41,234 nt of DNA, taken from a virus. A model generated the notes under the pieces. That model saw only the letters and a list, made by a program, of their open reading frames with translations, searched no databases and was not told the DNA's origin. The position numbers and the translations under genes were made by a program. The DNA is taken from positions 1 through 41,234 of IMG/VR virus record IMGVR_UViG_3300030117_006378; one strand, 5' to 3'. Shown one piece after another: positions 1 to 41,234 of this stretch; the stretch's first letter is position 1, and every line of letters starts with the position of its first letter.

Positions 1-1
1 C

Positions 2-25
2 GTTGAAGCAACTGCGGCTAAGTGA
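2..25 (+). CDS. 3' end of an upstream gene (partial)
   Basis: The first bases read in frame as VEATAAK followed by TGA, ending 8 bases before the fibre gene start. The ending resembles that of the small protein encoded at 2066-2311, which ends VEEATASEG, so this may be the tail of a paralogue that followed another copy of the fibre gene. Only seven codons are visible, so the identification is inference. Confidence 0.4.
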   Translation, partial: VEATAAK

Positions 26-33
26 GGTAGGTT

Positions 34-2076
34 ATGGGAAAGACGAAAGTATATGGCTTTGGCGGCGGCGTGGCTGGCACCACTGAAATCGACGACAACC
101 TTGACGGCTCGGTGCTGATTGAGTCTGCCGATGGCAAAGATTACATTGAGATTGACACTACCGACTCAGCTGAAAGGGTAATTTTAGGAGCCGGTGGTGC
201 AAATGTTCACATTGGCTCACCTACCGTCTCTCGTACTCTTAGTGTTGGTGGTGAATTCCGTGTTGAGGCTGATGGCACCAATGATTTTTTTCAGGTAACC
301 AATTTAGGCGGGGCAGGCTCAAACGGAATTCTTGGAATCTCGCAGGGTGATATTGCGTTTAGGCTAAAAAGCTCCGGCGCCAACTTTGGGATTGCAAACG
401 ACAGCGCTACTCATTTTGCCGTGTTTCAAGATGGGAAAATTGCAACCGGCGGCGAGACTACGCCTATCTGCCGAGTAAATGGGATTCATATAACCGACAG
501 CAACACTGGACAAACCGCCAACAGCCACGCTGATTTGTTTGTTGTTGAATCCACAACCCATCCAGGCATTTCACTTCTTGGCTCGAATTCGTCTCGTAAC
601 ACAATTGCATTTGGAGATCCGCAAAACTCAGTCGCAGGAGAATTGCGCTATACTCACGGAGGTGGGTCCAATGCCGATATGTTTTTTTTGTTGATGCAGA
701 GTTCAGTTGCGTTAAATGTAGATCATGACTTTAAGCTAGGCGTAAATCACGAGTGTGCTGATAGCAGCGCTCAGCTTACTGTTAAAGGCAACCTGACAGC
801 AGATTTGAGCGGGACTTTTACTGCCACAAATGGCGACGCTACGCTGAGTTCAGGTAGCAGCACTGCCTTTACCACTGAGCTTGTGCCAGGTTCTGCAATT
901 GAGATCTTTGAAAGCGGCACAAGCCGTGGAGTTTTCACGGTTAGCTCCATTACAAGCGCAACGGAGCTTGAGCTAGACAGCACTGTGTCCGGTTTGTCGT
1001 CTAGTCCCAAGACGGGAATGACGGGTAAAACTGATGCTGGCCTCTTCGACATTCAAACCGGAGACAGCCAAACAGCATTGAAAATACCAAAACCGGGTCG
1101 ATTTGAAGTTCTTCAAGTAAGCTCGTTAAAATATACAAACCTCATTATTGGTGATTCAACAACAGGCGAAGACCTGACCACCGGTTTTCAAAATATTTTT
1201 ATTGGATGCGGTGCCGGAAAAGAAAACACTCTTAATGCTGGAATTATTGCGATTGGCCATGAAGCTGGGTCATACGGCATCAGCTCTGACGGGGGCGTCT
1301 ACATCGGTTTCAGAAATCGGGGAGCAAGCGGCGGCAAAACAGTCGCAGTTGGCCGAGACGCTGGTTCAGAAAGCGGTGGTCAGCTGTCTGTGTGCGTAGG
1401 TTTTCGCGCAGGACGAGTTAGCGCAGCTGGGCATAGCGCGTATTTTGGGCAGTACAGTACTATGCTCGGCGCGAACACACGGCCAGCTTCAAACAATGAC
1501 GAAAACTCAATTGCAATAGGATACGACGTCACCGGTCACGGAGCAAATACAGCTGTGATTGGAAACTCAAGCATTACGCAGATCGATCCTAGCTCAGACC
1601 GCGGATGCAATTTAGGACAAGTCAGCTATGAGTTTGATGCTGTTCACTGTGTTTCAGTCACCGAAGTTTCAGATGAGCGACTGAAAGAGCAGATTGAAGA
1701 CACAACACTCGGCGTTGACTTTATCAAACGCTTGAGGCCAGTGAGTTACAAGTTTAAAGACCGAGCAGCTGAGTATGAAGCCGGGACTCAAACCGTGCGA
1801 AACGAAAACGGCGAAGAGGTTGAAGAGCCTGTTCAAATTCTTAAGCAACCGGCGCTTACGCACACAAGAAAGCATCAGGGGCTTATTGCTCAAGAGGTCA
1901 AGCAGGTTCTCGACGATATCGGAATGGATTCGTCTGACTTTGGCGGATATGTCGACGGAAACATTTCTGGCAACGGCGACCGGTACGCGCTCCGATACCA
2001 GCAATTCATTTCACCACTTATTAAAGCCGTTCAAGAGCTAACGGCGCGAATCGAGGTATTAGAAAATGGCGACTAA
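34..2076 (+). CDS. Tail fibre/spike with C-terminal S74 intramolecular chaperone
   Basis: 680 aa. The product is probably the trimeric receptor-binding tail fibre. Residues about 250-330 form a beta-rich segment of a type often seen in fibres (VPGSAIEI, RGVFTVSSIT). Residues about 380-515 hold repeated IAIG/VAVG/VCVG/IAIGY units like YadA-type trimeric head repeats. The last about 140 residues are a peptidase S74 (endosialidase-type) chaperone, with SDERLK at 546-551 giving the Ser546 and Lys551 of the autocleavage motif, then the usual RLRPVSYKFKD. After folding, this domain normally cleaves itself off. The GAGGT-type ribosome site precedes ATG 34. The N-terminus (1-66) is paralogous to the partial gene at 41036, with 25 identical codons. 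Receptor unknown. Confidence 0.9.
   Translation: MGKTKVYGFGGGVAGTTEIDDNLDGSVLIESADGKDYIEIDTTDSAERVILGAGGANVHIGSPTVSRTLSVGGEFRVEADGTNDFFQVTNLGGAGSNGILGISQGDIAFRLKSSGANFGIANDSATHFAVFQDGKIATGGETTPICRVNGIHITDSNTGQTANSHADLFVVESTTHPGISLLGSNSSRNTIAFGDPQNSVAGELRYTHGGGSNADMFFLLMQSSVALNVDHDFKLGVNHECADSSAQLTVKGNLTADLSGTFTATNGDATLSSGSSTAFTTELVPGSAIEIFESGTSRGVFTVSSITSATELELDSTVSGLSSSPKTGMTGKTDAGLFDIQTGDSQTALKIPKPGRFEVLQVSSLKYTNLIIGDSTTGEDLTTGFQNIFIGCGAGKENTLNAGIIAIGHEAGSYGISSDGGVYIGFRNRGASGGKTVAVGRDAGSESGGQLSVCVGFRAGRVSAAGHSAYFGQYSTMLGANTRPASNNDENSIAIGYDVTGHGANTAVIGNSSITQIDPSSDRGCNLGQVSYEFDAVHCVSVTEVSDERLKEQIEDTTLGVDFIKRLRPVSYKFKDRAAEYEAGTQTVRNENGEEVEEPVQILKQPALTHTRKHQGLIAQEVKQVLDDIGMDSSDFGGYVDGNISGNGDRYALRYQQFISPLIKAVQELTARIEVLENGD
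154..229 (+). repeat. 76-bp direct repeat, copy 1 (identical to 41159-41234)
   Basis: The 76 bases match the last 76 bases of the window exactly, in the same orientation and the same reading frame. They encode DTTDSAERVILGAGGANVHI plus five more residues in both fibre genes. Sequence on the inner side of the match differs between the copies (T153 against C41158 and onward), so the repeat lies inside two paralogous genes. Confidence 0.95.
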
Positions 2077-2311
2077 AACACTGCACACCGTGCAAGTAAC
2101 TATCACGAAATCAATTGCAGAAGGCAGCGTAACCGCATCATGCCAAGCGATTGCAACACTTCCCGAGGTGGATAACACGCGATTTGGCGTAAACCTACCG
2201 CTAGAGGGTGACGGCGTTACATCGCTGATTGACAGCGCAATTGATGCGCTTAAAGCCAAGATGTCTGAAGGCGGTCACACTGTCGAAGAAGCAACGGCGA
2301 GCGAGGGCTGA
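2066..2311 (+). CDS. Small protein following the tail fibre, unknown function
   Basis: 81 aa. The ATG lies inside the last codons of the fibre gene (11-base overlap), so translation is likely coupled. The sequence begins MATKTLHTVQVTITKS and looks like a small beta protein followed by a helix (about residues 50-68), with no cysteine pairs, membrane segment or recognised motif. Its place directly after a S74 fibre would fit a fibre chaperone or attachment factor, but that is only position. The end of the reading frame at bases 2-25 resembles its C-terminus. Confidence 0.75.
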   Translation: MATKTLHTVQVTITKSIAEGSVTASCQAIATLPEVDNTRFGVNLPLEGDGVTSLIDSAIDALKAKMSEGGHTVEEATASEG

Positions 2312-2312
2312 C

Positions 2313-2603
2313 GTGGACCCTGAATCGGCACTCGGCGGGGGCGTTGTTGCAGCAATCGTTGTTGGGATGCGCCTAGCCGAACGATTCAGCGACAAACGAA
2401 ACCCGAAGCACAACGGTAACGGGTTAGCTAGCAAGCTAGCAGTTAACGAAGAAAAGCTAGAAGCGTTAAGTGACAGAGTTGACGATGTAAGCGACAAGAC
2501 GCGTGAAGCATTAAGCAACACTTATGAGATTATCCGAAGAATGGATATTCGAGACGCGGTTGAAAAAGACAGGAGAGAGCGTGATGATTCGAGGCAAGAC
2601 TAA
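2313..2603 (+). CDS. Membrane-anchored coiled-coil protein (spanin- or XhlA-like)
   Basis: 96 aa if translation begins at GTG 2313, just after the previous stop. An ATG 84 bases upstream is in frame but lies within the preceding gene and would add a Lys/Arg-rich segment that looks like read-through of that gene. Residues 6-22 (ALGGGVVAAIVVGMRL) form one membrane segment; the rest is a charged heptad-type helix (LASKLAVNEEKLEALSDRV). The topology and position beside a holin-like gene and a peptidoglycan enzyme suggest an inner-membrane spanin or XhlA-like lysis accessory. No family signature is certain. Confidence 0.65.
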   Translation: MDPESALGGGVVAAIVVGMRLAERFSDKRNPKHNGNGLASKLAVNEEKLEALSDRVDDVSDKTREALSNTYEIIRRMDIRDAVEKDRRERDDSRQD

Positions 2604-2817
2604 TGGACTCAAGTCGAGTGAGTTCTTAATGACTCTCCTGGGGATGGTCGGAGGCTGCCTCTGTGCAATCTTCTCCGACTCCCAATGGGCTCAAGTCGGT
2701 GGACCTATCCTTGCTGCCGTGTGTGGCGCTAGCTACTCTCAGTCCAGAGCCACAGTTAAGCGAGCCCTCGCCAGTGCGGAGGCTGTGTCACAGGTAAAAA
2801 AGTCGCCGGAGGCATAA
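2584..2817 (+). CDS. Holin-like small membrane protein
   Basis: 77 aa, starting at ATG 2584 after AGGAGAG (2571-2577) and overlapping the end of the previous gene. Two membrane segments are visible, about residues 15-30 (LMTLLGMVGGCLCAIF) and 38-53 (VGGPILAAVCGASYS), joined by a short loop with Trp, followed by a basic C-terminal helix. This is the size and topology of a two-segment holin, which forms the lethal inner-membrane hole at lysis. Near its end is an A_AAA_AAG heptamer in the phase needed for -1 frameshifting; the frameshifted product would be about 148 aa (see 2802-3029). Confidence 0.7.
   Translation: MIRGKTNGLKSSEFLMTLLGMVGGCLCAIFSDSQWAQVGGPILAAVCGASYSQSRATVKRALASAEAVSQVKKSPEA
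2796..2802 (+). promoter_or_regulatory. Candidate programmed -1 ribosomal frameshift site A_AAA_AAG
   Basis: The heptamer is in the correct phase (zero-frame codons AAA 2797-2799 and AAG 2800-2802). This is the slippery sequence of E. coli dnaX. A GGAGG (2778-2782) lies 13 bases upstream as a possible Shine-Dalgarno stimulator. A hairpin GGCAT/ATGCC (2811-2815/2821-2825) begins 8 bases downstream, and a second CCGTTA/TAACGG pair starts at 2824. All three parts of a bacterial -1 site are present. An undercalled A run would give the same picture. Confidence 0.6.
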
Positions 2818-3029
2818 GGGATGCCGTTAAGTCGAGGGACACGTCTAACGGTGCTTTTGATCTCGGCTTACGTGTTCTTGGGTCTGGCGCTTCTGAAGTA
2901 CGCGCCGAGGCCTTTGCGGAGATTAGCGGAGAGATTACTAACGGACTAAGTGCGTTCGTTGATGCGGGCGTAGAGATTAATGAGTCGCTAGATTGGCAGA
3001 CAACAGCGGGTCTGAAATGGAGGTTCTAA
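2802..3029 (+). CDS. -1 frame extension of the holin-like protein (75 codons)
   Basis: The -1 frame is open from 2760 to its stop at 3027-3029 and has no ATG, GTG or TTG anywhere; the only CTG lies near the end. It would be reached only by slippage at 2796-2802 or from a non-standard start. It encodes 75 residues that look like real protein: NGAFDLGLRVLGSGASEV and AFVDAGVEINESLDW alternate polar and apolar residues, and the chain ends TTAGLKWRF, a C-terminal aromatic with an alternating pattern as in outer-membrane beta-barrel signals. Its stop overlaps the next ATG as TAATG behind a GGAGG. The function is unknown; a link from inner to outer membrane at lysis is a guess. Confidence 0.55.
   Translation, partial: VAGGIRDAVKSRDTSNGAFDLGLRVLGSGASEVRAEAFAEISGEITNGLSAFVDAGVEINESLDWQTTAGLKWRF
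2821..2949 (+). CDS. Possible 42-aa membrane protein (alternative frame)
   Basis: An ATG 3 bases after the holin-like stop opens a 42-residue frame with one predicted membrane segment (LTVLLISAYVFLGLALL) and an Arg/Leu-rich tail. No good ribosome site stands before it, and it overlaps the more protein-like -1 frame completely. Its Leu/Arg bias is what an out-of-frame reading often gives. It is listed because restart after the holin-like stop is possible. Confidence 0.2.
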   Translation: MPLSRGTRLTVLLISAYVFLGLALLKYAPRPLRRLAERLLTD

Positions 3030-3595
3030 TGTTGCCACCAATCCTGGCGCGAAAGAAAGCGCTAGGGTACCCGGTCTTTGACGGCCAATACGATCTCAAT
3101 ATAGTCGGCATTCGCAAAGCAAACGGTATCCCAAATCAATTCGACGATATGGTTTCTTGCACGTATCGCAAGGACGGGCAGTGGGTTGCCCATTACTGGG
3201 CAGCTACTACGGACCCAGGCCAGTACTACCTATTAAATCCTCTACAAATTAAGGGGACGGCAATCCTGTGCCCAGGGCATTACCCTGGAGTGTGGGAGAT
3301 TGGCCTGCATGCTGGAAAATATGAGGCATTGTGTCAGCGAGGCGGGGAAGTAAGTGTCTGGCGGGATGCGGACAGAGACGCACAGTTAGACAAAGGCGGG
3401 AAAGTAGACACCGGGTTCTTTGGTATCAACCTGCACAAAGCAGGTGAGCGCAGCACAAGAGTTGACCGATGGTCAGCAGGTTGCCAAGTGCTCGCAAATC
3501 AGTCAGACTTTGAAGAGATGATGCGACTTGCGAGACTACAGATTGCAACAAACGGCTACGAGTCATTTAGCTACACGTTGTTGGAGGAATGGTGA
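3029..3595 (+). CDS. Lysis enzyme candidate with L,D-transpeptidase (YkuD)-like motif
   Basis: 188 aa from ATG 3029, preceded by GGAGG (3019-3023) and sharing TAATG with the -1 frame stop; the in-frame TTG at 2993 is less likely. Residues 133-155 carry the signature: His136 in GINLHKAG, then Ser149-x-Gly151-Cys152 in RWSAGCQV. This is the spacing of the YkuD catalytic His and SxGC motif. Family members cut or remake peptide bridges in peptidoglycan; in a phage lysis cassette the likely job is wall degradation. No signal peptide is visible, so export would depend on the holin. The rest of the fold cannot be confirmed by eye. Confidence 0.65.
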   Translation: MLPPILARKKALGYPVFDGQYDLNIVGIRKANGIPNQFDDMVSCTYRKDGQWVAHYWAATTDPGQYYLLNPLQIKGTAILCPGHYPGVWEIGLHAGKYEALCQRGGEVSVWRDADRDAQLDKGGKVDTGFFGINLHKAGERSTRVDRWSAGCQVLANQSDFEEMMRLARLQIATNGYESFSYTLLEEW

Positions 3596-3846
3596 TGCGA
3601 CCAGCGAGAGGTAAGGCCAAAGTAAAAAAGGTGGGGAAAAGAAAGGTCAGCTTTGGGCAAGCCGGCCCGGCGAAAGACGGAGGTCCGCGCGTAAAGCCTG
3701 GCACTTCAAAGGGCGATAGCTACTGCGCTCGCTCCCTCGGTATCAAGAAACGCCTGTCCAAGAAAAAGCAAAACGACCCCAACAGTCCAAACAACTTGTC
3801 TCGAAAGCGGTGGAAGTGTTCGGGTGCAAGGTCTCGGAGGAAGTGA
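3595..3846 (+). CDS. Small basic protein, conserved-looking, unknown function
   Basis: 83 aa from ATG 3595 in a TGATG junction, with GGAGG at 3582-3586; the ATG at 3589 sits too close to that site. It is very Lys/Arg-rich with a structured-looking centre (SKGDSYCARSLGIKKR, then NNLSRKRWKC). Two Cys (in SYCAR and KWKCSG-type contexts) do not form a clear zinc site. It is the first of a run of basic small proteins and could bind DNA or RNA. It also holds an in-phase A_AAA_AAG at 3624-3630, but the -1 frame there closes within about 30 codons. Confidence 0.75.
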   Translation: MRPARGKAKVKKVGKRKVSFGQAGPAKDGGPRVKPGTSKGDSYCARSLGIKKRLSKKKQNDPNSPNNLSRKRWKCSGARSRRK

Positions 3847-3847
3847 C

Positions 3848-3982
3848 GTGGCGGCAAACACCAAGAAGATTAAGAAGGTGATTAAGGGGCTAAACAAAGC
3901 CTCAAAGTCACACGCTGCACAGGCAAAAACTCTGAAGTCTGCAATCAGCAAGAAGCCTGTCAGAAGAAAGGCTAAGCGATGA
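3848..3982 (+). CDS. 44-aa Lys-rich small protein
   Basis: GTG 3848 follows GGAGG (3836-3840) at a good distance, directly after the stop of the previous gene. The product is 44 aa, begins MAANTKKIKKVIKGLNKAS and ends in KKPVRRKAKR; it is almost all helix-forming with about 14 Lys and Arg. The stop overlaps the next ATG (ATGA at 3979-3982). Tight packing and a good ribosome site support a real gene. Nucleic-acid binding is plausible from charge only. Confidence 0.7.
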   Translation: MAANTKKIKKVIKGLNKASKSHAAQAKTLKSAISKKPVRRKAKR

Positions 3983-4245
3983 CAAAGAAGGTGAAAAAAA
4001 AATCATCGGGCGGCGGCTCTGACGAGGCGTTTATCCGCAAGAAGGCAGCCGAGTCCGGCCACTCTCCTGCGACATTGCGCAAGGTTCTTAAGCGCGGCAG
4101 GGCTGCGTATCTTAGCTCTGGAAGCAAGTCAGCCTCCATGGCAGCTTGGTCTCGCGGGCGGGTAAACAGCTTTGTTCGCGGCTCTAAAAAGCACGACACA
4201 GACTTACGACGTGGCGGGAAAAGCGATGGCAGCAAAAAAACGTAA
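3979..4245 (+). CDS. Basic protein resembling the DUF5872-type family
   Basis: 88 aa. The segment SPATLRKVLKRGRAAY followed by AAWSRGRVNSFVRG (about residues 29-67) resembles a small conserved unit found in many phages and some large DNA viruses (DUF5872-like), where the function is unknown. The N-terminus is KKVKKKS and the C-terminus is Lys/Gly-rich. It overlaps the 3' end of the previous gene by 4 bases and the next gene by 20 bases. Family assignment is from memory of the pattern. Confidence 0.7.
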   Translation: MTKKVKKKSSGGGSDEAFIRKKAAESGHSPATLRKVLKRGRAAYLSSGSKSASMAAWSRGRVNSFVRGSKKHDTDLRRGGKSDGSKKT

Positions 4246-4429
4246 ACGGACTCAACCATACAAGCACGGGGTGCCGGCCAAGTATGTTGCAGGGGCTAAG
4301 AATCCAAGGGCCGCTGCGGCTGAGATGAAGAGCACGGCAGCCAAGTACAAGCGCGGCGAAAAGATTGACATCAAAGCCGTGGAGCGCGCTCGCGCTGCTA
4401 GCAAGAAGCGCAGGAAGAAAAAGGCGTGA
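4226..4429 (+). CDS. 67-aa basic small protein, unknown function
   Basis: ATG 4226 lies within the end of the preceding gene; the upstream in-frame ATG at 4172 would overlap it by 74 bases and is less likely. The product begins MAAKKRKRTQPYKHGVPAKY, has an Ala-rich helix in the middle and ends in KKRRKKKA. It is the fourth consecutive very basic protein. GGGAA at 4216-4220 may be its ribosome site. The function is unknown; DNA compaction or RNA binding would fit the charge. Confidence 0.7.
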   Translation: MAAKKRKRTQPYKHGVPAKYVAGAKNPRAAAAEMKSTAAKYKRGEKIDIKAVERARAASKKRRKKKA

Positions 4430-5118
4430 GCTTTCTGGTTGCAAACCTGCCGCTGGAGCCTGTCTTTGTTCGCAAGGAATTCCTGTACAACAACAAGAAG
4501 GGGCACGGTGAGTTTATCCGTGGGTACTGGGTGTCTGTAAAGGCCCAGAAGCACCGAGCGCTTTTGTTCGAAACCTTGCTTGAGGACGGCAGCCTGTACG
4601 ACAAGCTCCCTATTGAGGCCTTTGTTCACAAGACTGACGCATCAGTAAAATACAAGCAGTCAGACCTGGCGCTGTGGGACATGGATGGCTGGCACATTAC
4701 AACAATCGTCAAAGACTCACTTCGGCATCTGGACGCACGGGTGCGTATTGGCAACGACCTTGTCGGCGGTACGTATGTCTGCACAGTGGACCAGGCAGAC
4801 GCCGATGGTCAGCTGCTTACAACGTGCGCCAGCATCCCGAAGGAGCACAAGTCGCAGAACGTGATTGCCTTGGACAACGGGCAGTATTGCTCTATGCCAA
4901 ACAACAGGATTCTGTGGGTGGAGCAGTCGCTAACAAAGGTCGTTGGCCCTCCGGATTGGGAGGCCTGCGATGAGATATACTTTTCAAATACGTTAAGGAA
5001 TTACAGAGATGATGAAAAATGGTGGTATGAAGGGGATGGCAAAGAAGAAGGTGGCGCGCAAGGTGAAGAAGCGCACCGAAAAGAAGAAGATGCCAAACAA
5101 GAAGAAGGCACCGCCTAA
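4426..5118 (+). CDS. Conserved-looking phage protein, unknown function
   Basis: 230 aa, GTG start in a GTGA overlap with the previous stop. Residues 1-195 look like a folded, mixed alpha/beta protein rich in aromatic residues (FLYNNKKGHGEFIRGYWVSVK, split by a loop; later GHITTIVKDSLRH-type segments). The last 35 residues turn abruptly into a Glu/Gly/Lys-rich stretch that overlaps another reading frame (5009-5134). This tail may therefore be shaped by the overlapping gene. No catalytic motif was recognised. It closes the plus-strand cluster and runs up to a convergent gene. Confidence 0.8.
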   Translation: MSFLVANLPLEPVFVRKEFLYNNKKGHGEFIRGYWVSVKAQKHRALLFETLLEDGSLYDKLPIEAFVHKTDASVKYKQSDLALWDMDGWHITTIVKDSLRHLDARVRIGNDLVGGTYVCTVDQADADGQLLTTCASIPKEHKSQNVIALDNGQYCSMPNNRILWVEQSLTKVVGPPDWEACDEIYFSNTLRNYRDDEKWWYEGDGKEEGGAQGEEAHRKEEDAKQEEGTA

Positions 5119-5134
5119 GCGCATGGGTTACTGA
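5009..5134 (+). CDS. 41-aa Lys-rich protein overlapping the previous gene
   Basis: In the +1-shifted frame, ATG 5009 (or 5012) follows AAGGA (4995-4999). The 41-residue product begins MMKNGGMKGMAKKKVARKVK and ends KKAPPKRMGY. Its composition fits the four basic small proteins upstream, so a fifth member is likely. It overlaps the last 110 bases of the 230-aa gene, and its stop overlaps the end of the convergent RusA-like gene by 7 bases. Confidence 0.5.
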   Translation: MMKNGGMKGMAKKKVARKVKKRTEKKKMPNKKKAPPKRMGY

Positions 5135-5592
5135 AGCTTGGTTCCTGGGGGGATAATATGATCGGCCTGTACTTCATGTGTGGAGCCTACCTTTGCGCGC
5201 TCGTCTAGGTAGCTGGTTAGGGTAATCTCCACCCTTGGATTATCGACGTCCCGATGCCTCTCCGACACGACGCGTCGAACCCAATAATCGTTTGAAATTA
5301 CTCCAGATTTCTCTAAGATGTCGAGTGGGGCGGCTGCGAGGTTGTCCGTGTCAATCTTTTGTCTCGGCCCAAGATATGACTGGACGTTGATGGCAAGCTC
5401 AATCCCGCTATCAATTGCCTCGCGGTCGCCCCACTGCTCAGCTATCTGACTCTGAGCTTCCTTCTTCCATGCTAAAACCTTTTTCGAGGAGACGATGAAG
5501 GGCCGCCCGTCCTTGGTTTTCACAATCCGTTTCTGGTTCTTCTGCGACACTGGGTTTCCGAAGATAACGAGTCTTATTGGCTCCACCACCAT
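5128..5592 (-). CDS. RusA-like Holliday junction resolvase
   Basis: 154 aa. The RusA signature is clear: RQKIDTDNLAAAPLDILEKS (residues 77-96) with Asp81, Asp83 and Asp91, then GVISNDYWVRR with Asp102. In E. coli RusA the equivalent acidic residues bind the metal used to cut four-way junctions. The N-terminal IRLVIFGNPVSQKNQKR is also typical. The enzyme would resolve branched replication or recombination intermediates before packaging. The start lies 155 bases inside the preceding gene, unusually deep. The C-terminus has about 25 residues beyond the usual fold. Confidence 0.85.
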   Translation of the reverse strand: MVVEPIRLVIFGNPVSQKNQKRIVKTKDGRPFIVSSKKVLAWKKEAQSQIAEQWGDREAIDSGIELAINVQSYLGPRQKIDTDNLAAAPLDILEKSGVISNDYWVRRVVSERHRDVDNPRVEITLTSYLDERAKVGSTHEVQADHIIPPGTKLQ

Positions 5593-6145
5593 CCCCTAGT
5601 AGCTTGTGGGCAAGCGGCATACCTGCCTCGATTAGCTGCACAATGGGTGCGCTGTAGCCGATGTTATCCCTCTCGTGGATCCCAGGCAAATACTCTATCG
5701 AAGACTCTTTGACCCCGCTCTCAAGCAGCGTCTTGTAGATCTTCTCAAAGTCCTTGCGCGTGAACGTGTTGAACTTGTCCTCAGGCAGACGGCACAACTC
5801 AATCCACCCACCCATGTTTCGAATGGTGGCGGTGATGACCGGGTCGTCAAAATTTACTGAGACGTAGGCCCCGTGAGTGGAGATACTCTTGCGTACGCAC
5901 TCGAAGGCCATCATCGCCCTCGCGTCAGGGCTCAGGACGCCCGCTGAGCGACGAATGGCGCCCGGCTTGGGCATCCACTCATCCTCTTGCAAACACTTCT
6001 TAGCGCCCTGCTTGAAGTCTTCTAGCGGCATGTCCTCCAGGGCCATCCAGTACGCCTCAAGAATGGCCTCGTCTAGCTCCTTGCCGAAGGCAGTACACAT
6101 CGCTGTCATGACCGAGGCAAACTCGGGCTTGTCGTCACTCGTCAT
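5438..6145 (-). CDS. DUF6475-like replication-module protein
   Basis: 235 aa. The centre (about residues 93-135: VSVNFDDPVITATIRNMGGW, then LCRLPEDKFNTFTRKDFEKIY) matches the DUF6475 pattern seen in phage replication modules. The N-terminal helical part ending EDEWMPKPGAIRR resembles the region of helicase loader/inhibitor proteins (G39P type) that ends in a similar MPxPxEIR motif. A helicase-loading role is therefore possible but unproven. The last about 50 residues overlap the RusA-like gene in another frame and are low in order (EEPETDCENQ). It overlaps the upstream gene by 11 bases. Confidence 0.75.
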   Translation of the reverse strand: MTSDDKPEFASVMTAMCTAFGKELDEAILEAYWMALEDMPLEDFKQGAKKCLQEDEWMPKPGAIRRSAGVLSPDARAMMAFECVRKSISTHGAYVSVNFDDPVITATIRNMGGWIELCRLPEDKFNTFTRKDFEKIYKTLLESGVKESSIEYLPGIHERDNIGYSAPIVQLIEAGMPLAHKLLGDGGGANKTRYLRKPSVAEEPETDCENQGRAALHRLLEKGFSMEEGSSESDS

Positions 6146-6416
6146 CAGCTGCCCACTTTGTTTTAGGTCTCTTTAAACCCATCTTTTTGCTGATGACGGG
6201 GTCGTTGTAGAACAGCCTGAGGTAAGGCAGGCTATGAGAAACCAGACTGTTGGCACCGTTGACCACATCGTCAAGCCGATCCGCCTCGACATCCTTCCTA
6301 ATATCTTCAACAACGTTGAGGCAGTGGCCTCGCTCACTTGCCAATCTCTCAAACAGCTCCGCCTTCTTCAATTTGCGTAGCTCTTTAAGAATGTTCTTCT
6401 TCTCCTGGCTATCCAT
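6135..6416 (-). CDS. Small helical protein, unknown function
   Basis: 93 aa from ATG 6416, preceded on the minus strand by GGAGGGAAGCGTG, one of the recurrent leader boxes of this operon. The first 35 residues are a charged helix (MDSQEKKNILKELRKLKKAE); the rest is mixed. It sits in the replication operon with 8- and 11-base overlaps with its neighbours. No family recognised. Confidence 0.7.
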   Translation of the reverse strand: MDSQEKKNILKELRKLKKAELFERLASERGHCLNVVEDIRKDVEADRLDDVVNGANSLVSHSLPYLRLFYNDPVISKKMGLKRPKTKWAADDE

Positions 6417-6594
6417 CACGCTTCCCTCCATCCCAGTCATACTTAGGCACCCCGTTTCTTAATTTCTGCAAAAGCTCATCCGCCTCCCGAAGAGATAGGG
6501 CGACATCACCCCGCAAGTGCTCAAGGTCCTTTTTAAACGCAGCCAGGCCACGAACAACCGACTCCAGCTCGTTGATAACATCATCGTTCTCCAT
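6409..6594 (-). CDS. 61-aa coiled-coil protein, unknown function
   Basis: ATG 6594 shares a TGATG junction with the stop of the replication initiator gene and follows GGAAACGTG. The product (MENDDVINELESVVRGLAAF and onward) is a long amphipathic helix with heptad Leu/Val, then a short polar tail. Its position directly after the initiator suggests a replication accessory, by position only. Confidence 0.65.
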   Translation of the reverse strand: MENDDVINELESVVRGLAAFKKDLEHLRGDVALSLREADELLQKLRNGVPKYDWDGGKRDG

Positions 6595-7352
6595 CACGTT
6601 TCCTTCCCTGCCCACGCCTGGGCAGCTCTAATAGTTTTGCTGGTCTTCTGTGCCAGCACTGGACCCTCTTGCTGAGCTAGCTCAATGAAGGATTGAACCT
6701 TCGAGCCATCCCGAACAATCAACTCCAGAGTGTTGTACTTCCTGCCGTTGTCGTTCTCGCCCATATGGAACGGTGAACGATGGCAGCCATCAATCGCCAG
6801 CTTCAGGTCATCAACAGAATAACCCTCCGCCAACCTCGCCTTGATCTTGCCCCACTCCTTCTGCTTAGAGTGTGGGGTCTTGTGTGCTCGTGGGTGATAC
6901 CCACGGTAGTGAGCAAAGACTTCCAGAACATCAGGGGATTGAACAACCTGTAACGCGTTAGCTGGCGTTACGTCACGCGTTACTAACGCGTTACCCTTCT
7001 TCTCTCTATACCGCCTCTGCCTATCTCGGTTCTGCTCTCGCAATTTTGCAGCCTTGAGTAGCTCATTGTGTTCTTGCCAGTCGTTGATAGCAAAGCCGTC
7101 ACTGCTCCTGACGACCCAGCCCTCATTGACCAGAACGTTTACCCACTCGCGCTCGTCATCAACCCAGCCGCTAAACTCAGCAAGGTCAACCTCATCCCAC
7201 CCGTCAAGCTCACCGGTCGGCTTGTGCCGCAGCACCGACAGCCAGAGAGTAACCAGATGTCCACGAACTTGGGCTTCAATCACACTCAAGGACCGCGCAG
7301 TCCTTCGCACCTTCCTGTGGTCCAGGAACGTGTCATGCAATTTTATCCACAT
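6594..7352 (-). CDS. Phage replication initiator / replisome organiser (lambda O-like layout)
   Basis: 252 aa. Residues 1-95 look like a winged-helix DNA-binding domain (MWIKLHDTFLDHRKVRR, later GWVDDEREWVNVLVNEGWV). Residues 96-120 are a basic linker (REQNRDRQRRYREKK). The C-terminal domain, about 140-235, matches the conserved half of phage replisome organisers (EWGKIKARLAEGYSVDDLK, SPFHMGENDNGRKYNTLELI). Such proteins bind the origin and recruit the host helicase. The linker codons (about 120-134) carry repeated ACGCG boxes that may be the origin itself. The start codon follows GGGGGAAACAA, a ribosome site that can be hidden in a 9-bp hairpin. Confidence 0.8.
   Translation of the reverse strand: MWIKLHDTFLDHRKVRRTARSLSVIEAQVRGHLVTLWLSVLRHKPTGELDGWDEVDLAEFSGWVDDEREWVNVLVNEGWVVRSSDGFAINDWQEHNELLKAAKLREQNRDRQRRYREKKGNALVTRDVTPANALQVVQSPDVLEVFAHYRGYHPRAHKTPHSKQKEWGKIKARLAEGYSVDDLKLAIDGCHRSPFHMGENDNGRKYNTLELIVRDGSKVQSFIELAQQEGPVLAQKTSKTIRAAQAWAGKET
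6951..6993 (-). repeat. Iteron-like boxes inside the initiator gene (candidate origin)
   Basis: Three close copies of the palindrome TAACGCGTTA occur at 6951-6960 (exact), 6973-6982 (TCACGCGTTA) and 6984-6993 (exact), with a degenerate GCTGGCGTTA at 6961-6970. Spacings are 10, 12 and 11 bp, so all face roughly one side of the helix. They encode a linker between the two domains of the initiator, the same arrangement as the lambda origin within gene O. Origin function is inference. Confidence 0.5.
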
Positions 7353-7354
7353 TT

Positions 7355-7399
7355 GTTTCCCCCGAAAAAAGAGGGCGGGCCACGAGCGAGGGAGGAAAC
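7355..7399 (-). promoter_or_regulatory. Hairpin that can hide the initiator gene ribosome site
   Basis: In the minus-strand transcript GUUUCCUCC (7399-7391) can pair with GGGGGAAAC (7363-7355) over 9 positions with one G.U, leaving a 27-nt loop. The second arm is the Shine-Dalgarno sequence two bases before ATG 7352. Pairing would lower translation of the replication initiator. The rest of the gap 7353-7442 holds nothing else that is recognisable. Confidence 0.45.
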
Positions 7400-7442
7400 G
7401 CGACTAACCGAACCTCGCTCAAGTGACCCACCCAAACGATTG

Positions 7443-7877
7443 TCAAAAGGGGACGTCGTCCCCGGCAGGTGCAGCGGGTGCGACAGGAGCAACACGCGCA
7501 GGGAAACTGGCTGGAGCACCAGTCTCCTCCTTTGGCAGGAACTCGTCAAGCTCCAGGTATCCGCGAGAGTCTTTTGCAAACTCAGCGCGCCCCTGCATGC
7601 CCACTAACTGATGCACGTCCGGAGAATTCTTTGGGTCAAAGCCAGCCGACTCCGCAAACTTGCGAATCTTCCACATCGTCTTTGGGCTGTAGGCAATGCG
7701 TTCGTAGACAGGCACGCTGCGGTCGCTGACTAGCACGGCAAGCTTTAGCTCAAGACCAAAGTTGCCAGAGCGAAATTTTTTCTCTACGGCCTCCTCAATC
7801 ATGTACGCATAGGTGCCTGGCTGCACTCGGCCGCCGCCTTTTTCTGGGATGTCATGTGGGTTGTAACCTAAGGGCAT
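7443..7877 (-). CDS. Single-strand DNA-binding protein-like (DUF669 type)
   Basis: 144 aa. The body resembles phage DUF669/SSB-like proteins (PGTYAYMIEEAVEKKF, then TMWKIRKFAESAGF), followed by an Ala/Pro-rich flexible tail and the terminal GDDVPF (139-144). That end mimics the acidic DDDIPF tip of bacterial SSB, which docks partner proteins. It lies 1-2 bases after the Sak4-like gene, completing a nuclease, ATPase and SSB set for recombination. It would coat single-stranded DNA. The fold assignment is moderate; the acidic tip is plain. Confidence 0.7.
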   Translation of the reverse strand: MPLGYNPHDIPEKGGGRVQPGTYAYMIEEAVEKKFRSGNFGLELKLAVLVSDRSVPVYERIAYSPKTMWKIRKFAESAGFDPKNSPDVHQLVGMQGRAEFAKDSRGYLELDEFLPKEETGAPASFPARVAPVAPAAPAGDDVPF

Positions 7878-7878
7878 G

Positions 7879-8820
7879 TCAGTCTTCCTTCTTGGCCAGA
7901 AGCCAGTTTAAGAGTTGGGTAAGCTTGTTCTTGCCAAGCTTCCGGAAAGCATCAGGCGTCGGGTCGGTGCCCAGCCTTCTGATGACAACTGAACGAGCGT
8001 CTGGGGTGACCTGGTTCAGCAAGTCCATGACCTGAGAGATCATGGGGGTGAGCACATCTGCGTTGAGGTGAGCTTGGTACTCATCCCAGCTAAACAGAAT
8101 TCTGCTCGGCATCTCGAAGCCAGCACGACACTTGGTCTGACGGCCCGAGCCTTCATCGTAAACGAGCCACCGCTCGGTGCCCAGCGAGGTGAGCTTGTGC
8201 TTTGTCTCGCCGTCACGCTTGATAGCTCTCTCATCCTTGCATGCGTGCCCGACCTGGTCAGCCCAGCTACAGATGAGTTGCCATGTTTGCTTCTCCATCT
8301 CGCCAGCAAACGCGTAGTAGTCAGCACCAAGGGCGTTCGCACACTTGATCATGCCGGTGTGGCACAGCATCAGTATCCCGATGCCCTGCTGCCATGCCCT
8401 GTCGAGAGCATCGATGAGACGGCGAAACTCAACAGCTGTGGTGCGGGCACCTTGCGCAAACGCATTGTAGCCAGCCTGGCCTCGCTGTGATGTCCAGATA
8501 CCGTCGAAGTCTCGCTTGCACACGTGCTCGGAAGCTAGCTGGTGAGCTGCCGTAACCGTGTCGATGGCGATCCAGTCAACAGACTCAGGGTTGCTTGCCA
8601 CTTCGACAGCATGCAACACCTCCTCCCAGCTCTCACACTTGCCCTCGGTGGGCAGCCGCCGAACAGGCAGGGCGTCTGCACCCTGCTCGCAGGCAATGAT
8701 AACGACGTTAGGTGCGTTAGCCGCAAAGGTGGTTTTACCTACACCGGGGTCACCGATGATGGCCTTGCGTGGCCGCCGCTTAATCGCAACAGCTTTCTGG
8801 TCCAAGGAAAATCTTGTCAT
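7879..8820 (-). CDS. Sak4-like RecA-fold ATPase
   Basis: 313 aa. Walker A is GDPGVGKTT at 23-31; a Walker B-like strand is WIAIDTVT with Asp87. ILMLCHTGMI (about 175-184) is the expected following strand. The size and the gene order (AAA ATPase beside a Cas4-type nuclease and an SSB) match the Sak4-type annealing/recombination ATPases of phages. It would promote single-strand annealing with the neighbouring SSB. The start ATG follows GGAGGAG and overlaps the upstream gene by 4 bases. The C-terminal 60 residues are helical and variable. Confidence 0.8.
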   Translation of the reverse strand: MTRFSLDQKAVAIKRRPRKAIIGDPGVGKTTFAANAPNVVIIACEQGADALPVRRLPTEGKCESWEEVLHAVEVASNPESVDWIAIDTVTAAHQLASEHVCKRDFDGIWTSQRGQAGYNAFAQGARTTAVEFRRLIDALDRAWQQGIGILMLCHTGMIKCANALGADYYAFAGEMEKQTWQLICSWADQVGHACKDERAIKRDGETKHKLTSLGTERWLVYDEGSGRQTKCRAGFEMPSRILFSWDEYQAHLNADVLTPMISQVMDLLNQVTPDARSVVIRRLGTDPTPDAFRKLGKNKLTQLLNWLLAKKED

Positions 8821-9806
8821 AACTCCTCCAGTTCTGAGTGGGCCGGTTTGTGCCGGTATGCATCTGACGTGCTGAGGTCATCTTGCCCTGCGCAGACAGG
8901 GAAGTAGGGGCAAGCGCCCCATGCAGACATGCACGCGTTTGGGTTTCGAGGCAGGTCGTACGCCAGCGGTGCGTTTTGAATCTGCTTCTCAAGCAGGAAC
9001 AGCTCGTCCTGCCTGCGCTCTACCTCGTCGTGGGTGATAAGGATTTCTCGCCACATGTACCGTGACGGGTCGTTCGTGTATTCCTTTAGGATACGTGCTC
9101 GGTACTGGGCAAACGTCTCAGTGACACTCGCCTTGCGTGACTCAAATTGAAACTTGGTCTCAGTCTTTCGCCGCGCAACTCGCTTGGTCATTGACGGCTT
9201 GGATTTTGTTTTGCGAATGACGTCGTAAACAAATCGCGGGCGCCTGCTCAGGTTGTACTTGCGCTGCGCTGCGTCCAGGTACATGACGACCTGTGTGTCA
9301 AACACAAGCTTTGACCAGAACAGGGACATTGGGTCCTCAATGTCACGAGATCCGCTAGTCTTATGGTCAACAACGAAAACCTCACCGTCCGCCTTGCGTC
9401 GGATAACCAGGTCAAACTTGCCGGCACGCTGCGAGTGCAAGTCCATCTGCTGCACGTGCAGCGTTTCGCGCCACTCCTCCTCAACGCCCAGCACCTCGTA
9501 GTCGCCTACCATTGGAGATCGCTCCTTGATGTACCCGTAGAGGTATGCTGCGACCTTGGCCTGCTCGACCTCGCCCCGCTTGCTAGACCAGAACGCGGGG
9601 CTCTCTCTGTAATACTCGTCAACAGCCAGGAACATGTCAGTCGCCGTGTCGCCGAGCCAGAAGCGCTCGATGCCAATATGCACAGCTGTGCCGACAAGCA
9701 AGGCCTCTTGCGGTAGGGTGGACTCGAACTCCTCCAGGTACCTGTACTGGTACCGGCGAGGACACTTCGAGTAAGTGTTTAGACTTGATGCAGTTACTAT
9801 GTTCAT
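8817..9806 (-). CDS. PD-(D/E)XK exonuclease, Cas4/RecB family with likely Fe-S cluster
   Basis: 329 aa. Motifs in order: SKCPRRYQYRY with Cys15, GTAVH with His43, GKFDLVI with Asp132, and VVDHKT with Asp147 and Lys149. The C-terminus adds Cys292, Cys299 and Cys305. With Cys15 this is the four-Cys iron-sulfur arrangement of Cas4 and AddB nucleases. It would degrade duplex ends to give single strands for the Sak4/SSB pair. The leader is AAGGAAACGCG directly before ATG. It is the first gene of this sub-operon and faces the divergent repressor gene across 50 bases. Confidence 0.85.
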   Translation of the reverse strand: MNIVTASSLNTYSKCPRRYQYRYLEEFESTLPQEALLVGTAVHIGIERFWLGDTATDMFLAVDEYYRESPAFWSSKRGEVEQAKVAAYLYGYIKERSPMVGDYEVLGVEEEWRETLHVQQMDLHSQRAGKFDLVIRRKADGEVFVVDHKTSGSRDIEDPMSLFWSKLVFDTQVVMYLDAAQRKYNLSRRPRFVYDVIRKTKSKPSMTKRVARRKTETKFQFESRKASVTETFAQYRARILKEYTNDPSRYMWREILITHDEVERRQDELFLLEKQIQNAPLAYDLPRNPNACMSAWGACPYFPVCAGQDDLSTSDAYRHKPAHSELEEL

Positions 9807-9820
9807 CGCGTTTCCTTATG

Positions 9821-9849
9821 TTGCACAGATTGTGCAGCATTGGTATGAC
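9821..9849 (+). promoter_or_regulatory. Candidate promoter for a leaderless repressor mRNA
   Basis: TTGCAC (9821-9826), a 17-base spacer and TATGAC (9844-9849) form a plausible sigma70 promoter. A transcript would start about 9856-9857, at the ATG itself, and no Shine-Dalgarno sequence precedes that ATG. The lambda cI mRNA from PRM is leaderless in the same way. The prediction is by eye. Confidence 0.4.
9822..9836. promoter_or_regulatory. Operator-like dyad TGCACA-GAT-TGTGCA
   Basis: A perfect 6+6 inverted repeat with 3-base spacer lies between the divergent repressor and nuclease genes and covers the -35 side of the repressor promoter. Its last 13 bases recur exactly at 15848-15860. It is a natural candidate for the binding site of the XRE protein encoded next to it. 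Confidence 0.5.
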
Positions 9850-9856
9850 AGTTTTT

Positions 9857-10072
9857 ATGGATCCTGTACGAGAATTGCAAGAATGTGTTGATGAAAGATT
9901 GCGAGAAGGCTGGACGAAGAAAAAGGTCGCCTCTTCAATGCAGATGTCAGCCGGACAGCTGCAACACCTTACGACAGGCAGGAGGCCGCCCACTCTGTTC
10001 CAAGCGGTGATGATTGAAAGGGAGTTTGGAATTCCTCCATCTAGCTGGCTGGATGAGGGGCCGACTTTTTAG
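9857..10072 (+). CDS. Small XRE/Cro-type repressor
   Basis: 71 aa from ATG 9857; an ATG at 9845 is in frame but lies within the -10 box. The segment WTKKKVASSMQMSAGQLQHL followed by TTGRRPPTLFQAVMIEREFG is a helix-turn-helix of the XRE type. It is the only convincing plus-strand gene inside the 11-kb early block and runs divergently from the recombination genes. It probably represses the early genes and perhaps itself through the dyad at 9822-9836. A temperate life style cannot be concluded, since no integrase is present. Confidence 0.75.
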   Translation: MDPVRELQECVDERLREGWTKKKVASSMQMSAGQLQHLTTGRRPPTLFQAVMIEREFGIPPSSWLDEGPTF

Positions 10073-10229
10073 GCTTGCGACGAATCTCTATGTCCGGGCC
10101 CCATTTCGTACGGAGCCTGCGGTCTTGTTCTTCCGTTGTCATTGGCCAGCGAGTCCGGGCGAGCATCCACTTGTCGTCACCGGGCAGGCGGAACTCACAG
10201 TTTTGAATAGCTACGTCGCTCACTTCCAC
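10041..10229 (-). CDS. 62-aa protein, unknown function
   Basis: GTG 10229 lies within the last bases of the upstream gene, and the 3' end overlaps the convergent repressor gene by 32 bases. The sequence (CEFRLPGDDKWMLARTRWPM, then TTEEQDRRLRTKWGPDIEIR) has a natural composition with four Trp-type aromatic positions and a basic tail. No family recognised and no strong ribosome site, so it depends on coupling. Confidence 0.5.
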   Translation of the reverse strand: MEVSDVAIQNCEFRLPGDDKWMLARTRWPMTTEEQDRRLRTKWGPDIEIRRKPKKSAPHPAS

Positions 10230-10480
10230 CCCGTACGCTCGTTGATGAACTCAGCCAGCACCCGCGCATCCTCGTAGCCAATACCCATCTTCTCAGCAAC
10301 GTAGCTCGGGTAAACCTTTTGACTGACGATGACGGACACGCCACCGCTGCCCCCGTTCTTCATCCAGCTAAGCAAGAAGAGGTCCACCCTTACCTTGCCT
10401 TTAACCCGGCACGGAGCCCAGCCGTAGATAATGTCATAGTTTGCCCCGTTGCCGGGCTGAAGTTGTTCTCTCGTCATCAT
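10220..10480 (-). CDS. 86-aa protein, unknown function
   Basis: The start is a double ATG (10480/10477) with a weak ribosome site. The protein has a hydrophobic beta-rich first half (RVKGKVRVDLFLLSWMKNGG) and an amphipathic helix at the end (GYEDARVLAEFINERTG). The base sequence just upstream includes CACAATCT (10490-10497), a partial match to the 9822 dyad. No function is evident. Confidence 0.65.
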   Translation of the reverse strand: MMTREQLQPGNGANYDIIYGWAPCRVKGKVRVDLFLLSWMKNGGSGGVSVIVSQKVYPSYVAEKMGIGYEDARVLAEFINERTGWK

Positions 10481-10616
10481 AGCTCAATCCACAATCTCTT
10501 ACTCATCCTCAAGTACAGGTGGGGCATTGCCTGAGAGCAAAGTTTTGAAGTCCCTCGAAGGGCATTGATCAGGCAATTGCGAGGCTCAAGATACCAAAGT
10601 TCCTCTGCCCCATAAG
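10481..10616 (-). promoter_or_regulatory. Intergenic region with a 9-bp inverted repeat
   Basis: 136 non-coding bases between two minus-strand genes. ATTGCCTGA (10526-10534) pairs with TCAGGCAAT (10569-10577) across 34 bases, and CCCTCGAAGGG lies in that loop. It could end the upstream transcript or act as a leader for the 86-aa gene; there is no U-run typical of an intrinsic terminator. Confidence 0.4.
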
Positions 10617-11243
10617 TTAATCTAAAATTTCCCACTCATCCTCACCGATACTCACGTCGAGCACTTGATGAGTCTGCATGGGTTTAGGTTTTTTCTTCGC
10701 CTCAACTAGCTGCGCCCCCATGGCAACAGCCAACTCCACGTCACCCTCTAGGATGATCTTTATTGTTGGCGCAGCTTCCAGGTAATCGTTAACGCGGGCT
10801 CGGTTGAGTCGCTCACCGGCAAGCTCGAAAGCGTACATGATAGGCTCGTTGTCGAGCAGTCTCTCCAGGGCAAGCTGCACAATGCCGCTGTGACTCAAGC
10901 CAAGCCTGCTCGCTGACTTGAGCATGCGATCGTGAAGCTTGCCCGGTATGTCTACCTTGACCGCCTTGAACCCACGACCCTTGCGCACCTTGGCAGGCGT
11001 CTTGGGTAGCGGGTCTTTCGTGTAGTCCTTGGCCTCGAACAGCCAGCCAGCAATGCGCTGCGCCTCTCGCTCGTCCGGAACCTGTGCACCTTGAAGGATG
11101 TAGTGAAAGCGGTTGGGTCCGATGCCGCACTGGCGCGCAGCATCAGCCCACTCCACTTGGCGTTGCTTGACGACAAACGTCAGCTTCTTGCCAATTGCTT
11201 TGGCGAGAGGGTTAGCGTCGGTCGGTAAAGCGTGCTTGCTCAT
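10617..11243 (-). CDS. Regulator with an HTH and a ribbon-helix-helix domain
   Basis: 208 aa; ATG follows AAGGAGG. Residues about 18-70 look like an XRE-type helix-turn-helix (VVKQRQVEWADAARQCGIGP, then DEREAQRIAGWLF). Residues about 92-132 look like a ribbon-helix-helix unit: FKAVKVDIPGKLHDRMLK followed by LGLSHSGIVQLALERLL. The C-terminal 70 residues carry Lys/Pro and an acidic end (GEDEWEILD). Two DNA-binding folds in one chain is uncommon and would let it read two site types or bridge sites. A virus regulatory role is inferred from the domains. Confidence 0.6.
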   Translation of the reverse strand: MSKHALPTDANPLAKAIGKKLTFVVKQRQVEWADAARQCGIGPNRFHYILQGAQVPDEREAQRIAGWLFEAKDYTKDPLPKTPAKVRKGRGFKAVKVDIPGKLHDRMLKSASRLGLSHSGIVQLALERLLDNEPIMYAFELAGERLNRARVNDYLEAAPTIKIILEGDVELAVAMGAQLVEAKKKPKPMQTHQVLDVSIGEDEWEILD

Positions 11244-11412
11244 GCAATTCCTCCTTGAGCTTGCGCCACTGCTCGTCGTTTATCTGTACGCGTAACTTGT
11301 CTGCGCGATCTCTCCGCAGATCTGCGATGTAGACAACAAGCCATCTGACGCAGAATGCGACAAACAATGTGTAGGCTGCCCAGAAAACGTAGGCCACTGC
11401 GCTAGTGCTCAT
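11212..11412 (-). CDS. Small single-span membrane protein with a charged tail
   Basis: 66 aa from ATG 11412, which follows GGAGC and overlaps the preceding stop. Residues 4-28 (AVAYVFWAAYTLFVAFCVRW) are one membrane segment, followed by a charged helix (LRRDRADKLRVQINDEQWRK). A longer in-frame start at 11508 would lie inside the neighbour and adds an Arg/Pro-rich stretch typical of a wrong frame. Superinfection exclusion or host takeover are common roles for such early membrane proteins, but nothing here shows which. Confidence 0.65.
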   Translation of the reverse strand: MSTSAVAYVFWAAYTLFVAFCVRWLVVYIADLRRDRADKLRVQINDEQWRKLKEELHEQARFTDRR

Positions 11413-11650
11413 CCATTTGCTCCAACATCCTGCTTGCAGTCTGCCCACCGTACGACATCGCCTCGCCCACAACCTGCATGAGGTCGGTGGGGCTTGGGCA
11501 AGCAGCACCGAGGGCGCTGAACGTGTAGTTCAAAACGTGTGTAAAGAACTCAGCAGGGCACATGCCACTTTGCTGACACAGCTCAGTAAGCGCGTTCATC
11601 TCAGCAAAAACAAAGTCAACGTCTACGCCCTTAGGTTTTTGTTTCGTCAT
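11402..11650 (-). CDS. 82-aa protein, unknown function
   Basis: ATG 11650 follows AGGAGGCCAAGG. The product is mostly helical with four Cys spread through it (ALTELCQQSGMCPAEFF, LGAACPSPTD); they are not spaced as a zinc finger. It overlaps both neighbours by about 10-20 bases, consistent with a tightly coupled operon. No family recognised. Confidence 0.65.
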   Translation of the reverse strand: MTKQKPKGVDVDFVFAEMNALTELCQQSGMCPAEFFTHVLNYTFSALGAACPSPTDLMQVVGEAMSYGGQTASRMLEQMDEH

Positions 11651-11828
11651 CCTTGGCCTCCTCGATAGCCAGGTCAAACTGCCTGGCGCAAAAGTTCCAT
11701 GTTAGCATGAACAAGAGAGTGGCTGCTGCCCTCTCGCCGTTCGTGTTGAAGCCCTCTATTGCTTTATGCAACTGCTCCTGCGTCTCATACGTCGCAGCAA
11801 GGTTGGTCTTTACGATTGGGTTATCCAT
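11631..11828 (-). CDS. 65-aa helical protein, unknown function
   Basis: ATG 11828 is preceded by AAGGGGAGACGCGTG, one of the recurrent leader boxes. The protein (MDNPIVKTNLAATYETQEQL and onward) is alpha-helical with a hydrophobic stretch ATLLFMLTWNFCA that is too short and mixed to call a membrane span. It ends in an acidic tail (EEAKDDETKT) inside the next gene. Confidence 0.6.
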   Translation of the reverse strand: MDNPIVKTNLAATYETQEQLHKAIEGFNTNGERAAATLLFMLTWNFCARQFDLAIEEAKDDETKT

Positions 11829-12337
11829 CACGCGTCTCCCCTTAGTTCCTCAATCTCAGATTGCATTTGCCTCATTTGTGAACAAAGGCTTCGATTTCGG
11901 AACAACAGTTCGTCGATCTTTTGTCGTCTTGCGAACCTGGCATCCTTGTCCAGCAGGGGTTTAACCCAGTCGGTCTGCCTGCCCGCTCTCTCCTGTGAGA
12001 ACGCCGCAAACATCAGGGCCCTCGCCAGTCGGTTGGCCTGCACATCCTTGTCGTGCGATGCCTCCTCCTGGTAGAGCTGCTTCTTTATCAGCTTGTAGAT
12101 TAGCGACTGCCCGCCAATGGCATTGAGCGCCGCGTTCCCGCAATTGTTGATGACGTACTCGGCAATGTCTCCTTCGTGTACGTGCTCGTCGAGGTACTCT
12201 CGCCAGTCATTCTTGAGCTGGTTGATTTCCTCCAGCTTGTCCTTGAGCTGGTCCACAGCGCTGTCAGCGAGGTCCTTGGCCTCATCCGCTCTGCTGCTAG
12301 CCTCTTCCATCTCATCAATCACATCACTTAAATCCAT
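11828..12337 (-). CDS. Coiled-coil protein, unknown function
   Basis: 169 aa from ATG 12337 behind GAGGAGACGCGAC; the longer frame to 12406 would overlap the upstream gene. Residues 1-50 and 140-169 have heptad patterns (VDQLKDKLEEINQLKNDW; LCSQMRQMQSEIEELRG). The middle contains ISGGQ-like and Ala-rich helices (ANRLARALMFAAFSQERAG). It probably forms dimers or longer rods. No family recognised. Confidence 0.65.
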   Translation of the reverse strand: MDLSDVIDEMEEASSRADEAKDLADSAVDQLKDKLEEINQLKNDWREYLDEHVHEGDIAEYVINNCGNAALNAIGGQSLIYKLIKKQLYQEEASHDKDVQANRLARALMFAAFSQERAGRQTDWVKPLLDKDARFARRQKIDELLFRNRSLCSQMRQMQSEIEELRGDA

Positions 12338-12348
12338 GTCGCGTCTCC

Positions 12349-13131
12349 TCACTGTAGGATATTCAGCCCTACCCGTTTTTTGCTTGGCCCGTGTGCGTAA
12401 ATCCACGGGCTCGCCTTAACTCCACGCGGGGCACCGTGGCAAGCGCCACAGTCCTCGCAGCTCTTATGTGTGTCTAGTGCCGGATCGCTCGGACACTGGA
12501 ACCCACGCTCAGGGGCATCGGCACCCAGCGGACGAACCTCGAAGGTACGCCAGCCCTGTGACTGTGCCCGCTCTCGCTCTTCCTCGCTGTCAGCCGACGC
12601 CATGCACAGCTGCTTCAGTCTCTTGTCAACGCCAGGCCAGTCCCACTGGTGGGTGTAGCCTGTCCTGTGTCGGTCCTTGGCTGGCTTGATAAGCTTCCAC
12701 ACACCGAAGGGCACAGCCGCTGGGTCACCGTATGACCCTAGTCTGACATGCCTGCTGCGAATTGTTCTGACGTGCTCGACGGTAGCGTGGGCGTAGCCGC
12801 CACGCTTGTAGCACGACCACACTGTGATGGGCGTGCGCATGTTTACATAGCACGTCCGCAGTGTCTTGGTTGAACCGTCCGGCTCAAGATGCTCTCGCAT
12901 CCTGTGTGGACACTCGCCACATATTGACACATCGTCGCCGCTACGAACGGCATACTTGGGGTGTATGTCCTTGCGAAGGATCCATGTCTGAACCATGTCT
13001 GCCGTTTTCGCATTCTTGCTGGGCTTCTTAAGGCCCGTGGCAATAACGACGATCGGCGCACCGTCAATCAGACTTGGGCCCTCGTAGAGGATGACCCCGT
13101 TCTTGTTGATGTTTCGCGCTTCCAATTGCAT
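12349..13131 (-). CDS. Cys-rich conserved phage protein, unknown function
   Basis: 260 aa. The N-terminal two-thirds match a pattern that is widespread in phages of many hosts: TADMVQTWILRKD, SICGECPHRM, RTCYVNMR and TVWSCYKRGGYAHA, later HRTGYTHQWDW and MASADSEEERERAQSQGWRT. The C-terminus adds a further Cys group (SCEDCGACHGAPRG). Paired Cys suggest metal binding. The family is very common but its role is not known to me. The AGGAG ribosome site abuts the ATG closely. It is the first of three Cys-rich genes in a row. Confidence 0.75.
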   Translation of the reverse strand: MQLEARNINKNGVILYEGPSLIDGAPIVVIATGLKKPSKNAKTADMVQTWILRKDIHPKYAVRSGDDVSICGECPHRMREHLEPDGSTKTLRTCYVNMRTPITVWSCYKRGGYAHATVEHVRTIRSRHVRLGSYGDPAAVPFGVWKLIKPAKDRHRTGYTHQWDWPGVDKRLKQLCMASADSEEERERAQSQGWRTFEVRPLGADAPERGFQCPSDPALDTHKSCEDCGACHGAPRGVKASPWIYAHGPSKKRVGLNILQ

Positions 13132-13134
13132 CTC

Positions 13135-13368
13135 CTACTCTTGAGCTTTGATTGACTCCTGTAATCCCGTGGGTAGCGGATCAACGCCACCTGTTTTGCC
13201 ACCAGGCTTGCGCTTGCCCACATGTCTGCGGGCATTAGTTTTGCCTATGCACAGGTTGCAATATGCCTTGCCTCCAAGGTCATACTTCACTGACCGCGTC
13301 TCACCGCAGTCAGAGCACACCCTGTTCATCTTGTGCCAGTTCCACACCAGCTTGTATCTCTCAGCCAT
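13135..13368 (-). CDS. Small zinc-ribbon protein
   Basis: 77 aa, ATG after GGGAGG. A four-Cys ribbon is plain: Cys18-x2-Cys21 (RVCSDCGE) and Cys37-x2-Cys40 (YCNLCIGK), followed by a Lys/Arg/Gly-rich tail (RHVGKRKPGGKTGG). It probably binds nucleic acid or a host protein. It is separated from its neighbours by only a few bases. Confidence 0.7.
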   Translation of the reverse strand: MAERYKLVWNWHKMNRVCSDCGETRSVKYDLGGKAYCNLCIGKTNARRHVGKRKPGGKTGGVDPLPTGLQESIKAQE

Positions 13369-13620
13369 TTATCCTCCCATGTAGCCTGTCTTTAGGCCGT
13401 CACAGGGACACCCCCAGTCGGAGCATCCACACCTCATCGACTGCTCATCCTCCCAACACTCATCGCATAGGTCGGGATAGTCATCAGCCCCGCCATTACA
13501 GAAGGGCTTGCGCTCTTTGCATCCAGTACACAAGTAGGTACTGCACACTGGCTTGCAGTCGCACTTTGCGACGAAGTCGTCGTCGTCTGGGTCGATGTCC
13601 CATCCGTGGTCTTCAGTCAT
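13369..13620 (-). CDS. Very Cys-rich acidic protein, likely metal-binding
   Basis: 83 aa from ATG 13620, after GGAAGGAG. Twelve Cys at 20, 22, 26, 31, 34, 41, 52, 55, 64, 66, 71 and 73 make about one residue in seven; they group as CDC, CTGC, CDEC, CGC and CPC. The N-terminus is Asp-rich (DIDPDDDDF). It could carry two or three zinc ions. No homologous family recognised. It is the first gene of its sub-operon, after a 266-base gap. Confidence 0.65.
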   Translation of the reverse strand: MTEDHGWDIDPDDDDFVAKCDCKPVCSTYLCTGCKERKPFCNGGADDYPDLCDECWEDEQSMRCGCSDWGCPCDGLKTGYMGG

Positions 13621-13886
13621 CACTGGCTCCTTCCTGTCTTGAGAATCGATTATGCACAGCAGGACCCCAGGCTTCAGCCTGTTTCACCTGGGCTCCCCGC
13701 CTTCGGACTGCAATCCGTCAACGTCGCGGCTAACTTGGCCCGTTGCAGCAGGCACGGTGGCCACCTATATTGCGATGGCAGAATTCACCCACGTCACTCA
13801 GCCCGTTATGGGCCTACGGTTCACTATGCGATTTGTTTTCGGCTGGTTGGAAACGTGTTGCGGCCCCCTTGCGAGGGCCGATCACA
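13621..13886. other. 266-bp intergenic region with hairpins
   Basis: No convincing gene. CAGGC-TTCA-GCCTG (13668-13681) is a compact hairpin nested in a CCCAGG/CCTGGG pair. GGCCC/GGGCC (13862-13866/13875-13879) follows the stop of the DUF932-like gene on the minus strand and may be a terminator without U-run. GGCTGGTTGGAAACGTG at 13841-13857 is the 3' arm of the inverted repeat around that gene. The minus-strand promoter for the Cys-rich genes must lie here but is not obvious. Confidence 0.4.
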
Positions 13887-14831
13887 TTATGCCACGAGGG
13901 CAAGAGCGTCATGGTCCCAGAAATATCTTTCGACAATCCGGTCCATGCTGTCTCTATTTGAGACCGAAACCGATGAGTGTGTTGCTAGGTTTGTAGCCTT
14001 GTTGTACACGTCCCACTTTTTGGTGCGACGATTTGCACGAGTCATGTCTGTAATTAGGCGAGTATGCTTCTGGGGCATACCCATCTCATTGAGGTCCTTG
14101 GCCGCCATCAAGATACGGTCGTTATCCCATACCTCTCGATTCCACATGTTGAACACAGGGGCAATCTTCTGGCTGTTCCTAGCCATTGACTCGAAGCTTT
14201 CAGCAAGCTCCTTGATGCTTAGCCCCCACGTGTGTTTGTGGCTGTAGGCACCAAGCTCATAGGGCATTGTCTGCCCGTTGAGGCAAGTCAACCGCTCACC
14301 CATAAGGCGTGCGGATGCCTTTCTCTTGCCGTACGAGTTCACAAGCTTAATCATCAGCTTGCTGAGGTCCACATCCCCCACTTGTCGGCTGTCGCCGTTC
14401 TCAGCGAGAAACGCACCGTCACGAACCTCAACGCTCTTCATAAAAGGAGCATCAAGGACAACGTTGACAGATTGACGCTTGCTGCCGTGGAAATCCACGT
14501 GCCAGTCAAACTCTTCACCACTGATGTCATAAATGGCATCAAGGGCCGCCCTCACAGCATCGCTATGGTGGAGCACTTTGAACCCGCTACTCACTACATC
14601 GATAACCTGCTGAGTGTCAGCCCAGATAAGAACGCGCTTATCGTCGCTCTCAATCATAGGCGTTGTTTCCAAGTAGGTACGAATCTCTTCGTTGCTCTTA
14701 GCCGCTTCCTCCACAGATTGCCGCAATGGCAGGCTGATGATTGGTCGGTTAAGCTCTGGGTACTTGTTACACTCTACTGCTGGTTTAATAATTTCTACTG
14801 CTGACATGGTCATCACGTTTCCTTCCCAGCC
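13841..14831 (-). repeat. Inverted repeat D around the DUF932-like gene (weaker)
   Basis: Arms 13841-13857 and 14814-14831 are complementary at 15 positions, with one internal 2-by-3 base loop. The leader arm covers the ribosome site (GGAAACGTG) directly before ATG 14813. It follows the same layout as repeats A, B and C but is shorter; chance cannot be excluded. Confidence 0.4.
13887..14813 (-). CDS. DUF932-like phage protein
   Basis: 308 aa from ATG 14813. The pattern fits the DUF932 (phage/plasmid-like) family: ADTQQVIDVVSSGFKVL near residue 70, GERLTCLNGQTM near 180, HKHTWGLSIKELAESF near 198, and VYNKATNLATHSS near 280. The family is frequent in phages and plasmids but has no known biochemical role. 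The leader GGAAACGTG lies directly before the start. A long antisense frame at 13606-14247 is a shadow of this gene. Confidence 0.75.
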   Translation of the reverse strand: MTMSAVEIIKPAVECNKYPELNRPIISLPLRQSVEEAAKSNEEIRTYLETTPMIESDDKRVLIWADTQQVIDVVSSGFKVLHHSDAVRAALDAIYDISGEEFDWHVDFHGSKRQSVNVVLDAPFMKSVEVRDGAFLAENGDSRQVGDVDLSKLMIKLVNSYGKRKASARLMGERLTCLNGQTMPYELGAYSHKHTWGLSIKELAESFESMARNSQKIAPVFNMWNREVWDNDRILMAAKDLNEMGMPQKHTRLITDMTRANRRTKKWDVYNKATNLATHSSVSVSNRDSMDRIVERYFWDHDALALVA

Positions 14832-15411
14832 TGAATTGGCTGATTCATGGAACGGGCATGGTTTGGTTTTACTTCATCTTTGCCAATCGATCGGCAAAGA
14901 GTTCTGTCTCTTTCATTACGTATGAAAGATTCTTGTAGGTGCTTTTTCTGTCGCCGTTCCCGTACTCGTAATAACGGCGACCGTTCTTAAACTCAGCGGG
15001 GTAAAGGTCATGCAGGTGCATGCAGTCAAAGCCAAGGACCCAGTAAGCCTGGCCCTTGATCTCTGAGTGAAACAATCCACACTCTGGCTCATTTTGGTCG
15101 TGATGACCTTTGAGGTAGTCAGCGTATGTAATTCCTCCATGGGGACTCTCTACGTCCACATCGTCGTAATGAGCCAGATATGCCGGGTGTTGCTGCGGGA
15201 CAGCAACATAGCCACACAGGCCCCCACCACCGTTACGATGAACAAATGCATGGAGACCTGATCGACTGATCCACTCTACCTTGTCTGGCTCGTTATTCCA
15301 TGGGCCCTTGATGTTTCCGTACAAGACTTGACCGGCGTTATCGCCGCCCTTGAATGTAATTCTTCTCATATCGCGTCTCCCTTGGCCCATTCCACGAATC
15401 AGCCAACCCAG
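14831..15411 (-). repeat. Inverted repeat A enclosing gene 14869-15369
   Basis: Arms are 14831-14857 (3' trailer) and 15385-15411 (5' leader), 27 nt each and 527 nt apart. They match at 23 positions; the other four (A/G three times, C/T once) all become G.U pairs in the minus-strand RNA, so the full 27 can pair. The leader arm ends about 6 bases before the ribosome site. Key core: TTGGCTGATTC. Confidence 0.85.
14869..15369 (-). CDS. Conserved-looking early phage protein, unknown function
   Basis: 166 aa from ATG 15369, preceded by AAGGGAGACGCGAT; the longer frame to 15390 would start inside the repeat arm. The centre and C-terminus recall a family of phage proteins of unknown role: SPHGGITYADYLKGH followed by YWVLGFDCMHLHDLYP. 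His, Asp and Cys in these two segments could bind metal, but no enzyme family is recognised. The cistron is framed by inverted repeat A. The last residues are a Lys-rich helix (ETELFADRLAKMK). Confidence 0.7.
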   Translation of the reverse strand: MRRITFKGGDNAGQVLYGNIKGPWNNEPDKVEWISRSGLHAFVHRNGGGGLCGYVAVPQQHPAYLAHYDDVDVESPHGGITYADYLKGHHDQNEPECGLFHSEIKGQAYWVLGFDCMHLHDLYPAEFKNGRRYYEYGNGDRKSTYKNLSYVMKETELFADRLAKMK

Positions 15412-15413
15412 TC

Positions 15414-15830
15414 GCTGAGTTGGGTATCGAATCCAGTCGGTCTGGTTGTTACTTAAGGTTTAGGCCGTTATCAGGCCCTTGGTTTGAAGGTCGGTTACAA
15501 TCAACAGATATTATCTGCCGAACGAAGCCTTCTGGTAGCGCTGTGTCCAGGTCCTTCTGACCTGTGGCTACCAGTTGGTCATTGCCCTGGCTTAGGTGAA
15601 ACACCCGAGCCTTGGCATCCTTAGCGCGTACGTCAATATTGACGTACCCGTTAAAGAAGCAGGTTACATGGAAGAGCTGGTTTCCATCCGTGTCTTTAAA
15701 AATCCACTCTCGATTGATGTCGCCATCACGACCGATAGTGATTGTGGTTGTTGGTTCGTCCATCTTTGGATTTGGGTATGATGACATATCGCATTTCCTC
15801 CGACCGACTGGATTCAATACCCAGCCCAGC
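15414..15830 (-). repeat. Inverted repeat B enclosing gene 15449-15787
   Basis: Arms are 15414-15442 and 15802-15830, 29 nt each. They match at 26 positions; two of the three differences become G.U in the minus-strand RNA and one (15420) is a mismatch. Core: GAATCCAGTCGGTC. The leader arm runs directly into the GGAGG ribosome site of ATG 15787. The trailer arm starts 2 bases after repeat A's leader arm. Confidence 0.85.
15449..15787 (-). CDS. 112-aa early protein, unknown function
   Basis: ATG 15787 follows GGAGGAAATGCGAT. The protein begins with a polar segment (MSSYPNPKMDEPTTTITIG) and then alternates beta strands (EWIFKDTDGNQLFHVTCFF, YVNIDVRAKDAKARVFHL), suggesting a compact beta sandwich. 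No catalytic motif is visible. The cistron is framed by inverted repeat B. The 3' end carries Asn/Gly-rich residues. Confidence 0.65.
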   Translation of the reverse strand: MSSYPNPKMDEPTTTITIGRDGDINREWIFKDTDGNQLFHVTCFFNGYVNIDVRAKDAKARVFHLSQGNDQLVATGQKDLDTALPEGFVRQIISVDCNRPSNQGPDNGLNLK

Positions 15831-15833
15831 TAT

Positions 15834-16140
15834 CCCCTGGGGCAGCTCACAGATTGTGCAACGATAGGTGTTACTTGGTGACTTTCTTCATCAAAGGATG
15901 ACCTTCGGCATTGGTCTGTTTTGTGACTCTCCAGACCTCGCCGTTCTTGAGTTGTACTGTAGTCGGGAAGACCTTGGTCACCCGACTGCGGCGGTGTAGA
16001 AGTGAGATAGGGACTAGCTTAGACTTCCGAAGAAGCCTAGCCTGAGCGGTTTGACCGTGCCATGAAGACACAGGTCGTTTGTGCATGTAGGACATGTCGC
16101 GTTCCTGTTCTGTCACACAATCTATGAGCCAACCCAGGGG
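15834..16140 (-). repeat. Inverted repeat C enclosing gene 15871-16095
   Basis: Arms are 15834-15862 and 16112-16140, 29 nt each. They match at 23 positions; five of the six differences become G.U in the minus-strand RNA. Cores: CCCCTGGG and AGATTGTG. The trailer arm lies 3 bases beyond repeat B's leader arm, continuing a chain in which each intergenic gap holds one arm of each neighbouring stem. Confidence 0.8.
15871..16095 (-). CDS. 74-aa basic early protein, unknown function
   Basis: ATG 16095 follows AGGAACGCGAC. The product begins MSYMHKRPVSSWHGQTAQAR and is basic throughout, with LLHRRSRVTKVFPTTVQL and GEVWRVTKQ suggesting beta strands near a nucleic-acid-binding surface. It is the first gene of the long minus-strand block and so probably the earliest expressed. 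The cistron is framed by inverted repeat C. Confidence 0.6.
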   Translation of the reverse strand: MSYMHKRPVSSWHGQTAQARLLRKSKLVPISLLHRRSRVTKVFPTTVQLKNGEVWRVTKQTNAEGHPLMKKVTK

Positions 16141-16150
16141 CCTGGGTTGG
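16129..16150 (-). repeat. Perfect 10-bp inverted repeat
   Basis: CCAACCCAGG (16129-16138), GG, CCTGGGTTGG (16141-16150). It overlaps the outer end of repeat C's leader arm, so the local hairpin and the long-range stem exclude each other. A similar but imperfect hairpin, CCAACCCAG/CTGAGTTGG (15403-15411/15415-15423), sits at the matching place in the next gap. Confidence 0.7.
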
Positions 16151-16681
16151 ATTGCATGCGCTGTCCCTAAGTGTCACCGCAGCCGTGTCAGGAGGAGATA
16201 TCCCCCGGTTAGCTTCTAACATACCTTCTGTCTCGTTTTCATCGCCCGTGTGGGTATTCATGCCACAAGAGGTCAACTTTCGAGCTTGACACGGTGCGCA
16301 AAGAGACGCACGCATGGGTTCTAGCTATCAAGATGGGGCAAACCACGACCCATCACACGTGAACCCGTGAATCGCCCGCCATAGACCCAACAGGGGCCAA
16401 GCGCATGCGGGCGCGGGGACCCCGGACAAAGGGGTCATATAGCTAGAACATGTATCCGGGAACGTCGCGTTTCCGTGTACACTGGAACCACTGCAGGACC
16501 GGTGCCAAAACTGACCAGCGAAAAAAACCAATGAAATTGCACTGTGAATATGTTCAGTGCGAAACAGAATACCCAGAAAAGTGTGTAAAACAGTTCGCAC
16601 CATCCCCAAAGCGCGTAATGCAATTCGCACCAGTTGGCACGGCTCGTGTTTCTGACCAACTGGTCACATGGCACGGGGATG

Positions 16682-16986
16682 GCTACGCGCGACGCGGGCG
16701 CGTGACGCGGGCATGCGCACGGACGCGCGGTGCGTGTGCGCGCGTGACGCGTGTGGGCGCGTGGGCGGGCGTGCGACGTGTGCGCAAGTACGCGTGTACG
16801 CTGAGCTTGTTTCGGGGGTACGGGTTGGGGCGATGGTAAGCCGGGGGAATCGTTGGGGAATTCCAAAGCCACGCTTTTCACAATTGCCGGAGTTCCCCCC
16901 CCCAGTGTACTACATACCGCACGCGTGTACGCGCGGGATACTAACACGCGCGCGTGTACGCGGGCGCACGCGGGCGCGCGCGGTGT
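16682..16986. repeat. GC-rich alternating purine-pyrimidine tracts
   Basis: Two blocks (about 16682-16801 and 16919-16986) consist mostly of CG, GC, GT and AC steps, with runs such as GTGTGCGCGCGTGACGCGTG. Such alternation favours left-handed (Z) DNA under negative supercoiling. There are no tandem units of fixed length. Possible roles are a supercoil sink, an origin element or a regulator-binding array of ACGCG boxes; none is shown. Confidence 0.6.
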
Positions 16987-17300
16987 AAGGTACCTGTGGG
17001 TGCGGGGCCTACACGGTACCATCTAGGCAAACAACACCCCTTTGCACACGAAATCGTTTGAAACTAGGTACACCCTGCTAGACACCGTGTAGCGTAGCAG
17101 AGCAGAGCCTGACGTGTTTCTCTTAGAGGGGTGCCCCTTGGTACCATCTGGGGCCGCTTTGTACTCTGAGGGGGGATACGCGAAGAGTACGGGGTATTTT
17201 GTACCCGAGTCAAATCTTTTTTCTAAGTCCCCGTTATTGCTCAGGGGTGTATAGTCGATTATGCTTGACAGAGTTCTGTGTTTTGCCGGTTTTTTGGCCT

Positions 17301-17336
17301 AGTCACGCGTGAATAACGCAGATGTCACGCGTGACT
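17301..17336. promoter_or_regulatory. Paired operator-like palindromes before the packaging genes
   Basis: TCACGCGTGA occurs at 17303-17312 and 17325-17334, 22 bp centre to centre (about two helical turns); the whole is also an inverted repeat AGTCACGCGTGA/TCACGCGTGACT with a 12-base spacer that contains ATAACGCAG. It ends 19 bases before ATG 17356. It could bind a late-gene regulator, the small terminase (pac site) or the initiator, whose own gene holds near-identical boxes (TCACGCGTTA). Confidence 0.6.
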
Positions 17337-17355
17337 GGGTCCTTTAGGGGTTGAG

Positions 17356-17742
17356 ATGAGCGATGGACTGGACAAATGGCGCAGTTGGCCCGTGGCGCCG
17401 GAAGACGAGCGCCCTAAGTCGCTGTATATTGCTGAGGTTCTTCCGGATGTGGTGGTCCAGTGGCTGCGTGAGCAGCGTGGTTGGCGGGTGGTGGATGTGC
17501 GGGCGATGCCCAATCGGTCTGATGCTGACCGGGCGGAGGGTGTGAAGGCGTATCTGGAGGGGGTGCGGGTTGGTTCCATCGAGCCGGTAAAGGAGTTACT
17601 CAGGTATGTAGAGCTTGAGGCCCGCATCTGCGGTTTGTTGTCGAACAAGCAGCGTGCTGATGATATGGTGCCGAAGGTGGAGGGGGAGACACTTGAAAAC
17701 ATCCTGGAGTTCGGAAAAGGAAAGCGACAGCGAGCCAAGTGA
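17356..17742 (+). CDS. Candidate small terminase subunit
   Basis: 128 aa; ATG follows AGGGG. The protein is largely helical, with VKAYLEGVRVGSIEPVKELL and LRYVELEARICGLLSNKQRA (about 58-100) resembling the oligomerisation helices of small terminase proteins. It would recognise the packaging site and load the large subunit. Position two genes before the large terminase supports this; the sequence alone is not decisive, and no clear N-terminal HTH is seen. Confidence 0.5.
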   Translation: MSDGLDKWRSWPVAPEDERPKSLYIAEVLPDVVVQWLREQRGWRVVDVRAMPNRSDADRAEGVKAYLEGVRVGSIEPVKELLRYVELEARICGLLSNKQRADDMVPKVEGETLENILEFGKGKRQRAK

Positions 17743-17824
17743 AGTGGCGCTGGCGAAGAAAATCTATGATCCCGTGCTTGCATTCCTCAAGGAGTTGCAG
17801 CGGCAGAACGAGGAGAGAGACTGA
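17693..17824 (+). CDS. Small protein between terminase genes, unknown function
   Basis: 43 aa if translation begins at TTG 17693, which has a strong GGAGGGGGAG seven bases upstream; a GTG at 17747 would give about 26 aa. The C-terminal half is an amphipathic helix (AKKIYDPVLAFLKELQRQNE). The stop lies at 17822-17824, overlapping the next ATG. It overlaps the 3' end of the previous gene by 50 bases. Confidence 0.4.
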   Translation: MKTSWSSEKESDSEPSEVALAKKIYDPVLAFLKELQRQNEERD

Positions 17825-18483
17825 TGGCGTATGGAAAGATTGTTGTCCAAGGGCTTATCTCGGAAAACTCTGATTACTCGAACCCATACGCCAAGACGCT
17901 CAGTGGTGCTCAGACGGAGACGCCGGTGTCCCACTACCACCTGGTAGTGCCTGTCCCGACAACGTATCTCCCTATCGATTTTAGCACTATCTACGGGACA
18001 AACATGGAGTCGGTAACCGCCGTTGCAATTCGCAATCGGGATACAACCAACTACGTTAAAGCCATCTTCTACTCCCTGCTCGAAACCATCGCGAACCCCG
18101 GCGGCTCTGGTTTCACCTTTGCATCATCTGCAAAGACAATTACCGATGCGCAGAGCGGCAACAGCTTTGCCAACGTTCAGCCTGGTGATCTTCTCTACTC
18201 AGCCAACGCATCAAACAGCGCCAATCGAACCGGATTTCTTGTGGCAAACCAGAACAGCGACAATCAAGTTACCCTGGCCTCCTCCTGCACTGATAGCTCA
18301 AACGACACAACCGCTACTTTCCTTCGGGGCAGGCAGAACGAGTTATATATCAAGCCGGGCAGGTGGCTTGTGATTCCCGGTGATTTTATGATGAAATCTA
18401 TCGGCACTGATCCGCAGGCTGAAATTTTCCTTCAAGCGAATACATCTGCCGTTGAGTGTGAGATATTCGCATTCAGCTCATGA
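17824..18483 (+). CDS. Beta-rich protein, possible virion component
   Basis: 219 aa, ATG overlapping the previous stop (TGATG). The sequence is Ser/Thr/Asn-rich and beta-like, with SNRTGFLVANQNSDNQVTLA resembling small beta domains of phage fibre and decoration proteins. Such a gene between the small and large terminase genes is unusual. It could be a minor head or decoration protein. No family recognised. Confidence 0.65.
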   Translation: MAYGKIVVQGLISENSDYSNPYAKTLSGAQTETPVSHYHLVVPVPTTYLPIDFSTIYGTNMESVTAVAIRNRDTTNYVKAIFYSLLETIANPGGSGFTFASSAKTITDAQSGNSFANVQPGDLLYSANASNSANRTGFLVANQNSDNQVTLASSCTDSSNDTTATFLRGRQNELYIKPGRWLVIPGDFMMKSIGTDPQAEIFLQANTSAVECEIFAFSS

Positions 18484-18484
18484 C

Positions 18485-20371
18485 ATGGATGACCGAGAGG
18501 TACTGGCCCGCGCAGACCAGATTCTGAGGATGGCTGACGTGGAGCCCGGCCAGCTCACCGTCGAGAACTTCTTCCAGTACGCAGAGCTTGTATCCCAGTG
18601 CGTCCGAGATTGGCCCCAGAGAAAGAAAGACGACACACCCTGGCTCATGGACTGGGCCAAGCGCTTTCGTGGCTTGTACGACAATTTCGACCGTATCGTG
18701 GCTGCTGACCCTATGATCCTGTACCGGCCAGCCAACAGGGCAGCGCTGGAGTTTCACTCATCGAACGCGTTTGTTCGCTACTTCAGAGCTGGGAACCGGA
18801 CATCTAAAACTCAATCGGGGTATGCAGAGCACTACTTTGTGACTACAGAACAGCACAAGTGGCGGGAGTTTCCCACCGGCCCTCATTCTACATTCATCAT
18901 CGGGGTCAACTTTTCCAAGTACTGCCCAGCTGTTTTCGAGAAGAAATTTCTCACCGGGGAGCAAGGGAACCCGCTGAGCCCTATGTTTCCGGCTGGCGGG
19001 AAGTGGCTGCACCGCTATGACGAGCGGCGTCATGAAATTCAAATCGCGTGTCCCAAGTGTGCGAATGCGGGGAAAGCTGCTACATGCCCGCACCCGAAGA
19101 GCACTATCCGGCTCTTCTCGGATACCGAGGGATGGGAAGTGTTGCAGGGGGGCTCGTATGTCCTCGGCCACTTCGATGAGCATATCGACGAAGAGTTCTT
19201 TAACGAGTCTGTTCAGCGTATCCAAACTGCTGGTCGTTCTTCTTGTCTGCTCGTAACCGGCACTCCTCTCCATGGTCACGAGGCTTGGGAGCATCAGCGT
19301 CTGACAAAGATTCACCTTGAGGGGCCGCCAAGGAACAGGATCTCCCCCGAAGATCCAAGCAGCGCCCCCTTCGTCTCTTTGCATGAGATTGACCAGTTTG
19401 AAGCGGGCCTCGTTCCGCACGAACGAATCAAGATGTCGATGGGCATTATGGATGAGTTCGAGGTTGAGAGTCGTGTCTACGGGCGGCCTGCCCCACTAGC
19501 CAAAAACCCAGTCTTCAACCGGAAGGCTCTTGCCGAACTTCGGCGATCGTCCACTTCCCCCGGACGTGGAGTTCTGAGGGTTGAGGAAGACACCCTGGCT
19601 GTTAACATCGTGGACACCACGCGCTTTGGTTTCCATGAGCAGGACGATGGCCCGCTTCGCATCTGGGAAGAACCTGTTGCCGGTGGCAAGTACATTGTTT
19701 CAGTAGATACCGCTAAAGGCCTGGCCGGGCGGGATGCCAGTTGTGCCTCTGTGCTCAAGGTATGCGGGAGTGAGATATCCCCAAGGCTCTCTCTCGTTGC
19801 ACAGTGGCACGGCTGGATTAACCCGCTGCTGTATGCGGAGGAAGTCTTTAAGCTGGCAGTGTGGTACAATTCCGCACTTACCGTCATCGAGCTTACGGGC
19901 GGATACGGTGAGGCGGTAATGCTGAAGATGCGCCAGGACTACTGCTACTGGAACCTTTTCAGAGACGAGAGCAACCACGCCCAGGCTGGACACACGATGG
20001 ATAGCCGCTACGGCGTGGAGACAAACATTCGAACCAAGCCGTTTATGGTTGCCGCATTGCAGCAATTCGTAAGCGACCGAGCAATTGATATCTGGTGCGA
20101 GGCGACCATCAGCGAAATGGTGGCGTTTGAGCAGGAGCGCACGAAGTCTGGCCTTACCACGCGCTACCGAGGAGTGAGCGGGGCTCATGACGACCGGGTG
20201 ATGAGTCTTGTCATCGGAGCGAGTGTGGCGTTATCATCGGCTGTGCTTGAGTTTACAGCTTCTGAGCCAGAGGGCTTGCTGGATATTAAAGGCAAGTACG
20301 ATACAGAGTGGGAGAAAATCCACCAGGACATCAGGGACAGCGATTCAGTTGACCCGTTTGACTTTCAGTGA
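18485..20371 (+). CDS. Terminase large subunit
   Basis: 628 aa from ATG 18485, four bases after the previous stop. Motifs: a Walker A variant AGNRTSKTQSG (residues 102-112), Walker B VLGHFDEH with Asp231 and Glu232, a coupling motif LLVTGTPLHG, and the nuclease residues in IVSVDTAKGLAGRDAS and GAHDDRVMSLVIG. It drives ATP-dependent DNA packaging and cuts the concatemer. Between Walker A and B sits CPKCANAGKAATCPHP (189-204), a zinc-knuckle-like insertion. An upstream in-frame GTG (18452) lies in the previous gene and is not the likely start. Confidence 0.95.
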   Translation: MDDREVLARADQILRMADVEPGQLTVENFFQYAELVSQCVRDWPQRKKDDTPWLMDWAKRFRGLYDNFDRIVAADPMILYRPANRAALEFHSSNAFVRYFRAGNRTSKTQSGYAEHYFVTTEQHKWREFPTGPHSTFIIGVNFSKYCPAVFEKKFLTGEQGNPLSPMFPAGGKWLHRYDERRHEIQIACPKCANAGKAATCPHPKSTIRLFSDTEGWEVLQGGSYVLGHFDEHIDEEFFNESVQRIQTAGRSSCLLVTGTPLHGHEAWEHQRLTKIHLEGPPRNRISPEDPSSAPFVSLHEIDQFEAGLVPHERIKMSMGIMDEFEVESRVYGRPAPLAKNPVFNRKALAELRRSSTSPGRGVLRVEEDTLAVNIVDTTRFGFHEQDDGPLRIWEEPVAGGKYIVSVDTAKGLAGRDASCASVLKVCGSEISPRLSLVAQWHGWINPLLYAEEVFKLAVWYNSALTVIELTGGYGEAVMLKMRQDYCYWNLFRDESNHAQAGHTMDSRYGVETNIRTKPFMVAALQQFVSDRAIDIWCEATISEMVAFEQERTKSGLTTRYRGVSGAHDDRVMSLVIGASVALSSAVLEFTASEPEGLLDIKGKYDTEWEKIHQDIRDSDSVDPFDFQ

Positions 20372-20378
20372 GGGCAGC

Positions 20379-20699
20379 ATGGAGGCAGCGGTAGCAGGAT
20401 TGGTTGGGATTGGTTTGGCCATGTGCGCTCTAAGTGCTTTCTCCATGTTCAGAACTCAGAACCTACTGAAGGAAGTTCACAAGGAGTATGCCGGTGTAAT
20501 CAACAATGCGATGATTCACCTCAAGGCGCAGAATGTTGAGCAGGCCGTGCATGCAAAGACGATGGAAAAAGAGGCGGATGTTCGGGTAGAAATGCTGAAA
20601 GACGCACTGAGTCATGAGGCAGAGCAGGCGGATGAGCCCAAATATGTCCACACGGATGACGGACGCACGATAGACTTACGTGACTACGAACTAGTTTAG
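20379..20699 (+). CDS. Membrane-anchored helical protein, unknown function
   Basis: 106 aa from ATG 20379 after GAGGGCAGC. Residues 3-22 (AAVAGLVGIGLAMCALSAFS) are one membrane segment; the rest is a long charged helix (EQAVHAKTMEKEADVRVEML). The layout is like inner-membrane spanins, but it lies in the packaging module. It might be a virion or host-membrane factor. Confidence 0.65.
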   Translation: MEAAVAGLVGIGLAMCALSAFSMFRTQNLLKEVHKEYAGVINNAMIHLKAQNVEQAVHAKTMEKEADVRVEMLKDALSHEAEQADEPKYVHTDDGRTIDLRDYELV

Positions 20700-20708
20700 G
20701 AGAGCAAG

Positions 20709-22343
20709 ATGGCAAGAGTGGATATCGGGGACATTCTTTTTGGAAGACTTCCGAGGCCTGGTGAGCCATCGGTTCAGACCGGCCCAATCACCATGGGCCC
20801 CATGGCTAGGCCCCCGGTAGACTTGCGGCGAGACCTGCTTGAAACGCTTGCATTGTCTGGAAGCCCTGATGATTCTTTTCCTATGCAGTACGGCGAAGCT
20901 GAGCGGATGAGGATTGCCGACATGATGGCTAATCCTGGGAAATACGAGCAGCCCGCTGTCTCTTTAGGGCAGCCAACCATTGGGGGCCAGGCGCCCGCTT
21001 TTGGAGGCATGGAGGTTCGGGGGTTTAGAGACCCAGTTCCTCAGAGAGTAGACCTAAGCCAGGACCTTGCAAATATCCTTGCCAGTTCTGGAAGCCCGGA
21101 CGACTCCTTCCCCATGCAATACCGCGAGGGTGAGCGCATGCGGATTGCGGACATGGTGGCAAACCCACAGAGATACGAGGAGCCGCCTCCGGGCCCCGAG
21201 GTGTTGCAGTTTGGGGGTCCGCCACCGGGGACTTTTGAGTTTGACTTTGACCGACCACCAGTGCCGCCGATGGTGGACCTGGGGCGAGACCTGGACCAAA
21301 CGTTAGCGGCATCCGGAAGCCCGGATGACTCCTTCCCCATGCAGTACGGCGAGGGCGAAAGAATGCGCATCGCTGACATGATGGCCAACCCTCAAAAGTA
21401 TGAACAAGGCCCAGCCGCTCTTGGGCAGCTGCCGCTGGAGGCTATTCCCGGAAGACAGGACCAGCAGCTTCGATCTGGATTGTCGGCAATGATGGGGGCG
21501 CCGTCTGGCCCAGGTCCGGTGGACTTGAACCAGGAGCTTATGGCCAGCACCATGGCAGGGCCATCTATTCCTCAGGGCGCGATGATGAGTTCAGTCGGGG
21601 GACCAGCGGGTGACCCGATGGCAGAGGCATATGTGCCACAGGATGCAATGATGAGCGGACCAACCGCCGCACCTTTGCCCACACCTTCAGTGGACTCAAT
21701 GGGTGAGTCTTTTGGGGGCGTTGATTACCAGAGAGCCCGTCTCAACAGGATGATTGAGGGCATGTTCCAGCCTGACTATCTTGGAGTTGATACAGGCGCT
21801 CCCGCATTTCCTCGAATGGGGCCTGGTGCTGGGATGGGCATGAGCGCTCAGATGGACCAACCAGCGCAGCCGGGCGGCACAGCGAAAAGGGGTAAGCCAG
21901 CAAGCCGAATGCAGAACGAGGTAATGGCTCTCTTCAACGACATGGGGGACTATAACAGCTGGTACAACAGCTTGCCCGCGTCTGCGAAAGAGGGCAACAA
22001 GCTCAACAACTGGACGAAGGTGATGAAGTATATCACTGAAAACCCAGGCTCTTTGCCAATGGGGCCACCAGTAGAGCTTGCAGGACCAGCCCCTGCTACG
22101 GCAGAGTCCTTAGCCCCGGAGACCTTTCCAGGGCAACGGCCAGTTCTCCGGCTTCCGCCGCTAGACATAAGTGATTACGTGACTGAACTAAGAAGGCAGT
22201 ATGAGCTAGCCTATGACCCACGGTCAGAGGCAGACAAAATGCTTAATCCAAAGCCACCAGGGGTTAGGTACCGGTACAACATGACAAGCCCTGGGAACCT
22301 GTTCCCAGAGCGGCCCATTGCTGGCGTTCCGTACCGCCCCTAA
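20709..22343 (+). CDS. Pro/Met-rich protein with three internal 45-aa repeats
   Basis: 544 aa, ATG after TTAGGAGAGC. Three copies of a 45-residue unit occupy residues 37-81, 114-158 and 189-233; each contains SGSPDDSFPMQY, ERMRIADM and ANPxxYE. A fourth, VDLNQEL near 275, may be a remnant. The rest is Pro/Gly/Met-rich and probably disordered, apart from a helical patch (SRMQNEVMALFNDMGDYNSW) near 400. Its location between terminase and portal suggests a virion, assembly or injected protein. No similar family is known to me. Confidence 0.8.
   Translation: MARVDIGDILFGRLPRPGEPSVQTGPITMGPMARPPVDLRRDLLETLALSGSPDDSFPMQYGEAERMRIADMMANPGKYEQPAVSLGQPTIGGQAPAFGGMEVRGFRDPVPQRVDLSQDLANILASSGSPDDSFPMQYREGERMRIADMVANPQRYEEPPPGPEVLQFGGPPPGTFEFDFDRPPVPPMVDLGRDLDQTLAASGSPDDSFPMQYGEGERMRIADMMANPQKYEQGPAALGQLPLEAIPGRQDQQLRSGLSAMMGAPSGPGPVDLNQELMASTMAGPSIPQGAMMSSVGGPAGDPMAEAYVPQDAMMSGPTAAPLPTPSVDSMGESFGGVDYQRARLNRMIEGMFQPDYLGVDTGAPAFPRMGPGAGMGMSAQMDQPAQPGGTAKRGKPASRMQNEVMALFNDMGDYNSWYNSLPASAKEGNKLNNWTKVMKYITENPGSLPMGPPVELAGPAPATAESLAPETFPGQRPVLRLPPLDISDYVTELRRQYELAYDPRSEADKMLNPKPPGVRYRYNMTSPGNLFPERPIAGVPYRP
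20817..21407 (+). repeat. Three dispersed copies of a 135-bp coding repeat
   Basis: Copies at 20817-20951, 21048-21182 and 21273-21407, separated by 96 and 90 bases. The protein units are nearly identical while many third codon positions differ (for example, the serine and aspartate codons), so the duplication is old and the amino acids are under selection. Confidence 0.85.
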
Positions 22344-22361
22344 ACCCAGCAGGAGTTAGAC

Positions 22362-22679
22362 ATGCCCAAGAATTCAATAGGACAGATGACCGGCTATGAC
22401 TCGATGGACGACTATGGGCCGCTAGAGCCAGAGGACATGTATGAGTCTGTTGGAAACCCTGTTGTTGATGGGGACATGTTTCCAAACGACCCTCAGTTTA
22501 TGCCGTCAGGGCAGGTGTTTGAGGAAGAGGCCCCACAGATGGCGCCTGATGGTGGCGACATGATGTCGTACCAGAAGATGATTCACAAGATGCTTATGCA
22601 GAGAGCCGCTGCCAAGTCGAGGGGCTCAGAGACGTTCTCCAAGAAGAACATGAAAACAAACGATAGCGGAGAATACTGA
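22362..22679 (+). CDS. Acidic Met-rich small protein, unknown function
   Basis: 105 aa, ATG after AGGAG. It is acidic and Met/Asp/Pro-rich at the start (MDDYGPLEPEDMYESVG) with a helix in the middle (DMMSYQKMIHKMLMQRAAAK). It shares the Met/Pro/Gly style of the 544-aa neighbour. The stop overlaps the portal ATG (TGATG), so the two are translated together. A scaffold or portal-associated role is possible from position. Confidence 0.7.
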   Translation: MPKNSIGQMTGYDSMDDYGPLEPEDMYESVGNPVVDGDMFPNDPQFMPSGQVFEEEAPQMAPDGGDMMSYQKMIHKMLMQRAAAKSRGSETFSKKNMKTNDSGEY

Positions 22680-24970
22680 TGCCTCAGAACGGTGAAAGCC
22701 AGGACTTTGCCGGGATTGCTGATGGATACACGCCACCAGACCAGTACAGCGAGCCTGAAGAGCTAAAAAAGCTGGGAGCAAACCTGAAAGATTGGTTTGC
22801 AAAGGCGTACGAGGCAAGGACCGCATACGACCGAGACTGGGAGTTATACCGCCTGTATCTAAAGGGCGACCAGCTTGTCGTCAGGCACAAGGACACGGGG
22901 GAGGTTGTAAGGCTAACTGCGGAAGACTCAAAAAGATTGCGCAGTGTAAACAACGTGTTGCGCCCAACGGCAAGGTCCCTGGTCGGTAAACTAACGCGGA
23001 GTGTGCCTACTTGTACCGTGCTTCCTGCGACAACAGATGTCGAGGAGCAGCATGCAGCACGCGCAGCCAGCGCTTTTCTTCAGTATGTCAGGAGAAAGGA
23101 AGACCTGGACGTCAAATACCTGGATGTAAACAACAAGTTACCGTGGGCTGGTAACGCATTTATGCAGGTTTGCTGGGACAGCTCCGCCGGAGCAGACATC
23201 TCGTTCTGTGAGGTGTGTGACTTCTACGACTACGGTGACGACTTGCTTGGCGAAGAGTGCCCTCAGTGTGCAATGCAGAAGCAGCAGGAGATGATGCTGT
23301 ATCAGCAGAAGATGCAGGCTGAGATTGCAGGGGCCCAGCAAGAGCTTGCCCAGACGGGCATGCTGCCGGAGGCGCCAGACTCTCCGCCCGACGTCGAGCA
23401 GCTTGGGCCCTTGCCCCTTCAGCAAGAGGTGCCGACACTTATCGAGGCAAACGAGGGGGACGTAAAGGTTTACGTGCGAGACCCTAGGGATATTTTCATT
23501 GAGCCGGGAGCAGAGTCTTTAGAGCAGGCCCAGATGATCTGCTTTCGAGAGGTTGTCCCTGTTGCCACAGCGCGTCAAAGGTTCCCTGAGTTTGGAAACA
23601 TTATCTCCAGTGACTACGGCGTTATGGTCGATAGGACAGCTCAGCTTAGATACAACCAGGTCGATAGCTACGGAACAATCGAAGAGCTGGACGATCACTG
23701 CTACGTCTACGAGTACCATGAAGCGCCAACGCCCATGCATCGCAAGGGCAGAGTAATCTACATGGTTAACGAGTACGTGGTGAAGGTCATGGAGTCACCG
23801 TACGGCGCGTTTCGGCGGTTTCCGTTTTACCACTTTGGGTTCGACAAGAACGACGGGGAGTTCTGGCGGGAGCCATTTGCGGCGCAAGCTTGGCATCGAC
23901 AGCGAGAAATCAATCAGATTGAAACGCAGATACGCGAGCACGTTGAGCTTCTTCTTCGCCCGAAGTTTTTCAAAGCCATTGGCTCTCGCATTACAACTGA
24001 TGAGTTGTCGGCCACATCCGCTCAGGTCGTGAGTTACAACGCGGCTGCGGGTCGCAACTACTTTGAGAGTCCGCCACCAGTGCCCGCAGATATATTTAGA
24101 CGGAATGCACAGCTTGCAGCTGACATTCGAATGCAGGCTGCGGTTACTGACCAGGAGGCAGGCATCTCAATGTCCGACCCCAATGGTCGGGCGATGGCTA
24201 TTATTGAGGCCGAATCAGACCAACAAGTGGGCCCAATTCTCATGCGCAACAACAGCGAATGGCGTGAGATGCACCGCTGTATCTTGATGCTAGTTCAGAT
24301 GTACTACCATCCAGAGCGCAAGTTTCTGACGGCAGGCGCAGATGGGATGCAGACCTACTCGTTCGATGAGATTAGGCTTGAGCCAGGCTACGATATTCAG
24401 ATTGAGCAGGAGGACGGGCTGAGTCGAAACCCGGCTGTTCGTCTAACGCAAGCTCTGGATCTTATGAATGCTGGTGTGTTTATGGATCAACAAACAGGCG
24501 CTCCCGACATCAAGGCGTTTATGCGTCACGCCAAGGTTAAGGTTCCCCACGCAGGTTACGATGACGAGGCGAGCGAGCGGGCTGTGGCTGCGAAGATTCC
24601 ATACCTTATCGAGCAAGGTCAGCCATTTATCCCATCAGTAGAAGATGACCCCATGATTTTTGCGGAGGAGCTTCTTGGGTGGCTTCGCGGTCCTGGCAGA
24701 CGGGCAGACCCAGCCGTGCGAGACCAGTGTCGGCAGGTGTGGATGTTCTACGTTGGCTGGGCGATGCAGGGCCAACCCCCAGCTCCGGTTAGTGGAATGC
24801 CTGGCGGACCGGACCAGACAAACATGGGCGGAACGCCAAACAACCCAGGCAGACTTGGGACTGACATGGCTCCAGGTGGAGACATTTCAAGTGACGCCGG
24901 GGCTCAGGTTGGTCAAGCCGACCGGGCAGCCGAGGGCGTAGCCAGGGTTCAGCAGAACCGCGAGGGCTGA
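22679..24970 (+). CDS. Portal protein
   Basis: 763 aa. The N-terminal pattern (DRDWELYRLYLKGDQ, then NNVLRPTARSLVGKLTRSVP) and the acidic, Pro-rich C-terminus resemble portals of podoviruses, P22 gp1 type. The portal is the twelve-subunit ring at the capsid vertex through which DNA moves. An unusual feature is a four-Cys zinc ribbon at Cys177-x2-Cys180 and Cys194-x2-Cys197 (FCEVCDF; EECPQCA). The region 198-260 is a Gln/Met-rich coiled coil. It precedes the scaffold and capsid genes, as usual. Confidence 0.9.
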   Translation: MPQNGESQDFAGIADGYTPPDQYSEPEELKKLGANLKDWFAKAYEARTAYDRDWELYRLYLKGDQLVVRHKDTGEVVRLTAEDSKRLRSVNNVLRPTARSLVGKLTRSVPTCTVLPATTDVEEQHAARAASAFLQYVRRKEDLDVKYLDVNNKLPWAGNAFMQVCWDSSAGADISFCEVCDFYDYGDDLLGEECPQCAMQKQQEMMLYQQKMQAEIAGAQQELAQTGMLPEAPDSPPDVEQLGPLPLQQEVPTLIEANEGDVKVYVRDPRDIFIEPGAESLEQAQMICFREVVPVATARQRFPEFGNIISSDYGVMVDRTAQLRYNQVDSYGTIEELDDHCYVYEYHEAPTPMHRKGRVIYMVNEYVVKVMESPYGAFRRFPFYHFGFDKNDGEFWREPFAAQAWHRQREINQIETQIREHVELLLRPKFFKAIGSRITTDELSATSAQVVSYNAAAGRNYFESPPPVPADIFRRNAQLAADIRMQAAVTDQEAGISMSDPNGRAMAIIEAESDQQVGPILMRNNSEWREMHRCILMLVQMYYHPERKFLTAGADGMQTYSFDEIRLEPGYDIQIEQEDGLSRNPAVRLTQALDLMNAGVFMDQQTGAPDIKAFMRHAKVKVPHAGYDDEASERAVAAKIPYLIEQGQPFIPSVEDDPMIFAEELLGWLRGPGRRADPAVRDQCRQVWMFYVGWAMQGQPPAPVSGMPGGPDQTNMGGTPNNPGRLGTDMAPGGDISSDAGAQVGQADRAAEGVARVQQNREG

Positions 24971-25013
24971 CGCCGAAGATCCCCTCATCGGGCGAAGATG
25001 CCCCCTCTCAGAA

Positions 25014-25105
25014 GAGGGAACCTTCGGGGTTCGAGGGAACCTTCGGGGCCCGAATTGCAGGATTCGCAGAAACCGCAGGATTCGCAGAAACCGCAGGATT
25101 CGCAG
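25014..25105 (+). repeat. Two short tandem repeat sets
   Basis: GAGGGAACCTTCGGGG occurs at 25014-25029 and 25033-25048. An 18-bp unit, GCAGGATTCGCAGAAACC, occurs at 25057-25074 and 25075-25092, with a third partial copy at 25093-25105. Neither is coding. Confidence 0.85.
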
Positions 25106-25289
25106 CTCATCCTTAATGGGTGATTTTAGAAAAATCTAAACTGCCACTGTTCGAGTGTTCAGTGACAGTTACTTTGAAGTAACCGTCCCACAGAAATAGT
25201 GAGACCCCCCCCTGTCTCTCACTACCCTGTATCCATTCGTTTACACTTGTATCTACTTGTTTACATAATTGCCCAACGTGAAACGTTTG

Positions 25290-25318
25290 TTGACACAACC
25301 TGTCTCCAGTTGTTTAAT
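25290..25318 (+). promoter_or_regulatory. Sigma70-type promoter for the scaffold/capsid genes
   Basis: TTGACA (25290-25295), 17 bases, TTTAAT (25313-25318): a perfect -35, ideal spacing and a good -10. A weaker TTTACA-18-CATAAT stands at 25240-25269. The start would be near 25325, about 90 bases before ATG 25417. It is the best promoter visible in the window. Confidence 0.7.
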
Positions 25319-25416
25319 TGCATTGCAGTCGAAGGTATCGAGTCGCGACGTAATCGCTGTAACCGGAGAATGCACCTGTAATCGTTTTGCGGACGTAATT
25401 CGCTGGAGGGATTGAA

Positions 25417-26427
25417 ATGGCAGATGTGTCGATGGGTGACGTTGGTGATGCTTCAGATAATGAAGGGTTGCCACTTGAAGGTGCGGTAGATGATTCTGCG
25501 CTGGAGGATTACTCAGGCTTTCAAGGCTTGAGTGATGAGCTTGGCCAAGAGTCGGGCTACTCAGAAGACGCGGAGCCAGAAGAGCCCGAATATGTAGATC
25601 GTGGGATTGATAGTCTGTCTCTTGAGGGTGAGTCTGAAGAACCAGACGAGCCAACGCCTAGGGCGCAAAAAAGAATTCAGACCTTATCAAGCCGCACGAA
25701 AGAGCTGGAGGAACAGCTTGGACAAACGCAGCAGTATTACCAGCAGCAGCTGGCTCAGATGCAGTATCAGATGCAGCAGCAGGCCAGTCAAAGGGGTAAT
25801 CAAGATGCGCTGTCTCAGCAGTTACAACTGCAACAACAACAGTTGCAGGCGCTTCAGCAGCAGAGGCAGAGAGAAGAGTACGACAGCCTGACTCCCATGG
25901 AGCAGCTTAAGCGTGACATCCTCAGAGAGGCGGGAGCGCAAAGCAGCCAAGCAGTTAGCCAACAGGTTACCGCTTTGCAGCAAGAGCTGAACAAAGAGAA
26001 GCAGGCCAGGGAGAAGGCTCGTCAGGAAGCTGACCGTAATGCACGCTACGCGTATTACACCCAGCAGACCGAGCAGGCCAGAAGCCAGACTCTTCTGAAT
26101 GGTTTTGCTGAGGAAGACGCAAGTCGTCTGGCAGCGGAAGCTGACGAGATGATTTTAGCATATGCAGGTGCATTTGGAATTGAGCCAAAGGAAGCTGCTG
26201 GAAAGCTCAAGGCGTACATGGACAATTACCACTTGGCTCGTCTTAAGACTCGGTCAAATGGTGAGGGTAAGAGGGTGCGTAAGAGTCGAGCAGTTCCAAG
26301 GCCAGCACCTGCGGGGCGCAGGCAGGCACGAGAGGGGATGGGAATGCCCACTCTGTCTCAGCTGCGCAAGGCAGGTTTTGATTCTCACGTAGACTGGATT
26401 GCGGCAAACGAGCCACCAGTCTCATAA
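25417..26427 (+). CDS. Scaffolding protein
   Basis: 336 aa; ATG after CTGGAGGG. The first 100 residues are acidic and disordered; residues 105-220 are a Gln-rich coiled coil (ELEEQLGQTQQYYQQQLAQM and onward); the C-terminus is basic (GKRVRKSRAVPRPAPAGRRQ). An acidic start, coiled-coil middle, basic end and a place directly before the capsid gene are the usual signs of a phage scaffold, which guides procapsid assembly and then leaves. Confidence 0.8.
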   Translation: MADVSMGDVGDASDNEGLPLEGAVDDSALEDYSGFQGLSDELGQESGYSEDAEPEEPEYVDRGIDSLSLEGESEEPDEPTPRAQKRIQTLSSRTKELEEQLGQTQQYYQQQLAQMQYQMQQQASQRGNQDALSQQLQLQQQQLQALQQQRQREEYDSLTPMEQLKRDILREAGAQSSQAVSQQVTALQQELNKEKQAREKARQEADRNARYAYYTQQTEQARSQTLLNGFAEEDASRLAAEADEMILAYAGAFGIEPKEAAGKLKAYMDNYHLARLKTRSNGEGKRVRKSRAVPRPAPAGRRQAREGMGMPTLSQLRKAGFDSHVDWIAANEPPVS

Positions 26428-26438
26428 GGAGTTCGGTT

Positions 26439-27677
26439 ATGGCGGGCGTAAATATTGACAACGTAGGCCTCACCTTCACCCGTTTTCTAGACGGTGTTGT
26501 TGAGACTTTAAATCACACATCAAAAGCACGATCGCTGGTTCGCCAGCAGGACAAGTGGACTGGTTCTCACATCGAGGGTCGTATCCACACCGCACGCAGC
26601 ACTGCGATTGGTTATGTTCAGGATGGTGGGGCTTTTCCTGTAGCGGATAAGCAAGACTATACTCCGTACAAGGCTTACCGTAAGTTCACCGTTGGCTCTG
26701 TTCAGATTACTGACGGTGCTATGGCTACTGCGGCAAAGTCACCAAACGTAGCGCGAGATGTTGTTACCTCTGAGGTCAAAGGCCTTATGAACAACATTCT
26801 TAAGTTTGAGAACGGCTTCTTCTTCCGTGACGGTTCAGGCACCGTGGCAACTTTGACCAATGGTCAGTCAAGCGGCACTACGTCTGACGTTCGGGTTGAT
26901 GATGCTCGTTTGATTTGGGACGGCGGTACCTACAACATGTTCCCCGCTGATCTTAGCACCAAAGACGGTGACATTACGATTAGCAATGTTGAGAGCGCTC
27001 TTCACACAAGCGGAGATTCTCTAATTAACCTGAGCAACGCTGGCGGATTGCCTGCCACTACAGCCGACGCTGATGTTCTTGTTTGGAATGGAACCAAGAA
27101 CCGAGCAATTACCGGGTTAGATAAGCTTATTGATGACTCCTTAAGTGGGGATTTTCAGGGCGTAACGATGGCCAACTTCCCTCGTTACACATCTACGGTC
27201 CTAAGCAACAGCGGCACAAAGCGAGATCTTACTCCGTCTTTGTTCCGCTCAATGCTTGCTGGAATTCAGACCCGATCTGGTTCAGAGCGACCTGCTGATG
27301 GGCTTTCCGTTCTTTGTGATTCCTGGCAGGCAATTAACGTTGAAGAGCTGTACGAAGGTGAGCTTCGGCTTACACCCGACACCAACGTAGGTGGCCTTTC
27401 GGTTGCAGCGTTTCAGTCAGCTCTTGGGCGAATTGATATCATTGTTGATACCGATTGCTTGCACAACAAGATGTTCTTCTGTGACTTCTCAAAGATTTAT
27501 CGAGCAGTTCAGAAGCAGCTTGGCTGGCGTCGCGAAGGTGGCAGCATCTTCAAGCGCTCTGATGTTTCTGGTGTGTACACTGCTACTGCAATTGAGATTG
27601 CAGAGCTGTACATCAAAGAACGATACACCAGCGGCAAGATTGAAGACCTCAACGAAAGCCGCAACATCGCGTACTAA
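26439..27677 (+). CDS. Major capsid protein
   Basis: 412 aa, ATG after AAGGAG. Composition and length fit the P22-like/HK97-fold capsid group: an N-terminal helix (TRFLDGVVETLNHTSKARSL), a glycine- and aromatic-rich E-loop region (AIGYVQDGGAFPVADKQDYT), and a C-terminal DxxxxNKMFFCDFSK-type strand followed by a hypervariable basic turn. It lies after the scaffold and is followed by a strong terminator, as expected for the most abundant protein. Confidence 0.85.
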   Translation: MAGVNIDNVGLTFTRFLDGVVETLNHTSKARSLVRQQDKWTGSHIEGRIHTARSTAIGYVQDGGAFPVADKQDYTPYKAYRKFTVGSVQITDGAMATAAKSPNVARDVVTSEVKGLMNNILKFENGFFFRDGSGTVATLTNGQSSGTTSDVRVDDARLIWDGGTYNMFPADLSTKDGDITISNVESALHTSGDSLINLSNAGGLPATTADADVLVWNGTKNRAITGLDKLIDDSLSGDFQGVTMANFPRYTSTVLSNSGTKRDLTPSLFRSMLAGIQTRSGSERPADGLSVLCDSWQAINVEELYEGELRLTPDTNVGGLSVAAFQSALGRIDIIVDTDCLHNKMFFCDFSKIYRAVQKQLGWRREGGSIFKRSDVSGVYTATAIEIAELYIKERYTSGKIEDLNESRNIAY

Positions 27678-27689
27678 TAGGCCTGTGGA

Positions 27690-27711
27690 GGGGGGCTCCG
27701 GCCCCCCTTTT
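27690..27711 (+). terminator. Rho-independent terminator after the capsid gene
   Basis: GGGGGG (27690-27695), loop CTCCGG, CCCCCC (27702-27707), TTTT. It lies 12 bases after the capsid stop. Partial read-through presumably feeds the tail genes, as there is no clear promoter in the 23 bases before the next gene. Confidence 0.85.
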
Positions 27712-27734
27712 GGTTGGTTTGGAGGAGGTTTGTT

Positions 27735-28163
27735 ATGGCACGAGGTATTTCTGGAAGAGCCTTAGGCGGAACCAAGACGCTTGGTCAGCCAGTTTTTGCG
27801 CTTATTTCTGACTACACTGTTGCTGATGGAACGCACACAATTGGCCCAGCAGAGGCTGACTTTGACTTTGAAGTCATCGGCGGCTTCTACGTTATGGGCG
27901 CTGCTGGAACTGGCAGCGATACCGTCAAGCTGAGCATTGTTGACGCTAACGGAACATCCACGGATATTTCTACGGCGTTTGATCTTCAGTATGACAACCC
28001 AGGGGTGAGTGGCTCCGGAACACAGGCGGATGAAAACGTTGACTGGCTTCGCCTTAAGGACGACGTTAGCTTGGTTGTTCCTAAGGGTGGCAAAGTTACA
28101 ATCACTCTTGCGGGTGGGGCAAATGTTTCAAAAGTTACAGTTCTCTGCGTGGGCAGAGGATAG
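27735..28163 (+). CDS. Beta-rich protein, probable head decoration or fibre
   Basis: 142 aa from ATG 27735 after GGAGGAGG; the frame extends upstream to 27714 but that lies next to the terminator. The protein is Gly/Thr/Val-rich with alternating strands (VKLSIVDANGTSTDIST, KVTITLAGGANVSKVTVLCV). A small beta sandwich directly after the capsid gene is typical for decoration proteins. No family recognised. Confidence 0.65.
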   Translation: MARGISGRALGGTKTLGQPVFALISDYTVADGTHTIGPAEADFDFEVIGGFYVMGAAGTGSDTVKLSIVDANGTSTDISTAFDLQYDNPGVSGSGTQADENVDWLRLKDDVSLVVPKGGKVTITLAGGANVSKVTVLCVGRG

Positions 28164-28172
28164 GGGATAATT

Positions 28173-28463
28173 ATGGCTTGGTCTATTGATGGAAATGTGG
28201 AGATTGCAAATACTCCATTCCTTATTCGAAAAATTTCAGTAACCACTGACGATGCTAACGCAACAGCTGTTACTCACAGTGGTCCGGCGATTGAACCCGA
28301 TATTGTTATTCCGGTTCTGAATACGGCTGGTGACACCGGCGGTCTTGCTATCACAGCAAGGTCAGAGACCACCGTAACCGTTGACCCGGAAACGTCTGGC
28401 GACAAGTTTGACTTGTACTGTATCTGGTTTGCCTCTGCCTCTGGCGGAACTAGTGGAGCCTAA
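28173..28463 (+). CDS. Small beta protein, probable virion component
   Basis: 96 aa; ATG 28173, ten bases after the previous stop, with GGGGATAA as weak ribosome site. Alternating strands (ITARSETTVTVDPETSGDKF) resemble the neighbour, so the two may be a pair of head decoration or fibre proteins. It ends in a Gly/Ser-rich tail. Confidence 0.6.
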   Translation: MAWSIDGNVEIANTPFLIRKISVTTDDANATAVTHSGPAIEPDIVIPVLNTAGDTGGLAITARSETTVTVDPETSGDKFDLYCIWFASASGGTSGA

Positions 28464-28465
28464 AC

Positions 28466-29104
28466 ATGCATGCACCTTCTTGGGTGTGTCGCAGGCTGCA
28501 TGATCTTCACCCGCAGTTGCGCTTGGCGTGGGCGGGTAAAGATAAAAGCTACGATGGTGAGTTGAATCCAGGGTCATTCGCCCTGGTTCAGCTCTACCAT
28601 ATTAGCGATACAGGCAAGTCTGACGACCTCACTACGTATAGAATGCTGTGGAACTCTGAGTCGTATCAGGGCGAAGACGGCGAGGTTCGCACTCGTAAAG
28701 TAGAGCGCGGGCCTATCTACAACAAGAATGGTGGGAGTTCTCGTGACTGGGATCCGGCGTTTAGGGTCCCTGTATTTGTGGCGACACTTGACGAGGACTA
28801 CGGGCTAACAACTCGCGACGTTTTAAACGGCAAGTTCCTAAGCTCCATTGAGCGCTGGATGACTTCCATCGAGCGCCGTATGAGAGAGTCCGCACGGGAA
28901 AAGGGCAAGTCGTTTGCCAGGGCTGTTGACGACGTTGGTCATACAGTTGCGGGTGACCTGGTGCGAGACGCAAACAAGACCGATGCGGCAACAGTGGTTA
29001 TGGCGAACAAGCACGCAAAGCCAGAACTTGAAAAGCTTGAGCGCCAGGTCGAGGCTCGTGGAAAACTTGAGGATGCATTTGAGCTTCCTCCGGTGCAGTC
29101 ATGA
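28466..29104 (+). CDS. Structural-module protein, unknown function
   Basis: 212 aa. The N-terminal half is a mixed fold (PQLRLAWAGKDKSYDGELNP, GSFALVQLYHIS) and the C-terminal half is helical and charged (IERWMTSIERRMRESAREKG, later KPELEKLERQVEARGKLEDA). The gene is tightly packed between head and connector genes, and its last codons overlap the next ATG. A role in head completion is likely from position. Confidence 0.7.
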   Translation: MHAPSWVCRRLHDLHPQLRLAWAGKDKSYDGELNPGSFALVQLYHISDTGKSDDLTTYRMLWNSESYQGEDGEVRTRKVERGPIYNKNGGSSRDWDPAFRVPVFVATLDEDYGLTTRDVLNGKFLSSIERWMTSIERRMRESAREKGKSFARAVDDVGHTVAGDLVRDANKTDAATVVMANKHAKPELEKLERQVEARGKLEDAFELPPVQS

Positions 29105-29748
29105 ACTTCAAAGAGCTACAAGACGAAGTGTCAGAGCTGATTAACTTTAACAGCTTGCAGGCAGACCAGGACTTTTCTGCCCTGCAAATTAAGAAAGCTG
29201 TTAACAGATCCTACGCTCGCGAGTATCGCAAGGCCAGACAGGAAGGCATACGTCGTTACTTTACGACTACGCTCGATATTACCTGGAGCGCAAACACCAT
29301 TACCATTGAGCTACCTAACGGCTTAAAGCACGCACAGCTGTGCAAGGTAACAGACGTAAGCGCCACAGACCCTGGTACGGCAATTGTTTTTGACGAAAGA
29401 GGTTTTCTTGGCGATGTGTTCTGGAAAAACAGGGTAACCCTTCAGTGGGGGCAAACCGGGCCAAACGAAGACAAAACCCTTCGCTTTGAGTTTTACCCTG
29501 AGCCAGAGAAGATGAACAACGACGACGATGTTCCAGAGCTTTTGCCTCCAGACCATCACGAGCTTATCTTCTACTCAGCGGCAATTGACCTAAAAACAAG
29601 AGCTGATGAAATGGCGCCACCCGCATGGTTAAACGAGCGGGAAGAGTTGCGCATGGATTTGTACAAGGACATGAGTCGAGGCAGGCCGCATTCTGATGTG
29701 ACAAGCATCCGGTCATCCTACCCAGACTCAGCTGATTTTATTTACTAA
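29101..29748 (+). CDS. Head-tail connector / tail accessory factor (P22 gp4-like)
   Basis: 215 aa, ATGA overlap with the previous gene. The pattern of an N-terminal helix (ELQDEVSELINFNSLQADQD), a helix with conserved Tyr/Arg (VNRSYAREYRKARQEG), a beta core (TITIELPNGLKHAQLCKV) and an aromatic/acidic C-terminus matches podovirus connectors that bind below the portal. It would close the portal channel after packaging. Confidence 0.65.
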   Translation: MNFKELQDEVSELINFNSLQADQDFSALQIKKAVNRSYAREYRKARQEGIRRYFTTTLDITWSANTITIELPNGLKHAQLCKVTDVSATDPGTAIVFDERGFLGDVFWKNRVTLQWGQTGPNEDKTLRFEFYPEPEKMNNDDDVPELLPPDHHELIFYSAAIDLKTRADEMAPPAWLNEREELRMDLYKDMSRGRPHSDVTSIRSSYPDSADFIY

Positions 29749-29758
29749 GGGGATTGAG

Positions 29759-30667
29759 ATGGCTTTAGTTAAACTACGTAACAATACGGGGATTGCTCAA
29801 AACATTGTGTTTGAGGGCAAGCAAATTATCATTGGGCCGCATGAGGAAGGCGACTACGTTAAGCCTGTCGCCGACAAGTTCCTTGAGGTTCGAGCACCGC
29901 TGGTAAGCGTTGTGCAGGATGACATCGGCGGAGTGTACGAAGAGGCTTCACCCAATGTTGTGTGGGTTGCAAATATGACAGGCAACCCAGACTCTTCAGA
30001 CATTGCGCTGGCCAAGCTTTTTGTTAACAAGCAATGGCAGCTTACCGAGGTGGACAATCCCAACAAGAAGCCAAGACCAATACAGCTCAAGTGTGATCTT
30101 GGAATGCAAGAATACACTGCAAAAGACGGTGCCCTTGAGGCTCTTAACCTTGGCAAAAAAGTTATCAGAATACCTCCGTACAAGCGTCGCGCTTTGCCAG
30201 CGCATGAGGCTCGCTGGCTGTTAAACCGAGACGCGGTGTCGGAGCCTCATTGCCGAGGGGCCGCTATCAAGTCTCGCGCCCCATCAGACTTTGAGCCCCG
30301 GCCAAACACAATTGACGACTGGTCGCTAGATGACCTGAGGGCTTACCTGAAGCTTATGGACCCAGAGGCAGAAAACGGTCGAAGCGAAGAGCAGGTTATC
30401 CGTGACGCAAAAAAGAGAAACCATCGCAAGCCTGAAGAGATTGAGGTCCACGTTGAGGAAGAGAAGAGCTTGATTATGAAGCGCTTGTTCTTTCGACTTG
30501 CAGACCCTCAATACCCCGTGCCATCGCGTCGAGACTTCAACGAGTTTATCAGGGGCGCTGTGCAACAAGAGGTACAGGTCGAGGATGACGTGGTAGACCA
30601 GGTAGAAAAGCAGCTTACGAAGGCAAGGCGTCGTAACAAAAGTAAAGACGTGCAACCGGAAGCGTAA
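29759..30667 (+). CDS. Structural-module protein, unknown function
   Basis: 302 aa. The first 100 residues form a beta domain (LRNNTGIAQNIVFEGKQIII); the middle is basic (VIRIPPYKRRALPAHEARWL) and the end is a charged helix (VDQVEKQLTKARRRNKSKDV). It lies between the connector and the tail hub, so it may be a tail or head-closure protein. No family recognised. Confidence 0.7.
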   Translation: MALVKLRNNTGIAQNIVFEGKQIIIGPHEEGDYVKPVADKFLEVRAPLVSVVQDDIGGVYEEASPNVVWVANMTGNPDSSDIALAKLFVNKQWQLTEVDNPNKKPRPIQLKCDLGMQEYTAKDGALEALNLGKKVIRIPPYKRRALPAHEARWLLNRDAVSEPHCRGAAIKSRAPSDFEPRPNTIDDWSLDDLRAYLKLMDPEAENGRSEEQVIRDAKKRNHRKPEEIEVHVEEEKSLIMKRLFFRLADPQYPVPSRRDFNEFIRGAVQQEVQVEDDVVDQVEKQLTKARRRNKSKDVQPEA

Positions 30668-30679
30668 CATGGAGCCAAG

Positions 30680-32746
30680 ATGGGTCGGCAAAACTACAGG
30701 CACCTTGTTCTTCGGTGCAATAAGGGTATCAACGAGCAGACCGACCTAGCCGATCCGGACGAGTGCGCTGACGCCCTAAACGTGTGGGCGCCAAACGGCG
30801 CTGTTGAGCAGAGACCAGGGTTTGTTGGCTTTGACTCTATGACAGTAGCCGGTGACTCTATCACCACTCAATCACAAGAAATGCACAAGCTCGTCAGTGG
30901 TACATACACAAGTGCCACTGAGGGGCAGGTGCTTACTCTCGACGACCTGGGTGTCGGTAGCCATTGGTTCATTGGGTTTGAGGAAATATCCAACCTAGGA
31001 ACAAGCAACGACAGAGATCAGCTCCTTGGGTACAAGGGCGCCTTTGTAAGCAGCAGGTCAAACTCCAACAACACCTGGTTTAAAGCAGAGTACTGGAACG
31101 GCACGGAGTACAAGTACCTGCGCGTTTCGGAACGCATCTCCACGTCAAAGGTGTCCAAGCACCTTGGTGATGCAAACTCGTTTGCGTTTTCATTTGTTGC
31201 TCCTGGCGACTGGGCGTCATCAACAATCAACGGCAGGGCGGCCTTTTACTTACGATTCACCATTCAAGACAATGCCCTTGATTCTGAGGTCGAGATAAAC
31301 AATGCCGACGGAACCAATCAAATCGTAAGCCCGGAGTTTGACGTTACTCGCGGATTGTTTGTCGCACAGTTTAAAACAAAGAAGCGCTATTTCTATCTTA
31401 CCAACCCGGCGGCTGGAGCCAGGGCTGTGCTGGGCTCAACGCTAGACTTAGAGGACTTTAGCGTATCTGGATACATTGCTCGCGTTGTTGAAGACGACCT
31501 AGCCAACATTGCAGTTGTTCCTCAGTTTGACGAAGCCTTTGTTGCTTATGCTGGTGTGGTTATGAGGTTTACCTCTTCAAAGGACTTAAGCACCGCTGTT
31601 GACGCAGACCTAGCAGTTGTCGAGGATGCTGACTTTGCGGTCGGCGAAGACGCGCCCTATGACAGGGATTTTGTTGTGCTCCTTGAGGAGTGGCCAAAGG
31701 CTAGGTTTAACATCTTCTACAACGGCAGGCTTTGGTGTGCCGGTATGGAGGATGAGCCATTTACCGTGCGCTGGTCTGCGGCTGCTCCGTATCATAAGGT
31801 GTGGACGTCTTTGGCTTTTGCTCCAATCATGGAGGACGACAACAGTCCCATTACGGGAATGGCTGCTCTTGGCGAAAGTGTCGTTATCTTTAAAGGTGAC
31901 TCAATATGGACAATGGTTGCAGCTGGGGAAAACCAGGCAACTGGTGTCGATAACTTTATCCCGATTAGAGTTGTAGCTGGCGTAGGATGCGTGAGCAACG
32001 CTAGCATTCAGCGGGTTAAGGGTGCTCTTATATTTTTGGCGGAAGACGGTATTTATCGGTTCGACGGAACGCCAAACATTATCAAGCTGTCAGACAGAAT
32101 TGGCGACACTGTTAGATCTATCAACCCGTCAAGAAGACACGTAGCAGCTTCAGCAAACTGGAAGACACAGGGCTGCTATCTTCTCTCTGTGGCGGTCGAT
32201 GGATCTTTCGATAACAACCGGACAATTGTCTACGACTACAAGAACAACGCGTTTTGGATTTGGGATGTAGCGGCCAAGTTCTGGTTAGCGGATGAAGACG
32301 CGTATGACAATCTTCGCCTGTACTTTATCAATCAACACTCGCAGGTTTTTGAGTTTGGCGTTGGCAACAATGACCACGGCGCTGCAATTAGTAGCAACAT
32401 ACTAACGCAGCGCATTGGGCAAAACTCAAACGTAAAGACCACGGTTAGACAGGTTGAGGTTCTTGGGGACAATCAATCGTCGTCACTGTCTGTTGCGTTG
32501 CGACACAACGACGACGAAAACAGTGAGTCTTCGGGCACCATTTCGATGACAACAGCCAGCGACGCCGTTTACGGAACAGCCGTGTCGGGCACTGACAAGT
32601 ACGTGCAGGACAGAAGGCTTGCCCGGCGCTTGTCATTTAGAAAGCAGGCTGACTTTTTCCAGGTCAAGATATCTCACGACGCAAAGAATACGCCCATGAC
32701 AATTGCGGGCGTTGATGTTGGTTACAATCCTGGCGGCAGGAGGTAA
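30680..32746 (+). CDS. Tail hub / DNA-stabilisation protein (P22 gp10-like)
   Basis: 688 aa. The start (CNKGINEQTDLADPDECADA, then APNGAVEQRPGFVGF) and the central repeats (WPKARFNIFYNGRLWCAGME, VVIFKGDSIWTMVAAGENQA, RVKGALIFLAEDGIYRFDG) are typical of the beta-propeller tail hubs of podoviruses (P22 gp10 and T7 gp12 relatives). These rings seal the DNA in the capsid and hold the fibres. Length is close to that class. The C-terminal 120 residues are a beta domain. Confidence 0.75.
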   Translation: MGRQNYRHLVLRCNKGINEQTDLADPDECADALNVWAPNGAVEQRPGFVGFDSMTVAGDSITTQSQEMHKLVSGTYTSATEGQVLTLDDLGVGSHWFIGFEEISNLGTSNDRDQLLGYKGAFVSSRSNSNNTWFKAEYWNGTEYKYLRVSERISTSKVSKHLGDANSFAFSFVAPGDWASSTINGRAAFYLRFTIQDNALDSEVEINNADGTNQIVSPEFDVTRGLFVAQFKTKKRYFYLTNPAAGARAVLGSTLDLEDFSVSGYIARVVEDDLANIAVVPQFDEAFVAYAGVVMRFTSSKDLSTAVDADLAVVEDADFAVGEDAPYDRDFVVLLEEWPKARFNIFYNGRLWCAGMEDEPFTVRWSAAAPYHKVWTSLAFAPIMEDDNSPITGMAALGESVVIFKGDSIWTMVAAGENQATGVDNFIPIRVVAGVGCVSNASIQRVKGALIFLAEDGIYRFDGTPNIIKLSDRIGDTVRSINPSRRHVAASANWKTQGCYLLSVAVDGSFDNNRTIVYDYKNNAFWIWDVAAKFWLADEDAYDNLRLYFINQHSQVFEFGVGNNDHGAAISSNILTQRIGQNSNVKTTVRQVEVLGDNQSSSLSVALRHNDDENSESSGTISMTTASDAVYGTAVSGTDKYVQDRRLARRLSFRKQADFFQVKISHDAKNTPMTIAGVDVGYNPGGRR

Positions 32747-32748
32747 CC

Positions 32749-33402
32749 ATGGTGCAGATCCCACACGGCAGGGGCGAGCGCCGAGGCCCGGATGCCTACG
32801 TCAATCAGATTGAAAGCCGCAATGCGCGGGTGCGCGAAATACCTGTTAACGATGGATGGTACGTATCGACCGTTGACCCATACGGCGCAGACGTTACTGC
32901 TCTAACATCCGATGGCTCAGCATCAACGTTTAACAAGTTTGGCTTGTACCTGTTTACGTTTCCGCAGCTAGTGCGCGGCGTTGAGGTAGCGAAAGCCAGG
33001 GTTAGAATTACCTCTGCGCCAGGGGCAACAAGGTTAATCCGGTTTGCGATATACCGATACGACAGAGAGCACGGGCAGCGGGCCTTTAGGGTTGTGTCGG
33101 GTACAGAGGTGCGGGTAACTGCTGGGGCAACAGGTGTTATCGAGAAAACCCTAGAAAACCCAGCGACCCTAAGGGTTGGAAGCGTGTACTACTTGGGCAT
33201 TAACGTAGGCCATCAGGTCGGCGTTGCGTGCGTAGAAAACTCTGCGAACAGGCTTATCCCGGCCTTCTATGACGCAGCCGCCTTCACTAGCGCACTAAGC
33301 GCAATGCCTGCTAAAATACCCTTGAGCCAGTTTAGCAAAGAGTACGAGGTTAATGTGCCGTGGGTGATTTACCTGTCAAAGCTCGGCGCAGAAATTTCAT
33401 AG
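32749..33402 (+). CDS. Tail protein, unknown function
   Basis: 217 aa, starting just after the hub stop (AGGAGGTAACCATG). It is rich in beta strands (KARVRITSAPGATRLIRFAI, GSVYYLGINVGHQVGVACVE), consistent with a jelly-roll domain as in tail knob or fibre-attachment proteins. No family recognised. Confidence 0.7.
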   Translation: MVQIPHGRGERRGPDAYVNQIESRNARVREIPVNDGWYVSTVDPYGADVTALTSDGSASTFNKFGLYLFTFPQLVRGVEVAKARVRITSAPGATRLIRFAIYRYDREHGQRAFRVVSGTEVRVTAGATGVIEKTLENPATLRVGSVYYLGINVGHQVGVACVENSANRLIPAFYDAAAFTSALSAMPAKIPLSQFSKEYEVNVPWVIYLSKLGAEIS

Positions 33403-33411
33403 GAGAAACTC

Positions 33412-33990
33412 ATGTCTTTGACCTTAACGACATCGCTTTCAAGCACGATCACAAAGTCAGAGCTTGAGGGCAACTTTACGTCTATTGCTAACAAGTTTGG
33501 TGCAATCGACAATACCGACATCAAGGCCTCGGCGGGCATTGCAATTAGCAAGCTTGCGGCGTCCAAGGAGTACGTGACTATCGTGCTCGACAACACCGCC
33601 TACACCTGGGGTAGCGCCGGCTCTGTCATTGCCATAGCCCCTCTCCCTGGTCTGTCATCTACGCAAAACGACTGGACGCTGAAGACAGCTGCGTGGTTTG
33701 TTTCCGACACGGGCTCTGCCGCTGGAACAATTGACGTAGCACTGGCGTATTATAATTCAGGAACTCTAACTGACGTTACGGTTCTGATTGACGAAGAGTC
33801 TCTGACTGTTAGCGCAGACGGGAGCGGCAACTCTGGCCAGGCAACGCTTGATGCAACGGCTGTTGCTTACCACAGCAGCCAGAACCGAGTGTTGGTTTTA
33901 CGGCAAGGGGCGACTACGGGCACGGGCGTGCTTAACGCCGCTGGGTTTGTTGGGGTAACTTTGCTTCTTGAACGAGACTTGCAGGCTTAG
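33412..33990 (+). CDS. Tail-module structural protein
   Basis: 192 aa; ATG after AGGAG. Residues 13-52 contain the short motif NTDIKASAGIAISKLAASKE, a pattern that recurs in phage tail fibre and tail-tip proteins (a D-I-x-x-x-A-G-I-x-x-S-K-L unit). The C-terminal 130 residues are beta-rich. It could be a tail-tip or fibre component. Confidence 0.7.
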   Translation: MSLTLTTSLSSTITKSELEGNFTSIANKFGAIDNTDIKASAGIAISKLAASKEYVTIVLDNTAYTWGSAGSVIAIAPLPGLSSTQNDWTLKTAAWFVSDTGSAAGTIDVALAYYNSGTLTDVTVLIDEESLTVSADGSGNSGQATLDATAVAYHSSQNRVLVLRQGATTGTGVLNAAGFVGVTLLLERDLQA

Positions 33991-33999
33991 GGGTAAAAC

Positions 34000-35421
34000 A
34001 TGCGACACATGAATAACCGGCAGAATGGCGCACGCCAGCAAAACCTTCGTCGCATTGACGAAAGGGCTCGCCAGTCAAGAGAGGGCTCAGGGCAAGGAAT
34101 GAGCCCAGAGCTTCCCGGTGTGCCCTCTATGCAGGTAGCGGGGTTTCCATCAGGAAGCCAGCAAAGGCAAAGACCACGAGCGCCATCGCCACCACCGCAG
34201 CAAGAGGCGCCAATGCAGCAACAAATGCAGCTGCCGCCTGAAGTCGGAGGTGGCTTTCGGCCAATGAGTGGCAGCGGGTTTGCTGGGTTTGGCGAGCAGA
34301 TTCCTCAGGGAGCAATGCCTCCAATGCAGGTACCAGCAGGTTCTCCTGGCGGCGCACCAATGGCAGCGGGGCCAGACCCTCAAAGCTCTGTGTTTGCACA
34401 GCAGCTTCCCGGTGGCAACGAGACGCAAGTCATGCCCGGTCAGCCCGGACCTGGCCCAGCTGGTGGGATGCAGCAAGTTCCTCCACCATTGCAGATGCCT
34501 GCCCCTGGCCCATTGCCGGGAGGTCAGCCCCCTGGAATGCCAAAGCTTCCAGGGGAAATGCCGCAGCTTGGTGGCGCTGGTGGCATGGGAGAACAGGGTG
34601 CGGCAGCGGGTGGAGACCCATATGCCGATGAGCGCGCCCAGTATGAGGCGTTGATTGCTGAGGCTAAGGCTGATGAGGAAGCGGCTCTTCAAGGCATTGA
34701 TGCAGACATTGCTCGGGCTCAGAGGCGGCAGGCTGAAATTAACGCGGCAATGGGTGGAGCTGTTGGCGGCGGCTTAATGGGCGGCATCGCTACAACCGCC
34801 ACCCTTGGAGCCCGCGAAAGAGCAGAGGCTCAAATCACTGCACGCGAAAGAACTAGAAACATGCAGCTGTCGTGGCTGGATCGTCAGCTTGAGTTAAAAG
34901 AGCGCGACATCAATAGAAAGTTTGGTCGAGAGATGTCGGCACAGGAGCAGGCAAATCAAATTGAACTTGAGGCCGTACGCATGGGCATCGATCTACCAGA
35001 AGAGTATCGAGAGCTAATGGACGAGGGCAAGTTTAGCGAGGCTGTTGACGTTGTGGACCGTGCGCGGTCAGAGTCGGGCGGAGGCAGCGCGCCTGAGATT
35101 GCTGGCAACGCTGACACCTACAGCGTTGGCGGAGACTTTAGAACCAAATATGCAAACCACGATTACGAGGTAAGCACAGCGGAAATGACTGGCGCGATTG
35201 AGCGCATGATGAACGCTGTTGGTCTTGATGACGAATGGGTTGGCGAAAGTAACTTCATGTCCGGCAGTCCCGGCAGTTATCGCTTCGGCGGCAACATGAA
35301 CAAGGTAGAAGAAATCAAACAGTTCTTTAGTCGCTACCTACACGAAAACAACGGTGCCTACCCGGGGCCAACGGCGCTTGAAGACTTTATGATTGAAAAA
35401 GGCTACATCAATTACAACTAG
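34000..35421 (+). CDS. Ejection-type internal virion protein
   Basis: 473 aa. The first 205 residues are Pro/Gln/Met/Gly-rich and probably disordered; residues 206-325 are long helices (EALIAEAKADEEAALQGIDA, ERTRNMQLSWLDRQLELKER) that frame a Gly-rich hydrophobic patch (GGAVGGGLMGGIATTATLGA). The C-terminus is a compact domain. A disordered start, glycine-rich membrane-active segment and helices, just before a 1.3-kb-aa giant, are typical of podovirus proteins ejected with the DNA. Confidence 0.6.
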   Translation: MRHMNNRQNGARQQNLRRIDERARQSREGSGQGMSPELPGVPSMQVAGFPSGSQQRQRPRAPSPPPQQEAPMQQQMQLPPEVGGGFRPMSGSGFAGFGEQIPQGAMPPMQVPAGSPGGAPMAAGPDPQSSVFAQQLPGGNETQVMPGQPGPGPAGGMQQVPPPLQMPAPGPLPGGQPPGMPKLPGEMPQLGGAGGMGEQGAAAGGDPYADERAQYEALIAEAKADEEAALQGIDADIARAQRRQAEINAAMGGAVGGGLMGGIATTATLGARERAEAQITARERTRNMQLSWLDRQLELKERDINRKFGREMSAQEQANQIELEAVRMGIDLPEEYRELMDEGKFSEAVDVVDRARSESGGGSAPEIAGNADTYSVGGDFRTKYANHDYEVSTAEMTGAIERMMNAVGLDDEWVGESNFMSGSPGSYRFGGNMNKVEEIKQFFSRYLHENNGAYPGPTALEDFMIEKGYINYN

Positions 35422-35430
35422 GAGACCGGC

Positions 35431-36063
35431 ATGGCTTACCAGTACGATGACCCGGCGCAAAGAATGGCGCAAGCGCAACAGGCAAGGAAGGACAGCCTTG
35501 GCCAGCTTCGCGGTGCTGTAAGAGCGCGCAGTGCTTATACGGACGATGTTCGGCGGCAAATAGAAAGAGATATTCGTAAGTCCGAGATTGAGAAAAAGAA
35601 CGAGCTAAAGAGAAGAAACTCTAACTGGCTTAACTGGACTCTTCTTGGCACTGCTGTCGGCTCTACCTTTGGCATGCCGTTTCTTGGTGCTGGTTTAGGA
35701 ACGCTGTTTGGTGGGGGCAAGGCGCTTGCCTCTGGCGGCGATCCTTTTGATGTAGGGGCGCAGTTTGAATACCTTGATCCTCGAATGGCTACGGGCGCTG
35801 CCATGGGAATTGGAAGAGGAGTCCAAGGCGCTGGATCAATGGGTCTATCGCCCGCAACTACCGCAGCAATGGCGGTAGGCGTTCCCGGCCAAACATCTCA
35901 GCCAACAGCAAGCGGAAGGTCTTACGACGAAGGGTTTAGTCTCCGTGAGCCGTTTTCTACAGGCGCTGACCAGTTAAACCTGCTGGACAGACAGCTGCAA
36001 AACCGCGAAGCCCAGTCTCTGATGGAGCGAAGGCGTCGCAACATGGAACTGATGGGGCAGTAG
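35431..36063 (+). CDS. Ejection-type protein with glycine zipper
   Basis: 210 aa; ATG after AGGAGACCGGC. Residues 68-95 are a glycine-zipper hydrophobic segment (NWTLLGTAVGSTFGMPFLGA, followed by GLGTLFGGG), preceded by a basic helix. Such segments occur in ejected virion proteins (P22 gp7 and T7 gp14 classes) that build a channel through the cell envelope. The end is a charged helix. Confidence 0.65.
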   Translation: MAYQYDDPAQRMAQAQQARKDSLGQLRGAVRARSAYTDDVRRQIERDIRKSEIEKKNELKRRNSNWLNWTLLGTAVGSTFGMPFLGAGLGTLFGGGKALASGGDPFDVGAQFEYLDPRMATGAAMGIGRGVQGAGSMGLSPATTAAMAVGVPGQTSQPTASGRSYDEGFSLREPFSTGADQLNLLDRQLQNREAQSLMERRRRNMELMGQ

Positions 36064-36064
36064 C

Positions 36065-36862
36065 ATGGCAAGTTTAGGCGATATGTATTTGTTGCACCGG
36101 GCTCGTCAGGCCTTGAACCAACCAACGCAGGTTGATCGGGCACTGGCAAGGCGGGAGCGAGAGCAAGGCCAGATGCTTGCTGCTCAAGGCATGGCTTTAA
36201 AGGAGCAGGCTTTCCGCGAGCAGCAAAAACAAAACGAGTTCAACCGATACAAGGACACGGTTGCCCTGCAAGCTGAGTACGGCGCGTTGCTTGGTCAGGA
36301 GGAAAAGCTTCCGACAGATCCTCGTCTTACGCAGACCTACAAGTCTGGACGCATGAAGGGGATGGTTGGGCGCCAAGACAAGCAGCAGGAGGCACTGCAA
36401 GAATTTATTAAGGCCAAGCAAAGACAGGACAAAGAGAACCGCCTTGCTAATCAGTTTGCAATAGAGCAGCAGCGCAAAAGAGACGCTGAGCAAAGTCGTC
36501 AAGACAGGTTTGACCAAAGCCAGGCGCTTACCAGGCGGGGCCAAGACTTAAGATTGCAAGGCGCTGAGGTTACAGCGCAAGCCCTTAGGCCAAGCCAACA
36601 AGTTCAAACAGCCATGCAGCTTCTGAGGATAACCCGGCAAAGAATTAAAGACGCACAGATGCCTATGTCTAGAACCAGAGACCAGTTGCCTCAGCTGATT
36701 GAAGAGGAGAGAAGGCTTATTCAGTCAATTGGACCGGACATAGCCGCGCTTATTCCTGACCTGTCAGGGACCGCAGGCTTGCTGCGCGGAGAGCCGGGTA
36801 AAGAGCCAGCTCAAACTGAAACCATGAGGATAGAGGACTTTGAGAAGCCCCCGGGGGGTTGA
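36065..36862 (+). CDS. Gln/Arg-rich coiled-coil virion protein
   Basis: 265 aa, four bases after the previous stop. Nearly the whole chain is charged helix rich in Gln, Arg and Glu (RALARREREQGQMLAAQGMA, QRKRDAEQSRQDRFDQSQAL). It is flanked by ejection-type proteins and probably belongs to the same core. The stop overlaps the possible TTG start of the next gene. Confidence 0.65.
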   Translation: MASLGDMYLLHRARQALNQPTQVDRALARREREQGQMLAAQGMALKEQAFREQQKQNEFNRYKDTVALQAEYGALLGQEEKLPTDPRLTQTYKSGRMKGMVGRQDKQQEALQEFIKAKQRQDKENRLANQFAIEQQRKRDAEQSRQDRFDQSQALTRRGQDLRLQGAEVTAQALRPSQQVQTAMQLLRITRQRIKDAQMPMSRTRDQLPQLIEEERRLIQSIGPDIAALIPDLSGTAGLLRGEPGKEPAQTETMRIEDFEKPPGG

Positions 36863-36879
36863 ACCGTAAGAAGGACCTT

Positions 36880-39800
36880 ATGAGCACAAACAGGCTTGAA
36901 GACCTCATAGAATTCTATGAGCCGGTTGAATACCGACAGCGCCTTAGGAGAGAGGAGGCGGAGAAGTTTCTCTACGAGCCCGTGGCTGAGCGCAAAGCTA
37001 TGGAGATTGACTACGCCAAGAGCGTTTTCGATGACGATGAGCTTTGGAAAAAAAGCGTGGGCCTTGCAATCAGAGAGGCCAACCAAGGCAGCATTACCGA
37101 CAGGGCCTGGGTTCAGCAAAGAGCGGAGCAAGCGTATTCTCAGGGCAAAGCCAAGCGAAACTTAATCGACACAGATGAACGCATTCGCCTGAGAAAGGCC
37201 ATCAAGCAAGGCGCCATGATTAAGCCTGAGGACGTTAGGCTGAATGAGGAGCAGCGCAAATCGCTTGCTGATGGGCGCGGCTATAAGCTGACGGCAGGAC
37301 AAGTAAAAAGGCAAATGCTTTTAGACGGCGACGTGCCTGAAGACATTCTGCCACATTTTACAGAGAGGCCTGGCGACCTTTTGCTTGAAGATCCAAAGAT
37401 TCCAGAAGAGATGCGCATTGAGATGCAGGAGAGAATGGACACCTTGCAGCGCAAGCCGCCGGGAACAAGGGAGGCACCATCTGAAGCCAGGAACCCAGTT
37501 GGCAGGTTCTTTGTTGATATTGGTGTTGGCATTCTTGACGTGCTTGGTTCTGGCGGACGATTTGCTCAAGGCTTGCCTGCTGGCTACATGCGCGGGCTGC
37601 GCGAACGAGAGCAGCTTAGGGCTCAAGGAAAGCTTGGCGCAAGAAACATTGAAAGCGTAAAAGGCAAAGTGCTTGAGATGGGAGCGCTACTTGACGATGC
37701 AATAAGCGGCGGTTTTTCTTCTATGCTAATGCTTAACGATGCGCCTGAGCTAGCGGATGAGCTTGGCTACATTGCACACAGCTACTGGGTAGACTCGGTT
37801 AAGCAGGCGATTGAAAACAAAGAACCCGGGGACACCAGGGAAATTGTTCAGGCAAAGGCCGAAAACATTTATCATCGACGCCTTAAAAGCGACGACGCCT
37901 TAACTCGCCTTGCCCTGAGGCATCCGGCAGGAGCACAGCTGGCTACTGAGATTCTTGCAGATCCTCTTAACATCCTTGGCGGCACCATCTTTAAAGGGGC
38001 TGCGGCTCTAACAACAAAAGCGGTAGGGAAAGAGCGCATACGAAAGGCCGGGGCAGCCGTAAGGCAGGCTCCTGTCATTAAGCAGGTTCGCAGTGTTTTT
38101 GTTAAGTCAATTGACAACGATGAAACGATACGTGAGCTGGGTGATTTTGGGGATTCGATACGAAGATCTGTGAAAGCAGCAGAGGATGCAGGCGGGGCAG
38201 CAAGCCGAAAGGTTCGCATAATTGGCGGACAAATTGACGAGCTGCTGTCTAAGGCTAGTGAAAAACGAACTTTAACATGGAAGACCGGCGACAAGACCGA
38301 AGAGATAACGGAGTCTCAAGCACTGTTTAGAGTGTTAGACACGGGTGTCGGAATAGACAACCTGCCAAAAAACCTGAGACCCGTTGTTGGTGAGGTGAAG
38401 AAGCTATCCGATGAGTTGTATGACATGTCGGCCCGAAGAGGGATGCTCAACAAAGTTGTTGGTGGAACAATTTCAACAGCAGGCAAAGTCCTCAACTACG
38501 TGCCCTATAGAAACTTTGAAGGCATTGGGAACCTAGAGGAAAAGGTTAAGGCGGCGGGGTTCGCATCAGTAACGCAGGCGTCAGAGGCTGTCCGCGTAAG
38601 CACCCTTCGCGATCGCGCCGCACAGGTTGAACGAGCAATAGGCATTAAGAAGAGGTCTTTGGCAAAAGCCTCTGCGTTCCAAAAAGACGACATCATTGCA
38701 GCGATTGATCGGCTGGAGAACAGGAAGGCAGCGCTTAACGACGAGTTTGCTAGGATGAACGACCGCTTGGCAAACGCTGGCGGCATTGACTCATTTATCG
38801 CCAAAGGCATGAAGCTTGATAAGCCCACCAGGCGACTTATCCACCAACTGCAAATGCACGCCAGCAAGGTTGATATGGTTGGAGCTAACGGCTCTCACCG
38901 AATTGACCCAACAAGCTGGGCAGCTGTTGCAAGGGAGGGTGGCGCTCAGCCAATTAAAAACGCAAGGATGCAGTGGAGGGACCACATCAGAAGAGAGGCG
39001 AACGTTGCTGGTCGCGCAGCAGAAGTCGCGGCGCTTACTCGGATGTTTGGCAAGGAACTGTCAGATCTACGCGGGGCCAAGCTAATACACGTTAAGCCCA
39101 GCAAAGGCGGGACAAAGCTCAACGAAGAGATAGCAGCCTTGTCTGAAGAGACCGGCCTGCATTACTCGTACCTCTCGCCGGACCTTAAGCAGGCCTACTT
39201 GCAGCTAGCCGGTAAAGCTGGCGACCCAGTTAGGGACGCCGAGGTAATTCTGCCAAAAGCCATGGCGGCCAGGCTTAACGAGATTTTGCCAAAGCTTAGC
39301 GACGGAGGCGTAAACGAAGCTGCGGGCTTGTTAAAAGACTTTAACGAATACATTCTTCAGCCAGCCAACTCTGTCTTTAGAACCAACACGACTGTTCTAA
39401 GAAGCCTGGCGTTTCACGGAACAAACCTAGCGGGCGCGGTTGGTCTTGGGATTTTAGCGCACGGGGTCAAGGCGGCAAACCCAAGGCTTCAGTGGGCATC
39501 GGCAAGGGCAGCGAGCGTTGCTGCTTTTTCTGGAGACGAGGCAGCGCTGGGCATGAAGCTGCGACTTGGCAAATCAGGGGAAGAAACCACCCTTGGTGAG
39601 CTGTATAAAGTCATGGACGAGTACGGCGTTATTGGGCAATCCGGTCTGCGCTTTGGAGCAGACCTAACGGTCGGCAAAGGTGTTGGTGCAACGTACGCTG
39701 GTTTTATGCAGAAGGTTGCATCCAAGACAAGGATGCAGCAGGTTGCAGCCCTAGGTGACGATTACCAGAAAAGCGTTGCCTTTCTTGGCTACATGATGCG

Positions 39801-40695
39801 CAAGGGCAGCTCTGACCCACAAGACGTATACAAGGCCTTGGACTTTACCACCGAGTACGCTGGCAACTACAATCGAATGACAAGCGTTGAGAAGGGTTAC
39901 CTTCGAGACATTTTTGCCTTTTACAGCTGGAACAGGTTTATCCTTCCGCACTTGGTCAAACAGGTTTACAAGAACCCTCAACGCCTTGCAGCCTTTGAGA
40001 AACTAAGAATGGCTGCCGAGTACCAGTACGGCAAAGAGCAGCCAGTGGCAGGCGTTGGTATTCCAGACCACATGCGTTTAGCGGGAGCATTCCAAGCACC
40101 AGCAGAGTTTCAGCCAGGGCAAAACAACTCAGGCTCTCACTCAGTGGCGATGATGCAGCTAGAGTTTCCGATTGCTGGCCTAGGCGCTCTTGCTCCAGGG
40201 TTTGGCGGCGGAACAGCGGTAGAGGCACAGCTTGGCCCAGGCGGTATGGCTTTGTCGGCAATGCTCAGCGGATTTGACGCAAGGCGTCACCAGGCGTACA
40301 CTTCAGAGGAATATCTTCCTAGCCTAGACGACCTAGAGTTCGATAGCATGGATGATATCACGGAGTCTTTGTTTCGTGTTACGGACTCAAAGCTCGGTAG
40401 TCAGATGCAGATAGCTGCGCCTTTTGGTGAATCGATGCTGAATTTGTCTAAGCTGTATATGCGGCATGGGATGACCGACGAGGCGTATGAGTTGTGGTTG
40501 AGATACAGGGTAGGTCGTGACTGGATGGGGATTGACAGGGGTGTTGCGAGGGGTTTGAATTTCTTTGGGGTGACGGATGATGCGAGGACAGACTTGTCCA
40601 TTGGATCGGTCATGCCGGGTAAGAAGCTGTACCTTGTGGACCCAATTCAAACAGCTAAACGCCGCAAAGCAAGAGCGGTTGAGGGATTAAGATAA
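36880..40695 (+). CDS. Very large internal virion (ejection) protein
   Basis: 1271 aa from ATG 36880 (AGAAGGA at 36869-36875); a TTG at 36859 would add seven residues. The chain is mostly helical with several Ala/Gly-rich amphipathic or membrane-like segments (LAFHGTNLAGAVGLGILAHG, near 850). Near residue 1010, TEYAGNYNRMTSVEKGYLRD followed by IFAFYSWNRFILPHLVKQVY resembles a segment seen near the end of many giant phage virion proteins. It probably corresponds to T7 gp16-type proteins that enter the cell before the DNA. No peptidoglycan hydrolase motif was recognised. Confidence 0.75.
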   Translation: MSTNRLEDLIEFYEPVEYRQRLRREEAEKFLYEPVAERKAMEIDYAKSVFDDDELWKKSVGLAIREANQGSITDRAWVQQRAEQAYSQGKAKRNLIDTDERIRLRKAIKQGAMIKPEDVRLNEEQRKSLADGRGYKLTAGQVKRQMLLDGDVPEDILPHFTERPGDLLLEDPKIPEEMRIEMQERMDTLQRKPPGTREAPSEARNPVGRFFVDIGVGILDVLGSGGRFAQGLPAGYMRGLREREQLRAQGKLGARNIESVKGKVLEMGALLDDAISGGFSSMLMLNDAPELADELGYIAHSYWVDSVKQAIENKEPGDTREIVQAKAENIYHRRLKSDDALTRLALRHPAGAQLATEILADPLNILGGTIFKGAAALTTKAVGKERIRKAGAAVRQAPVIKQVRSVFVKSIDNDETIRELGDFGDSIRRSVKAAEDAGGAASRKVRIIGGQIDELLSKASEKRTLTWKTGDKTEEITESQALFRVLDTGVGIDNLPKNLRPVVGEVKKLSDELYDMSARRGMLNKVVGGTISTAGKVLNYVPYRNFEGIGNLEEKVKAAGFASVTQASEAVRVSTLRDRAAQVERAIGIKKRSLAKASAFQKDDIIAAIDRLENRKAALNDEFARMNDRLANAGGIDSFIAKGMKLDKPTRRLIHQLQMHASKVDMVGANGSHRIDPTSWAAVAREGGAQPIKNARMQWRDHIRREANVAGRAAEVAALTRMFGKELSDLRGAKLIHVKPSKGGTKLNEEIAALSEETGLHYSYLSPDLKQAYLQLAGKAGDPVRDAEVILPKAMAARLNEILPKLSDGGVNEAAGLLKDFNEYILQPANSVFRTNTTVLRSLAFHGTNLAGAVGLGILAHGVKAANPRLQWASARAASVAAFSGDEAALGMKLRLGKSGEETTLGELYKVMDEYGVIGQSGLRFGADLTVGKGVGATYAGFMQKVASKTRMQQVAALGDDYQKSVAFLGYMMRKGSSDPQDVYKALDFTTEYAGNYNRMTSVEKGYLRDIFAFYSWNRFILPHLVKQVYKNPQRLAAFEKLRMAAEYQYGKEQPVAGVGIPDHMRLAGAFQAPAEFQPGQNNSGSHSVAMMQLEFPIAGLGALAPGFGGGTAVEAQLGPGGMALSAMLSGFDARRHQAYTSEEYLPSLDDLEFDSMDDITESLFRVTDSKLGSQMQIAAPFGESMLNLSKLYMRHGMTDEAYELWLRYRVGRDWMGIDRGVARGLNFFGVTDDARTDLSIGSVMPGKKLYLVDPIQTAKRRKARAVEGLR

Positions 40696-41027
40696 TGGCA
40701 CAGATTGCAAGCTTTAGAAAAACTCTCGGCAGCGGCACCGTTACAGAGGACACTGCCTTTGAGCACCGTATGATGCACGATGAAGGCAGGCTCACAGTGG
40801 CGGCCTTAAGTGCTTCAACGAACACGCGGGTAAGAATCAAGTACGTCTTTGATAACGCCGGTGGCGCTGAACAAACAGAGTCGGACATTCAGACTTTGGA
40901 TTTAACGCAAAACGTTTTAACTCTTGTTAACTTTGATTTTCCCGCTGGTTTAATTCGTGTAACGTACGATGACAACGGCTCATCGATGAGCGGCGGCGAT
41001 TTAAAAATTGACGCGCACGTAGGGTGA
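40695..41027 (+). CDS. Small beta protein before the fibre genes
   Basis: 110 aa, TAATG overlap with the giant gene. Strands alternate through the chain (RVRIKYVFDNAGGAEQTESD, LVNFDFPAGLIRVTYDDNGS). It may be a fibre-attachment or tail-tip protein. Nine bases later the next fibre gene begins, with an almost identical spacer (GTGAGGTGAGTT) to the one before gene 34 (GTGAGGTAGGTT). Confidence 0.65.
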   Translation: MAQIASFRKTLGSGTVTEDTAFEHRMMHDEGRLTVAALSASTNTRVRIKYVFDNAGGAEQTESDIQTLDLTQNVLTLVNFDFPAGLIRVTYDDNGSSMSGGDLKIDAHVG

Positions 41028-41035
41028 GGTGAGTT

Positions 41036-41234
41036 ATGGCAGACGCTAACATTCTTATTTTTGGCAACGCGCTTGGCGGGGGCACTATTGCTGTTCCTGA
41101 TAACAACACCACTGCGCTTGAGATTGACTCGATTGACGATCAAAATTATTTGGCAGTCGACACTACCGACTCAGCTGAAAGGGTAATTTTAGGAGCCGGT
41201 GGTGCAAATGTTCACATTGGCTCACCTACCGTCT
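41036..41234 (+). CDS. Second tail fibre gene, N-terminus only (runs off the window)
   Basis: 66 codons and one base are visible: MADANILIFGNALGGGTIAV and so on, ending in GANVHIGSPTV. The first 41 residues are only distantly similar to the fibre at 34-2076, but the last 25 codons are identical in DNA. It is therefore a paralogue, with its own start and ribosome site (GAGGTGAG). Confidence 0.8.
   Translation, partial: MADANILIFGNALGGGTIAVPDNNTTALEIDSIDDQNYLAVDTTDSAERVILGAGGANVHIGSPTV
41159..41234 (+). repeat. 76-bp direct repeat, copy 2 (identical to 154-229)
   Basis: See the copy at 154-229. The match begins at G41159 and runs to the last base of the window, so its true length on this side is unknown. 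Confidence 0.95.

Follow-up and report, generated by a model that had tools for sequence, protein, structure and literature searches.

To our knowledge, the known cases of programmed frameshifting in tailed phages concern mainly tail-assembly chaperones, together with some structural genes. For the tail-assembly chaperone G/GT, a -1 frameshift was reportedly described in lambda and HK97 by Xu, Hendrix and Duda in 2004. As with G/GT, a -1 slip at an X_XXY_YYZ heptamer (G_GGA_AAG of the lambda type or the A_AAA_AAG class) would here give a short and a C-terminally extended protein; unlike G/GT, the locus belongs to a lysis cassette, encodes a transmembrane (TM) hairpin and has a skipped frame with a third conserved ORF. 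In Escherichia coli, dnaX undergoes a -1 frameshift at A_AAA_AAG with an upstream Shine-Dalgarno (SD) sequence. Both elements are found here, although the slip would yield a longer rather than a shorter product and the downstream hairpin is weak in the DNA analysed. One lysis gene with two products is also the situation of lambda S105/S107 and of the holin/antiholin of phage 21, in which two starts are used, whereas the products considered here would differ at their C-terminus by way of frameshifting. Finally, the overlapping lysis-cassette frames and the proposed link between inner and outer membranes are reminiscent of spanins (Rz/Rz1 and the u-spanin gp11 of T1), from which the locus departs by a predicted barrel anchor and by having neither lipobox nor lipid anchor. 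That a -1 frameshift can give a C-terminally extended phage protein is a known principle, as in the tail chaperones. The open-access papers searched yielded no lysis gene that uses it, no anchor-like extension and no dual-coded third ORF. An earlier note on this DNA had regarded frameshifting in holin genes as not well described and, in agreement, no published case of a frameshifted holin was found in the open-access literature, the word holin being absent from the accessible portion of the 2016 recoding review, PRFect 2024 and the 2013 frame-transition survey.

The locus is carried by a virus record of 41,234 bases (IMG/VR record IMGVR_UViG_3300030117_006378, positions 1-41,234), which is referred to as the window; the features of the locus are given in Table 1. 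In the ORF at 2584-2817 the slip codons are GTA AAA AAG, with the heptamer in phase. The -1 frame is open for 89 codons (2760-3026), contains no ATG, GTG or TTG in the window, and ends at a TAA (3027-3029) that is part of a TAATG located 3' of a GGAGG (3019-3023). The predicted fusion of the zero frame and the -1 frame is 148 aa long. The earlier note had listed the heptamer, its phase, the spacing of the upstream GGAGG and the offset of the hairpin, together with the startless open frame and the TAATG fusion behind a GGAGG, all of which were recovered at these coordinates in the window.

Table 1. Features of the lysis locus in the window, with the observations that bear on each
Feature	Position	Strand	Evidence
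Small cassette protein, N-terminal hydrophobic segment, predicted coiled-coil-like region	2313..2603	+	Also in relatives' cassettes
Holin-like two-TM ORF, zero frame, 77 aa, short product	2584..2817	+	TM segments, codon-position divergence.15/.07/.50
Internal SD-like GGAGG, 13 nt 5' of the slip site	2778..2782	+	48/60 loci vs 5.9% background
Slippery heptamer A_AAA_AAG	2796..2802	+	In-phase X_XXY_YYZ in 60/60 distinct loci
-1 frame extension, ca. 75 residues past the slip; stop TAA 3027-3029	2796..3029	+	Divergence, conserved residues, model
GGAGG, probable ribosome-binding site of ORF2	2808..2812	+	Sequence
Five-pair hairpin GGCAT/ATGCC, starting 8 nt 3' of the heptamer	2811..2825	+	z about -1.1
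ORF2, 42 aa, one TM, zero frame, overlapping the extension	2821..2949	+	Start, GGAGG, recoding test
Endolysin-like gene, 188 aa; ATG overlaps the extension stop	3029..3595	+	phrog_3000, phrog_33083

These elements had been interpreted as a programmed -1 frameshift with products of 77 and 148 aa. The conservation of heptamer, phase and layout supports this interpretation, and we put the probability that programmed -1 frameshifting joins the holin-like part to the extension at about 0.9; the picture was nevertheless incomplete, as the third, overlapping TM ORF (ORF2) had been missed. The earlier note had also likened the two products to those of dual-product lysis genes that time host killing; such timing may apply here, but the resemblance of the extension to an outer-membrane barrel anchor suggests a further role. 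In the scheme proposed, ribosomes would slip by -1 at the tandem-slippery heptamer, probably with stimulation by the internal SD sequence. The majority would terminate at 2815-2817 and release the two-TM protein of 77 aa, and some of those ending there could restart 3 nt further on and produce ORF2, a small TM protein; for slipping ribosomes, neither the holin stop nor the ORF2 start would take effect, and the 148-aa protein would result. From comparative evidence, we infer that this frameshifting takes place in cells. The heptamers concerned are known as shift-prone in E. coli (PMC5009743).

Relatives were initially collected from IMG/VR by searches with the two halves of the gene (holin-like part and extension), and they retain the two-frame layout; one weak match (L021) proved unrelated. 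IMG/VR was also scanned at the DNA level for the end of the extension only, using the pattern W.A.AGLK.[KR] followed by W or F and a stop, which takes no account of the holin, the heptamer or ORF2. Among the 62 stretches matched, two (L092 and L113) are without holin or heptamer and were counted as chance matches, 7 end at a contig edge before the slip site, and every one of the others carries a correctly phased slippery heptamer. After removal of duplicates, the distinct set amounts to 60 loci in 27 clades. In 60/60 loci, a holin-like gene with two TM segments has an in-phase X_XXY_YYZ close to its end, and the -1 frame is open from there on. Nine different heptamer sequences are represented, GGGAAAG (27 loci), AAAAAAG (20), GGGAAAC (4), AAACCCC (3), AAAAAAA (2) and, in one locus each, AAAAAAC, CCCAAAG, AAACCCT and CCCTTTA, while the pattern and the phase are constant; five loci have unusual heptamers (A_AAC_CCC/T or C_CCT_TTA). 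In L013, C_CCA_AAG is located at a different codon and an AAGGAGG has shifted along with it, 10 nt upstream. The comparison of homologues called for by the earlier note thus shows heptamer and two-frame layout kept in 60/60 loci through differing heptamers, with no homologue in which seven A's make a simple in-frame gene and none in which the two parts are separated, each having its own start. Several sequence types are represented among the N-terminal two-TM modules (MIKGKTNG..., MKPGIKTSEM..., MSDKMKSRK...), so that the extension occurs with different hairpins. No cultured relative was detected in INPHARED by DNA or protein, and a search of bacterial genomes with the holin gave no relatives. 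One contig of 68 kb (IMGVR_UViG_3300030099_006113) carries the entire cassette twice, in diverged versions (L008 and L009), and may correspond to two phages joined by assembly.

In the window's genes, the background rate of in-phase X_XXY_YYZ is 0.0029 per codon. With the protein sequences taken as fixed, ca. 11% of the clades would be expected to have a heptamer within their final 15 codons; one was observed in 27/27, these not being independent events since the clades are related. AAAAAA, GGGAAA or CCCAAA is found in the heptamers of 25 of the 27 clades, and a swap between AAAAAA and GGGAAA at one aligned site takes three coordinated substitutions. An SD-like motif (GGAGG or GAGG) lies 4-19 nt upstream of the slip site, mostly at 10-16 nt, in 48 of the 60 loci as compared with 5.9% elsewhere in the same ORFs, and the GGAGG at 2778-2782 is a probable frameshift stimulator. 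Downstream RNA structure is strong in L094 (z -5.3), L019 and L074, whereas the weak hairpin of the window is not significant alone and is not generally conserved; a role of a conserved RNA hairpin as general stimulator is not supported. In L094, a near-perfect long hairpin stands right behind the unusual heptamer A_AAC_CCC, as if strong structure compensated for a weak slip site.

Selection on the frames was assessed in twelve relatives of equal length from the divergence averaged over all pairs, taken separately for each zero-frame codon position (1/2/3), the third position of the -1 frame being zero-frame position 2. Values were 0.15/0.07/0.50 for the holin part, 0.18/0.20/0.27 where the extension and ORF2 overlap, and 0.07/0.46/0.15 past the ORF2 stop, the latter being the signature of the -1 frame. 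This switch from zero to -1 frame recurs clearly in clades C and D; in clade B it is clear towards the end of the extension, and it is less clear in clades E and F. Between the heptamer and the holin stop, divergence at the zero-frame third position is 0.22 versus 0.43 just upstream, an onset of constraint that reading of the -1 frame from the heptamer onward would predict. In all, three reading frames are under selection within ca. 450 bases at this locus.

The third of these, ORF2, has in the window its own ATG preceded by the GGAGG at 2808-2812, and encodes one TM segment. Its start lies exactly 3 nt past the holin stop in 48 of the 60 loci (34 ATG and 14 GTG). When the extension was recoded synonymously, with the window's codon usage throughout, a start at this place with a frame of comparable length and a TM-like segment arose in 0-1.4% of cases per clade, while the real ORF2 has them in 21 of the 27 clades. 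Recoding and divergence together thus indicate that the region is dual-coded for ORF2 and the extension, and led to the rejection of ORF2 as a shadow ORF. Candidate roles for its product are a second holin, an antiholin or other.

Explanations that dispense with frameshifting were weighed against these data. The heptamer of the window is a six-A run, a typical site for a sequencing or assembly error that would hide a true gene in one frame, but relatives have GGGAAAG, CCCAAAG or GGGAAAC in many independent contigs with an identical frame relation, and ORF2 requires the zero frame; as the heptamer varies while pattern and phase are constant, such an error is excluded for all practical purposes. 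The extension might instead be a separate gene for which ribosomes re-initiate over the holin stop on a codon other than AUG (ATA, TTG or CTG), with the heptamer incidental. Holin stops of the TGA type do provide an xTG codon in the -1 frame at this position and, unlike the window, some relatives have an ATG or a TTG in that frame soon after the heptamer (at +18 to +21 in several of them). No such codon exists, however, in the window or in clades with a TAA or TAG stop, the heptamer is present in 60/60 loci through several sequences, and constraint on the -1 frame starts at the heptamer. Re-initiation is therefore considered very unlikely, and a separate start was rejected as a general explanation on the basis of the start-codon survey and of the onset of constraint. 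There is scarcely any chance that ORF2, with its start codon, ribosome-binding site and conserved TM segment, is alone the genuine second gene, with the openness of the -1 frame as its by-product, since that frame runs past the ORF2 stop with a coding signature of its own and the extension has conserved residues and a confident predicted fold. Finally, a tail-assembly chaperone was rejected by context, the neighbours being a tail fibre and an endolysin and not a tape-measure or tail module.

As used here, holin-like refers only to the two TM segments and to the position in a lysis cassette. Two TM segments with a predicted N-in, C-in topology and a nearby endolysin fit a class II holin, as judged from hydrophobicity and charge only: positive charges flank the hairpin on both sides, its loop is acidic, and the second TM segment (TM2) is weakly hydrophobic. 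The two-TM modules had no match in Pfam, and their best match to a PHROG holin, for one module only, had an E value of 0.017. The downstream gene (3029-3595) matched phrog_3000 (E 5e-35) and the endolysin family phrog_33083 (E 5e-18) and no Pfam family; its product has an RWSAGCQ motif reminiscent of L,D-transpeptidase catalytic motifs. The nearby endolysin is of the phrog_33083 type in the window, whereas relatives have an M15 peptidase or an amidase, and these three types near the gene identify the region as a lysis cassette. An S74-type tail fibre is encoded upstream. No Rz1-type lipoprotein was detected in the window by a strict but crude scan, and no lipobox in the fusion or in ORF2.

Profile searches of Pfam, PHROGs and the PDB gave no reliable match for the extension. 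The AlphaFold2 model of the window extension, built with 43 relatives, had a pLDDT of 84.5 and consisted of strands throughout, in a beta-meander, while that of the L085 extension reached 91.2, with a helix at residues 2-18 and strands at 24-34, 37-48, 52-61 and 65-74. A Foldseek search of the PDB with the L085 model returned as its top five the membrane anchors of Hia (three entries), YadA and AtaA, with probabilities of 0.97-1.00 but E values of 0.045-0.10 that are not significant alone. Matches to the window model were more mixed, AtaA and Hia anchors occupying ranks 2, 3, 4 and 7, and its matches among viral structures included YadA-like anchors and cyanophage outer-membrane-like domains. 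All four strands are of membrane length and amphipathic, with alternating hydrophobic and polar residues. The predicted helix followed by four amphipathic strands and an aromatic C-terminus is as in the anchors of YadA, Hia and AtaA, from which the extension differs in having no profile match (none of 44 members matched the YadA anchor Pfam profile at E 0.1), no passenger and no signal peptide, and in being joined to an inner-membrane hairpin. The C-terminal pattern was also scanned in bacterial genomes totalling 257 billion bases, where none of the 16 matches had the holin and heptamer layout; three real bacterial genes among them, tested with Pfam, correspond to one autotransporter barrel and two TonB-dependent receptors. 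The end pattern being shared with these outer-membrane barrels, the C-terminus of the extension resembles an outer-membrane beta-signal. Judging from the models, the extension would resemble the outer-membrane anchors of trimeric autotransporters rather than belong to them.

The long form would therefore combine, as predicted, an inner-membrane hairpin with a beta domain resembling such an anchor, and we infer that it resides in the membrane. At somewhat less than even odds, it may act as a spanin-like link of lower copy number between inner and outer membranes when lysis is completed, and the frameshift would then set how much linker is made per hole-former. As the main difficulty for such a link, the N-in, C-in prediction derived from charge would put the extension in the cytoplasm. 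Speculative ways out are that TM2, being weakly hydrophobic, may not hold, or that the domain would enter the periplasm only after the holes have opened, which would couple both membrane steps. The same topology, predicted from the positive charges flanking the hairpin and from the acidic loop, would suit a reading in which frameshifting is real and adds a regulatory domain located in the cytoplasm. The long form would then be an antiholin, mixing with the short form to set the time of lysis. Its purpose would be comparable to that of the dual-start holins of lambda and phage 21, and dual-product holins are known as lysis timers (PMC9636201). Four membrane-length amphipathic strands and a beta-signal-like end would be unexpected in a soluble cytoplasmic domain, and we regard an antiholin as the main rival of the membrane link, though somewhat less likely than it.

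Returning to the membrane link, one may tentatively, and with some doubt, see in the long form an outer-membrane lysis protein of a new class, in which an inner-membrane hairpin with an oligomeric beta-barrel anchor would replace lipoprotein spanins, be made in fixed ratio to the hole-former and be decoded alternatively to ORF2. Of the 677 phages in a published survey, 91 lacked any recognisable spanin (PMC6139136), and the extension is a testable candidate for outer-membrane breakage in such phages. The frameshift layout is conserved in the lysis cassette of many uncultured phages, behind several two-TM sequence types, and an anchor-like extension on a holin-like gene suggests a new way to build and time the host-bursting machinery. 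As it can do without a start codon, the extension would escape standard gene callers.

Other genes of the cassette region were also noted. The protein encoded at 2313-2603 adjoins the holin in many relatives, and its charge suggests that, unlike in Rz, the C-terminus may be cytoplasmic. The product of 4426-5118 strongly matched phrog_3704, labelled ferredoxin (E 8e-54), with no Pfam match. Finally, a run of small, very basic, lysine-rich proteins is encoded 3' of the endolysin (3589-4429), and small basic proteins also trail the cassette in relatives.
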